From an uncultured Spirochaetaceae bacterium (GTDB taxonomy: Bacteria > Spirochaetota > Spirochaetia > Sphaerochaetales > Sphaerochaetaceae): DNA of 49,298 nucleotides. Position numbers and translations under genes: made by a program. Below the pieces are notes generated by a model. The model was given only the letters and a program-made list of their open reading frames with translations. It made no database searches and was not told the DNA's origin. Below are positions 1 through 49,298 of this stretch, piece after piece; within the stretch, counting starts at the first letter, position 1, and each line of letters starts with the position of its first letter. Location of the stretch: positions 1 to 49,298 of the forward strand of contig CALXYL010000017.1 of NCBI GenBank assembly GCA_944392985.1, in the 5' to 3' direction.

Positions 1-3
1 CAT
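1..3 (-). CDS. Start codon of a gene leaving the left edge
   Basis: On the minus strand an ATG sits at the very edge of the window, preceded by AAAGGAGG with a 5-base gap (bases 9-16), a near-perfect ribosome binding site. Nothing of the protein is visible, so no function can be given. The gene would be read leftward, downstream of the EEP-family lipoprotein gene. Confidence 0.4.
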
Positions 4-253
4 ACAGGCCTCCTTTGTTGGATTGCGGCAGACCTCCCTTTGCTTGCTCAATTCTTTATACGTCCTCATTCCCGAAGGATTGTGACAATGCGTGGTCCGG
101 AAGGAAGGCCGATGTCAGTTTTTATTGCGGACTCTGAACCGTTCCAAAAAACGCACGACCTTGTGCCGCATCTAAATTATAAAGCATGAAAACTCAGAAC
201 GGAGTCTCATTCACTGTGGTGAGGCCGGGGAATCATATATGTTTTTATTGCCA
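4..253. other. Intergenic region with possible promoter
   Basis: No gene is seen here. On the minus strand a TATAAT box (bases 176-181) could be a -10 element for the gene that starts at the left edge, but I see no convincing -35 partner. A short GCAC/GTGC stem followed by a T run near 141-163 on the minus strand could end transcription of the lipoprotein gene, but the stem is only four pairs. Both readings are weak. Confidence 0.25.
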
Positions 254-1213
254 TCATATCAGGCGAAGCTCAGCTGTCAGGGGAAAATGATCTGAATACC
301 CGTATCCAAGGGATGGATCATATGCAAGAGGCCGTCCTAGCCTGTCCTTCATCTCCAGGGAGGAAGGGATCCAGGCATCCTCGAATTCCCAGCCCTGCCC
401 ATCCCAGGCTTCCTCATTCATCAGGATATTGTCATAGAAATACCAGGTTCCCTGGTGCCAGTATGTTCCCTTCTCACCAAGCATGACATCCTCATCGATG
501 ACCGGCGAATAGTAGACACCGCTTCTTGCGAGGGAAGGATCAGGGACGACATGCAGCGCATTCTCCGGACTATGATCATCGGGATATATTGCCATGCTCT
601 CCTCTGGATAGCGCGGATCGGTATTGAAATCACCCAACGCGATCGAAACGATTCCTCCGCGCTCATCCATCAGCGTCCTCAGATGCCTCGCCTGCTCCGC
701 CCTTTCCTCCTCCCCACCATCGACCCTGCTGCGGAAATGGACACCGAACAGCCGAACCTGCCTTCCACATTTCATGAAAGCCGCCTCCAGGATGGGACGT
801 CCTTCCCCACATGAATGGACAGCAACAGCAAATGGTTCGATGCGGGAGACAAAACCAACAGAGAGACCTTCCTCGGAAGGCGCGAGGCAGTAGTAGCGGA
901 AGCCCTTGGAAAGAAGCCCCGCTTCGAGCAGATCAGCAAGCACCTCTATGCTCTCGATCTCCTGCAGCATGATCACATCAGAAGAGGATGCTACGCGGCC
1001 AAGAAGGATCGCCATATCCCTGATACGGGCAGAATACGCCTCGCCATCATAGCCGTCATGCCGCCTGAAGCCATCATATTCCGTTCCGTCATCGATTCCA
1101 TCGAAGAATGCATAGGCATTATAGGTGGTAAATATGAATGAGTCCCCTGAAGTAGGCAGCGCACAGGAAACGAGGAACGGGAGAATGAAAAAGGACACGG
1201 CGAGATGCTTCAT
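254..1213 (-). CDS. Endonuclease/exonuclease/phosphatase-family lipoprotein
   Basis: The 319-residue product begins with a lysine, a hydrophobic stretch and FLVSC, so it is probably a lipoprotein anchored at Cys17. The rest shows the EEP (DNase I-like) fold motifs in order: TTYNAYAFFDG near the start, the metal-binding Glu in MLQEIE, the His in GVHFRS, Asp and Asn in GDFNTDP, and the closing SDHFPLTAEL. All catalytic positions look intact, so a phosphodiesterase or nuclease acting outside the cytoplasm is likely; the substrate cannot be told. The nearest same-strand neighbour is clpP, 42 bases upstream. No strong ribosome site precedes the ATG. Confidence 0.85.
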   Translation of the reverse strand: MKHLAVSFFILPFLVSCALPTSGDSFIFTTYNAYAFFDGIDDGTEYDGFRRHDGYDGEAYSARIRDMAILLGRVASSSDVIMLQEIESIEVLADLLEAGLLSKGFRYYCLAPSEEGLSVGFVSRIEPFAVAVHSCGEGRPILEAAFMKCGRQVRLFGVHFRSRVDGGEEERAEQARHLRTLMDERGGIVSIALGDFNTDPRYPEESMAIYPDDHSPENALHVVPDPSLARSGVYYSPVIDEDVMLGEKGTYWHQGTWYFYDNILMNEEAWDGQGWEFEDAWIPSSLEMKDRLGRPLAYDPSLGYGYSDHFPLTAELRLI

Positions 1214-1255
1214 GCATCATATGCGCACCGTGCCCCCGTTATGGTCAAGGCTGCC

Positions 1256-1825
1256 TCAGATCTCAGCCTTCGATCGGATTATCCTCGACATAAGCCCATA
1301 TGAAAGGGCCTCTTCCGCCGTCAGCCAGCAGTCACGCTCGGTATCTGCTGCAACCTTCTCCACGCTCCTTCCCGTCGCATCGGCAATGATCATGTCCAGC
1401 TTATGCCTGAGCGCCTCGATCTTGTCTGCGTATATCGCGACATCGACAGCGACGCCCTTGAGCTGGGAAAGCGGCTGATGGATGAGATATGTTGAATCAG
1501 GGAAGCCAAGCCTCCGCTCCAGAGGAACCGCAAGGAAGATAAGCGCTGCAGCGGATGCTACAAGCCCCATCCCGATCACAGTCACTGGAGATGAGACGAA
1601 ACGTATCATGTCATAGATCGCAAATCCTGAATCGACATCCCCTCCCGGGCTGTTGATGTAGACGTATATCGGATCCGATGACTCGCTGTCCAGCACCAGC
1701 ATCTGACGCGCGAACTCATCCGCCCTCTCCCTGTTTATCTCTCCGGAGATCATAACGGTACGGGTCTTGAGCAGCCTGTCATTGAGACTAGGATCCGGCT
1801 TGTATTCATTCTTCTCGTTTTCCAT
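1256..1825 (-). CDS. clpP: ClpP-family serine protease
   Basis: Product of about 189 residues from the second in-frame ATG; a start 12 codons earlier (1861) is possible and neither has a good ribosome site. Family features are YINSPGGDVDSGFAIYDMI (the oxyanion-hole region), the catalytic Ser in GLVASAAALIFLA, the catalytic His in TYLIHQPL, and an Asp in DTERDCWLTAEEALSYGL. ClpP forms a barrel-shaped protease fed by Clp ATPases. The residues after the Ser (AAALIFLA) differ from the usual MGAFLL, as in secondary ClpP paralogues, so it may not be the main housekeeping copy. It diverges from era. Confidence 0.9.
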   Translation of the reverse strand: MENEKNEYKPDPSLNDRLLKTRTVMISGEINRERADEFARQMLVLDSESSDPIYVYINSPGGDVDSGFAIYDMIRFVSSPVTVIGMGLVASAAALIFLAVPLERRLGFPDSTYLIHQPLSQLKGVAVDVAIYADKIEALRHKLDMIIADATGRSVEKVAADTERDCWLTAEEALSYGLMSRIIRSKAEI

Positions 1826-1908
1826 GCCTAAGATAATAGCTTCAAAAGGCCGTGCATTCAACAGAGAGGCTTATGGACTTGTCCGCGCGATGCTGTCACA
1901 CTGGCTCT

Positions 1909-2793
1909 ATGAAAGCAGCAACAGTTTCTGTCATCGGACGCCCTTCGGCAGGCAAGTCCACACTGGTCAACACAATCACAGGAATGAAGGTATCGATCAC
2001 ATCGCCTGTCCCGCAGACAACGCGCAACAAGATCCGCGGAATATACACCGACAGCCGAGGACAGCTTGTCTTTACCGATACTCCTGGCTTCCACATCTCC
2101 GAGAAGGAGATCAATCGCCGCATGCAGGAGATGACGATCTCGTCCCTGAAGGACAGCGACATGCTGCTCTACCTGCTCGATGGGAAAAGAAGCCCTGGCA
2201 AGGAGGAAGAGACGATAGCCTCGCTGGCAAGGGAATCCGGAGTCCCTGTCGTTGCAGTGCTGAACAAAGCCGACATACTCTCAGGGAAAGAGAAGGAAGA
2301 AGGAATGGCATATCTCAGGGCCGCATTCCCATCCTCCCCTGTGCTCGCGGCTTCGGCAAAGGCAGATGAGGGTGTTGATGAGATACTGATCGAGCTCTTC
2401 CGCCTCGCACCCGAGGGGGAGATGATGTACGACGAGGATGCATATACTGATCAGGATCTCTCCTTCCGCATCTCCGAGATCATCAGGGAGAAAACGATGG
2501 AAGGGCTCTCTGAAGAGATGCCCCATGTCATATTCGTGGAGATCGAGGATCTGGAATATGACGAGAAGGAGAAGCATGTCTGGATCCGCGCCGCCATAAA
2601 CACGGAACGCGAAGGCCAGAAGGGAATCGTCGTAGGCCGGGGCGGAGAGAACATCAAGCGCATCAGGAAGGAGTCATTCAAGGAAATCAGGAGGATATTC
2701 CCCGGCTCCTCCCTGACACTCGACCTCAGGGTGAAGTCAGTGCCAGGCTGGAGGAAGAGCAAGAGGACACTTGACAGGATTTTCAGGAACTGA
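1909..2793 (+). CDS. era: GTPase Era
   Basis: Era is a GTPase that binds 16S rRNA and helps assemble the 30S subunit. The 294-residue product starts MKAATVSVIG and shows G1 as GRPSAGKS (residues 10-17), the switch I threonines in QTTRNK, G3 as DTPG (57-60), and G4 as NKAD. The C-terminal KH domain carries the RNA-binding loop GRGGENIKRIRKE and ends in WRKSKRTLDRIFRN. I chose the ATG just before the first beta strand; earlier in-frame ATGs add residues not typical of Era. Its stop overlaps the convergent ABC gene by 11 bases, so the two transcripts share their ends. Confidence 0.95.
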   Translation: MKAATVSVIGRPSAGKSTLVNTITGMKVSITSPVPQTTRNKIRGIYTDSRGQLVFTDTPGFHISEKEINRRMQEMTISSLKDSDMLLYLLDGKRSPGKEEETIASLARESGVPVVAVLNKADILSGKEKEEGMAYLRAAFPSSPVLAASAKADEGVDEILIELFRLAPEGEMMYDEDAYTDQDLSFRISEIIREKTMEGLSEEMPHVIFVEIEDLEYDEKEKHVWIRAAINTEREGQKGIVVGRGGENIKRIRKESFKEIRRIFPGSSLTLDLRVKSVPGWRKSKRTLDRIFRN

Positions 2794-4513
2794 ACTGGCT
2801 CATATACATCGAAGCATAGAAGCCGCCCTTCTCCATAAGCGAACGGTGCGTTCCTGATTCTATGACATCGCCATCCTTCACCACGAGGATCAGATCAGCG
2901 CTCTGTATCGTCGAAAGCCTATGGGCGACTATGAACGATGTCCTTCCCTCCATCAGGCGCATGAAGGCCTCCTGGATCATCATCTCCGTACGGGTATCGA
3001 TGGACGATGTGGCCTCATCGAGTATGAGCATACGGGGCTCAGAGAGCATGATGCGGGATATCGAGAGCAGCTGCTTCTGCCCCGCGGAGATCCCATCGCC
3101 ATCATCGGTGACGACCTCATCATACCCCGCAGGAAGCGATGCGATGAATGAGTCGATATGCGACAGCTTCGCGGCGCGGCGTATCTCCTCTTCCGTGGCA
3201 TCGCTCTTTCCCATCGTGATGTTCTCCCTGATCGTACCGTTCTTCAGCCAGGTATCCTGAAGCACCATCCCGAAGCTCTTCCTCAGCGAAGTGCGGGAAA
3301 CGGAGGAAATATCCTGCCCATCGATCATTATCCTTCCCTCCTGAGGATCGTAGAACCTCATGAGGAGATTGATGATCGTGGTCTTTCCAGAACCGGTCGG
3401 CCCTACGATCGCAACCCTCATACCAGGCTTCACCGTCAGGCTGAAATCGCGGATGAGCTCCTTTTCCGGCGTATAGGAGAAACGCACATGCTCTGCAGTG
3501 ACCTGCCCTTCCCCGGCCTGAAGATCTGGAAGCGCGCTGTCATCGCTCTGCTCCCTCTCATCAAGGAAGGCGAAGATCCTCGCGCCAGAAGCAAGCGCAT
3601 TCTGCAGCTCTGTCACCACCCCTGATATCTCATTGAATGGCTTGGTGTACTGGGAAGCATAGCTGAGTATCGATGTAAGTCCGCCGATGCTCATCATGCC
3701 CATCAGTGCAGAGATTCCCCCGGATAAAGCAACTCCCATATAGACAAGGCTGTTGACGAACCGGGTCACAGGATTTGTAAGCGATGAGTAGAACGTCGCG
3801 AGCAGGGAATACCTCGCCCAGCTTTCGTTGATCTCATCGAAGCGGATGCGGTTCGCTTCCTCCCTGCCATACGCCGCGGCAGTGGACGCACCAGCGATCA
3901 TCTCGCTGATGAATGCCGTCTGCCGTCCCCTCTCCTCGCTCTGGCGATAGAAGAGCGTGAATGTCTTCCTCGCAATGAATGAAGCGGTGAAGAGCGAGAG
4001 CGGAGTGACGAAGAGGACTACCAATGCAACAATCCAGTTGACAAGGAACATCGAGATGAGCGTTCCAATAATCGTGATGACACCTGTGAAGAGCTGGGTG
4101 AAACCCATCAGAAGGCCATCGGAGACCTGGTCGGCGTCGCTGACGATCCTCGAAACGATGTCCCCATGGGGATGGCTGTCGATATACGAAAGGGGAAGCC
4201 GCTGCAGATGGCTGAACGCATCGCTGCGGATACGGCGGGAAATGCCGTATGCCATCCTGTTGTTCACCCTGTTCATCACATACTGAGCCACAGCTGCCGC
4301 AAGAGATGAAAGGGCCATCGCGAGAACCATGGAGGCAAACAGCCTGCCTTCTCCATCGGCAATGGCATCGATTGCCCGTCCTGTGAGAAGCGGGAAGGCA
4401 ATAGTCGCCGCGACGGAGAGGAATGCCGTGATGATGGAAATGACAAGCGACACACGATACGGCCTGATGTAGAGCATCAGGCGCTTTAAGACATCCTTAT
4501 TTCCCCTTTTCAT
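2783..4513 (-). CDS. ABC exporter half, consensus ATPase site
   Basis: The 576-residue half-transporter has an N-terminal membrane domain (about six segments, residues 1-320) and a C-terminal ATPase domain with Walker A GPTGSGKTT, an unusual signature ISAGQKQLLSISR and Walker B LILDEATSSID with the catalytic Glu. The start at 4513 is set by GGAGG five bases upstream; this ATG lies inside the last codons of the upstream exporter gene (17-base overlap), so they are translationally coupled. The pair resembles heterodimeric exporters such as TM287/288 or BmrCD. The substrate is unknown; drugs or lipids are typical. Confidence 0.9.
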   Translation of the reverse strand: MKRGNKDVLKRLMLYIRPYRVSLVISIITAFLSVAATIAFPLLTGRAIDAIADGEGRLFASMVLAMALSSLAAAVAQYVMNRVNNRMAYGISRRIRSDAFSHLQRLPLSYIDSHPHGDIVSRIVSDADQVSDGLLMGFTQLFTGVITIIGTLISMFLVNWIVALVVLFVTPLSLFTASFIARKTFTLFYRQSEERGRQTAFISEMIAGASTAAAYGREEANRIRFDEINESWARYSLLATFYSSLTNPVTRFVNSLVYMGVALSGGISALMGMMSIGGLTSILSYASQYTKPFNEISGVVTELQNALASGARIFAFLDEREQSDDSALPDLQAGEGQVTAEHVRFSYTPEKELIRDFSLTVKPGMRVAIVGPTGSGKTTIINLLMRFYDPQEGRIMIDGQDISSVSRTSLRKSFGMVLQDTWLKNGTIRENITMGKSDATEEEIRRAAKLSHIDSFIASLPAGYDEVVTDDGDGISAGQKQLLSISRIMLSEPRMLILDEATSSIDTRTEMMIQEAFMRLMEGRTSFIVAHRLSTIQSADLILVVKDGDVIESGTHRSLMEKGGFYASMYMSQFSS

Positions 4514-6227
4514 CGCTGCCTCCGAACTGTGATTCATGGATTTCCCTGTACACAGGACAGCTCCTGAGAAGCTCCTCATGAGTGCCGATCCCGACGATGC
4601 GGCCACGGTCCATCACAAGGATGCGGTCCATGGTCATGAGCGACCCTGTCCGCTGGGACACTGTTATGACCGTCATCCCCTCAAGCAGTGAGAGGTTATG
4701 CCTCAGCCTGGCCTCGGTTGCATAATCGAGGGCGGAGGAGGAGTCATCAAGGATGAGTATGGATGGCTTGCGCACAAGGGCACGGGCGATCGACAGACGC
4801 TGTCTCTGTCCGCCTGAAAGGTTCTTTCCGCCTTCCTCAACGGCCGAATCGAGGCCGTCCTTCCTTTCCATGACGAAATCATAGGCCTCCGCGGCCTTCA
4901 GCGCTTCCACGACCTCATCATCCGTCGCATCGGGCTTTCCCCACGAGATATTCTCCCGGATAGTCCCCTTGAAGAGCACGGCCTTCTGCTGGACATAGCC
5001 GATGCACTGGCGGAGCGCGGAGCGGTTCCAGGCGGTAACTTCATGCCCAAGGACCGAGACAGTGCCGGATGTGGCATCGTACATGCGGGGTATCATCGAG
5101 ACAAGCGTTGTCTTTCCAGACCCAGTTCCGCCTATGATGCCTATGCGCTCCCCTCTTACGACGGAGAATGTGGCATCTGAAAGGGATGGCTCTCCGCCTT
5201 CCCTGTAGACAAGCGATACAGAGGAGAATGCGACAGCTTCCCTTCCCTCCGATGCACTATCGAATCCATCTGGATTGACTACCATCGAAGGCTCAATCGA
5301 GAACACGCTGTCAATGCGCCTCCACGACGCGATTGCCCTGGATATCGTGATGATGAGATTCGCCAGCTTGATCAGCTCCGTCAGGATCTGGCTCATGTAG
5401 TTCACAAGGGCAACAATCGCACCGACTTCGATAAGGCCGAGATCATAGCGATGCCTGCCAGCGCTTATCAGGACGGCGATCGCCAGGTTTATGATGGCGT
5501 ATGTCAGTGGGTTGAGAAGCGCGGAGATGCGTCCGGAACGGAGCTGGATCGAAAGAAGTGACGAGAGATCGGAAGAGAACTCCCCTTCCTCATCCCTTTC
5601 CTTCCCGAACGCCCTCAGCACCCTGGCGCCGGAAAGATTCTCACTCACCCGCGAGAGTATCCTGTCCAGCGCACCCTGCACTGAGCGGTACATCGGCACC
5701 GTCCTTCGCATGATGAGATAGACGGCAAGCCCCAAGAGGGGGATAACAACGGCAAAGGCGAGAGCAAGGCTGCTGTCGACAGTGAAAGCCATGATGGCCG
5801 CCCCGAAAACGACAAACGGGGAGCGCATGAAAAGGCGGAGGAACATGTTGATCCCGTTCTGTACGAGATTGGAATCACTGGTGAGGCGCGTGATGAGCGT
5901 TGGTGCCCCGATCCTGTCCCTATCGCTTTCAGAAAGCTCCGTTATATGACGATAGAGGGCGCTCTTCATCTGCACAGCGAATCCGGTTGCCGTGCGTGCC
6001 GCGAAATACTGTGCAGTGACTGACGACAGAAGCCCTATCACGCCAAGCACGACCATCAGAAGAGCCATCATCAGCACGTGATGCATATCCCCCTTCGCGA
6101 TTCCATCATCGATGAGGGATGCGACCGCGAGAGGAACGCACAGCTCGAATACTGCCTCCAGCAGCTTGAAAAGAGGCGCAAGCACCGCTTCAACGCGATG
6201 CCCTTTCATGAAGGAACGGAAACGCAA
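4497..6227 (-). CDS. ABC exporter half, degenerate Walker B
   Basis: Partner of the next exporter gene. The 576-residue product has a membrane domain, Walker A GGTGSGKTT, a canonical LSGGQRQRLSIAR signature and Walker B ILILDDSSSALD, where Asp replaces the catalytic Glu. A degenerate site in one half with a non-consensus signature in the other is the known pattern of asymmetric heterodimeric exporters. The start is either TTG at 6227 or ATG at 6209; neither has a clear ribosome site, and the TTG lies five bases past the FMN reductase stop, which suggests coupling. It belongs to an operon with lysyl-tRNA synthetase and that reductase. Confidence 0.9.
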   Translation of the reverse strand: MRFRSFMKGHRVEAVLAPLFKLLEAVFELCVPLAVASLIDDGIAKGDMHHVLMMALLMVVLGVIGLLSSVTAQYFAARTATGFAVQMKSALYRHITELSESDRDRIGAPTLITRLTSDSNLVQNGINMFLRLFMRSPFVVFGAAIMAFTVDSSLALAFAVVIPLLGLAVYLIMRRTVPMYRSVQGALDRILSRVSENLSGARVLRAFGKERDEEGEFSSDLSSLLSIQLRSGRISALLNPLTYAIINLAIAVLISAGRHRYDLGLIEVGAIVALVNYMSQILTELIKLANLIITISRAIASWRRIDSVFSIEPSMVVNPDGFDSASEGREAVAFSSVSLVYREGGEPSLSDATFSVVRGERIGIIGGTGSGKTTLVSMIPRMYDATSGTVSVLGHEVTAWNRSALRQCIGYVQQKAVLFKGTIRENISWGKPDATDDEVVEALKAAEAYDFVMERKDGLDSAVEEGGKNLSGGQRQRLSIARALVRKPSILILDDSSSALDYATEARLRHNLSLLEGMTVITVSQRTGSLMTMDRILVMDRGRIVGIGTHEELLRSCPVYREIHESQFGGSDEKGK

Positions 6228-6232
6228 GGCTG

Positions 6233-6787
6233 TCAGCGGATGAAGTTCGTCTTCACCGGAGTCTCCATCTCCGGGAGAGGAAGCGCGGCCGCATTGAGCG
6301 CCTTGATGACATAGGCCATGTTGGTTCCGAGAAGGCGCATCGTCTGCATGCCCTCCTTATCCTCCCTGACTTCTGCGGGAGTGTTGCCATGGACCATGTT
6401 CCAGTAATTCGAGGAGACAACGAGCATCTGGGAGTACATGAAATACTTGTTGATGGCATCAAACGTCGAAGATGCTCCGCCCCTCCTGCATGAGACAACA
6501 GCTGCCGCAGCCTTCATCCTCACCTTTCCGGATATCCTGTTGAATATGCCATCAAGGAAACCCATGACAAGGCCTGACGGGGTTGCATAGTAAACCGGCG
6601 AACCCACAACAAGACCATCGGCTTCGACGATCTTCCTGGCAGCATCCTCTATCGCATCGCCATCCAGGCTGGCCTGGATGATCTCAGTCACGATGCCCTC
6701 CTTCTCCAAGGAGGCCGCAACTTCCGACAAAGCAGTGTATGTGCACATCTCCCTGCGAGGAGAGCCATTGACGAGTATCACGCGCAT
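6233..6787 (-). CDS. NADPH-dependent FMN reductase/flavodoxin-fold protein
   Basis: The 184-residue flavodoxin-fold protein starts MRVILVNGSPRR, the phosphate loop of the FMN-binding site, and has VVGSPVYYATPSG, which contacts the flavin, and a CRRGGASSTFD loop. Such enzymes reduce FMN, quinones or iron complexes with NAD(P)H; the substrate cannot be read from sequence. The start is one base past the stop of the lysyl-tRNA synthetase gene and the stop is just before the ABC exporter pair, so the four genes form an operon. A link to the exporter is possible but unproven. Confidence 0.85.
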   Translation of the reverse strand: MRVILVNGSPRREMCTYTALSEVAASLEKEGIVTEIIQASLDGDAIEDAARKIVEADGLVVGSPVYYATPSGLVMGFLDGIFNRISGKVRMKAAAAVVSCRRGGASSTFDAINKYFMYSQMLVVSSNYWNMVHGNTPAEVREDKEGMQTMRLLGTNMAYVIKALNAAALPLPEMETPVKTNFIR

Positions 6788-6788
6788 T

Positions 6789-8372
6789 TCAATACCTCCC
6801 CAGTATCTCAGTGACCTTCGCGCTGCCGCACGCCTTGAGGAAGGAAGCGAGCTTCGGCCCCTTGTCCTTTCCGATCAGCGCCTGGTAGATAAGGCGGAAG
6901 AAGTCCGCGTTCTCCATTCCATTATCCGCCGCGGTCCTGTAGATGTACTCAGAGAACTCCTTCTCTGAAAGCGAATCGAGGTACTCGGAAGCGAAACCTG
7001 CAAGCTCCCTTATCGCGGCGCGCTCGTTATCGGTGGCATCATATGGATCATCGGGAGAGCGGAGGGAGAAGCAGAATTCCTCAGGAGCATACTTCTTCAG
7101 CCATGCCCACGCGCACTTCATCCTCACCCTGAGCCTCTCCTTCTGGCTCTCCGTCGCATCAGAGAGCCTCTCAAGCACCTTCTCGGCATCACCGGAGTAG
7201 ATCTGGAGGTAGTTGCACAGATGGCGGAATGGGATCTGGTATCCGGGCTCCGTGGGGATTGCTGTATCATCGACCTGCGAGAGCTCGTAGATGCGCCTCT
7301 CCTTCTCCGCCTTCTTCTCATTGGTTTTGATCAGCCCGAAGTAGATACGCTCCGTATTGTCGTAATCCTCATAGATTTTCAGCACATCGAGATCAAAGGA
7401 GATGGCGAATTCAGCCGATGGCCTTGTGCTGACAAAAAGATAGCGCACGATCTCCGGCGGATAGACCTCAAGGACATCATACAGATCGACGACATCGCCG
7501 CTTGATGAGGATATCTTCCCGCCATGCCCCTTGATCTGCACGAAATCATAGCGCATGGTGACAGGAGCCTCCCCACCGAACACACGGACGACATTCCTGG
7601 ACGTGTCATATGACCCGCCTTCCGTCAGATGATCCTTTCCACCCGGCTCGAAATCAACGCCCTCCCTGACCCATCTCATAGGCCAGTCGATACGCCATGG
7701 CAGCTTCGTATTCGGGGTATTGCGTATATCGATTGTCTCCGTCCTGCCAAGCTCATCATCACGGTATGTCAGGCCATACTCCCCATCCCAGCCGAGAACA
7801 GTCGTCGTATCCTTGTTGGTGAATGAGGAGAACACGGCAACAGGCCACCATGACTCAGGAAGAGGCTCGGTCCTGTACTCATTGAGGATCGCCCTGATCT
7901 CATCCCGGTGCTCAAGCGCATGCCTGATGTCCTCTGCATAGTATCCTGCCCTATAGCGCTCCGCCTGATAGAGATACTCAGGGTGGACGCCGACTGCGGG
8001 AAGGATGTCCTCCACCGCCTTCTCATTGCCTCTGGCATAGTTCTCAGCCCTTCCTGTTGTATCAGGGACGAGGGTGATGGGGAACCTGAGATACTTCTCA
8101 AGCAATTCCGGCTGGGGCATGTTCCTTGGAACCTTCCTGAATACATCATAGTCATCCCAGCTGTAGATGAACCTGACATTCCTTCCCTTCTCCCTAAGTG
8201 CTCTGACAACGAGCTCAACGGTTATGATCTCACGGAAATTACCGATGTGGACCGTACCGGAAGGAGTGATTCCTGAAGCGCATGTGTAGAGTTCCTTGTC
8301 GCCCTTCTCGCGGATGATCTTATCCGCCATGATATCAGCCCAATGGGTGCTCTGATTCTGTATCTCGTTCAT
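6789..8372 (-). CDS. lysK: Class I lysyl-tRNA synthetase
   Basis: The 527-residue enzyme charges tRNA-Lys with lysine. It is the class I (Rossmann-fold) form rather than the usual bacterial class II LysS. It shows HIGN at residues 42-45 inside TPSGTVHIGNFRE, IYSWDDYDVFRKVP, and a KMSKS-type loop KISSSSGD at 286-293, followed by a helical anticodon-binding region. Class I LysRS is common in archaea and, among bacteria, in spirochaetes and some alphaproteobacteria, so it is the main taxonomic clue here. The gene diverges from the RlpA-like gene. Confidence 0.95.
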   Translation of the reverse strand: MNEIQNQSTHWADIMADKIIREKGDKELYTCASGITPSGTVHIGNFREIITVELVVRALREKGRNVRFIYSWDDYDVFRKVPRNMPQPELLEKYLRFPITLVPDTTGRAENYARGNEKAVEDILPAVGVHPEYLYQAERYRAGYYAEDIRHALEHRDEIRAILNEYRTEPLPESWWPVAVFSSFTNKDTTTVLGWDGEYGLTYRDDELGRTETIDIRNTPNTKLPWRIDWPMRWVREGVDFEPGGKDHLTEGGSYDTSRNVVRVFGGEAPVTMRYDFVQIKGHGGKISSSSGDVVDLYDVLEVYPPEIVRYLFVSTRPSAEFAISFDLDVLKIYEDYDNTERIYFGLIKTNEKKAEKERRIYELSQVDDTAIPTEPGYQIPFRHLCNYLQIYSGDAEKVLERLSDATESQKERLRVRMKCAWAWLKKYAPEEFCFSLRSPDDPYDATDNERAAIRELAGFASEYLDSLSEKEFSEYIYRTAADNGMENADFFRLIYQALIGKDKGPKLASFLKACGSAKVTEILGRY

Positions 8373-8482
8373 AATTGTTGATTATGCACAGAAGGAAGAG
8401 GTCTTTGCAAGGATGTGGGAAGGAAAGGCTTCCCGCCGCCATCCTGTGGATTTTCCTTCCATGGAAGCATATAATCTGGAAT

Positions 8483-9088
8483 ATGAGGAAAGCATCAGCC
8501 CTAATCGCTTCTTTCATTCTCCTTCTCTCTCCTCTTGCCGCGGAAATGGCATCATGGTACACAGCCATGGAGCCCTCATATTTCACGGAAAGCGGTACGC
8601 TCTTCGATGATAGGCAGCGAGGTGCCGCAAGCGCCACGCTTCCGATGGGGACTGTCGTTGAGCTCTCCAATCCAGTTACCGGAACAAGCGTGGTGACGAC
8701 TGTGATAGACACCCTCCCCGAACTCCCTGCAGGAAGGACGATCGCCCTTACGGAAGCTACAGCCGAGGAGCTGAGGATGCTTGACACGGGGCTTGGGGAC
8801 ATCAAGGTATCAGTGATCAGGGAAGGCACGATAACCCGTCAGAATGACAATGATACAGGATGGTATTCCTTCCAGCTTGGAACATATACCGATATGGATG
8901 ATCTGATGCTCAAGTACGGAAGGCTGAGAGCCAACGGCCTCAGGCCGTACATCTCCATCGCAGATGATGGCGTGCACCTTGCTGTCCGCCATGTCCAGGC
9001 GTACCAGATAGACGATGCGGTAGATCGCATCACACTCTCAGGGATCGTTGCCCCCGAAGCTGTGTCGGAGCCCAATCCCTACCTTTAG
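8483..9088 (+). CDS. Secreted RlpA-like double-psi barrel protein
   Basis: From the ATG at 8483 the 201-residue product starts with a clear signal peptide (MRKASALIASFILLLSPLAA) followed at once by EMASWYT. A double-psi beta-barrel follows, with ASATLPMGTVVELSNPVTGTS and VVTTVIDTLPE, as in RlpA peptidoglycan-glycosidase-like proteins. The C-terminal part (WYSFQLGTYTDMDDLMLKYGRL, then RPYISIADDGVHLAV) resembles a SPOR domain, which binds denuded peptidoglycan at division sites. A periplasmic cell-wall role is likely. The catalytic Asp of RlpA glycosidases seems conserved in VIDTL, but enzyme activity is not assured. Confidence 0.75.
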   Translation: MRKASALIASFILLLSPLAAEMASWYTAMEPSYFTESGTLFDDRQRGAASATLPMGTVVELSNPVTGTSVVTTVIDTLPELPAGRTIALTEATAEELRMLDTGLGDIKVSVIREGTITRQNDNDTGWYSFQLGTYTDMDDLMLKYGRLRANGLRPYISIADDGVHLAVRHVQAYQIDDAVDRITLSGIVAPEAVSEPNPYL

Positions 9089-9097
9089 GAGATGGAT

Positions 9098-9646
9098 ATG
9101 GATTTCATCAGGAGCATGCTGCCGCTGGAGGGATGGAAAGCGGGGGCAGCTGTGATCCTCTCACAGTTCCTCGCATCCTATATCGTCAATGCGCATTCAT
9201 ACCAGCATCTCCACAATCTCCACCGTCTTTTCCAGCCATGGCGCTGGGAACGCGAAGGAAGGATCTACGAGGATCTTTTCCACATAAGGGGATGGAAGGA
9301 CTATGTTCCATCGATCAGCCATTTCAACAAGAAAACCCTTGATGGCAATCTTTCCGCTGAATACCTCTCGCGCTACGTGCTGGAAAGCATCAGAGCGGAG
9401 CTTTGCCATGATCTCTCCATCATCTTCGGCCTCCTGCTCTGCCTTGCAGCGGAAGGAGCAACTGACAGGAGGATACTCTTGTATCTTGCATTGCTTAATC
9501 TGCCATGCATCATGATACAGCGCTACAACAGGCCACGCTTTGAAAGGATACTGAACCGCCCCCGCAAAGATGGCAGGAGCGGCATAGTCGAGTTCTGGCT
9601 GGACGAGGATGGATCAGAAATCCAGGAAGAAGGTGAACGATCCTGA
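9098..9646 (+). CDS. CrtO-like membrane acyltransferase-family protein
   Basis: The 182-residue membrane protein has hydrophobic segments near the N-terminus (AAVILSQFLASYIV), in the middle (LSIIFGLLLCLA) and later (LLYLALLNLPCIMIQ). Between them is a conserved-looking cytoplasmic block, IRGWKDYVPS then LSRYVLESIRAELCHDL, similar to the WK...P / E..RAEL.H pattern of the glycosyl-diaponeurosporenoate acyltransferase (CrtO) family. Here it may acylate a lipid or glycolipid; no carotenoid genes are nearby. I chose the second ATG because AGGAG sits seven bases before it, against one base before the first. Its end overlaps the convergent gene by 33 bases. Confidence 0.6.
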   Translation: MDFIRSMLPLEGWKAGAAVILSQFLASYIVNAHSYQHLHNLHRLFQPWRWEREGRIYEDLFHIRGWKDYVPSISHFNKKTLDGNLSAEYLSRYVLESIRAELCHDLSIIFGLLLCLAAEGATDRRILLYLALLNLPCIMIQRYNRPRFERILNRPRKDGRSGIVEFWLDEDGSEIQEEGERS

Positions 9647-10786
9647 GAAGCGCGTGTCACCCTTGGCGAAATTGCGCCCATCGCCAATCAGGAACGCCGT
9701 CTGATACCCGAGATCGATGATATCGAAGATGGAGACAGTGAACTGGGCACCGGCTGACGCAAGGAAATTGCTTCCCTTCCTGGTTGTATTGAAGTAATCG
9801 CCACATCCATAGCCCATGTCGAAGAACACATTGATACGCGGAGAAAGCCCATCGACTCCCATATCCGGGCCTGTGAAGCGGATATCCAGATTGTTCACAG
9901 CGTAGAACTCAGTTCCATACGTATAGTTGCTATAACCCCTGACCTGGCGTCCAAGGGATCCCAGCTTCTGCACATATGTCGGAACCAGCTCCCCAGAGAG
10001 CCAGTTCATCCTGACACGATCGATGATGACGATTGAGAACCAGCTCATCTTTTCAGTCCTGTACTGGTAGAGCGTCTTTGCAGCGACTCCCTGCAGCGTG
10101 AACTGGTAGAAATCAGCCTTTCCATCAAGCGCCGCGTTGAGAGCATAGGGAGACCAGTCCGCATCGAATGTGAGAAGGAAGCCATCATTGGTTGAAAGGG
10201 TATCCTCCATCGCATCAAGGGTGAAGCGGAACGTGAGGTTCGACCCAAGGTACATATTGTTTCCCCTGAGATCGGGATAGAGGCGGGAACCGGGTTGACG
10301 GGAAGAGAGGAACTCTGAGATTGTCGGGACATCCCTCATCTCTCCCCACGCCTGCTTCTGCTTCTTTCCCAGAACCATCGAATCCATTGCATCCTCATAG
10401 CGTCCCTCATAGCCAAGGGTGAGGGTGATGAGATCCTTGTCACCTGCGGGGGAATCGAGGAAGCCCTGGTTGAACCGCAGCGCCCATGTGACCTGCACGG
10501 CATCGAATGTCAGAGGTGTCATATCACGTTTTTCGACGCCATCTTCCGGATCGACCCAGAAGCGCCTCTCAACGTAGCCGCCGCCAACGGAAAGCTCTAT
10601 CTCCGTCGTATCCTCCGGCAGTATCGAAAGGCCCGTGTATCCGACTGAGACCTCGCCATATGTCGGTATGAAGCCGATGAGTATCTCTGGATGCTGATCA
10701 ATAGTCCCAGAGAATGTCCAATCAGAAGCCGCCAGCGAGAAAGCAGCAAGAAAAGCCACAAGAAGGGTTAGAATCCGTTTTCCCAT
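9614..10786 (-). CDS. Predicted outer-membrane beta-barrel protein
   Basis: The 390-residue product starts with a signal peptide (MGKRILTLLVAFLAAFSLAA, then SDWTF) and continues with alternating polar and aromatic strands typical of an outer-membrane barrel, ending in SFTFFLDF with the terminal Phe common to barrel proteins. No specific family is recognised. Many strands carry Tyr, Phe and Gly (for example VSVGYTGLSIL and FFDMGYGCGDYF). The ATG at 10786 follows GGGAGG by about ten bases; a longer TTG start at 10804 would include that ribosome site and is rejected. The transport or adhesion role is unknown. Confidence 0.65.
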   Translation of the reverse strand: MGKRILTLLVAFLAAFSLAASDWTFSGTIDQHPEILIGFIPTYGEVSVGYTGLSILPEDTTEIELSVGGGYVERRFWVDPEDGVEKRDMTPLTFDAVQVTWALRFNQGFLDSPAGDKDLITLTLGYEGRYEDAMDSMVLGKKQKQAWGEMRDVPTISEFLSSRQPGSRLYPDLRGNNMYLGSNLTFRFTLDAMEDTLSTNDGFLLTFDADWSPYALNAALDGKADFYQFTLQGVAAKTLYQYRTEKMSWFSIVIIDRVRMNWLSGELVPTYVQKLGSLGRQVRGYSNYTYGTEFYAVNNLDIRFTGPDMGVDGLSPRINVFFDMGYGCGDYFNTTRKGSNFLASAGAQFTVSIFDIIDLGYQTAFLIGDGRNFAKGDTRFSGSFTFFLDF

Positions 10787-10901
10787 TTCAGATGATCCTC
10801 CCAAAAGAAGATTTTGCCCTTACAGCGCCCATTATCCAGAATAGAAGCGCGATGCGCAAGGCAAAGAACCCCTTGCCCGATGATTGTGCTATCATCATGG
10901 C

Positions 10902-11405
10902 ATGGAAGAAAGAGCGATCAGGATCATCACCACAGGCGGTACTTTTGATAAGCATTACGATGCCGTAAAGGGAGAGTTGACATTCAGGGAAAGCCATCTG
11001 CCAAGGATACTCAACCAGTCAAGGGTCACGCTCCCGATACATCTTGACGCGCTATTTGCCGTTGACAGCCTCGTCATGACGGAGGAACAGAGGCAGAGGA
11101 TCGCAGAGAATGCGATAGCTTCGGTGGAGGATCTTGTTGTCATCATCCATGGAACCGATACGATGGTGCAGACAGCGAAGCTGCTTGAAGCATCGATACC
11201 AGAAAGTGACAGGCATGTGTTCGTATTCACCGGAGCGATGATCCCATACGCGCTGGAGGAAAGCGATGCCGTGTTCAACCTAGGCTGCGCGATGACTGCC
11301 GTACAGCTGCTCTCCCCCGGTGTCTACATAACGATGGGCGGCCGTGTATATGCAGCAGATGGTGTGAGGAAGAACAGGGAGAAAGGGATCTTCGAGGCCA
11401 TCTGA
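10902..11405 (+). CDS. Single-domain asparaginase-like protein
   Basis: The 167-residue protein matches only the N-terminal domain of L-asparaginase. It has the catalytic Thr loop ITTGGTFDK near residues 7-15 and the second motif IIHGTDTMV, with VFTGAMIPY following. Full asparaginases are about 320 residues and need a C-terminal domain to complete the active site between subunits. Short asparaginase-domain proteins of this size are known as a family, so this is probably a real short form, not a truncation: the stop follows a complete domain with no asparaginase remnant after it. Activity is uncertain. It diverges from the barrel protein gene. Confidence 0.75.
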   Translation: MEERAIRIITTGGTFDKHYDAVKGELTFRESHLPRILNQSRVTLPIHLDALFAVDSLVMTEEQRQRIAENAIASVEDLVVIIHGTDTMVQTAKLLEASIPESDRHVFVFTGAMIPYALEESDAVFNLGCAMTAVQLLSPGVYITMGGRVYAADGVRKNREKGIFEAI

Positions 11406-11511
11406 CACTTCACTGCAAGAGCTCTGGTCCATAATGACCCGATTTGGCTCATCGAAGTCCTTATCCTGTCCCAAAACGGCTTTCTTCATAATAGCCACAC
11501 ATTGCGTATTA

Positions 11512-11546
11512 TTATATAATTTATTGTATTATAAATAATTATATAG
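11512..11546. promoter_or_regulatory. AT-rich imperfect dyad upstream of hsp20
   Basis: This stretch is almost pure A/T and forms an imperfect dyad, ATATAATTTAT against ATAAATAATTATAT with six bases between. It lies about 75-105 bases before the Hsp20 start and contains several TATAAT-like boxes. It could be the hsp20 promoter and operator region. It does not match the CIRCE element bound by HrcA. Confidence 0.35.
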
Positions 11547-11617
11547 ATTGGCACGCCGTATGCAGAATACTTTGTGTTCCGCAGGGAACAGAAAACAGCA
11601 TATAAGGAGGCCACACT

Positions 11618-12058
11618 ATGGCAAACGATGTAACTAGATACAATGACAGGAATGGAAGAAGGGATCTCTCGCTTTTCGATGATTTCTTCGATTCGATGCT
11701 CGGCGCATGGGGAAGCTACTCAGCAAAGGTTCCAGCAGTCGATGTGGAGGAGACACCTGAGAACTATCTGGTGAAGGCAGAGCTTCCAGGATTCAGCGAG
11801 GATGACGTGAAGATCTCCATCGACAAGCATGTGCTCCATATCTCCGGCGAGATCAACGAGAACGAGAAGGAGAAGGACGGAAGGAAGTTCCTGATCAGGG
11901 AACGCAGGCATGAATCATTTGAAAGGTCATTCAGCCTTCCTGATGGAATCGATGAGAGCGCGATCTCAGCAGAGTTCAGGAACGGAATCCTGACAGTCAC
12001 TATGCCAAAGACCCCGGAGGAGAAACCGAGGAGCATCGAGGTGAAGATCAGCAAGTAA
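11618..12058 (+). CDS. Hsp20 small heat-shock protein
   Basis: The 146-residue chaperone binds unfolding proteins without ATP. It begins with a short arm (DLSLFDDFFDSMLGAW), then an alpha-crystallin domain from about residue 40 (VDVEETPENYLVKAELPGFSE) to NGILTVTMPK, the hallmark GxLxVxxPK end strand, followed by a short tail ending IEVKISK with the IxV-type oligomerisation motif. AAGGAGG precedes the ATG with a good gap. It stands alone between the asparaginase-like gene and a shared terminator. Confidence 0.95.
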   Translation: MANDVTRYNDRNGRRDLSLFDDFFDSMLGAWGSYSAKVPAVDVEETPENYLVKAELPGFSEDDVKISIDKHVLHISGEINENEKEKDGRKFLIRERRHESFERSFSLPDGIDESAISAEFRNGILTVTMPKTPEEKPRSIEVKISK

Positions 12059-12074
12059 CACAGCTGATGGACAG

Positions 12075-12103
12075 CAATGGCCGCCCGGCGAAGGCGGCCA
12101 TTG
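12075..12103. terminator. Bidirectional terminator hairpin
   Basis: An 11-base perfect stem, CAATGGCCGCC paired with GGCGGCCATTG around a 7-base loop, lies between the convergent hsp20 and DUF362 genes. It is very GC-rich. Only a weak T run follows, so it may act in both directions as a hairpin-type terminator. Confidence 0.75.
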
Positions 12104-12108
12104 TCATC

Positions 12109-12999
12109 TCAGAACTCAATAAGCTCATACTCCCTTGTCCCGATCCCGAGCTCGGCGGCAGCTTCAATCGTGTGGATGCCGTTGCGGCTGTTCACGCGTT
12201 CCATGAAATGCTCCTTCCCCGGATCGTCCGAGCGCATCACCAGATCGATGCAGGCCTGATCAATCGCGACTGGATCAAGGGATGCAAGAATCCCGATATC
12301 CTTCATGCACGGATCCTCGGCCACAGTGCAGCAATCGCAGTCAACAGAGAGATTCTTCATCACATTGATGAAAGCGAGGCGGTTCCTGAAATGTTCCACC
12401 ACGCTCCCAGCGGCATCCGCCATCGCCTCTGGAAATGCAACGCTGGATGCATGCATCTCCCATGTCTTATACCGATCATCGGTTTTACCCGCAGAGTGGA
12501 TCAGAGCCTTTCCGGCACGGCTTGCACAGCCAATGGACAGCTGCTTGAGCGCACCGCCATAGCCGCCCATCGGATGCCCCTTGAAATGAGCAAGAACAAG
12601 AAGTGAATCGTAGTTGAGGATGTTCTTCCCGACATGATTCTCCTTAAGAACCTTGCCATTTGGAATTGGCCAGACGGCATCCGGCCCTTCCGCATCCATC
12701 AGATCAACATCGAAATACCGCGTCCATCCATGCTCCTCAAGGAGCTTCAGATGTGATTCAGTGTTGTCGCGGACACCACCAGAAGCATCCCCATACGCTG
12801 TATTGCACTCGACGATGGTGCCATGGATGAAGTCCACCATCGGCTTCCAGAATTCCGGCGTCAGGTAATTCTGATTGCCCTTCTCCCCTGAATGGATCTT
12901 CACCGCAACCTTTCCAGAAAGCTCGATTCCGAGCTTCTGATACGCCTCGACCACCTTCTCAGGTGCCAGAGAACGCGTGAAGAATACTTCTGATCCCAT
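12109..12999 (-). CDS. DUF362 domain protein
   Basis: The 296-residue protein belongs to the DUF362 family: VAVKIHSGEKGNQNYL, the VECNTAYG block, LLVLAHFKGHPMGGYGGALKQLSIG, and a cysteine-rich stretch VDCDCCTVAEDPCMKDIGIL followed by SLDPVAIDQACIDLV. Family members are often linked to iron-sulfur or redox proteins; the Cys cluster here fits metal binding, but only part of a ferredoxin-type pattern is present. AGGAGGG precedes the ATG. It starts 11 bases after a flavodoxin gene and is the last gene of the TetR-flavodoxin-DUF362 unit, so a redox role is likely. Confidence 0.8.
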   Translation of the reverse strand: MGSEVFFTRSLAPEKVVEAYQKLGIELSGKVAVKIHSGEKGNQNYLTPEFWKPMVDFIHGTIVECNTAYGDASGGVRDNTESHLKLLEEHGWTRYFDVDLMDAEGPDAVWPIPNGKVLKENHVGKNILNYDSLLVLAHFKGHPMGGYGGALKQLSIGCASRAGKALIHSAGKTDDRYKTWEMHASSVAFPEAMADAAGSVVEHFRNRLAFINVMKNLSVDCDCCTVAEDPCMKDIGILASLDPVAIDQACIDLVMRSDDPGKEHFMERVNSRNGIHTIEAAAELGIGTREYELIEF

Positions 13000-13010
13000 A
13001 TTCCCTCCTG

Positions 13011-13475
13011 TTATCCCATTATCTCTTTTGCAAAATGCCCACAGTTTCCAGCGGAAAGCAGCTCGGCTCCTTTGAGGCGGAGAAATGGGTAGCGTTTCCT
13101 TATATCCTCTGATGCATACGAAATGCCGCTTCCGCCTGAAGTTGCGAAAACGAACACATCCTTGCCCGCCAGATCAACCGAGTCGAGGAACGTATCAACA
13201 GGACGTGGTGCAACACCCCACCATATGGGGAATCCGATGCAGACCGTGTCGTACCCGGAGAAATCGGCACGAGGCCCAGTGATCGCGGGGCGTGACGATG
13301 CATCCGTCATCTCCAGCGAACTCCGGCTCTTCTTGTTCCGCCAATCGAGATCCGCATCCGTGTAGGCTTCTTCCGGCACTATCTCAAACAGGTCCGCTTC
13401 AAGATGCGATGCAAGCTCTGCCGCAACATGCCTGGTCTTTCCGCTGGCAGAGAAATAGACAACTGCTGCTTTCAT
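13011..13475 (-). CDS. Flavodoxin
   Basis: The 154-residue protein starts MKAAVVYFSASGKTRHVA, the FMN phosphate-binding loop of flavodoxins, and carries the flavin-stacking loops around IGFPIWWGVAPRPVDTFL and FATSGGSGI. It probably binds FMN and carries electrons. AGGAGG lies before the ATG, and the start overlaps the tetR stop by four bases (ATGA type), so it is under the same control as the regulator. This placement suggests a TetR-controlled redox response. Confidence 0.9.
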   Translation of the reverse strand: MKAAVVYFSASGKTRHVAAELASHLEADLFEIVPEEAYTDADLDWRNKKSRSSLEMTDASSRPAITGPRADFSGYDTVCIGFPIWWGVAPRPVDTFLDSVDLAGKDVFVFATSGGSGISYASEDIRKRYPFLRLKGAELLSAGNCGHFAKEIMG

Positions 13476-14098
13476 TCCGTACCTCCTGAAAGAATATCGA
13501 TGATGAACATCTCAGATGCCGTGCGCACAGTGAGGGATGGAGGGATGATTCCCGCCTCTTCCATCGCCTCACGCTGCTTTTCCGTCGGATGGACATAGGG
13601 ATAGAGTCCATACATGAACGGATAAAGCTCATAGATGAACCTCTCCCGCCTCTCCTCCGCGATGGAAGGAAAGAAACGCCCCAGACATCCTGATACAAGA
13701 TCGATGGAACGCTGGTAAGTACGCTTGAAAGCAACGATGCACTCTACCCTGCTATGCTCCTCGATCTCATAGAGGTTCATGCAAAGGAGCTTCAGCAGCA
13801 GCTCCCGCTTCTCGAGGGATGAGGCAATAGCCTCTGCGAATCCTCTCAGCGTGAGCATCCCTCCTTCGTATATCGATGCAAGAGACTCATTCCACGCCCT
13901 GTACTCCCTGTCCAGCATCGCGAGGAATATCTCCTCCTTTGTCTGGAAATAGTTGTAGATCGATGGCCGCGATATGCTCGTCAGCTCACTGATCTCCCTG
14001 AGCGTGATCTCCTTAAGCGTCTTTTCCCTATAGAGGCGGACAGCCGCATCGATTATCTCATCAGGACGGCCTTCCACGACTTCTTTGGAAACCTTCAT
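13472..14098 (-). CDS. TetR-family transcriptional regulator
   Basis: The 208-residue regulator has an N-terminal helix-turn-helix: EIIDAAVRLYREKTLKEITLR, then EISELTSISRPSIYNYFQTKEEIF, the usual TetR recognition helix region. The C-terminal part is helical and would bind an unknown ligand. The ATG at 14098 is set by GGAGGAAGG just upstream. It heads an operon with a flavodoxin and a DUF362 protein. Two copies of a dyad just upstream of the start are the likely operators, implying self-regulation. Confidence 0.92.
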   Translation of the reverse strand: MKVSKEVVEGRPDEIIDAAVRLYREKTLKEITLREISELTSISRPSIYNYFQTKEEIFLAMLDREYRAWNESLASIYEGGMLTLRGFAEAIASSLEKRELLLKLLCMNLYEIEEHSRVECIVAFKRTYQRSIDLVSGCLGRFFPSIAEERRERFIYELYPFMYGLYPYVHPTEKQREAMEEAGIIPPSLTVRTASEMFIIDILSGGTE

Positions 14099-14113
14099 CC
14101 TTCCTCCACTGTT

Positions 14114-14166
14114 ATTCTGACTTTGTGTCAATATAAAGGCTACAGCTATTCTGACGCCGTGTCAAT
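14114..14166 (-). promoter_or_regulatory. Paired TetR-type operators and promoter
   Basis: Two near-identical 19-base dyads, ATTCTGACTTTGTGTCAAT (14114-14132) and ATTCTGACGCCGTGTCAAT (14148-14166), lie 34 bases apart, just upstream of tetR. Each is TGAC-5-GTCA with flanking symmetry, and differs only in the central spacer, as expected for selection on protein contacts. Read on the minus strand each contains TTGACA, so the operators overlap likely -35 boxes. The spacing is about three helical turns. Confidence 0.7.
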
Positions 14167-14171
14167 CAGAG

Positions 14172-14768
14172 TCATCCGATGATAACGGCCCCCAGTGCCC
14201 TCATGATATCCATAGCCTGTGCAGGATCAACCGAAGCACCCCTGAGTTCCCTAAGATCCTCGGAAAGGATGATGCCATCCAGCTGTGACTGCAGAAGCGA
14301 AAGCCCTGCAAGCGGTGTCCCCCTGAACGATACGCGGCAGAGAGCGGAGGAGACAAGGCTGCTATCCCTGTGCTGGACAGACGAGAATGAGGAACCTGAG
14401 AAATCGCAGGAGACAGCGGAGAAAGAGCGGAATGAGGAGGAATCAAAGGAGGAATAGAGCGCAGTGCAGTCCTTCATGCTGACCTTCTTCAGCCGGGAAG
14501 AGCGGAACAAGGTCCCTGTCAGCCTCGAATGGCTGAAAACCACATCCGTCAGATGGCATGATGAGAGATCCACGTTGGAGAAATCACAGGAATCAAAGAC
14601 TGTATCAGAGAACGCAGTGTCTGCAAGGACAGCACCGGAGAAGGACACAGAACGGAATACAGCATGCCTCACCACAAGACCGGAAAGATCGTGTCCGGCG
14701 TAAATTGAGCCACTGTCCTCTATCCCGTCAGGATCGAGATCGGCTTCCAGTGCTTCCGAGAGCGTCAT
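14172..14768 (-). CDS. Pentapeptide-repeat protein at the end of the his operon
   Basis: The 198-residue protein is built of A/S(D/N)LxX-like pentapeptides from about residue 30 to 165, for example LSGLVVRHAVFRSVSFSGAV and DTVFDSCDFSNVDLSSCHL, which would fold as a right-handed quadrilateral beta-helix. It is rich in Ser and Phe. Its ATG overlaps the hisIE stop (ATGA), so it is cotranslated with histidine enzymes although it has no known role there. Some pentapeptide proteins mimic DNA and protect gyrase; nothing here shows that this one does. The short C-terminal tail after the repeats is unrecognised. Confidence 0.75.
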   Translation of the reverse strand: MTLSEALEADLDPDGIEDSGSIYAGHDLSGLVVRHAVFRSVSFSGAVLADTAFSDTVFDSCDFSNVDLSSCHLTDVVFSHSRLTGTLFRSSRLKKVSMKDCTALYSSFDSSSFRSFSAVSCDFSGSSFSSVQHRDSSLVSSALCRVSFRGTPLAGLSLLQSQLDGIILSEDLRELRGASVDPAQAMDIMRALGAVIIG

Positions 14769-15376
14769 CAGCGTGAATGGCGCGCCTTCAGCACATCAAT
14801 GACTTCGGCAAGGGAGCAGTTCTTCTCGGCAAGGAGCACCAGGAAATGATAGATGAGATCCGCCCCTTCTCCGAGAAAGAGATCCTTGTCATCATCCTTG
14901 GACTCGATGATGAGCTCAACAGCCTCCTCCCCGACCTTCTGCGCGATCCTATTCAGACCACGTGAGAAGAGATGGTTTGTATATGACCCCTCGACTGGGT
15001 TGTCGCGCCTGTCATTGATGACCGACTCAAGGTAGAAGAGGAATTCAGGGGAAGAGACCTCGGTAGGCTGGTTGTCCTCACCAAAGCAGGTATCGGCACC
15101 TGTGTGGCAGACCGGCCCGGACGGGATAGCCTTCACAAGCAGCGTATCCCCATCGCAGTCGGCAAGTATCTCCCTCACCTGCAGGAAATTGCCGCTCGTC
15201 TCCCCTTTTGTCCAGATACGGCCTCTCGATCGAGAGAAGAATGTCACAAGCCCTCTGTCGAGCGTCAGCTTGTACGCCTCCTCATTCATGTAGCCGAGCA
15301 TCAGGACCTTCCTGGTCACCGCATCCTGGACGATAGCAGGCACGAGCCCGCCGCCTTTAGCGAAATCTATTGTCAT
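14768..15376 (-). CDS. hisIE: Bifunctional HisIE
   Basis: The 202-residue fusion carries out steps two and three of histidine synthesis: hydrolysis of phosphoribosyl-ATP to phosphoribosyl-AMP (HisE, C-terminal) and ring opening (HisI, N-terminal). HisI motifs are [28 protein letters not shown] and [10 protein letters not shown] with Zn ligands, plus CHTGADTCF. HisE motifs are [25 protein letters not shown] and [14 protein letters not shown]. Ten bases after hisF and overlapping the pentapeptide gene, it is part of the his operon. Confidence 0.95.
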
Positions 15377-15386
15377 CTTCCCCTCT

Positions 15387-16151
15387 CTACTGCCTTACAG
15401 GTATCCCAGATGTCCTGAGATACGCTTTAAGCTCCGGGATACCGATCTCCCGGAAATGGAAAACCGAAGCGGCCAGCGCTGCGTCAGCGCGCCCTTCCAT
15501 GAATACCGTCCGGAAATCCTCCATCTTTCCCGCCCCGCCAGAGGCTATTACGGGAATATCAATATTAGTGCTGATTATCCGGGTTAAGTCAACAGCAAAG
15601 CCATCCTTCGTTCCATCCTTATCCATAGATGTCAAAAGAATTTCCCCGGCGCCTCTTGATTCAGCTTCCCTTGCCCACGAGAGCGCATCGCGCCCTGTGG
15701 GGGTACGTCCGCCATCGACCATGACCTCATAGCCTGACGGAAGCGACGCGTTTGTCCGGGCATCCAGCGCAAGCACAACGCACTGGCTTCCGAAACGACC
15801 TGCTGCCTCATCAATAAGACCAGGGCTGCGGAATGCCGCGGAGTTGATGGAGATCTTGTCAGCGCCTGCAGAGAGGATGTTCTCCACATCCCCGACCGTG
15901 CGGATACCCCCACCGACTGTGAACGGTATCGAGATGCACGAGGCGGCATCACGCACCAGGGATATCATCGTACCCCTTGCCTCAACAGTTGCTGTGATAT
16001 CCAGGAATACAAGCTCATCGGCGCCATTTGAGGAGTAGTATCTCGCCAGATCAATCGCGGACCCTGCATCGCGGAGCGAAACGAAATTGACACCTTTTAC
16101 CGTGCGTCCATCCTTTACATCAAGGCATGGGATTATGCGTCTTGCAAGCAT
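15387..16151 (-). CDS. hisF: Imidazole glycerol phosphate synthase cyclase subunit HisF
   Basis: The 254-residue TIM barrel forms imidazole glycerol phosphate and AICAR from PRFAR using ammonia from HisH. It starts [23 protein letters not shown], where the Asp is catalytic, and has [38 protein letters not shown] with the second catalytic Asp, and [20 protein letters not shown] precedes the ATG, which lies inside the end of hisA (19-base overlap). Confidence 0.97.
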
Positions 16152-16858
16152 TCAGCCTCCTTCATTTCCGCAATCGTCATACGTCCCTCGTAGAAAGCCT
16201 TCCCGACAATCGCCGCCTTTACACCGATACGTGAAAGGGACACAAGATCGGACAGTGAGGATATCCCCCCGGAAGCGATGAGACAGAGATCAGGCAATGC
16301 ATCGAGAATCGTCTTGTACAGCCCAAGCGAAGGGCCGGAAAGCATCCCGTCACGAGCGATGTCAGTGACAGCCGCCCTTCTGATGCCATTCTCAAGGAAA
16401 CGCTGTATGAAAGGGATGACACTTATGTCCGTATCCTCCATCCAGCCAGAGACCGCGATGCGGCCATCACGGGCATCCGCAGAAAGAATTATCCTATTAT
16501 TGAATTTTTCATTCCAAATAAGGACTGATTCTGGATTCTTGACAGCTATAGAACCGACATTCACAGCACTGGCTCCAGCATCGAACGCGCGCCTGCAGTC
16601 CTCCTCCGTCCTTATACCGCCGCCGAAATCCACCTCAAGGCGCGTTTCAGAGGCGATACGTTCCAGAACATCCAGATTGCTGCCCCGTCCTGCAGCCCCG
16701 TCAAGATCCACCAGGTGAAGTGACGTAAGCCCTCCATCCTCGAACATCTTCGCCGCATCAAGCGGAGAGAGGCCATAGGATGAGACACTGCCGTAATCCC
16801 CTTCGCTGAGCCTCACGAGCTTCCCTTTGATGATATCGATCGCAGGAACAACCCTCAT
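16133..16858 (-). CDS. hisA: ProFAR isomerase HisA
   Basis: The 241-residue half-barrel-duplicated enzyme isomerises ProFAR to PRFAR. It shows [15 protein letters not shown] with the catalytic Asp, [28 protein letters not shown] with the second catalytic Asp, and [13 protein letters not shown]. The start overlaps the hisH stop by four bases. It is about the usual family length. Confidence 0.97.
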
Positions 16859-17448
16859 TGCCGTCCCTCCAGGAATGCACGGAGGATACGCTCCCCCGCG
16901 TCAGCGCTCTTCTCCGGATGGAACTGCACACCGAGGAAGTTGTCCTTTTCAAGAGCCGCTGAGAATGCTATCCCATCATACTCCGCAACAGCGGACGTGA
17001 AAGGCGTCAGCGGAACATAGTAGGAATGGACGAAATACACATACTCACCTTCCCCTGTATCCCGGAAAAGCGGCCCTGAAAGATCGGTGATCGTATTCCA
17101 GCCGACATGGGGGATCTTGTATCCCCTGCCTTTCGGGAAGAGAGTGACACGCTCGGGGAAGATGCCAAGGCACTCCGTGTTGCCTTCCTCCGAGGATGAG
17201 CACATGAGCTGCATTCCAAGGCAGATGCCGAGAAATGGCTGCTTCAGGCTCCTTATCACATCCGAGAGTCCATGCGAATCGAGGTACGCCATCGCGCTGG
17301 ATGCTTCTCCGACACCGGGGAAGATCACCTTGTCGGCACTGCGTATCGCCTCAGGATCATCAGTCAGCACCGCTTTGCATCCAAGGCGGGAAAGCGCGTT
17401 CATCACGGAAAGCACATTCCCAGCGCCGTATCTGATCACAGCAATCAT
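16855..17448 (-). CDS. hisH: Imidazole glycerol phosphate synthase glutaminase subunit HisH
   Basis: The 197-residue class I glutaminase feeds ammonia to HisF. The catalytic Cys is in FLGICLGMQLM and the His and Glu in GVQFHPEKS, with PGVGEASSAM as the oxyanion strand region. It overlaps hisB and hisA by four bases on each side, showing tight coupling in the operon. Confidence 0.97.
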   Translation of the reverse strand: MIAVIRYGAGNVLSVMNALSRLGCKAVLTDDPEAIRSADKVIFPGVGEASSAMAYLDSHGLSDVIRSLKQPFLGICLGMQLMCSSSEEGNTECLGIFPERVTLFPKGRGYKIPHVGWNTITDLSGPLFRDTGEGEYVYFVHSYYVPLTPFTSAVAEYDGIAFSAALEKDNFLGVQFHPEKSADAGERILRAFLEGRQ

Positions 17449-18581
17449 AGAACCCCCTTCGTGCTCGCCACTCGCGCGTCTCCGGGAATTCTCCTGACAG
17501 CTTTTCTCATCGCCCTGGCAAACGCCTTGAACAGCGCCTCAGCAGTGTGGTGGCTGTCCCCATCAGGCAGCGCGGATAGATAGAGGTTGCAGCCTGCTGC
17601 AGCTGTGAATGAACGGAAGAAGTGCCGAACAAGCTCGGTCGGGAAATCCCCGATCCGGTCCATCGTGAATGAGGCATCCCACATCAGCTCAGGACGCCCG
17701 GAGAAATCGATGGCGGCAGAAGCCACCGTATCATCCATCGTAACCATCTCAAAGCCATAGCGTTCGATTCCCCTCTTATCCCCGAGAGCCTTCCTTACCG
17801 CCTCACCCAGAGCAAGCGCTGTATCCTCCGTGGTGTGATGGAAATCAACGAATGTATCGCCATGCACTTCCCCATGTGCATCGATACGGGAATGCCTTAC
17901 CACCTGGTCCAGCATATGATCCAGGAATCCTATCCCTGTCACAATCCTGCCTTCCCCCGTTCCATCAAGGTCTACAGAGAGCGAGATATCAGTCTCCTTC
18001 GTCCTTCTACCAACATCGGCTGAGCGGTGAAGCAGCGAGCCGTCATCGACAAGATATGATGCGATATCAAGCCAGCTTGAGCACTTCATCGCAATGACGG
18101 AGGCAAGATCGTCGGGGATATCCATTTTGTCATCGCTGAGAAGGAAGCCCCGGCATCCCATGCTCCTTGCAAGCATCATATCAGTCAGCCTGTCACCGAT
18201 CATGAACGAATGCTCCATATCGTAATCATCACTCCGATACCGGTCGATCATGGCAGTCCCGGGTTTGCGCGTCGAAAGCCCATCCTCCGGCATCGAGAGG
18301 TCGATCAGGATCTCGTCAAAGACGATGCCCTCACCGCTGAGGGTGCTGAATATCCTCTCCGCAGGCCCGGCAAATCCATCATAGGTGAATGCCCGCGTCC
18401 CGACGCCATCCTGGTTCGAGACCATGACAAGAAGATAATCAGTCCTGCTGACTATCTCTCCAAGGGCACGGAACACATATGGGATGTACTCTATACGATC
18501 ATATGAGTCGACCTGCTGCTCACGTACGATCACGCCATCGCGATCGATGAAAAGAACCTTCTTCCTATCCTTCCAAGACAT
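17445..18581 (-). CDS. hisB: Bifunctional HisB
   Basis: The 378-residue fusion has an N-terminal HAD phosphatase (VLFIDRDGVIVREQ, VMVSNQDGVGT, FMIGDRLTDMMLARS) for histidinol phosphate and a C-terminal imidazole glycerol phosphate dehydratase from about residue 190 (TGIGFLDHMLDQVVRHS, DFHHTTEDTALALGEAV, HFFRSFTAAAGCNLYL, HHTAEALFKAFARA) with the metal-binding His clusters. The two-domain form is best known from enterobacteria; many bacteria encode the activities separately. It overlaps hisC by 17 bases and hisH by four. Confidence 0.96.
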   Translation of the reverse strand: MSWKDRKKVLFIDRDGVIVREQQVDSYDRIEYIPYVFRALGEIVSRTDYLLVMVSNQDGVGTRAFTYDGFAGPAERIFSTLSGEGIVFDEILIDLSMPEDGLSTRKPGTAMIDRYRSDDYDMEHSFMIGDRLTDMMLARSMGCRGFLLSDDKMDIPDDLASVIAMKCSSWLDIASYLVDDGSLLHRSADVGRRTKETDISLSVDLDGTGEGRIVTGIGFLDHMLDQVVRHSRIDAHGEVHGDTFVDFHHTTEDTALALGEAVRKALGDKRGIERYGFEMVTMDDTVASAAIDFSGRPELMWDASFTMDRIGDFPTELVRHFFRSFTAAAGCNLYLSALPDGDSHHTAEALFKAFARAMRKAVRRIPGDARVASTKGVL

Positions 18582-19599
18582 CCAACGCCTCCTTCAGGGC
18601 AGTCATCTCACTCTCTGATCCGATCGTGATCCGGATCGTATTCTCCAGCAGAGGCTCGGACGAGCGCAAACGGACGATAATACCCTTTCCAACCAGGTAA
18701 TCATAGAGGGAACGTGCGTCAGTGACACGCATCAGAATGAAATTCGCCTCCGATGGAAGAACTTCCCTGACAAACGGTAACCCTGATAGATATGCAGAGA
18801 ATTCCTTCCTACGGGCTATCGTTTCAGCTATCCGGCTCCTGACACCCTCAATGTCAGAAAGCGCCTCCATCGCAGCTTCCTGATCGGGTCCGGAGACATT
18901 GTATGGCGGCTTTGCCCTCATGAATGCCTCCTGAACGGCACGGCTGGAGACAAGTATCCCGATTCTCGCCCCGGCAGCAGCATAGGCCTTGGAGAGAGTG
19001 CGAAGCACTGCGACACGCTCATTTTCCGCGATAAGGGAAACTGCGGAAGCAAAACCCTCGGAGAAATCTGCGTATGCCTCATCCACCACTGTCATTCCCT
19101 TATTCACCTCAGCTATCTTCCTGATCACAGAAAGCGGATAGATGCGTCCCGTAGGATTGTTAGGGGAGCATATGAACACGATCTTCGGCTTCTCCTTCTC
19201 GATGGCGCTGAGCATTGATTGGGTATCCAGATCAAGCGATGGCGTGAGAGGCACATCAATGACGGATACTCCTGAGACAGAGGCAAAGACCGAGTATGTG
19301 CCATAGGTTGGCCGTTCAATCATGATCCTGTCATGTCCGGGAGAACAGAACATCCTGATGAGCATGTCGATGATCTCATCGGAGCCATTGCCGATCGCCG
19401 TTGAATCGAAAGGAAGTCCCATGACGCTTTCGATCCTCAGCCGCAGCTCGCGGCAAAGCGGATCGGGATAGCGGCAGGATCTGCCTGTCCAGCTTTCATT
19501 GGCATCGAGGAACACACCAGCACTCCCCGAGAACTCGCTTCGCGCACTGCTATAAGGTACAAGATCCCTGATCCAGGGATTGAGAAGCTCAGATACCAT
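18565..19599 (-). CDS. hisC: Histidinol-phosphate aminotransferase HisC
   Basis: The 344-residue PLP enzyme converts imidazole acetol phosphate to histidinol phosphate. Motifs include GNGSDEIIDML, CSPNNPTGRIYPL with the Asn that contacts the cofactor, VVDEAYADFSEGF, and RTLSKAYAAAGARIGIL with the Schiff-base Lys. The ATG at 19599 follows GAGG and sits inside the end of hisD; a TTG two codons earlier is possible. It overlaps hisB by 17 bases. Confidence 0.96.
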   Translation of the reverse strand: MVSELLNPWIRDLVPYSSARSEFSGSAGVFLDANESWTGRSCRYPDPLCRELRLRIESVMGLPFDSTAIGNGSDEIIDMLIRMFCSPGHDRIMIERPTYGTYSVFASVSGVSVIDVPLTPSLDLDTQSMLSAIEKEKPKIVFICSPNNPTGRIYPLSVIRKIAEVNKGMTVVDEAYADFSEGFASAVSLIAENERVAVLRTLSKAYAAAGARIGILVSSRAVQEAFMRAKPPYNVSGPDQEAAMEALSDIEGVRSRIAETIARRKEFSAYLSGLPFVREVLPSEANFILMRVTDARSLYDYLVGKGIIVRLRSSEPLLENTIRITIGSESEMTALKEALDVLEG

Positions 19600-20875
19600 C
19601 ACCAACCCTCACTTTCACAGCATAGCTATGGGCCGCAAGCCCTTCAGCTTCAGCCATTGTCATGATGGTCCTTCCGAGATTGGCAAGACCATGTCCTGTT
19701 ATCCTCTGGAATGTGATCTTCTTCAGGAACGAGTCCAGTGAGACTCCCGACGAGGAGCGCGCCCAGCCGGATGTCGGCAGGGTGTGGTTCGTGCCTGACG
19801 CATAGTCACCGGCAGACTCCGGGGTATATGGGCCAACGAAAACCGAGCCCGCATTCTCCACCCTTTCTGCAAGCTCATCGGCATTCGCTGTGGAAAGGAT
19901 GAGATGCTCCGGGGCATATGCGTTGACGGCATCGATCAAGGCATCGTCGGAGTGGAATGGAAATGCAAAGGAATGGGAAAGCGATGGAAGCATGTACTCA
20001 TGCCTTCCGATGAGTGCAAGCTCCTCCCCGATGGCCTTCTCGACCGCGCTGTGGATGGATGCCGCCTCTGCGAGGCTATCAGATCTGATCAGGAGCATTG
20101 CCTGGCTGTCAGGGCCATGCTCCGCCTGTGAAAGGAGATCAGCAGCCGCGTAGGAGGGATCTGAAGAGCGATCAATGACAACCATCACCTCTGAAGGCCC
20201 TGCAAGCATATCGATGGCTGTATCGGAGGAGACCTGGCGCTTCGCTTCCGTGACGTAGCTGTTCCCCGGACCGAATATCTTATCACGCCGCGGCACGCTC
20301 TCAGTGCCATAGGCGAAAGCCGCGATCGCCTGCGCACCACCGACCTTCAGGACTTTCCCCACACCGGCAGATGAGGCGGCGTAGAGTATCGCGGGGCTGA
20401 CAACGCCGTTCTTCGCTGGCGTTGCTAGAATGATATCCTGGCATCCCGCCACGACAGCTGGTATGGCGAGCATGAGGACAGTGGAGAAAAGCGGCGCTGT
20501 TCCACCTGGCACATAGAGCCCGACATGCCTTATCGGTACGACACGGCGGGAGCATACAACGCCTTCCTCCGTCTCAACGCACTCTTCCTGGGGCCTCTCC
20601 GCCTCATGGAAACACCTTATATTCGCCCCCGCATGCCTGATCGCCTCCTTAAGATCCTCAGGGACGGCCGCCTCAGCCTCCTCGAATTCACGCTCGGAGA
20701 CAAAGAGGGAATCCAGTGATGATCCATCGAAGCGCAGGGCGTAATCACGAAGTGCCTCATCGCCCCTCTTGCGGACATCGCTGACAATAGAGCGGACAGC
20801 CTCAGTTATATCATCCCGTCCTTCCGCAGGACGTTTCAGAAGAGAATCATCATACTCAGAAAACCGCAGATACAT
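19589..20875 (-). CDS. hisD: Histidinol dehydrogenase HisD
   Basis: The 428-residue Zn enzyme oxidises histidinol to histidine with NAD+ in two steps. It carries LYVPGGTAPLFSTVLMLAIPA, KVGGAQAIAAFAYGTESVPRRDKIFGPGN, MLAGPSEVMVV, LLSQAEHGPDSQ and APEHL, with the family's catalytic Glu-His. The ATG at 20875 follows GGAG from the last codons of hisG; a GTG at 20884 is less likely. Length is normal. Confidence 0.97.
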   Translation of the reverse strand: MYLRFSEYDDSLLKRPAEGRDDITEAVRSIVSDVRKRGDEALRDYALRFDGSSLDSLFVSEREFEEAEAAVPEDLKEAIRHAGANIRCFHEAERPQEECVETEEGVVCSRRVVPIRHVGLYVPGGTAPLFSTVLMLAIPAVVAGCQDIILATPAKNGVVSPAILYAASSAGVGKVLKVGGAQAIAAFAYGTESVPRRDKIFGPGNSYVTEAKRQVSSDTAIDMLAGPSEVMVVIDRSSDPSYAAADLLSQAEHGPDSQAMLLIRSDSLAEAASIHSAVEKAIGEELALIGRHEYMLPSLSHSFAFPFHSDDALIDAVNAYAPEHLILSTANADELAERVENAGSVFVGPYTPESAGDYASGTNHTLPTSGWARSSSGVSLDSFLKKITFQRITGHGLANLGRTIMTMAEAEGLAAHSYAVKVRVGDGI

Positions 20876-20880
20876 ACCAA

Positions 20881-21741
20881 TCACTCCGTCATCTTCTCGA
20901 TATTCATCACAAGGATGCCTTCCGCGCCAAGGCGCCTCAGCTCCTCGAATACCGCCCAGAAGCGGCCTTCATCGACTGCGGACTGCACTGAGACCCAGCC
21001 TTTATCCATCAGCGGTGTCACAGTAGGGCTCTTCATGCCGCCGATCACCCTCGCCGCCTCCGGCAGCTTCTCCTCGGGGAGATTGAAGAGAATGTACTTC
21101 TTATGGCGTGCCATCATCACAGCATCAATGCGCTCCAGCAGACGGCGGAGAAGCTCCTTCTTACCTTCATCCATATCGTCCCTCGCGATCATCACGGCAG
21201 AGGAGCGGTAGATGCACTCAACCTCATCAAGGCCATTCATCTTCAGTGTCGTCCCCGTCGAGACCAGATCTGCGATCGCATCAGCAACCCCGATGTCCAC
21301 TGTCACCTCCACAGAACCGGAAACGACGACAAGCTCCGCGCTGATACCCTTTTCCTTCAGGAGGCCACCGACAATCCTCGGATAGGATGTCGCGATCCTC
21401 TTCCCTTCAAGCGACTCGAGCCCTGTGTAGGCGAAGCCATGCGGCACTGCTATCGAAAGGCGGCAGGACGCGAAGCCAAGATCGCGCACGACTGAAAGGG
21501 GCACACCGCTCTCATCGTACTCATTGCGTCCGACAATCCCGATATCCGCAACCCCATCAGCGACGTAGCCGGGAATGTCATCATCGCGGACGAAGAGGAA
21601 CTCCAGAGGGAAGCCCGATGCCATGGCCTTCAGCACACGGCTATCCGCGTTCACATCGATTCCGCACGACCTGATGATATCAAGGCTCTTCTCCGAAAGC
21701 CTTCCGCTCTTCTGCACAGCGATACTGAGAACATCATCCAT
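20881..21741 (-). CDS. hisG: ATP phosphoribosyltransferase HisG (long form)
   Basis: HisG starts histidine synthesis by joining ATP and PRPP and is usually inhibited by histidine. From the ATG after GAAGGAGG the product has 286 residues, so it is the long form with a C-terminal ACT-like domain (about 210-286, ending in the region ILVMNIEKMTE) and needs no HisZ. Motifs: IAVQKSGRLSEKSL, YVADGVADIGIVGRNEY, the PRPP-loop area DAIADLVSTGTTLKMNGL. It is first in the his operon and just downstream of the leader ORF and hairpin described separately. Confidence 0.96.
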   Translation of the reverse strand: MDDVLSIAVQKSGRLSEKSLDIIRSCGIDVNADSRVLKAMASGFPLEFLFVRDDDIPGYVADGVADIGIVGRNEYDESGVPLSVVRDLGFASCRLSIAVPHGFAYTGLESLEGKRIATSYPRIVGGLLKEKGISAELVVVSGSVEVTVDIGVADAIADLVSTGTTLKMNGLDEVECIYRSSAVMIARDDMDEGKKELLRRLLERIDAVMMARHKKYILFNLPEEKLPEAARVIGGMKSPTVTPLMDKGWVSVQSAVDEGRFWAVFEELRRLGAEGILVMNIEKMTE

Positions 21742-21756
21742 ACTGCCTCCTTCAGG

Positions 21757-21787
21757 AAAAAGAAAAGCCTCCCGCCACTGGGAGGCC
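21757..21787 (-). terminator. Intrinsic terminator in the hisG leader (attenuator)
   Basis: On the minus strand, GCCTCCC and GGGAGGC form a seven-pair GC stem with a six-base loop, followed by TTTTCTTTTT. This is a textbook intrinsic terminator, but it lies directly before the hisG ribosome site and start, so it must be passed to express the operon. It is placed right for an attenuator. Its 5' arm could also pair with the GGAGGC of the hisG ribosome site. Confidence 0.8.
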
Positions 21788-21802
21788 ATTATCATAATGA
21801 AC

Positions 21803-21841
21803 CCATCATGGCGCCGTCATGATACAAGCACTGCATGATGG
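21803..21841 (-). promoter_or_regulatory. Competing hairpins of the his leader
   Basis: CCATCATG (21834-21841), which covers the His codons, is the exact complement of CATGATGG (21803-21810). The latter can instead pair by its CATGAT with ATCATG at 21818-21823. The strand just below, GCCAT near 21812, can pair with ATGGC at the start of the terminator stem (near 21786-21790). These mutually exclusive pairings match a pause/antiterminator/terminator layout. Energies were not computed. Confidence 0.55.
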
Positions 21842-21864
21842 ATATGCACGATCTTCCTTTCCAT
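21817..21864 (-). CDS. hisL: Candidate his leader peptide
   Basis: A 15-codon ORF, MERKIVHIHHAVLVS, ends 30 bases before the terminator hairpin. Three of its residues are His, in the run His-Ile-His-His. A shorter version starting at GTG (21849) gives MHIHHAVLVS and has AAGGAAG just before it, a better ribosome site than the ATG has. Histidine leader peptides work by ribosome stalling at His codons when charged tRNA-His is scarce, which opens the antiterminator. The His run is shorter than the seven in E. coli hisL. Confidence 0.65.
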   Translation of the reverse strand: MERKIVHIHHAVLVS

Positions 21865-21895
21865 ATCGAAACGGTACAGGAAGGAAACGGTATAG

Positions 21896-22474
21896 TCAAC
21901 TCTCAAGACGCTTCTCCAGCTCTTTTCTCAGCCTTCTTGCATAGCACGAGGAACTGATCGCGCCATAGATCATGACAACACCCGAAGCGAAGAGGACAGC
22001 CGCAACGATCGTCAGAAGCACTGTCGGCAGGATATTCGGGAAGATGAAGAGTATGAGCGCAAAGACAAAGGAGAGGACAGTCTCAAGTCCGACGGAGCCG
22101 GAAGGGATGTCGAGACGGGAAAGCCAGATAAGATCGACAAGGTCAACGATTCCCGTAAGGAGGAATGCTGCCGCCGCGATGTATACAAGGAACCTGAGTA
22201 TGGCTCCCGGGAAAGCAAGGGCAACAAGCAGGATAACAAGCCCCACAACCGCATCAGCAAGTCCCTTCCCAAGAAGCATGCCGGAAAGCGAGGATCCGAT
22301 GCCTTCTCCTATCCGATGCCTCATCAGCAGTGTTCTGAATCCATCGAATGCAAGGTATAGGCCAAAGGCCGCGACGACGACGGAGACGATGCTCTCAGGA
22401 GGGCTCAGGAGGATATAGAGTCCGAGGGATATCAGAAGCAACGCGGAAATGATCATAGGAATATATCTTTTCAT
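21896..22474 (-). CDS. HdeD/DUF308-like membrane protein
   Basis: From MKRYIPM the 192-residue protein has about six hydrophobic segments arranged in pairs (IISALLLISLGLYILL, SVVVAAFGLYLAFDGF, VVGLVILLVALAFPG, FLVYIAAAAFLLTGIVDL, LSFVFALILFIFPNIL, VLLTIVAAVLFASGVVMIYG), then a basic tail RRLRKELEKRLES. The repeated pattern GxY/LxF.G fits the DUF308/HdeD family, linked to acid or stress tolerance in enterobacteria; role here unknown. It lies upstream of the his leader on the same strand and diverges from cysE. The ribosome site is weak, so the start is uncertain. Confidence 0.75.
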   Translation of the reverse strand: MKRYIPMIISALLLISLGLYILLSPPESIVSVVVAAFGLYLAFDGFRTLLMRHRIGEGIGSSLSGMLLGKGLADAVVGLVILLVALAFPGAILRFLVYIAAAAFLLTGIVDLVDLIWLSRLDIPSGSVGLETVLSFVFALILFIFPNILPTVLLTIVAAVLFASGVVMIYGAISSSCYARRLRKELEKRLES

Positions 22475-22580
22475 GATAATAGTATCGGCACAGATTGCCG
22501 GGAAGGAAAGCATTTTTTCTCCTCAGCGGGAAGCCCTGCCTCTGTTGCAACGCCGCTGCTATCGGGCGCATAATCTCGGC

Positions 22581-23354
22581 ATGGATGGATATGTGGCTGA
22601 CCTCCCTCGGATGGAGGAGATCGCAAGGCTTGAGGAGCTGCTGATGGATGGCTTCTTCAGGGAGAGGAAGGAAAGCATGGAAAAGGCGCTTTCCTTTCTT
22701 CAGAGCGCCTCTGAGACGGCGTTGAGGGCCTATGGCTTCCCGGACTGCAGCAGCAAGGCTGAAAGGACGGCAAAAGCACTGGAAGAAGCTGTACCGGAGC
22801 TGCAGAGGAGCCTTCTCAGGGATGCGGAAGCCGGCTTCGAAGGCGACCCCGCGGCAAGGAGTATCGGAGAGGTTATCCTCTGCTATCCCATAATCCGCAC
22901 GCTGACGATGCATCGCACTGCCCATCTGCTCTACATGCACGGTATCCCGCTGATTCCACGCATGATGAATGAGGTCATGCATTCCTCGACCGGCATAGAC
23001 ATCCATCCCGGCGCTACCATCGGCGAAAGGTTCTTCATCGATCATGGCACCGGCGTCGTCATCGGGGAAACAACCATCATCGGCAACTCCGTGAAGCTAT
23101 ACCAGGGAGTTACCCTTGGCGCGCTCTCGATCCCGAAGAAAGGATGCGGACAGATACTCGAAGGGGCGAAGCGGCATCCGACGATCGAGGACAATGTCAC
23201 GATCTATGCCAATGCAACGATACTCGGAGACATCACGATAGGACGCAACAGCGTCATCGCATCCAACGCATGGATCAGGGAATCAATACCCCCTGACTCA
23301 ATCGTCAAGACCGCGATGCCGGAGATCAGGGTACGCCCAAGGAGGAAGGAATGA
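22581..23354 (+). CDS. cysE: Serine O-acetyltransferase CysE
   Basis: The enzyme makes O-acetylserine, the substrate of cysteine synthase. The C-terminal half is a left-handed beta-helix of hexapeptides with the active-site parts TGIDIHPGATIGERFFIDHGTGVVIGE and the loop LGALSIPKKG. The N-terminal half is helical (LEELLMDGFFRERKESMEKALSFL), then MHRTAHLLYMHGIP. The start is unsure: I chose the ATG giving 257 residues because an upstream start at 22449 would overlap the divergent gene. No clear ribosome site is visible. It overlaps cysK by four bases, so both enzymes are made together and could form the cysteine synthase complex. Confidence 0.93.
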   Translation: MDGYVADLPRMEEIARLEELLMDGFFRERKESMEKALSFLQSASETALRAYGFPDCSSKAERTAKALEEAVPELQRSLLRDAEAGFEGDPAARSIGEVILCYPIIRTLTMHRTAHLLYMHGIPLIPRMMNEVMHSSTGIDIHPGATIGERFFIDHGTGVVIGETTIIGNSVKLYQGVTLGALSIPKKGCGQILEGAKRHPTIEDNVTIYANATILGDITIGRNSVIASNAWIRESIPPDSIVKTAMPEIRVRPRRKE

Positions 23355-24277
23355 TCCACCCATCAGCTGCTTCGCTTATCGGGAACACCCCGCTTGTACG
23401 CCTGGAGCGCATAGAAAAAGCACTGGGACTCAAAGCCACGATAGCGGCCAAACTGGAATATCTCAATCCATCAGGATCGATCAAGGACCGCGTTGCGCTA
23501 TCGATGATCGAAGAGGCAGAAAGGCAGGGGAAGCTCAAGGAAGGCTCCGTCATCATAGAGCCGACTTCCGGCAACACAGGAATCGGACTTGCTGCCGTCG
23601 CAGCCGCACGCGGCTACCGTACGATCATCGTCATGCCGGACACGATGTCAGAGGAAAGACGGAAGCTGATGAAGGCATATGGAGCCGAACTCGTGCTTAC
23701 AGATGGTTCGAAGGGCATGAAAGGAGCAATCGATAAAGCAAAGGAGCTTGCTGCATCCATACCAGGCAGCTTCATACCTGACCAGTTCGGAAACCCTGCC
23801 AACCCGCTTGCGCACCGGAGAGGAACAGGGCCGGAGATACTCGCAGATACAGATGGCTCCATTGATATCCTCGTCGCAGGTGTCGGAACGGGAGGAACGA
23901 TCACGGGAACTGGAGAATACCTGAGGAAGATGAAGCCGGAAGTGCGGATCATCGCTGTCGAGCCAGCTGCTTCCCCCGTCCTTTCAGAGGGACGTGCAGG
24001 AAAGCATGGGATACAGGGAATCGGGGCAGGCTTCATCCCATCCATCCTCAACACATCAGTTTACGATGAGATAATCGCAGTCACTGATCAGGATGCAGTC
24101 ACGACGGCCCAGATGATCGGCAGGAAGGAAGGCATCCTCGTCGGCATCTCTTCGGGAGCGGCTGCCTACGCCGCGATCAAGGCGGCAGGAAGGCCGGAGA
24201 ACAGCGGAAAGCTCATCGTCGTGATCTTCCCCGATGGCGGGGATAGATATCTATCTGCAGGGCTCTTTGACGAATGA
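23351..24277 (+). CDS. cysK: Cysteine synthase A
   Basis: The 308-residue PLP enzyme makes cysteine from O-acetylserine and sulfide. The PLP Lys is in LNPSGSIKDRVALSMI, the substrate loop in EPTSGNTGIGLAAVAAARGY, the phosphate loop in GVGTGGTITGTGEYL, and the C-terminal ISSGAAAYAA is conserved. The ATG overlaps the cysE stop. Length and motifs are those of CysK type A; CysM is less likely but not excluded. Confidence 0.96.
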   Translation: MIHPSAASLIGNTPLVRLERIEKALGLKATIAAKLEYLNPSGSIKDRVALSMIEEAERQGKLKEGSVIIEPTSGNTGIGLAAVAAARGYRTIIVMPDTMSEERRKLMKAYGAELVLTDGSKGMKGAIDKAKELAASIPGSFIPDQFGNPANPLAHRRGTGPEILADTDGSIDILVAGVGTGGTITGTGEYLRKMKPEVRIIAVEPAASPVLSEGRAGKHGIQGIGAGFIPSILNTSVYDEIIAVTDQDAVTTAQMIGRKEGILVGISSGAAAYAAIKAAGRPENSGKLIVVIFPDGGDRYLSAGLFDE

Positions 24278-24285
24278 TAGAAGAA

Positions 24286-24304
24286 AGGAGGGTGAAGCCC
24301 TCCT
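24286..24304. terminator. Hairpin between convergent cysK and transporter genes
   Basis: AGGAGGG and CCCTCCT form a seven-pair stem around a five-base loop (TGAAG) between the cysK stop and the stop of the opposing amino-acid transporter gene. It lacks a long T run, so it is a probable rather than certain terminator for both. Confidence 0.6.
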
Positions 24305-24309
24305 CTCCA

Positions 24310-25809
24310 TCACTCGATCTCCTTGATCCCCCGGAGGATCTTCTCCTTCTTCCTGCGATGCGGATCGATCGCATGCTCAACCATCGTGACGATCTTCGTC
24401 AGCAGAGCTGAGATCACGAAGTACATGATAGCAGTCACGATGAGTGGGAAGAATGCCTCGTATGTCCTGGACCTGACAAGGTCACTTATCTTCGTCAGAT
24501 CAAGAACGGCGATATAGCCGACAACCGATGTCTCCTTGATCAGCGTCACCACCTCATTGCGGTAGATCGGAAGGAAGTGCTGCGCCGCCTGGGGAAGTAT
24601 GATGCGGAAGAAACTCTGCCCGTCGGAGTAACCAAGGGCCCTTGAAGCCTCCCTCTGCCCCCTACCGATCGCATTGCACCCGACACGGAGCATATCGATC
24701 ATCGAACAGGCGAACATCAGCGAGAACCCGACGACGGAAACCCATGTGCCGCTCAGCGATGACGATCCGAACACGATGTAATAGAGGATCATCAGCAGCA
24801 GGACCGTCGGCATACCATGGATCAGCCACAGGAAGAAATTCGTCGCTCCATTGGCAACACGGCTACCTTTCCTGCAGAGCATATAGACAAGAAAGCCCAA
24901 TACAGTGCCGGCGATGATGGAAGAAAGCGTGATGAGCACAGTCACTCCTGCGCCCTGGACGAAGAGCTTCCATCTGCCTTCCCTCATGAATGTCTTCTCG
25001 AAGCTCAGCGCGAGCGACTCGAAGAAGCCCACCGCAGAATCATCCTCGCCGAGTATGACAACGCGGATCGGAGTGGAGTAATACACATCGGAAAGCGTTC
25101 CTGTCTCGTTGCGCTCAGCACTGACAACGATATTCATGCCGATGTCATACTTGCCGCTCTCAACACCGGGAGCGATTGCCTCGAACGGAACCTCGAAGAA
25201 CTCCGGAGTGTAGCCATAGGCGCGTGCAAAGCGGCAGATGAAGTCGACATCGAACCCTGATATCTGCCCATTGCTGATGAATGAGAAGGGCTCATAGCCA
25301 CCTTCGACAGCAACTGTGATCGTGCCGTTCTCCCCGGTGAAACCGGTTGTATCGCACTTGTCATTCACAGGGTCGAAATCAGCGATCCAGTAATCATAGA
25401 GCTCCGCGAGCATCCCATTCTCATGACTCTCCCTGATGAAGGCGTTGAGCTCTGACAGGAGCCTGTCCTGCTTTGCGTTATTGCCGATGATGCACGTTGC
25501 ATCGATATACCCCGCTGGCTCCTCAAGGACTGTCAGCTCCGGATGGTTCTTCTTCTGGACACCATAGCTGACCTCCTCGATGAGATAGCCATCGACCTTG
25601 CCGGACTGGAGGGCAAGGATCATATCATTGGGCATCGTATAATACTGGAACGTCGTATCAGGCACCCTATCCTGGATCAGCTCCTCATAGAGCACCGCAG
25701 TCTGCACCCCGATATCATGGCCATTGAGATCCTCGATCGTCTCGAACTCCGCCGCGCTCAGCACTGACAGGGCCGCAATGAGGATCGTGATGAATGCAAT
25801 CCGTCTCAT
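24310..25809 (-). CDS. Fused amino-acid-binding protein and ABC permease
   Basis: The 499-residue polypeptide joins a periplasmic solute-binding region to an ABC permease. It starts with a signal-like segment (MRRIAFITILIAALSVLSAA), then SBP family 3 sequence up to about residue 260 (with GTITVAVEGGYEPFSFISNGQISGFDVDFI), then a permease of about five segments with the EAA-like loop ASRALGYSDGQSFFRIILPQAAQHFLPIYRNE. The binding part holds what looks like two stretches of SBP sequence (one ending near WIADFDP, one from GTITVAV), so it may be a tandem or degenerate pair. The ATG directly follows the ATPase gene stop (TAG-G-ATG). Polar amino acids are the likely cargo. Confidence 0.85.
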   Translation of the reverse strand: MRRIAFITILIAALSVLSAAEFETIEDLNGHDIGVQTAVLYEELIQDRVPDTTFQYYTMPNDMILALQSGKVDGYLIEEVSYGVQKKNHPELTVLEEPAGYIDATCIIGNNAKQDRLLSELNAFIRESHENGMLAELYDYWIADFDPVNDKCDTTGFTGENGTITVAVEGGYEPFSFISNGQISGFDVDFICRFARAYGYTPEFFEVPFEAIAPGVESGKYDIGMNIVVSAERNETGTLSDVYYSTPIRVVILGEDDSAVGFFESLALSFEKTFMREGRWKLFVQGAGVTVLITLSSIIAGTVLGFLVYMLCRKGSRVANGATNFFLWLIHGMPTVLLLMILYYIVFGSSSLSGTWVSVVGFSLMFACSMIDMLRVGCNAIGRGQREASRALGYSDGQSFFRIILPQAAQHFLPIYRNEVVTLIKETSVVGYIAVLDLTKISDLVRSRTYEAFFPLIVTAIMYFVISALLTKIVTMVEHAIDPHRRKKEKILRGIKEIE

Positions 25810-25810
25810 C

Positions 25811-26923
25811 CTAGTCCTCCTCAACCCATCTGAAGCGCATCGAGATGATATGCTCATAACCCATCGGGTCATCAGTGATATCATCCTGCTTGAGATCCGT
25901 CGTCGGCTCAGCCAGAAGGCCCTGGAAGAGCTTGTTGTCAGAGGAATGCACATCGAAGCGCTCGCCCTTGTAGCAGACCAGCATCGAGAGGATGTCGAGC
26001 TTCTCGGAATACTCCACCTTCACGAGGATATCAGGCTCGGGGGATGACTGAACGATGTTGTTCATGCAGATCTCCTCGAAGGCAAGCATCAGCTTCGTAA
26101 GCCTTTCCGCCTCGATCAGGAGCTTCTCACCATAGGCCTGCAGCTCATTGTTCATCGCTTCCATATCGAAATCAGGGGAACTTACCTTGTATGTGAGCGA
26201 AGACAGGCGCTGTATGAACTTCTTGGTTATCTCGCGCTGCGGATGCTCGAAGATCTGCTTTGGCGTTCCATCCTCATAGATATAGCCGTCGTACATGAAG
26301 AGGATGCGGTTGGAGATCTTCCTAGCGAAATCCATCTCATGGGTGACAATCATCATCGTCCTGCCGCTCTTGGCAAGCATCTTGATTACCGACTGGACTT
26401 CCCCGATCATCGATGGATCGAGTGCCGATGTCGGCTCATCGAAGAGGATGATGTCCGGATCCATTGCAAGGGTCCTCGCTATCGCGATCCTCTGCTGCTG
26501 ACCACCCGAGAGCTCATCTGGATAGGCAAAGACCTTTGAGGCAAGACCGACCTGCTGAAGAAGGTACATGGCCTTGTCATACGCCTCCTGCCTGCTCCTG
26601 CCAAGCAGCGTGATCTGAGGATTCATTATGTTCTCGATGATCGTAAGGTGCCCGAAGAGATTGAAGGACTGGAATACCATGCCCATCTTCTTCCTGATCT
26701 CGTTGAGGTTGCATCCCTTCTCCGTTATGTCCTGCCCATCCACTATGATACTGCCTGATGTGGGCTCTGTAAGCATATTGATGCAGCGGAGGAGGGTCGA
26801 CTTACCGGTGCCGGAAGGCCCGATGATCGATATCACATCGCCGTTGTTTATCGTAAGATCGATATCCTTCAGCGGAATGGTATCATCATCGAAGACTTTT
26901 CTGAGGTGCTTGATCTCTATCAT
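25811..26923 (-). CDS. Amino-acid ABC ATPase with extra C-terminal domain
   Basis: The 370-residue protein has a normal polar-amino-acid importer ATPase in residues 1-245: Walker A GPSGTGKS (35-42), signature LSGGQQQRIAIAR, Walker B IILFDEPTSALD, and the switch His in VTHEMDF. The usual length of such ATPases is about 245, so about 125 residues are extra. The extension contains LAFEEICMNNIVQSS, like the N-box of GHKL/anti-sigma ATPases, then a beta-rich stretch with VKVEYSEKLDILSMLVCY. Its role is unknown; it might regulate transport. GGGAGAG precedes the start, and it is coupled to the fused permease gene. Confidence 0.88.
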   Translation of the reverse strand: MIEIKHLRKVFDDDTIPLKDIDLTINNGDVISIIGPSGTGKSTLLRCINMLTEPTSGSIIVDGQDITEKGCNLNEIRKKMGMVFQSFNLFGHLTIIENIMNPQITLLGRSRQEAYDKAMYLLQQVGLASKVFAYPDELSGGQQQRIAIARTLAMDPDIILFDEPTSALDPSMIGEVQSVIKMLAKSGRTMMIVTHEMDFARKISNRILFMYDGYIYEDGTPKQIFEHPQREITKKFIQRLSSLTYKVSSPDFDMEAMNNELQAYGEKLLIEAERLTKLMLAFEEICMNNIVQSSPEPDILVKVEYSEKLDILSMLVCYKGERFDVHSSDNKLFQGLLAEPTTDLKQDDITDDPMGYEHIISMRFRWVEED

Positions 26924-27106
26924 TGCTCTCCCTTCAAACAATGGTCCTTGCAGACTGAATAGCTCAGCCCCGTATTCGATGCCCCCATAGTAGTGTATCA
27001 TCCCCTCCCTGCATAGTGCTTAAAAGACAATAGTTGGATTAATTGCATTCTTTTTTCCTCTTCCCATACAGGGCATATGGATGCAGAATCATCGCGGAGG
27101 CCAGCC

Positions 27107-28492
27107 ATGCGAGGTCTATCGGAAACAGGATTCAGGGAACGTTCGCTCTCCGCAAGCCCATACGTGCTCATCATCCAGGTCGGGATGCCGCTTGCCGTCT
27201 TTGCGCTCTTCGCCGCCCTGTTCTCCCTTCTTGATACGGCTATGGCAAGCCATCTCGGGACAATCGACGTCTCCACCGTAGCCTACATGAACCAGCTCAG
27301 GATGATACTCAACTCCATCGGCACAGGGCTTGGAACAGGCTCGATGATCCTCATAAACCGCGCTTACGGCGCCGGGGACAAGGAAAAGACGAATGAGCTG
27401 ATGAATACCCTCATCCGCCTCATGCTGATCCTCTCCGCTGCATTTCTCCTGATGATTCCCTTCGTGCCCTTCCTGCTGAAGGCCATACGTACGCCGGATG
27501 AGTTCATCGCCGAGGGAACCGCATACTTCCGCATCCTCATCGTCGCGACAGTCGTGAACTTCGTGAACCTCATCTACATAAACGTGGAGAAATCGCGGGG
27601 AAGGACCGGTGTCATAATGATTGCCAACCTCTCGATGATGGTCCTGAAATTCATCCTGAGCGCGCTTTTCATCTATGTCCTCGATAAAGGCATCGCATAT
27701 ATCGCGCTGGCGACACTCATCACATACGCATCCTGCGCCATATACGCCCTGCCCCACCTCTTCGACAGGAAGAGCATCTTCTGCATACGGCCATCGCTGG
27801 TCCTCCGCCCACGGAAGGGCTACGCGAAATCGCTTATCAATCTGTCCTACCCCGTTGCGGTGGAGGATTCCGCCTTCTCTCTGGGCAAGGTCATCGTGAA
27901 TTCCATCGCAGCATCCTATGGAGCTGAGATGATAGGAGCCCTCGGGATCTCGAACAACGTGAGCGGGCTTGCCGCCAGCTTCGAGAACGGCTACTCAGAT
28001 GCCTCCAGCGCGATTGTCAGCCAGAACTACGGCGCGGGGAAATACGGCAGGGTCATAAAGGTATACAAGGCGAGCCTTGTCGTCACATTCGTCGCCTGCT
28101 TCGCAGCGCTTTCACTGCTCTATGCAGCAAGCGACTGGATCATTCCGTTCTTCGCAACCAGCAAGGATGGCCTCGACGCAGGATTCATGGATACGATACG
28201 CCGCATCTTCATCTATGATTCCCTCAGCTGCCTCGGCATCGCATTCGGTGGCGCCGGCATGGACTTCCTTCTTGGCCTTGGCCGCACCCGTATCACCCTC
28301 TTCCTGAACTTCCTGAAGATATTCGTGTTCCGCATCCCCGTCCTGTTCATCCTCCAGCACTTCATCAGCGACGGCGCGACAGCGCTTGGAATCATGATGA
28401 TGATCTCAAACTGCGGCGCGGCAATCCCGACGACACTGATCTGCATCGCGATCGCAAGGGAGCTCAGGGAAAAGGAAAGGATGCAAGGATGA
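27107..28492 (+). CDS. MATE-family multidrug/cation exporter
   Basis: The 461-residue membrane protein has twelve likely segments and MATE hallmarks: the N-terminal region with FSLLDTAMASHLGTIDVSTVAY, GLGTGSMILINRAYGAGDKEKTNELM, and in the second half NNVSGLAASFENGYSDASSAIVSQNYGAGKYGRVIKV. MATE proteins export drugs or metabolites using Na+ or H+. The ATG at 27107 has GGAGG seven bases upstream; an ATG ten codons earlier has none. The ligand is unknown. Confidence 0.92.
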   Translation: MRGLSETGFRERSLSASPYVLIIQVGMPLAVFALFAALFSLLDTAMASHLGTIDVSTVAYMNQLRMILNSIGTGLGTGSMILINRAYGAGDKEKTNELMNTLIRLMLILSAAFLLMIPFVPFLLKAIRTPDEFIAEGTAYFRILIVATVVNFVNLIYINVEKSRGRTGVIMIANLSMMVLKFILSALFIYVLDKGIAYIALATLITYASCAIYALPHLFDRKSIFCIRPSLVLRPRKGYAKSLINLSYPVAVEDSAFSLGKVIVNSIAASYGAEMIGALGISNNVSGLAASFENGYSDASSAIVSQNYGAGKYGRVIKVYKASLVVTFVACFAALSLLYAASDWIIPFFATSKDGLDAGFMDTIRRIFIYDSLSCLGIAFGGAGMDFLLGLGRTRITLFLNFLKIFVFRIPVLFILQHFISDGATALGIMMMISNCGAAIPTTLICIAIARELREKERMQG

Positions 28493-28493
28493 T

Positions 28494-28523
28494 ATCTCTC
28501 CCCATCTTATGATGGAGGGAGAT
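28494..28523. terminator. Bidirectional terminator, MATE / CoA-disulfide reductase
   Basis: A 13-pair stem (two G-U pairs) with a four-base loop spans the MATE stop and the end of the convergent oxidoreductase gene: ATCTCTCCCCATC against GATGGAGGGAGAT. It is the likely shared terminator and overlaps the last codons of the opposing gene. Confidence 0.7.
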
Positions 28524-30144
28524 CAACGCGCACATCATTCACCGTAAGACCGCCTTCAAGTACCCTGGTTGCGGTGTAGCCATACGCCTTGAGCCTGTTC
28601 TGAAGGAAGTAGCCGCGCTTTCCGCGCGCACATACAAGAAGCAGCTTCTCATCCTTCCCAAGCCCCTCAACAGGTCCATCCACCTTCCCAAGATCAACCC
28701 AATGCGCTCCCTGTATCGTCCTCTCCGGCAGCACATCGACAACCTTGTACCCCGCTCCCTTTGTGCGGAGATACTCAAGCGGAGTCATCGTCTCGAAGTC
28801 ACCGCTGAGCTTGTTCTCAAGGATGAGGCAGAGCTGCACGAACGGGGAAATGGCTGTGGAGAATGGCGGAGCGTAGGCGAAATCCATCGCATCAAAATCC
28901 TCCAGCTTCATCCCCTGCGTGACCGCGATTACTGCAATATCGGTCATCTTGTCGACATTACCGCCTCCAAGCACCTGGAAGCCCAGGATGCGATGCGTTG
29001 AACGCTCTGCGATGAGCTTCATCACGAAGAATGACGATCCTTCATAGTAATGGGCTTTATCATCGGTGACAGCAACCACGGAGACAGCATCGAAGCCTGC
29101 CTTCAGAGCCGCTTCCTCCGTCAGCCCCGTCCTGCCTCCGGAGAGCGTATCGAGGAGACGCACGACTCCTGTCCCGACAGCGCCGGGATAGCTCTTATCC
29201 CCTCCTGCAGCGTTCTGAGCGAGCACTCTTGCGGATATATTGGCTGTGGAGCCCATGGCGGAATACATCCGTCCTCCCGTGATCCGGTTCCTCACCAAGG
29301 CGCAGTCGCCGGCAGCATAGACACCTCTGATGCTTGTCTGCATGTCCTCACCGACGACAATCGCGCCCTTCTCCATCTCGATTCCCGAATCCTTGAGGAA
29401 CGCTGTTGATGGCCTTACACCGAGCGCGAGGATCACGATATCGGCATCGAAATGACCCTTATCTGTATCGACACCATCAGCGCTTCCATTCCCTGCGATG
29501 GCTGAAAGCCTTGTGCCTGTCATCACCTTGATACCGGCCTTCTCAAGCCTCTTCCCTGCCCAGAGCGCCATCTCCTCATCAAAGGCATTCGGCATGATGC
29601 TTCCTGCCATATCCATGACAGTGACGGAAAGCCCGGCCTTCCTGAGGTTCTCCACGATCTCAAGGCCGATGAAGCCTGCACCTACGACAACGGCCTTCCT
29701 CACTCCATTCTTCCCCGCATACTCCCTGATAGCCTCAGCATCATCAGGGGTACGCACCTTGAATACGCCTTTCAGTCCAATACCATCAACAGGAGGGACG
29801 ATGCTCTCAGCTCCAGTGGCGATGATGAGCTTGTCGTAGCTCTCCTCTGCCTCCACCCCATCCTTTATGTACGTGACCTTCCTGGCGGGGAAATCCACAG
29901 CAATGGCTTCAGCCCCGACGACAACGGTGACACCGGTGAGGGCCGAATACTTCTCCGGCGTGTTGACGATGAGATCGTCCCTTCCAGCGATAACTCCGCC
30001 TATGTAGTACGGCAAACCACAGCCCGCGTATGATATATCCTTTCCTTTTGCAAGGATCTTAACCTCAAGGGATCTGTCCTCCCTCTTCAGCTTCGCGGCC
30101 GCCTTCGTTCCCGCCGCGACACCGCCCAGAACCAATACCTTCAT
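28507..30144 (-). CDS. CoA-disulfide-reductase-like flavoenzyme with rhodanese domain
   Basis: The 545-residue protein has an FAD/NAD(P)H oxidoreductase body with GGVAAGTKAAAKLK (FAD fold), the redox-active Cys42 in SYAGCGLPYYIGG, the NAD(P) fold KAVVVGAGFIGLEIVENL and the FAD loop VYAAGDCALV. After about residue 445 a rhodanese domain follows with its Cys in LLLVCARGKRGYFLQNRL. Cys42 and the extra domain fit CoA-disulfide or persulfide reductases, which reduce CoA-disulfide or sulfur species with NAD(P)H. Peroxide or water-forming NADH oxidase is an alternative. GGGG-type ribosome site just upstream. Confidence 0.88.
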   Translation of the reverse strand: MKVLVLGGVAAGTKAAAKLKREDRSLEVKILAKGKDISYAGCGLPYYIGGVIAGRDDLIVNTPEKYSALTGVTVVVGAEAIAVDFPARKVTYIKDGVEAEESYDKLIIATGAESIVPPVDGIGLKGVFKVRTPDDAEAIREYAGKNGVRKAVVVGAGFIGLEIVENLRKAGLSVTVMDMAGSIMPNAFDEEMALWAGKRLEKAGIKVMTGTRLSAIAGNGSADGVDTDKGHFDADIVILALGVRPSTAFLKDSGIEMEKGAIVVGEDMQTSIRGVYAAGDCALVRNRITGGRMYSAMGSTANISARVLAQNAAGGDKSYPGAVGTGVVRLLDTLSGGRTGLTEEAALKAGFDAVSVVAVTDDKAHYYEGSSFFVMKLIAERSTHRILGFQVLGGGNVDKMTDIAVIAVTQGMKLEDFDAMDFAYAPPFSTAISPFVQLCLILENKLSGDFETMTPLEYLRTKGAGYKVVDVLPERTIQGAHWVDLGKVDGPVEGLGKDEKLLLVCARGKRGYFLQNRLKAYGYTATRVLEGGLTVNDVRVDLPPS

Positions 30145-30245
30145 CGTGTGCCCCTTTCTGACGATTGTACCCCCTCTTCATGGGATTTGAAACTGCGGCA
30201 TTTGCCAGCTGCCCGGAAGATGCTACTCTTTCCATGGAGAAAGCG

Positions 30246-31169
30246 ATGCCACAGCACGTTACAGTCATAGAAAGCAACCCCATATGGCCACAGCTATACA
30301 GGAAGGAGAAGGAGGCAATACAGGCTATCCTTGCAGAGGATGCTATTGCCATCTACCATATCGGCAGCACTTCCGTGCCGGGTCTTGCCGCGAAGCCGAT
30401 CATCGACATGATGGTCGTTGCAAGGGATATTGATACCATTGATAGAAGAAAAGAGGCATTTGAGGCCATCGGATATAAATGGATGGGAGAATTCGGGATC
30501 CCTGGACGCCGCTATCTGCGAAAGGGAGGAGATGAGAGGACGCACCAGATCCATATCTTCGGAGCGGTTGACAGAAGGAACATCTGCAGGCATCTCGCTT
30601 TCCGTGATTACCTGAGGAAGCATGACAGGGAAAGGGAGGAATACGGAATCCTCAAAAAGCGCCTTGCGGAGCGCTTTCCCTATGACATCGAAGCATACTG
30701 CGACGGCAAGGATGCCTTTGTGAAGGAAGTGGAATCAAAGGCCGTAGCTGAGTATGACGGGGTATGGGATGAGCTTTTCATCAGGGCCCGCATGGCGCAG
30801 GGAGAACGTTCTGTATCACCTTTCATCGAGGCAGGTTCCGTCGCCGCAGCGCTTATCACGGACAGGGGGAACATCTACACAGGAGTATGCATCGACACAG
30901 CCTGCTCGCTTGGCATGTGCGCCGAAAGAAGCGCAATCGCTGCAATGATAACAGGCGGGGAGAGCCGGATCGAAAGGATTGCCATAGTCCTTCCAGACGG
31001 CAGTCCAGGCATGCCATGCGGAGCCTGTCAGGAGCTGATGATGCAGCTTGGCAGGGATAGCGGCAGCATCAGGATACTCACGGATGCAGAGGAAAGGACC
31101 GAGACAACGCTCTCCAGCCTGATGAATGGAAGATGGTGGGGCACAGATCGCTACCAGCCTGCACAGTGA
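30246..31169 (+). CDS. GrpB domain fused to a cytidine-deaminase domain
   Basis: The 307-residue protein starts with a GrpB/UPF0157 nucleotidyltransferase-like region to about residue 175 (HIGSTSVPGLAAKPIIDMMV at 38-58, LRKGGDERTHQIHIF, LAFRDYLRKH) and ends with a cytidine-deaminase fold from about 175: CAE at 225-227 in MCAERSAIAAMI and PCGAC at 257-261, the Zn Cys/Cys with catalytic Glu. All three Zn-site parts are present, so deaminase activity is plausible. GrpB alone is of unknown function. The start at 30246 follows GGAG; an ATG four codons earlier lacks a site. Confidence 0.88.
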   Translation: MPQHVTVIESNPIWPQLYRKEKEAIQAILAEDAIAIYHIGSTSVPGLAAKPIIDMMVVARDIDTIDRRKEAFEAIGYKWMGEFGIPGRRYLRKGGDERTHQIHIFGAVDRRNICRHLAFRDYLRKHDREREEYGILKKRLAERFPYDIEAYCDGKDAFVKEVESKAVAEYDGVWDELFIRARMAQGERSVSPFIEAGSVAAALITDRGNIYTGVCIDTACSLGMCAERSAIAAMITGGESRIERIAIVLPDGSPGMPCGACQELMMQLGRDSGSIRILTDAEERTETTLSSLMNGRWWGTDRYQPAQ

Positions 31170-31202
31170 ATGCCAAGCCTCGGGTAGTGAGGGAAACTGC
31201 AA

Positions 31203-32318
31203 TCATTGGAACAGTCTTTGTGGATCATGCATCTCACGATACTCCTGTGGTGTCAGCCCTTCCGCCTTTTTGAATACCTTATTGAAGTACGAAACAGATG
31301 AGAACCCTGACAGTTCGGCAATCTCTGCAATCTTCCTATCACTGTGACGTAAAAGCTCTCGCGATTTGGCAATGCGCAATTTTGTGATCCAGTCTGTAAA
31401 GGAAGTTCCCAACGATGTGGACAATAACCTTGAGGCATATGCATACGTATAGCCAAACCTATCAGCAACTGACTGCAGACTAAGCAGTTTATCCGTATAA
31501 TGCCCATAGAGATAATCAAGCATGCGGCAGATCATCCTTGCCCCATCGCTATCATCATATCTTCTCAATCCATGCTTTCCTGTTGTCTCCGCTTCCAGAC
31601 AGGCCTGAAGAGCCTGCAGGAATGCCCCGTGAAGGCTATCAGATCCTGACCCGCTCATTCCAAGAAAAGATCCCGATGCGACCGCCATTCCATCGATGGC
31701 CAGCATTGCTTCATCCTTCAGGATATCGGCAGCACAGACAATGATCTTTGTTTCCAGATCCTCAAGTGCAGCCTTACGATAGCGGCACAATCCATCAAGC
31801 AGTGCACATAAGCTATCGCATGCCTCTTCTGCGCCTTTCAGACAGAAAACGCACACCTCCCTGACTGGAGCCTTCTCAACGCCCCTCAATTCCCGCAGAA
31901 AGACCGCATCGTCATCAACAATAAAGGATGACGATGCATTGAGCTGGCTTATTGCTTTATAGAGTGTATCATTCAGCTGATTGCGGTCGATTGGCTTAAG
32001 AATATAATCAAAAGCCCTTGTCTGCATGGCTGAACGCATCAGGTCATACTCGGAATGCCCACTTAGGAATATCACCAGAACGTTAGGACATCTTAGAGTT
32101 ATCCACTTGGCGAACTCGACCCCATCCATCTCTGGCATAAGGCTATCGGTAAGGACAATGTCGGGAGCCAGTCCTAGCCGCTCAATGCTTTCCATAGCTT
32201 CCTTCCCATCATGGAACTCTCCTATGCAACGCAAAGGAAGGGAACTATCTATGATCCTCAGGATGCTTTTCCTGATAATCCTCTCATCTTCAAGTATTAC
32301 GAAGCCAAATTCCTTCAT
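31203..32318 (-). CDS. YesN-type response regulator (REC + AraC HTH)
   Basis: The 371-residue regulator has a receiver domain with the phosphorylated Asp in IVLTDSLMPEMDGVEF and Lys in YILKPIDR, a middle region without recognised domain, and a C-terminal AraC helix-turn-helix pair (LLSLQSVADRFGYTYAYASRLLS and KIAEIAELSGFSSVSYFNKVFKK, ending TPQEYREM). It overlaps the kinase gene (ATGA) and is the last gene of the sugar-transport operon, so it probably activates that operon when the kinase senses the sugar. Confidence 0.93.
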   Translation of the reverse strand: MKEFGFVILEDERIIRKSILRIIDSSLPLRCIGEFHDGKEAMESIERLGLAPDIVLTDSLMPEMDGVEFAKWITLRCPNVLVIFLSGHSEYDLMRSAMQTRAFDYILKPIDRNQLNDTLYKAISQLNASSSFIVDDDAVFLRELRGVEKAPVREVCVFCLKGAEEACDSLCALLDGLCRYRKAALEDLETKIIVCAADILKDEAMLAIDGMAVASGSFLGMSGSGSDSLHGAFLQALQACLEAETTGKHGLRRYDDSDGARMICRMLDYLYGHYTDKLLSLQSVADRFGYTYAYASRLLSTSLGTSFTDWITKLRIAKSRELLRHSDRKIAEIAELSGFSSVSYFNKVFKKAEGLTPQEYREMHDPQRLFQ

Positions 32319-34075
32319 TCTGAACCTTGTGGTATCGACATAATGACAACGGTACCCTTTCCCTTGAGGCTGCGTATATCAAGCCACGAATCCATCCCAA
32401 AGACTGATTTAAGCCTTTTTGCCACATTAGCAAGGCCAATTCCCCTTACATCTGAATCTGCTGAACACCGGATATGGTTTCTTATTGCAATCCCCCTTTC
32501 TGGACTGATTCCTCCACCATTATCGAAAACAGCTATCAGCAGATGGCCTCTCTGGATCCTGCTTTTTATCAGTATGGATCTCAGCCCAGATGCATTGAAG
32601 CCATGGAAGAACGAATTCTCTATGATCGGCTGCAGGATCATCTTTGGTATTATTGCCTTCTTTACATCTTTGTCGCTCGGCAGGATCAATCCAACATCCT
32701 CTCCTTCAGCCTTCCTCAGAAATGACACATATGCCTCTATATGCTCCAGCTCCTTTTCAAAAGGCACCAACATATCATCGTCATAGAGGGCATATCTCAG
32801 CATACGGCTGAGATCATTCACCATCGCCTCCGTAACCCTATCTTCCCTCATGATCGCATTGCTGCTGATAAGCTGAAGGGAATTGAGCATGAAATGTGGA
32901 TTGATACGCCATTTCAGTTCCTTATATTCCATTTCCTTCATAAGGATGATGCTTTCGCACTTCTCCTTAACCAACCCATCAAGCCTCTCAGTCATTGCGT
33001 TGAAGTTCTCTATGGTCTGCCCGAACTCATCATCACGATAACCGTTGATACGTATTCCCAGATTTCCCGCATCCACGGCTTTCATACCATTCTGAAGCTG
33101 TCTGAGCGGACGGATTATGCGGCGATCAGCTATCCAGATAAACAAGACAGAGCAGAAGAACAGCAGTAGCAGAAGGATCACCCCAATCAATATCGATGGG
33201 AGCAAAGCCTTCATGATCGAGGATGCAGGAGTGATACTTACCAGTCTCCAGTCAACGATGAATGACTCAGTGCAGAACACATGCATCCTGTGCTCTCCTA
33301 TCCTTATCGTCTGAAAATGATCCATCTCCATTGCGCCAGATGATATGAAGGAAGCAAGCTCTTCCTCAATAACGATGTCATTGCAATCAGAGGCCAATAT
33401 GCTTCCGCTCTCATCAGTCAGTATGTATGAACTGGATGTTTCCGACACAAGTCTGCTTAGGATTGAATCAAATATCCCGGTACTGATATCAATAATGACG
33501 ATAGCAGCCAGATTTCCATCCATTTGATAAAGGAATCGGCAAAGGGAGAAAACCGAGGCCTTATCCGATGCAGCGAACCAAGGCCGATGCATGCCAATCA
33601 CCAAAGGGAGACTGCTTTCGGCAGAAGATGACAGAAGATATCCGGAAAGCTCCTCATGATGTGGATTGATAGGATAATCCGATGAATAGAAGAGATTACC
33701 ATTGGCTGTTATGACATATATCCCTGTAATGAACTGGCTTTGATGCCGGATAAGGTTCAGATACCCTTCTATTTCATTGCGCCTCTCAACTTCCTCATAA
33801 CGCTGATACCTATAACGCTGATCACCAAGTATCTCCAGCATGTTCCTCCCATAAAGGACACGAACATATTCATCAGATTCCCCTATCTGGTTCTCAAGCA
33901 GGAGATCTATGTCATCCAGCACGGTCTTGGCCGAGGATTCAATGGCCTGGTAAGTTGAATCAATATTCATCCCTATCAGACATACAATCGAGACGAAAGA
34001 AGGAATGGCGACCAGGCAGAGAAACAGTATGAAGATAAGGCGTACGGTATTGATCTTCATCCATTTCATCGCCAC
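32315..34075 (-). CDS. YesM-type sensor histidine kinase
   Basis: The 586-residue kinase has a first membrane segment near residues 12-32, a large extracytoplasmic sensor, a second segment near 290-315 (IGVILLLLLFFCSVLFIWI), a HAMP-like linker, and a His_kinase domain with the His in WRINPHFMLNSLQ. The ATPase part carries PKMILQPIIENSFFHG, FDNGGGISPERG and GIGLANVAKRL. It is likely to phosphorylate the downstream response regulator. The start is GTG at 34075 or ATG at 34069; a GAGG lies 8-18 bases away. It follows the GH2 gene in the same operon. Confidence 0.92.
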   Translation of the reverse strand: MAMKWMKINTVRLIFILFLCLVAIPSFVSIVCLIGMNIDSTYQAIESSAKTVLDDIDLLLENQIGESDEYVRVLYGRNMLEILGDQRYRYQRYEEVERRNEIEGYLNLIRHQSQFITGIYVITANGNLFYSSDYPINPHHEELSGYLLSSSAESSLPLVIGMHRPWFAASDKASVFSLCRFLYQMDGNLAAIVIIDISTGIFDSILSRLVSETSSSYILTDESGSILASDCNDIVIEEELASFISSGAMEMDHFQTIRIGEHRMHVFCTESFIVDWRLVSITPASSIMKALLPSILIGVILLLLLFFCSVLFIWIADRRIIRPLRQLQNGMKAVDAGNLGIRINGYRDDEFGQTIENFNAMTERLDGLVKEKCESIILMKEMEYKELKWRINPHFMLNSLQLISSNAIMREDRVTEAMVNDLSRMLRYALYDDDMLVPFEKELEHIEAYVSFLRKAEGEDVGLILPSDKDVKKAIIPKMILQPIIENSFFHGFNASGLRSILIKSRIQRGHLLIAVFDNGGGISPERGIAIRNHIRCSADSDVRGIGLANVAKRLKSVFGMDSWLDIRSLKGKGTVVIMSIPQGSE

Positions 34076-34088
34076 TTGGTTCTTTTCC

Positions 34089-36221
34089 TCATCGGAATGT
34101 CCTCATTCCGTACTCATTATCCATTCGAAGCGGATGTCCCTTTATATGACGCATCTCAACAAATGCATTATCGTAATGATTCCTCGCAATGATTGTCCCA
34201 TCGGCATTCCGCAGAATCAAGTCCAATCCGCAGCCTTTCGCCGCAGGAATCAAGGCCGTCCGCATGAGGGAATCAGACAGGCAGTGGCACTGGTAGCTTC
34301 CCGTAGATTCAATTCCTCCGTCAGATATCCTCCATTCCACTATCGCCTCAAAAGGATCAGGAGTGTCGTTTACAACGATGACTTCCGTCTTGTTCCCCTT
34401 CGGCTGTCCCATTATTGCTATAGGGCCATTGCTTTCATGGATCGCTCGCAACGAAGGTTTCGGATCTCCCCACCAATCATATACCCCATAGAAGCTCTGC
34501 GGGCATAAATCAATGAACATGAACTGGAAATATCCTGAACATGGTCTGTATTTCTGCTTTCTATAGTGCTCAATGTAATACTTCAGCAATTTATACTGGT
34601 ACTCCTGTATCCTAGGAACCTCATTCTCAATCGGCTTCAGGAGATGGACGAGCTCGGGAATCCCGAGAAGATTGGAAAGAGAGCCTGGAGCATCCATTCC
34701 GAATTCAGTATTGAGCTTCTCCGACGAACCATCGATATCCGTATATTGTGTTTCCTGTCCTCGAAGAGAGCCAAGATAATTATGAGAATCACCGCTTTCA
34801 GGATCATCCTCAGCATAAGATGCCCTGATATATGGCCTTGAAGGATCAAGGTAACGGATCCGTCGGACAAGCTCCTTCCCGATGCCTGTCGTAATGGAAT
34901 CAGCACTGGCAGCTATTTCATCAAGTGATTTACCGAATGCTTCTACAAGTGTTTTCCACTTATCCGGTTCATTCAGAAGTATCCAGCAGGAAACAGATGG
35001 ATGCCGACAGAGCTTCATCACCATGGCATCAAAAACAGGGAAGGCTGAAGCCAGCCACTCTGGATCAGATGGATGATTCCAGCTGAAATCCGAATCCTGG
35101 AATACTATGAAACCCATCTCATCGCAAAGGTCATAGAACATATCCTGCTCAACATGGACATGTACGCGTATTGCATTGAAACCAGCTTCCTTCATCCGCC
35201 GCAGATCCCTCAGATATCGCTCACGGGGTATATCCTGCGTATAGACATCAGGGAAGTATGACGTTCCACGAAGGAATATCCTTGTCCCATTGAGAATGAA
35301 TTCAGTCCGGGCGGAAGTACGGATCATTCCAGCATCCCTGAATCCAACCCTGAAATCATATTGGACAGAGGCATTTCCTCCCTCTTGGACTTCCACATGC
35401 AATCCATAAAGATAAGGCTCCCCATGATCCCAGACAGACCAGAGATGCGGATCAGGAATATGGATGGCAATATCATTCTCCGCCTTCACAGCTGCTGAGA
35501 ATGTCCCCGCAATCCTGCCTTCCTTATCAGTAACAGTACCTGTGGCATAACTGATATCTGATATGCCATCAGCATGGAAACGAAGACGAAGAAAGCCTGA
35601 ACCGTCTGCGTCAATACGCCAGTCAGACAGGGCTGCAGAATCATACGCCTCAATGAACACAGGTCCGACAAGGCCGATTGGATTTACATCACGCTGAATG
35701 AATCCATCGCCATGCTCGTATGTCCCCTTTACCATCCGCCTTCTGACAGAGAAACAACGCATTGCCTGTGAGCCTGGTGATATTTCCTGATCCCATGGAG
35801 CTTCTACCATGACATAAAGCGCATTCATCCCGACATGGATGGCAGAAGTGACATCAAACGAGAATGAGGATGAATATCCTTCGTGGGTACCGATATGCTG
35901 TCCATTGAGATAGACAGATGCCCGGTAGTCTGCCGAAGTGAAGCATAGCCTCAGCAGCCGATTTGAGCATAAAACCTCATCTGCCTCGAACCGGCACCGG
36001 TACCACCAGGGATAAGCATTGAACAGGCGAAGCTCCCTTCCGAAATAAGGGGTTGATGAAAAGATCTTCTGCAGGTATCCGAGATGATCGATCTCAATGA
36101 AATCCGACATGAGATGGGTATATTCCCCGAAGTCAGTTCCGTCTTCAAATATATGCATCGGGAGCCCCTGCAGCAGGACATCCTGCATTACGCTCCATCT
36201 GTCAAGCTCTATCCTCTTCAT
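34089..36221 (-). CDS. Glycoside hydrolase family 2 enzyme
   Basis: The 710-residue enzyme has the GH2 sugar-binding domain (ASVYLNGQHIGTHEGYSSSF), an immunoglobulin-like domain, and a TIM barrel with the acid/base Glu in CWILLNEPDKW and the nucleophile Glu in NTEFGMDA. RGTSYFPDVY and FQDSDFSWNHP are typical barrel sites. It has no signal peptide, so it acts in the cytoplasm on imported sugar. The DSDFSWNHPSD and NEPDKW patterns are close to beta-mannosidase or related enzymes, but the exact substrate is uncertain. The start follows GGGATAGGAA just after the permease stop. Confidence 0.9.
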   Translation of the reverse strand: MKRIELDRWSVMQDVLLQGLPMHIFEDGTDFGEYTHLMSDFIEIDHLGYLQKIFSSTPYFGRELRLFNAYPWWYRCRFEADEVLCSNRLLRLCFTSADYRASVYLNGQHIGTHEGYSSSFSFDVTSAIHVGMNALYVMVEAPWDQEISPGSQAMRCFSVRRRMVKGTYEHGDGFIQRDVNPIGLVGPVFIEAYDSAALSDWRIDADGSGFLRLRFHADGISDISYATGTVTDKEGRIAGTFSAAVKAENDIAIHIPDPHLWSVWDHGEPYLYGLHVEVQEGGNASVQYDFRVGFRDAGMIRTSARTEFILNGTRIFLRGTSYFPDVYTQDIPRERYLRDLRRMKEAGFNAIRVHVHVEQDMFYDLCDEMGFIVFQDSDFSWNHPSDPEWLASAFPVFDAMVMKLCRHPSVSCWILLNEPDKWKTLVEAFGKSLDEIAASADSITTGIGKELVRRIRYLDPSRPYIRASYAEDDPESGDSHNYLGSLRGQETQYTDIDGSSEKLNTEFGMDAPGSLSNLLGIPELVHLLKPIENEVPRIQEYQYKLLKYYIEHYRKQKYRPCSGYFQFMFIDLCPQSFYGVYDWWGDPKPSLRAIHESNGPIAIMGQPKGNKTEVIVVNDTPDPFEAIVEWRISDGGIESTGSYQCHCLSDSLMRTALIPAAKGCGLDLILRNADGTIIARNHYDNAFVEMRHIKGHPLRMDNEYGMRTFR

Positions 36222-36224
36222 TTC

Positions 36225-37061
36225 CTATCCCTTCAAAGCCCCTTCAGCCATACCAGTGATGATATGTTTCTGAAAAAGCAGGAAAACAATGATGATCGGC
36301 AATGCTGAAATCAACACACCTGCAGTGATCTTCTCATAGCTTGCGGTGAATTCCCCGACAAACTGAAGGAGCCCGGCAGTTACAGGCAGTTTCATGTTGT
36401 CCTGAACGAACGTTATTGCAAAAACAAGATCATTCCATACCGAGACAAAGCACAGCAGACCTGATATAACTGCCGCGGGCATGACCATTGGCAAGGCTAT
36501 TCGGCTATATACCTGCCAGCTATTAGCACCATCAATCAGTGCAGATTCCTCGATTCCCCTATCAATCCCAAGAAACTGAGCTCGGAGCATATACATGCAG
36601 AAAGGTATATTGAATACAGTATAAAGAATGAAAAGACCCAACCTTGTATCCAGAAGCCCAAGATTCTTCATGGTCAGATAATTCGGAAGCAATGTCACAT
36701 GTGCTGGAAGCAACATGCCAAGAAGGAAATATGCAACCAGCAGGTTCTGGCCTTTAATGGAATATCGTGCAAGCGCGTATGCCCCTAAAGATGAGATGAA
36801 AATGCCGAATGGAACAGAGACAAGCACATTCAGTGCACTATTGAGATAATAGATCCTTATCTTAGTCCAGGCATCCACGAAGTTGATGAGCGTCGGTGCT
36901 TCAACAATAGTGAAGAAGCTCCTTGTATAGAATTCAGAAGCAGGCTTCAGAGCTGCATTGAGAAGATAAAACAAAGGAAGCAGCCATATGAATGCAAGCA
37001 GCAATGCGATGGCAAATACTACCGTTTGTCTTATATTGTATGACACAGAGTGATTTCCCAT
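36225..37061 (-). CDS. Sugar ABC permease (MalG type)
   Basis: The 278-residue membrane protein has six segments and the EAA loop (IEESALIDGANSWQVYSRIALPMVMPA), typical of CUT1 carbohydrate importers. AGGGAGGG precedes the start. It lies 11 bases past the first permease gene, so both subunits are made together. Its ATPase is not in the operon, as is common when a shared MsmK-like ATPase serves several importers. Confidence 0.93.
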   Translation of the reverse strand: MGNHSVSYNIRQTVVFAIALLLAFIWLLPLFYLLNAALKPASEFYTRSFFTIVEAPTLINFVDAWTKIRIYYLNSALNVLVSVPFGIFISSLGAYALARYSIKGQNLLVAYFLLGMLLPAHVTLLPNYLTMKNLGLLDTRLGLFILYTVFNIPFCMYMLRAQFLGIDRGIEESALIDGANSWQVYSRIALPMVMPAAVISGLLCFVSVWNDLVFAITFVQDNMKLPVTAGLLQFVGEFTASYEKITAGVLISALPIIIVFLLFQKHIITGMAEGALKG

Positions 37062-37072
37062 GAAGTCCCTCC

Positions 37073-37975
37073 CTAATTCCGCTGCATAGAGACAAGTCTG
37101 TTGACAACAGAAGAAAGCAGCAGAAGTATCAGCGTCATCATCCACGCAATTGCGCTTCCGCGGCCATATTCAAAATAGCTGAAGACTGTATCATAGGAGA
37201 GACTTGCCAAGACATTGGTCATTCGCCCAGGGCCTCCGCCTGTCATCACATACACCAGATCAAAGACCTTGAAAGATGTTGTCATCGTATAGACAATCAC
37301 AACATTAAGTGTATTGCGGAGCTGCGGAAGCAGTATGTATATCAATCGTTGCCTGGGTGATGCGCCATCAAGGATTGCGGCTTCAAGAACCGAGGAAGGT
37401 ACGGACTTGATCCCCGCAGCAAAGAGTATCATCGCCATGCCTGTATATGACCATGAGGATGCAAGGATAAGGTAAATGATGACATTTCCCGGATCTGAAT
37501 ACCAATTGAATGACAGACGTCCGTTGCTGATCCACTTCAATGCATTGTTGATCAGCCCTACATTCGGATCATACACCCAGCGCCACATAAGGCCGACTGC
37601 TGTAACGGAAAGAACAACGGGCAGGAATATCGATGTGCGGAGTACGCCGGATCCAGGAAAACGTGAATTCAGGAGAATCGCCAGAAGCAACCCTAGCACG
37701 ACAGGCAGGATCAGGAACAGGATAGACCATTTAAGGTTATTCTTAAGTCCAATCCAGAAAACTGAATCATCCATAAGCTCATATGCGTAATTTGCCAATC
37801 CAACAAATGTTTTCCTGTCACTCATCCCATTCCATTCAAACAGGCTGATGAATAAGGAATACACCATTGGATAGACGAGGAATACCGTATAGGCGGCAAA
37901 TGGCAGCAGCAAGAAAAGATATGGCGTGATGCAGAACCTGCTTTTCGGATTGAAAAGATTCCCTTTAAGTATCAT
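37073..37975 (-). CDS. Sugar ABC permease (MalF type)
   Basis: The 300-residue protein has six segments and a permease EAA loop (SSVLEAAILDGASPRQRLIYILLPQLRN). GGAG lies seven bases before the ATG at 37975, within the codons of an earlier ATG at 37987 that has no site. It partners the MalG-type permease and the binding protein upstream. Confidence 0.92.
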   Translation of the reverse strand: MILKGNLFNPKSRFCITPYLFLLLPFAAYTVFLVYPMVYSLFISLFEWNGMSDRKTFVGLANYAYELMDDSVFWIGLKNNLKWSILFLILPVVLGLLLAILLNSRFPGSGVLRTSIFLPVVLSVTAVGLMWRWVYDPNVGLINNALKWISNGRLSFNWYSDPGNVIIYLILASSWSYTGMAMILFAAGIKSVPSSVLEAAILDGASPRQRLIYILLPQLRNTLNVVIVYTMTTSFKVFDLVYVMTGGGPGRMTNVLASLSYDTVFSYFEYGRGSAIAWMMTLILLLLSSVVNRLVSMQRN

Positions 37976-37991
37976 CTTATGCTCCATGAAA

Positions 37992-38014
37992 TGCCTGCGG
38001 ATATGCCGCAGGCA
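37992..38014 (-). other. Intergenic stem-loop after the binding-protein gene
   Basis: TGCCTGCGG and CCGCAGGCA form a perfect nine-pair stem around a five-base loop, six bases past the binding-protein stop and just before the MalF-type permease. Hairpins at this place commonly stabilise the binding-protein message and lower expression of the downstream permeases, which matches the higher need for the binding protein. No T run follows, so it is not a clear terminator. Confidence 0.7.
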
Positions 38015-38020
38015 ACCGTA

Positions 38021-39310
38021 TCAGAATTTATAGAAACCAGTTTCCCTTGCGACTGCATCGATATTCTGTGCAGCTTCTTCTGGTGTGATGGTGCCAAGAA
38101 GCACCTGATCAATTGCTTCAAGATGGGCATCCGTAAGCCTTGCAGGCCATGACATCTCATTCGAAGGCAGATATGACCCGGCTGGGGTATTCATAGCCTC
38201 GACAAGCTGCTTGTTAAGCCCATCAAGGACTGTTTCATCAATTGCATCGGGTCTTGCGACGGTGATATCCTCCGAGACCGCAAACGCCTCGCTATAGCAC
38301 TCCGCCTCCGAATAGCACCTAATGAATTCCAGAGCCATATCAAGGTTATCCGAAGATGCATTCACGAATACTCCATCACCATAGGAATTTGCTCTTGCTG
38401 GAGTTGTTCCCGGGAAGAGAAAGAAACCATAATCATCAGGATCCATTCCAGCACCTTCAATGCTATCGACCTCCCATGTACCATCATATGTAAAGCAGAG
38501 CTTATTCTGGAAAAGGAGCATATTCACCTCCGTCTCCTCAGAGGAAAGATGACCTTCCTGGAAATATGCCGAAAGATCCTTCAGATCCTGGAATGACTGT
38601 ATAACTTCCTGGCAATTCAGTGAAATATCTCCAGTAAGCAGCTTATCATGCATTTCAGGGCCGCAATTGATCTCAAGGAATCCATCAAACCAGCGATTAG
38701 TGCATGCCGGCCATTTCCCAGCATTCCCAATCGGTGCTATTCCGGCCTCAGCCAGTATTTCACACTGCCTGATGAATTCATCGAATGTTTCAGGTTCAGT
38801 AAATCCGAATTCCTCATACAGCGACTTGTTGTAGAAAATGCCTAGAACCTTCTGTGCTTTTGGCAGTGCGTAGATACCCCCGAAAAGCGTTCGCTGCGTA
38901 TCCAGAGCGGAGCTGTAGAATACATCATCCCACCCTTCCTCCTCTGCTAGGGCTGACAGATCCAGGACCTTGCCATTGTCAACGAAAGGAGAAACAACCG
39001 CACCGATATTAGCCCAGAACAGATCAGGGCCATTATCTGCGCTGAAAGCAATCGACAGGGCATCATAAAGCTGCTCCGGCCTTCCTTTGCCGCTGATTAC
39101 GACCTCTGCTTCAGGATGACGTTCAGAGAATATCTCCAAAGCCTTTCTCAGTGTTGGATTGTTATCAAGATCGGTATTGCTGGAGTAATCCCAGTAAGTC
39201 AGCGTGACTTTGCCGATCTCATCTGATTCATTATCCGAAGCACCACCAGCGAATACCGCAGAAACCAAAAGCATTGATAGCATACCGACCAACAGGACTC
39301 TTCTCATCAT
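38021..39310 (-). CDS. Extracellular sugar-binding protein of an ABC importer
   Basis: The 429-residue protein starts MMRRVLLVGMLSMLLVSAVFA, a signal peptide, then an acidic linker and SBP family 1 sequence (VTLTYWDYSSNTDL, PDLFWANIGAVVSPF, FYNKSLYEEFGFTEPETFDEF, ARANSYGDGVFVNASS). There is no lipobox Cys, so it is probably free in the periplasm. AAAGGAGGC precedes the ATG-ATG. First gene of an operon with two permeases, GH2, kinase and regulator. Confidence 0.93.
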   Translation of the reverse strand: MMRRVLLVGMLSMLLVSAVFAGGASDNESDEIGKVTLTYWDYSSNTDLDNNPTLRKALEIFSERHPEAEVVISGKGRPEQLYDALSIAFSADNGPDLFWANIGAVVSPFVDNGKVLDLSALAEEEGWDDVFYSSALDTQRTLFGGIYALPKAQKVLGIFYNKSLYEEFGFTEPETFDEFIRQCEILAEAGIAPIGNAGKWPACTNRWFDGFLEINCGPEMHDKLLTGDISLNCQEVIQSFQDLKDLSAYFQEGHLSSEETEVNMLLFQNKLCFTYDGTWEVDSIEGAGMDPDDYGFFLFPGTTPARANSYGDGVFVNASSDNLDMALEFIRCYSEAECYSEAFAVSEDITVARPDAIDETVLDGLNKQLVEAMNTPAGSYLPSNEMSWPARLTDAHLEAIDQVLLGTITPEEAAQNIDAVARETGFYKF

Positions 39311-39370
39311 GCGCCTCCTTTTCAAAGAACTCCTTTTTGACTTTATTCTCAGGAGCACACGGAAGATCAG

Positions 39371-39394
39371 CAATTCAAAATATTCTTGAAATTG
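39371..39394. promoter_or_regulatory. Dyad upstream of the sugar operon
   Basis: An imperfect 24-base palindrome with CAATT and AATTG ends lies about 60 bases before the binding-protein start. It could be the binding site of the operon's own response regulator. Only 16 of the 24 positions are symmetric, so this is weak. Confidence 0.3.
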
Positions 39395-39509
39395 ATTGTA
39401 AGATTTTGCGGTAATGGCAGAATCCGGCTACCAGTTTAGCTGCACTGCTTATCCAACCAAGCAAAGCATGCATGGGGCTGCATGCCCGAAGAAATGACAT
39501 GTGTCCATT

Positions 39510-40337
39510 TCAGCTGTCATGCTGGCAATCTATCCCATCGCGCCATTTTGCAATCGGGAAATAGTCGAAAAGGAAAAGAGGAAAAGCACTCAGGATAATC
39601 GAATATCCTTCTGGATAGAAATCAGAAACCTGCTTGCAGAATATCCTTGGCTGGACAACATCCTTCTTTGCCCGAGGGAAGGTCTTTGCTTCAGTACATA
39701 TGAAACTTGCTTTCTCTAGGTTCTGCGTAATCAGATGATTCCAGTTTCCCTGCAAGGTTTTCCCTGCCTCGGTATTCTTCGGTATGAAAGAACGGTTATA
39801 CCTGAATGTTATGAAATCAAGTGTCTTATAAGGCGAGAAAATCGAGGACTGTTTCTTGAATGAAGTCAATTGGGATATAGGGAATCTGTATGTATGGTAT
39901 GAAGGATCCGGCAAAGCCTGTGTATATCTTATTGCTTCCACACAGGGATAATTGATATACAGCTTGCCATTCTCAGTTTCATTATCAAAGAATTCCAGCA
40001 TCGCTTCGAGCCGTCTGTGAAGATCATCTGCTGTAAGTTCTTCCCTTTTGCTCCTATGCTGGAGATCATAATCAAAGAATAGATATGTTTCCGATATATC
40101 ACTTTCCTTAACATCAGCAAGTTCTGGATTGCCGCTCTCTTTCAGGATTGACATCAACCCAACATTATATAGAGGATCCTCGCTGGCCCCACCATCCGTC
40201 ATTCTGCAGTAAAGGTCATAGATATTGCCACCATAGCTATGGATGATCCTGTCCTTGATGCCCGGAAAGAACAGGTATTCCATAGTCAGGAATATCTCCT
40301 TTTCCCTGCGATTGCCTTCAAAGACGAAAAGTATCAT
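39510..40337 (-). CDS. TOPRIM-like partner of an AAA ATPase (RloB/AbiLii-like)
   Basis: The 275-residue protein starts MILFVFEGNRREKEIF, where Glu7-Gly8 fit the first TOPRIM motif, and has YLFFDYD, with Asp89 and Asp91 as the DxD motif. The YINYPCVEAIRY stretch is found in related AAA-partner proteins as I recall them. TOPRIM proteins cut or join nucleic acids with Mg2+. Its ATG overlaps the stop of the AAA ATPase gene (ATGA), so the two form one system, similar in layout to AbiLi/AbiLii, RloA/RloB or PARIS AriA/AriB. Which of these, if any, cannot be decided from the sequence alone. Confidence 0.6.
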   Translation of the reverse strand: MILFVFEGNRREKEIFLTMEYLFFPGIKDRIIHSYGGNIYDLYCRMTDGGASEDPLYNVGLMSILKESGNPELADVKESDISETYLFFDYDLQHRSKREELTADDLHRRLEAMLEFFDNETENGKLYINYPCVEAIRYTQALPDPSYHTYRFPISQLTSFKKQSSIFSPYKTLDFITFRYNRSFIPKNTEAGKTLQGNWNHLITQNLEKASFICTEAKTFPRAKKDVVQPRIFCKQVSDFYPEGYSIILSAFPLFLFDYFPIAKWRDGIDCQHDS

Positions 40338-41437
40338 GCTTCAAAAGCCCCGCCTCGATACATTTTCTCAATATTATGTCCCCAGCGCAGTTCCTTCTCT
40401 GTGCAATCACAAAGCGGTTTGATCACATTATCCTTCAGGACCAGATTGCAATCAGGGCGCAGAAGATCATTCGTCATGAGATACGTATTATGGCTTGTCA
40501 GTATCACCTGAGTATCATCGAGCGCAAATAGCTGGCGGCAAACTGACTCTGCCAGCTTGAAATGATAGAAGGCATCAAATTCATCAATGAATACAAGAGA
40601 GGCCCCCTTCATGTTCTTCAACCAGAAATACAGAAGGAAAAGAGAACTCGTACCTGTAGACATGACAGCCGCAAATGGTATCCTATTCCCATCAATTACA
40701 CAGTAGAGATTCTTATTATCACCGGGAGCAGACGCAAAGAAATACTTCTGACCGCTTACTTCCTGAAGGAACCTGCTGAAATCATCAAACAGGTTATTCT
40801 CAATCACAAATTGGCCCAATGAAACGGTATTGCTCAGCAGCCCCATGAAACCACGGTCTTCCAGGCAGCGGAACCAGAGCATTGAATCAACAAAATCCTT
40901 AAGTGATTTAAGATAGTGGCCATCAGGCAAAGGGAATGAGGCATAAAGATAATTCACAATCGAAGGACTGTTCGAATTGTTCCTCAATTGCCTGTATGCT
41001 TCCTCGCTTATGGGAAACTCGTTCCCATCAAACTCAAATACATCAGGCCCTGTGCTGAAAACAGTGCGGCCATCTACGGAAAGAGTCTCTGAAACCAGAT
41101 TCTCCTTTGAATCCTTCATATAATCGTATTGAACGATCTGACCTGAGAAATCAAAGGTGTACTCAAATGACATAAGGCTATCCAGCTTCCAGCCATATGT
41201 TGTATTCACATAGGATTCAGATCTTTTCCACTTCTGGCTGAGATGCATCAGAATGTCAAAGATCGCATATCCAAGATTTGACTTACCTGAACCATTTGGG
41301 CCGTAGATTATTGAATCCTTAACAATGCCGTTCTTTATTGCAAATCCATTGAATTCATAATTCCTGGTTTTCGACAGATCAAGCTCAATCCGATCCTTGA
41401 ATCCTTTGAAATTCGAGACAGCAAATTTCCTGAGCAT
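40334..41437 (-). CDS. AAA15-type ATPase of a defence-like pair
   Basis: The 367-residue protein is an SMC/ABC-like ATPase: it starts MLRKFAVSNFKGFKDRIELDL, has Walker A GPNGSGKS (46-53), a signature-like VMSTGTSSLFLLYFW near 258-272, Walker B LVFIDEFDAF (281-290) and TSHNTYLM (314-321) as the His switch. This form (AAA_15/AAA_21) is widespread in abortive-infection systems such as AbiL, OLD-like and PARIS AriA. GGAGG precedes the ATG. Coupled to the TOPRIM-like gene downstream. The N-terminal extension of the longer ORF has no site and is not used. Confidence 0.85.
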   Translation of the reverse strand: MLRKFAVSNFKGFKDRIELDLSKTRNYEFNGFAIKNGIVKDSIIYGPNGSGKSNLGYAIFDILMHLSQKWKRSESYVNTTYGWKLDSLMSFEYTFDFSGQIVQYDYMKDSKENLVSETLSVDGRTVFSTGPDVFEFDGNEFPISEEAYRQLRNNSNSPSIVNYLYASFPLPDGHYLKSLKDFVDSMLWFRCLEDRGFMGLLSNTVSLGQFVIENNLFDDFSRFLQEVSGQKYFFASAPGDNKNLYCVIDGNRIPFAAVMSTGTSSLFLLYFWLKNMKGASLVFIDEFDAFYHFKLAESVCRQLFALDDTQVILTSHNTYLMTNDLLRPDCNLVLKDNVIKPLCDCTEKELRWGHNIEKMYRGGAFEA

Positions 41438-41959
41438 TGAACACCTCCACCAAGCTGCCAGATAGACATGATTATATAGGTAAAGCAAGCCGAGTCAACT
41501 GAGACGTAATAAAATTACGGAAACTGCAGAATAAATAAACCTTCATACAGCTTGCCATTTCTGACAAAACTGCTTGAGTTTCTGGCCACAGAAAATCCAT
41601 GGGACAGAAAACAGGATCCTTCAGCAGTCACAATGGATATCCAGATCATAAGTAAATTAAAAAAATACACTCAAAAATGTATATACTTGCGACATATTGA
41701 ATTACATCATGATATCTGATGAATTTCCAATCAATTATCATGATTTTTGATTGTCAAAGAACTCACCTATCAGTGTTTTGCTTCTAATTTTGAATCTGAT
41801 TTCGCTGTCGCTGACTATATAGCAAAACAATGGATATGGAGAAATTGTCCAATAGATCAAGTTCCTCCTTGGTTGCTTTGCATTGGCTTCACCACAATAC
41901 ATCGGCAGTGAACTCCTGCAGATCCTTACACGATAGAAAGTATATAAGGAAGCAGAACC
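41438..41959. other. AT-rich gene-poor gap
   Basis: No gene is supported in this 522-base stretch. It is AT-rich with several short A and T runs, notably near 41650-41760, which could hold promoters for the divergent AAA ATPase gene. A 92-codon ORF at 41830-42108 on the plus strand overlaps the next gene, has no ribosome site and a low-complexity start; I treat it as chance. Confidence 0.4.
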
Positions 41960-42331
41960 ATGAAAGCATACGATATGATCTACAAGCTACACGTCGAGGA
42001 AGCAAGGAACGGGAAGAAGATAAAAGGTGTCAAGTACGGCTGCACGAACCAGCATGCCGAGGACAGAGCTGCCAGAGTCGAGAAAAGCGCGCGGAAGAAT
42101 GGACATGACATGCACGTACATGCAGAAGGCTATTTCTTTGCACCCAGCAGGAGCAGGGAGATCGGGGAAGCAGAGCATTCCATCCATTCTGACAGGTCAT
42201 TCCGCCATTATGATGATGGCGGTCTGCCATTCAACGGAAGCACTGAAATATACAGCGGGAAAGAAGAAAGAAGGATCGACCGGAAGCTGCAGAAGAATCA
42301 TGGCATCAAATGGAGGAAATGCGGACAATGA
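41960..42331 (+). CDS. Small basic protein of unknown function
   Basis: The 123-residue product is rich in Lys, Arg and His (for example NGKKIKGVKYGCTNQHAEDR and EKSARKNGHDMHVHAEG), has no membrane segment, and has no domain I recognise. AAGGAAG lies eight bases before the ATG, and the GC content is higher than that of the flanks, so it is probably real. The high charge suggests nucleic-acid or metal contact. It sits between the AAA/TOPRIM pair and the DUF4143 ATPase, in the defence-like region. Confidence 0.5.
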   Translation: MKAYDMIYKLHVEEARNGKKIKGVKYGCTNQHAEDRAARVEKSARKNGHDMHVHAEGYFFAPSRSREIGEAEHSIHSDRSFRHYDDGGLPFNGSTEIYSGKEERRIDRKLQKNHGIKWRKCGQ

Positions 42332-42481
42332 CTATTTCCGTGATACAAGAACACACGCTTCTATATCAAACATGAAACCAGAAAGCCCTTACCACCTAAC
42401 GCCCTCATCCATCGGCAAGATATATCATAATGTTTTTACAAAATTTCATTTGCAAAAATCATTTTTTATCAAAATAATGAC

Positions 42482-42510
42482 TTTTCAATATTCATTTTTT
42501 GGCGTATATT
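42482..42510 (+). promoter_or_regulatory. Promoter of the DUF4143 ATPase gene
   Basis: TTTTCA and TATATT stand 17 bases apart in a very AT-rich upstream region, about 20 bases before the start of the ATPase gene. This is a good match to a housekeeping sigma promoter. Confidence 0.6.
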
Positions 42511-42529
42511 AATTCTACCCGAGGCAGTT

Positions 42530-43726
42530 ATGAAAGAATATATAAAGCGTTCTCTTGATCTTAATAAAATCCTTGACCGAAAATCGGTGTTCCTCATCGG
42601 GCCTCGAATGTGCGGAAAATCGATGTATGCCAAAAAAGAGGTCAGGAAACCTGTATTATACTGGAATCTGCTTTCAAACACCCTGTTTTACCGCATTGTC
42701 CGCAATCCTGCCCTTCTTGAAGAGACGCTGAAGGCAGAAGAACTCACTGAAGGTCTTGTAGTCATTGATGAAATCCAACGTGCCCCACAGCTTCTGTACA
42801 CAGTCCACCAGTTCATCGAGGATACGGATCTTGTATTCCTGATGACTGGATCAAGTGTCAGGAAGCTGAAGAGCGGAGGTGTCAATCTGCTTGGCGGCCG
42901 TGCGCTTGAGAAGAAGCTCCACCCTCTCTGCTATCCTGAGATCAAGGACAGAGGTGATTACACCCTTGAACAGATATTCAGAACGGGGCTTCTACCTGAG
43001 ATGTACCTCGACCCGGAAAATGCAGATGAAGCCCTCGAAGCCTATGAAGGATTGTATCTTGAAACTGAAATACAGCTTGAGAATGAGGTGAATGACCTCC
43101 CCGGCTTTATCAATTTCCTTGAAAAGGCTGCTCTTTCAAACGGTCAGCAGATCAATTTCTCCGCTTTCGCCTCCGATGTCGGTGTCAGCCGCCAGGCAAT
43201 AAAGACCTGGTACAAGATCCTCCTCGACACATTGATGGTGAAGGAGATCAAGCCATACGGGAAAACAAGGAAAAGGAAGGAGACATCGTTTTCCCGTTTC
43301 TACTTCTTCGATGTCGGCATCGCAAGGAGCATTGCCAGAATGATAGTTCCTACAGAGACAATGACCGAATACGGCACGTTCTTCGAGACATACATCGCAA
43401 TGGAGCTTGTCGCCTATATTGACTATACTGGACTGCATGATACAGATCTCACCTACTATCGCACCAGCGATGGCAAACGCGAAGTTGATTTCATCATCGG
43501 AGATGAGGTCGCAATCGAGGTGAAGAGCTCAAAGGCAGTTTCGGATAAGCATCTTGAAAATCTGAGGGAACTAAAGGAAGAAGGAATCTTCTCTTCTTAC
43601 ATTGTCGTATCAAGGGAAGAAAGTCCAAGGAGGCTTGAAGATGGCATTCTCATACTTCCCTGGAAGGACTTCCTCAAACGGCTCTGGAATGGTGAAATCA
43701 TCAAATCCAAACTCCGCAAAGAATAG
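42530..43726 (+). CDS. AAA ATPase with DUF4143 domain
   Basis: The 398-residue protein has Walker A GPRMCGKS (24-31), Walker B LVVIDE (76-81) with EIQRAPQLLYTVHQFIE, and a sensor-like FLMTGSSVRKLKSGGVNLLGGRA. The C-terminal DUF4143 region holds FFETYIAMELVAYIDY, LTYYRTSDGKREVDFIIGDEVAIEVKSSKAVSDKHL, a restriction-endonuclease-like motif (D...E.K). The family is common in gut bacteria, is often mobile or in defence-type regions, and has no settled function. GAGG precedes the ATG. Whether it acts with the CRISPR-linked genes cannot be seen. Confidence 0.85.
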   Translation: MKEYIKRSLDLNKILDRKSVFLIGPRMCGKSMYAKKEVRKPVLYWNLLSNTLFYRIVRNPALLEETLKAEELTEGLVVIDEIQRAPQLLYTVHQFIEDTDLVFLMTGSSVRKLKSGGVNLLGGRALEKKLHPLCYPEIKDRGDYTLEQIFRTGLLPEMYLDPENADEALEAYEGLYLETEIQLENEVNDLPGFINFLEKAALSNGQQINFSAFASDVGVSRQAIKTWYKILLDTLMVKEIKPYGKTRKRKETSFSRFYFFDVGIARSIARMIVPTETMTEYGTFFETYIAMELVAYIDYTGLHDTDLTYYRTSDGKREVDFIIGDEVAIEVKSSKAVSDKHLENLRELKEEGIFSSYIVVSREESPRRLEDGILILPWKDFLKRLWNGEIIKSKLRKE

Positions 43727-44260
43727 AACAGATGCATAGCGTGCATTGACATTTGAGCCATCTGACATATACTGGGATAAATCGGAGAACATCTCCGAGG
43801 CCGACAATTCGTTGCCGGTCAACCGGATGGGGTCAGATAACTGGCGCCCATCATTTTTTTTGCTCAACACCGAAGTGAACCTTGATGATTTTCTGGACAA
43901 TAATGAAAGAGAAAGGGATACAAGAGGTTTCCATCATTGATAAAGCTCACAGGAGAATCAATGATAGCGGAGTTCGACTCTCCGGTATTCCATATTCCCT
44001 TCAGTAGATTCACCACAAGAAGAAAAGGTATATAATATCAGAGGAAGCAGACATCCATCAGCGCGGATCTCTGCATCCATCGTTTTTTCTATTTTCAACG
44101 GAGGGTTCGCGCTAGATGATAATTAAAGACGAAGAAAGGAATAACATCATGTCCATGTTATTATTGCAACAAACAAAGGCAACAGAAAGATCCAAAACAC
44201 AGGAGGTTCGCGCAAACGACGAAATAATTCATTGCACAAGCGATAGATACAAAGGGCACA
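43727..44260 (+). other. CRISPR leader region with duplicated motif
   Basis: No confident gene lies here. GGAGG(G)TTCGCGC occurs twice, at 44104-44112 (core GGTTCGCGC) and 44205-44213, 101 bases apart; the second copy ends 47 bases before the first CRISPR repeat, the usual place for a leader element. TTCACC (44009) and TATAAT (44031) with 16 bases between them form a likely array promoter. The first part (43741-43940) has ORFs in both directions, none with a ribosome site or a family I recognise; it may be gene debris. Confidence 0.5.
44009..44036 (+). promoter_or_regulatory. Likely CRISPR promoter
   Basis: TTCACC, 16 bases, then TATAAT, reading toward the array. It lies about 225 bases before the first repeat, so the transcript would carry the whole leader with both GGTTCGCGC copies. 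The -10 is perfect, the -35 moderate. Confidence 0.5.
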
Positions 44261-44583
44261 GTCTGAACAGATGACTCGACTTAAGAGGATTAAGACAGAG
44301 CTTGAGAAAGTTCATACTCATCTTCATCAGCATGTCTGAATGGATGACTCGATCTAAGAGGATTAAGACCCCAGTTGAGCTTTGCATTAAGAGCCTCACA
44401 TACGTCTGAATGAATGACTCGAACCAAGAGGATTAAGACACAACCACCTCTGCCTCAGCGTCCTTCTTAGCCTATCAAAACAAATGACTCGATCTAAGAG
44501 GATTAAGACTTAATAGTTTTGCGGTACATCTCAATGTCTGCAACTGCTACCTGAATGTATGACTCGCTTCAGAGGATTGAATG
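44261..44583 (+). CRISPR. Small decaying CRISPR array, type III-like repeats
   Basis: Five repeats of about 36 bases with four spacers of 37, 34, 34 and 39 bases: 44261-44296, 44334-44369, 44404-44439, 44474-44509, 44549-44583. The best copies start GTCTGAAT, share the core ATGACTCG and end AGAGGATTAAGAC. No two repeats are identical; the fourth has lost its 5' end (ATCAAAACAA) and the fifth is degenerate and one base shorter. The 3' end GGATTAAGAC would give an 8-base handle ATTAAGAC, like handles of type III systems (for example ATTGCGAC in Thermus), and the 36-base length also fits. No cas gene is in the window, so it is orphan here; the leader is on the left and the array reads rightward. 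Confidence 0.85.
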
Positions 44584-44732
44584 CTTACAGCATCGGCGCG
44601 AATCCTTCGTATTTTCCATTAGTCCAAATGCGTTAAACTCTCACTAATTTCATCATTTCAGGAATTTTTGCACATGGAAGTGAACTCTATCTGATTTCCC
44701 CCTTGATAACTACTGTGCAAGGAGAAAAGGAA

Positions 44733-45494
44733 ATGATGGACGTGATGAAAAGGATCAAATCCGTAGCTATCGGTTTCATGATCATGAATACCGCAGTAAT
44801 GCTGCTTCCGTATGGAACGTTCTTCTATGCACTCTCGATCCTTGCATTTGCACTCCCCATGATAATCGCCGCATTCTCCAAGGCTACAGTGCGCAGCAAG
44901 GAAGAGTCGCTGGTACGCGAGGCTTCCTTCTCCCTTTATCCATTCTTCATCAGCCGGACACTCTCCTATCTTGCCAGCATCATCTCCTGCGTGGCCATAG
45001 GATTCGTCCTGCCTGTCATGATCTTCCTTCTGGACAGGTCAGAATATACAGCGCTGATGATCCTTCTCTCACTCGTGTTCCTTATCAACAGAACGCTTAT
45101 AAAAGGACGCTCCTATCGCAAGGAGTTCGCAGGAAGCAGGAAGGAAAAGACACGCCACCGCATCATGTATGTAGCTGAAGCTGTCGCTTATCCTCTGATC
45201 TGGGCAGCATGTAAATCATTCATAACAGATGACAAGCCCGTTTTCGGAACAGTAGATGGACTTTCAAATATCCCATTTGCCTATACGATCGGAATCTGCA
45301 TCGATTTCGTGAATAGGATCATAGCCATGCTCTCCGAGTATGCGACGATCCTTCCGCTGCTCTCCCTTATGATTTACATGCTTGTAAGCGGAGGAATCAT
45401 GTTCATAGGCCTTTACAGGTACTTTGACGGCTACAGCCTGACAGAGGGATCCATAAAGGATTCATTCTCGCCGGTTGAATGGATACCGGCATAA
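44733..45494 (+). CDS. Polytopic membrane protein, first gene of the Csx20 operon
   Basis: The 253-residue protein has about six hydrophobic segments (for example SVAIGFMIMNTAVMLLPYG, FFYALSILAFALPMIIAAF, TLSYLASIISCVAIGFVLPVMIFLL, IPFAYTIGICIDFV, ILPLLSLMIYMLVSGGIMFIGL) with a basic loop RSYRKEFAGSRKEKTRHR between them, likely cytoplasmic. No family is recognised. The ATG follows AAGGAGAAAAGGA. It lies about 150 bases past the last CRISPR repeat and 26 bases before the next gene, so it heads the operon. A role as a membrane effector is only a hypothesis. Confidence 0.7.
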   Translation: MMDVMKRIKSVAIGFMIMNTAVMLLPYGTFFYALSILAFALPMIIAAFSKATVRSKEESLVREASFSLYPFFISRTLSYLASIISCVAIGFVLPVMIFLLDRSEYTALMILLSLVFLINRTLIKGRSYRKEFAGSRKEKTRHRIMYVAEAVAYPLIWAACKSFITDDKPVFGTVDGLSNIPFAYTIGICIDFVNRIIAMLSEYATILPLLSLMIYMLVSGGIMFIGLYRYFDGYSLTEGSIKDSFSPVEWIPA

Positions 45495-45520
45495 AACCAG
45501 AACAAATAAGGAGAAGAGAA

Positions 45521-46465
45521 ATGAAAGCCAGAATCACAGTTTCCGTCATCACTATCGCCGTCGTTTTCGCCGTGTTCTTTGCAGCTTCCTGCATGCTCGG
45601 GAATCCATCCTTTGCTACCATGCTCAAGGAGCGCACTGACGCCCTTCTCCACTACGTCGATGCTGAAGTCATCAATGGTTTCTTCTGCAGGCCGGGAACC
45701 TACGACAGAATCACTGTGGCAGTCTCCAGCATCTCTGAAGATGCAAAGGCGGAGATGGCAGAGGCTGTCAACGCGTACTATGACGAGATGGTCAACAACA
45801 CAGATGCCTACCTTGATTGGTATTACAGCATGTCTGGCCAGTGGTCCCAGATATTCTCGATGGTACGTGGCGCATTCACCAGCAGCATTGAGGATTCCCT
45901 TGCTTCCATCATGGAGGAAAAACTCTCTGAAACGATTGCGCCGGAAAGCGATCTGGCAATCACACTTGATTCCATCGCAGACTCTGCCAAGGCCCAGATC
46001 AGGAAAGTGACGGATTCCATCATCGAGGAAAGCATCCTTCCAAGCATCGATGGACAGGAATACACGATCCTCATCACCGCGACGCTCAAAGACATCGCCA
46101 GGGATGTGGCAGTGGAGATGGGATTCAATCCCGCCATTCCGGCTGTCGCTGGATCGATCGGAGGGATCGTCTCTGGTGTTGTCGTCAAGAATGCCGTGAA
46201 GAAGATCATGACAACAGCAGCGACGAAGATTGCCGTTAAGTCTGCTGCAAAGGCCATGGTACCTGCTGCCATCGGTTCCCTGGCAGGTCCGATCGGGTTC
46301 GTGGCAGGAACGGTCATCGGACTCGGAATCGATGCGCTCGGTGTCAGACTTGATGAGGCCTTCAACAGGGCCGAGTACAAGGCAAGCATCATAAGCGAAA
46401 TCAATGCGAATCGCATGGAGACGCTGGCGGCAGTCGATGAATGGATTGCCATGCAGGAGGTGTGA
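45521..46465 (+). CDS. Glycine-zipper lipoprotein in the Csx20 operon
   Basis: The 314-residue product begins MKARITVSVITIAVVFAVFF, then AASC with a spirochaete-type lipobox (Cys24), so it is probably a lipoprotein; a plain membrane anchor is the alternative. Residues about 30-200 are largely helical with several coiled-coil-like stretches (DSLASIMEEKLSETIAPES). Around 205-290 lie hydrophobic glycine/alanine-rich hairpins (PAVAGSIGGIVSGVVV, KSAAKAMVPAAIGSLAGP, FVAGTVIGLGIDALG), the pattern of glycine zippers seen in membrane-inserting and pore-forming proteins. AAGGAGAAG precedes the ATG. No family is recognised. Coupled to the Csx20-like gene one base downstream. Confidence 0.7.
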   Translation: MKARITVSVITIAVVFAVFFAASCMLGNPSFATMLKERTDALLHYVDAEVINGFFCRPGTYDRITVAVSSISEDAKAEMAEAVNAYYDEMVNNTDAYLDWYYSMSGQWSQIFSMVRGAFTSSIEDSLASIMEEKLSETIAPESDLAITLDSIADSAKAQIRKVTDSIIEESILPSIDGQEYTILITATLKDIARDVAVEMGFNPAIPAVAGSIGGIVSGVVVKNAVKKIMTTAATKIAVKSAAKAMVPAAIGSLAGPIGFVAGTVIGLGIDALGVRLDEAFNRAEYKASIISEINANRMETLAAVDEWIAMQEV

Positions 46466-46466
46466 G

Positions 46467-46841
46467 ATGAATTGCTACTGGCTTCTCAATCATGACTGCA
46501 CTGATGAGCAGGAACTGGAACTGAAGGAAAGATTCGGGGTGGAATCAACAATCTCCCCTTCCCTTGATTTCAAATCCGTCTGGTGCTCACTTCCATGCGG
46601 CTGTGAAATTGACAGGGAAATCATCAGGCCATGGATTGAGGCAATCAATCCTCCAGACATCGCAGTCGTGCAGGGTGACAGTACCTATGCCTTCTGCCTT
46701 GTCGATGTACTGCTGGCTAAAGGTGTACGTGTATTCGCCTCCACCACTGAAAGGATTGCTTCGGAAAGGAGGGATGGCAAGGAAACCATCATCACCCGCC
46801 TCTTCAGACATGCATCATTCAGGGAGTATATTCGCTATTGA
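46467..46841 (+). CDS. csx20: Csx20-like protein (predicted CRISPR ring nuclease)
   Basis: The 124-residue protein aligns by eye over its full length with Csx20, a CARF-like family predicted to cleave the cyclic oligoadenylates that type III CRISPR systems make: LLNHDCTDEQELELKERFGV near the N-terminus, VWCSLP at 39-43, VVQGD at 67-71, an RVFASTTER strand-loop to residue 96, then an acidic-basic stretch (ASERRDGKE) and the closing FRHASFREY at 113-121. Family members often have a Gly-Ala just after VQGD; here it is Ser-Thr. GGAGG precedes the ATG. The gene lies one base after the lipoprotein gene, so it is coupled to it. Alternative: a Csx20 relative carried by mobile elements outside CRISPR. 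Confidence 0.65.
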   Translation: MNCYWLLNHDCTDEQELELKERFGVESTISPSLDFKSVWCSLPCGCEIDREIIRPWIEAINPPDIAVVQGDSTYAFCLVDVLLAKGVRVFASTTERIASERRDGKETIITRLFRHASFREYIRY

Positions 46842-46904
46842 ATACAGCGGAATCCTTAAGATCAGCGTTGATATCAAATACAATGAACAAGAAAGGAGAA
46901 TCAG

Positions 46905-47111
46905 ATGGATTACACAGTGATCTACCCAACATGGGTACAGACGAACAATCAGCCGATGGCATATGCATGTGAGGGCATCCCGACAGCAGAAGGCAGGTTC
47001 CATATGCCTATAAAGGCAATCCTTCCGGCAAACATAGAAAACGGACGCCATGTCCGTGTGGAATACTTGATTGAGCCATTATTTACTGATTTTGCAAGAA
47101 ATTATGGATGA
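46905..47111 (+). CDS. Small protein after csx20
   Basis: The 68-residue protein has no domain I recognise, a beta-rich look (VIYPTWVQTNNQPMAYACEG, then FHMPIKAILPANI) and no membrane segment. GAAAGGAG is seven bases before the ATG. It follows csx20 by 63 bases on the same strand and is probably in the same transcript. Confidence 0.5.
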   Translation: MDYTVIYPTWVQTNNQPMAYACEGIPTAEGRFHMPIKAILPANIENGRHVRVEYLIEPLFTDFARNYG

Positions 47112-47217
47112 AATACGGTTTTGCTCAGGTTTAATCCTAGTTTAGAAATGGGAATGCAGGTTATACCGCACCACAAGCCCAGCTTATGGATTTCTTTCAT
47201 GTGTAAAATAGCGGTAA

Positions 47218-47784
47218 CTACTTTGTTTCTCTATCTAATATTTCTTCCAAGTATTCAAGATGTTTTATTCTCTCATCCATTCTCTGCATTTCCTTTAGCA
47301 AAGAATCACAACAGCTCTCATCTACCATTTTAATTTTCCTCGCACCACCATACCTATCATCTGGATAAACATTATGCAGGGGATCTATCCATATAAGGTG
47401 AAAAACATTCTTGTCGAACCAGCCATGTATTCTTCCATTTGATCGACTAAATCTTATTTCGGTAATATCGGCTTTGCTGATATTATGAGGTGGGACTATT
47501 GGACAAGCTGTAGCTGTCACATCAAGATGAGCACTAAGATTCTTGCCTCGATTATTATACAGTTCGCCAAGCGATCTTGATGATAATTCCTTAAATGCCT
47601 CTAACAATATTACTGCCCATTTATCACACGTTTTTGTGAAATCAAAATACTCATTGCGGTCAAGCAAATCAAAAGCGAATACTATGGGATAATTCAGATA
47701 GCTCTCAGGTTCTTTCGTATTTTTAATCCCATTTGTGGTATGTGGCTTTATAGTATTTTTTATGTCAGATTTTTTCTTGGTCAT
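47218..47784 (-). CDS. Probable toxin of a Panacea-type pair
   Basis: The 188-residue product has a basic, low-complexity N-terminus (KKKSDIKNTIKPHTTNGIKN), a middle part with YEFDFTKT-like sequence (YFDFTKTCDKWAVILLEAFKEL) and a beta-strand block ITEIRFSRSNGRIHGWFDKNV followed by FHLIWIDPLHNVYPDDRYGG. The C-terminus is coiled-coil. The domain is not recognised with certainty, though GRIHGW...FHLIWIDPLHNVYP is seen in hypothetical proteins. It starts 12 bases past the Panacea gene, the place of the toxin in such pairs, whose toxins vary widely. Toxicity is inference. Confidence 0.55.
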   Translation of the reverse strand: MTKKKSDIKNTIKPHTTNGIKNTKEPESYLNYPIVFAFDLLDRNEYFDFTKTCDKWAVILLEAFKELSSRSLGELYNNRGKNLSAHLDVTATACPIVPPHNISKADITEIRFSRSNGRIHGWFDKNVFHLIWIDPLHNVYPDDRYGGARKIKMVDESCCDSLLKEMQRMDERIKHLEYLEEILDRETK

Positions 47785-47796
47785 GGCGGATAATCA

Positions 47797-48315
47797 CTAA
47801 ATCCTTGCACGATAATAGCACTTCATATCATCTTCAGAAATGACGTTATTAGAGCTTTCCCACGGTTTAAGGCCTTTTCTTGCATTCAGCCAAGGATCTT
47901 CCTGATGATTAATACTTTCTAGTTCATCACCTGTATATTGTCCATACACACTATATACTTCACACGCGAAAGACAAGATCTCTTCTGGTATATCATTTGT
48001 GTTCAACCTTTTGGGTATTTTTTCAAATCCATATGAACTATATTGCCTATACAGTTCAGGATTAACAGCTCCATGCACCCATGCCTGAAATTCTTCAGGA
48101 ATTATGTTTTCATTATAAAGAGCAAGATACCATGCTTTTGCATAATAACAGAGTTTCTGCAACTTCTTATGAGTCATTGATGCAATTGAAAGAAACGCAT
48201 TAGCAAGCATGAATATATTGTTGGATGCACTGGCGGAAGAAATTGAAATAAGCTCAGGTTGTATCTGCCTATAAGTGTTGGTATCTGTGCATGTAAAACT
48301 TGCCAATTTGCTCAT
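47797..48315 (-). CDS. Panacea/SocA-type (DUF4065) antitoxin
   Basis: The 172-residue protein shows the Panacea domain (also called DUF4065, SocA or GepA): MTHKKLQKLCYYAKAWYLAL, FQAWVHGAVNPELYRQYSSYGF, and GQYTGDELESINHQEDPWLNARKG. Panacea proteins act as antitoxins for many unrelated toxins. The start at 48315 is set by AAGGAG (the ORF continues 17 codons upstream without a site) and follows one base after the DUF6941-like stop. AT-rich sequence suggests transfer. Confidence 0.85.
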   Translation of the reverse strand: MSKLASFTCTDTNTYRQIQPELISISSASASNNIFMLANAFLSIASMTHKKLQKLCYYAKAWYLALYNENIIPEEFQAWVHGAVNPELYRQYSSYGFEKIPKRLNTNDIPEEILSFACEVYSVYGQYTGDELESINHQEDPWLNARKGLKPWESSNNVISEDDMKCYYRARI

Positions 48316-48316
48316 A

Positions 48317-48724
48317 TCACTCTCCTTTTGCCACATCGCGGTATACGTAGAAAGATTTTGTACCAATCTCAGTATTATAATTATTATTTTTGACTATGAG
48401 CTTATATTCTCCTTCTTTGCCCACAATAACATTATTGAATCTCAGGCTCGTATGCAAACCATGAAATAAGCCCGGAATTATAGGATGTTTTCCGCATTTT
48501 ATCTCTCCGTCTGCTGTTACTATAACCTTTTCATCTGGATCTACCAGATCAATGCTGATTTTCTCTTTATCATTAATATCCACAAACGTGATAATAATCG
48601 CAAATGATATTGAGCAAGGAAAAGAAAGAACAGGGATTGAAATGAATATCTGATTAGCTGAGCAACCGCTCTCCCTAGTGTTTATACACTCTCGACAGAG
48701 AATGAGATTTGCGATCCTAGACAT
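48317..48724 (-). CDS. DUF6941-like protein, first gene of the Panacea operon
   Basis: The 135-residue product has a Cys-containing N-terminus (IANLILCRECINTRES), then ISFAIIITFVDINDKEKISIDLVDPD, a GLFHGLHTSLRFNNVIV block and KEGEYKLIVKNNN near the end, with the FP...D-P-D layout I associate with DUF6941. Function is unknown. AAGGAGAAGG precedes the ATG, and TTGACG-17-GACAAT lies upstream. The stop is one base before the Panacea start, so the two are coupled. Confidence 0.55.
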   Translation of the reverse strand: MSRIANLILCRECINTRESGCSANQIFISIPVLSFPCSISFAIIITFVDINDKEKISIDLVDPDEKVIVTADGEIKCGKHPIIPGLFHGLHTSLRFNNVIVGKEGEYKLIVKNNNYNTEIGTKSFYVYRDVAKGE

Positions 48725-48744
48725 ATTCCTTCTCCTTCGCCTGT

Positions 48745-48773
48745 ATTGTCACGGTAGACCATTCCAGCGTCAA
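48745..48773 (-). promoter_or_regulatory. Promoter of the DUF6941-Panacea-toxin operon
   Basis: On the minus strand TTGACG, 17 bases, GACAAT reads toward the DUF6941-like gene. It is the only good promoter in the gap and would drive all three genes. The end of the spacer to the ATG is short, about 20 bases. Confidence 0.6.
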
Positions 48774-48880
48774 CATCAAAATAAATGAGTTATGTATTAT
48801 TTCACAAAAAGCCGCCATATCAGAAAAAAGGAGGCAGACAACGTTCGATGTTTTCGATGCTTTGAAAAGGATACATGAAC

Positions 48881-48906
48881 CGCGGTTTACGGAGAAGCAA
48901 ACCGCG
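48881..48906. repeat. Inverted repeat
   Basis: CGCGGTTT and AAACCGCG form a perfect eight-pair stem with a ten-base loop. There is no T run on either strand, so it may be a weak terminator of the right-edge genes or an operator. It separates the Panacea cassette from them. Confidence 0.5.
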
Positions 48907-48926
48907 TTAAATGAAGAACTTATCCC

Positions 48927-49127
48927 TTACCAGAGGACAAGGATTTGTCCAGAAACCTGTGGCCCTCTAATCGATACAACTTTTGATTTTTCCAAAATCC
49001 TTCCTCTGAGTGTGGCGCCCATGCTTATGTTGTCATTCATCTCAGGCAGCCTAGAGACGTCGCACTGAGTACAGATGAGGAAGCTCTTCCTCCGGCAAAG
49101 CGAGACGAAGATATCCGAATCCTTCAT
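48927..49127 (-). CDS. Small protein coupled to the right-edge gene
   Basis: The 66-residue product has two Cys near its N-terminus (SLCRRKSFLICTQC) and no recognised domain or membrane segment. The ATG overlaps the stop of the truncated upstream gene (ATGA type), which is the main sign it is real; no other support is visible. It could also be chance. Confidence 0.35.
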   Translation of the reverse strand: MKDSDIFVSLCRRKSFLICTQCDVSRLPEMNDNISMGATLRGRILEKSKVVSIRGPQVSGQILVLW

Positions 49128-49297
49128 TGGCTGTCATGCACTTCTGTCCTGCTATTGATGATGTACGCGATGTCATCCGATGTCATGCCATCAGGAATGT
49201 TCCCGCTGCCTCCCCTTGCATTGTTAGGGCCGACACCAAATAACCAACCGTAGACGGGACCATAAACCAGAATCCCGCCGACATGATCAACCAACAG
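49124..49297 (-). CDS. C-terminal end of a gene cut by the right edge
   Basis: An open frame enters from the right and ends at 49124; 57 residues are visible, with a Gly-rich stretch (VYGPVYGWLFGVGPNNARGG) and the end MTSDDIAYIINSRTEVHDSQ. It could be the tail of a secreted or polymorphic protein, but nothing identifies it. The frame stays open from the edge, and the overlap with the next small ORF supports it. Confidence 0.45.
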   Translation of the reverse strand: MLVDHVGGILVYGPVYGWLFGVGPNNARGGSGNIPDGMTSDDIAYIINSRTEVHDSQ

Positions 49298-49298
49298 C

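Follow-up and report, generated by a model that had tools for sequence, protein, structure and literature searches.

The his operon of this uncultured spirochaete is very probably controlled by a ribosome-mediated transcription attenuator, in which a short histidine-rich leader ORF, two mutually exclusive RNA pairings and an intrinsic terminator precede hisG. As far as we could find, a his attenuator is new to the Spirochaetota, and it is of a well-known kind; its main distinguishing feature is the predicted leaderless leader peptide, and the combination of a His attenuator with such a peptide appears to be unreported in this phylum. The window, that is, the whole stretch of 49,298 nucleotides analysed here, is contig 17 of a 1.96 Mb genome (phylum Spirochaetota), which has uncultured Spirochaetales and Candidatus Ornithospirochaeta stercoravium as its named close relatives. 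It carries a complete his operon on the minus strand, in the order hisG-D-C-B-H-A-F-IE, running from 21741 to 14768 and recognised by NCBIfam matches (Table 1). We place the start of hisG at ATG 21741, where the alignment to relatives begins, and for the same reason dropped the start of the longest frame, at ATG 21795. That ATG lies upstream of the terminator, and an automatic caller could wrongly annotate it as the hisG start.

A DUF308 gene on the same strand lies upstream of hisG, from which it is separated by 154 bases. Read along the minus strand, the order of elements is TTGACT, TACCGT, leader ORF, region 2, terminator with its T run, hisG ribosome site and hisG start, and the terminator thus sits between the leader ORF and the first structural gene. 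The leader ORF has His at codons 7, 9 and 10, in a stretch that reads CAT ATC CAT CAT. Region 1, CCATCATG, which overlaps these codons, forms a perfect 8-bp pair with CATGATGG (21810-21803) inside region 2, and region 2 begins 3 nt after the leader stop codon. Alternatively, CGCCA..TGGG of region 2 pairs with region 3, CCCAGTGGCG. The original prediction had placed a leader peptide with His codons, these two pairings and a terminator in front of hisG, in a spirochaete-like operon; all of its parts were found at the minus-strand coordinates that it gave, and its assignment to spirochaetes is correct. It lacked the promoter and the leaderless start predicted here.

Table 1. Coordinates of the his operon and of its leader region in the window
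Feature	Positions	Strand	Basis
-35 element TTGACT, overlapping stop codon of DUF308 gene	21894..21899	-	sequence, pattern match, relatives
-10 element TACCGT, 17-nt spacer, 6 nt before leader ATG	21871..21876	-	relatives' spacing
Leader peptide ORF, ATG...TGA, 15 codons, MERKIVHIHHAVLVS	21817..21864	-	sequence and relatives
Region 1, CCATCATG, overlapping His codons	21834..21841	-	sequence, folding, swap test
Region 2, CGCCATGATGGG	21802..21813	-	near-invariant in main clade of genus; co-variation with regions 1 and 3 among lineages
Region 3, CCCAGTGGCG, loop and adjoining end of the terminator 5' arm; pairs with region 2 as antiterminator	21773..21782	-	swap test
Intrinsic terminator hairpin, GGCCTCCC-AGTGGC-GGGAGGCT	21766..21787	-	terminator in 50/50 leaders
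T run, TTTTCTTTTT	21757..21766	-	sequence
Shine-Dalgarno of hisG, AAGGAGG	21746..21752	-	sequence
hisG, long-type ATP phosphoribosyltransferase with C-terminal domain	20881..21741	-	TIGR00070 and TIGR03455 above cut-off
Rest of operon, hisD to hisIE	14768..20884	-	NCBIfam matches
hisD	19589-20884	-	NCBIfam match
hisC	18565-19605	-	NCBIfam match
hisB (bifunctional)	17445-18581	-	NCBIfam match
hisH	16855-17448	-	NCBIfam match
hisA	16133-16858	-	NCBIfam match
hisF	15387-16151	-	NCBIfam match
hisIE	14768-15376	-	NCBIfam match

When the 154-base intergenic region was subjected to 20,000 dinucleotide shuffles, a His-rich leader ORF (ATG start, 8-40 codons, three His in four codons) arose in 36, a terminator equal to the native one in 26, and the two together in none. 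None of 200 shuffles folds as well as the leader RNA, with z -3.8 over 111 nt and z -4.4 over 165 nt. Neither at its gathering score nor with E values allowed up to 10 did Rfam return anything credible in the window or in the loci of 13 relatives, and the RF00514 His_leader covariance model gave no match to the leader at that score.

The comparison set consisted of the 100 nearest genomes together with the genome itself, of which 52 carry a long-type hisG at no less than 53% identity, the others having a distant short-type hisG, a broken or distant copy (G079) or no hisG. The leader stands before hisG in 50 of these 52 genomes, which represent 12 genera and 5 families of the class. Each of the 50 leaders contains, upstream of hisG, a short ORF with 2-6 His codons (the peptides MERAWRHHHCLSES, MRKIAHHHHLLS and MNSLFAHHHHHHILTL are examples) and an intrinsic terminator with a T run. 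The His codons are retained while the flanking residues of the peptide drift, the position of the stop is also conserved, and the His ORF, the promoter and region 2 are kept even where the sequence upstream differs. A class-wide pattern search added 7 genomes with leader, terminator and hisG in the same order; they are no evidence on promoter spacing, because the search pattern required that spacing. Among genomes of the family that belong to other genera, 50 of 67 matched the leader pattern and 6 of 67 its reverse; some of the matches are due to chance. The conserved His codons and stems on whose presence in relatives the original prediction had staked itself are there, and its reading as his/trp-type attenuation is borne out by the conservation of His codons, stop position, exclusive pairings and terminator and by the co-variation of region 2 across genera.

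In two genomes of the same genus (loci L022 and L027) hisG adjoins a membrane-protein gene and has neither promoter nor leader; this absence is a natural loss. Both have a small hairpin just before hisG, beside the ribosome site (G025:C11:59415-59430 and G018:C8:44469-44484), with an identical loop, TGCTAGAGATTAGAAT, and a stem altered on both sides (GGAGG/CCTCC versus AAAGG/CCTTT). The loop is absent from the other 46 genomes of the genus.

Region 2 reads GCCATGATGGG in most of the genus, its partners being CCATCAT (the His codons) or CCCAnTGGC (the terminator). In other clades region 2 and partner are altered jointly, as in CCAGGAgAGG with CCTTCCTGG (L030), CCAGAacAGG with CCTtTCTGG (L036) and ATGAAGTGCG with CGCATTTCAT (L045). 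Pair counts were not drawn from the general MAFFT alignment, because it mixes two terminator registers; the pairings were put to a swap test, with 50,000 permutations of pairing partners among 19 lineages, which were picked by hand because automatic identity clustering merged nearly all leaders. Regions 2 and 3 paired with a mean of -15.9 kcal/mol with their own partner against -11.7 when swapped, and none of the 50,000 permutations was as good: these regions have co-evolved. For regions 1 and 2 the values were -12.65 and -11.08 kcal/mol, with 87 of 50,000 permutations as good, a weaker co-variation that is expected because the His codons constrain one side. Regions 1 and 3, the control pair that should not pair, gave no effect (27,490 of 50,000).

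In 48 of the 50 leaders TTGAC precedes the ATG by 35-37 nt (28-45 allowed), and in 47 of those 48 a -10-like hexamer is found 6-7 nt before the ATG, with a 17- or 18-nt spacer likewise in 47 of 48. Sigma-70-type promoters start about 7 bases past the -10 element, which here is the A of the ATG. This spacing predicts that transcription begins on the A of the ATG, and that the leader peptide is leaderless, in 48 of the 50 leaders; in L039, which has the ribosome site AGGAGG, and in L053 the ATG is further from the promoter, and these two are not leaderless by this reading. The genome itself holds 21 such promoter-ATG arrangements (loci L150-L170), whereas the reversed control yields 1. Of the 21, 11 open frames of more than 100 aa, and some are recognisable by sequence, with likenesses to DAHP synthase, RecO and endonuclease IV and to a NifS-like protein among the examples; leaderless starts therefore seem ordinary in this organism. 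A TrpR-family protein (L163) itself has a predicted leaderless start. No credible trp attenuator emerged when the genus was searched for a tryptophan counterpart of the leaderless pattern.

That a ribosome pausing on His codons decides transcription is a textbook principle of E. coli. From the anatomy described here, and from the positions of the His codons and the stop relative to the helices, we infer where transcription starts, that the leader ORF is translated and that the operon responds to histidine. Transcription would begin on or beside the first base of the leader ATG, leaving a bare 5' end for a ribosome to load on. With His-tRNA scarce, the ribosome would stall on the His codons and cover region 1, leaving region 2 to pair with region 3 as an antiterminator, and the operon would be transcribed. 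With His-tRNA plentiful, it would reach the stop codon and mask region 2, and the terminator would form (21787-21757). If no ribosome were loaded, the pairing of regions 1 and 2 would form, and the terminator would again follow.

These steps agree with a nascent-RNA model, a calculation that takes the RNA before the terminator 3' arm is made and assumes a ribosome footprint. Its expected number of pairs between regions 2 and 3 was 13.0 with the ribosome on a His codon, 3.3 with the ribosome at the stop and 4.0 with none (P < 1e-8), the direction being the same in nearly all leaders: within this folding model, a ribosome on the His codons frees region 2 and one at the stop masks it. For E. coli hisL the same model gave about 12, 1.6 and 0.9 expected pairs in these three states. 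Shuffling region 2 of the spirochaete leaders lowered the value with the ribosome on His from 13.9 to 7.1. In the window's own leader 5.8 expected pairs remain with the ribosome at the stop, and its modelled off state may therefore leak, and L005, L025 and L049 show little difference between ribosome states. In the 11 leaders computed, the terminator is favoured in the complete RNA wherever the ribosome stands, so that the switch must be kinetic. The his attenuation switch of E. coli is likewise assumed to be kinetic. Folding of the full leader under a ribosome mask was dropped as a test of the switch; it did not discriminate, as the finished terminator always wins.

Other explanations of the element can be weighed against these results. 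Lying between two genes of one strand, a terminator could belong to the first of them, and the hairpins might then be nothing but the terminator of the DUF308 gene, with His codons present by chance; this is extremely unlikely in view of the His-rich ORF, promoter and region 2 conserved in 50 genomes, also with different upstream sequence, of the co-variation of both pairings, and of the failure of ORF and terminator to arise together in any of the 20,000 shuffles. Equally unlikely is a translation-independent sensing of histidine or of another signal by a T-box or a small-molecule riboswitch. T-boxes do control his genes in Firmicutes (PMC9413887), but no Rfam family reached threshold in the window or in the 13 relatives' loci, and conservation tracks the codons and the stop.

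Two further possibilities concern what the leader acts on and what else regulates the operon, and both are very unlikely, though somewhat less so than the preceding ones. The leader could sequester the hisG ribosome site and so act on translation, instead of or besides termination: GCCTCC in the 5' arm of the terminator could pair with GGAGGC at the hisG Shine-Dalgarno, and translational attenuators exist (PMC9413887). Against this stand the canonical hairpin and T run of all 50 leaders, and the end of the hairpin at least 13 bases before hisG where measured, which leaves the ribosome site free. Attenuation could also be minor and a HisR/TrpR-type repressor the main regulator, given that the genome encodes a 111-aa TrpR-family protein (L163 1537-1872, PF01371) and that HisR of Firmicutes belongs to the TrpR family (PMC9413887). 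However, the TrpR-like gene is not beside the his genes, and the HisR consensus cacTTTAnnnnnnTAAAgtg, with 3 mismatches allowed, occurs nowhere in the window, which is weak evidence as the spirochaete motif may differ.

A ribosome-mediated attenuator of the his operon has several counterparts. His attenuators are known from gammaproteobacteria, and comparative analysis has added three lineages of Firmicutes, the Bacillus cereus group, Peptostreptococcaceae and Erysipelotrichales (PMC9413887). hisZ/hisS leaders are reported in PMC2965389, which stated in 2010 that before the Bacilli cases leader peptides were unknown outside Proteobacteria and Actinobacteria. Open-access full text on spirochaete attenuation and leader peptides yielded nothing beyond a survey of leader-ORF distances (PMC4833913), and an earlier mention is possible. 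The likenesses and differences are as follows: (i) Enterobacterial hisL (RF00514) shares the His-rich peptide, the competing pairings, the terminator before hisG and the response in the folding model. In contrast to it, the spirochaete leader belongs to another phylum, has no Rfam match, has 2-6 His codons instead of 7, pairs region 2 directly with the terminator arm and loop, and has no 5' leader before the ORF. (ii) The Firmicutes leaders have 3-5 His codons, with attenuator, antiterminator and terminator before his operons, established by comparison, as here; they belong to another phylum, and a leaderless start is not described in the available part of PMC9413887. (iii) Bacteroidota provide the nearest non-spirochaete relatives of hisG found (51-58% identity). 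A His-rich ORF often lies upstream of their hisG (L084-L147), for example MYLNLHHHHHHFIHAQKAQN in L084 and ...VHHFHHSS in Cytophagales, and flavobacteria have a hisG 5' element without an Rfam match (PMC9723704), but the promoter and terminator sequences of these elements are unlike those of the spirochaete leader. (iv) Leaderless leader peptides are known for leuL, trpL and ilvL of Streptomyces lividans (PMC8079986), which serve other amino acids in Actinobacteria, with no His leader among the eight listed there. (v) The trpL transcript of Sinorhizobium meliloti opens with the leader ATG, as predicted here; that case concerns tryptophan in an alphaproteobacterium, its leaderless start is demonstrated by experiment, and its terminated leader acts in trans (PMC7298713). 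By analogy, the terminated spirochaete leader RNA (~107 nt, 5' AUG) may persist as a small leaderless mRNA and a trans-acting riboregulator like rnTrpL, and in these spirochaetes a ribosome that loads at the 5' end may be coupled to the polymerase from the first base onward, an extension that we regard as unlikely.

Leader-peptide attenuation is thereby extended to the Spirochaetota, in uncultured gut spirochaetes, and the 57 leaders at hand provide a basis for an annotation family. The loss in two genomes, together with antiterminators that change in sequence and keep their pairing, forms a natural series for the evolution of the switch, and the predicted leaderless start is relevant to ribosome loading on leader RNAs.
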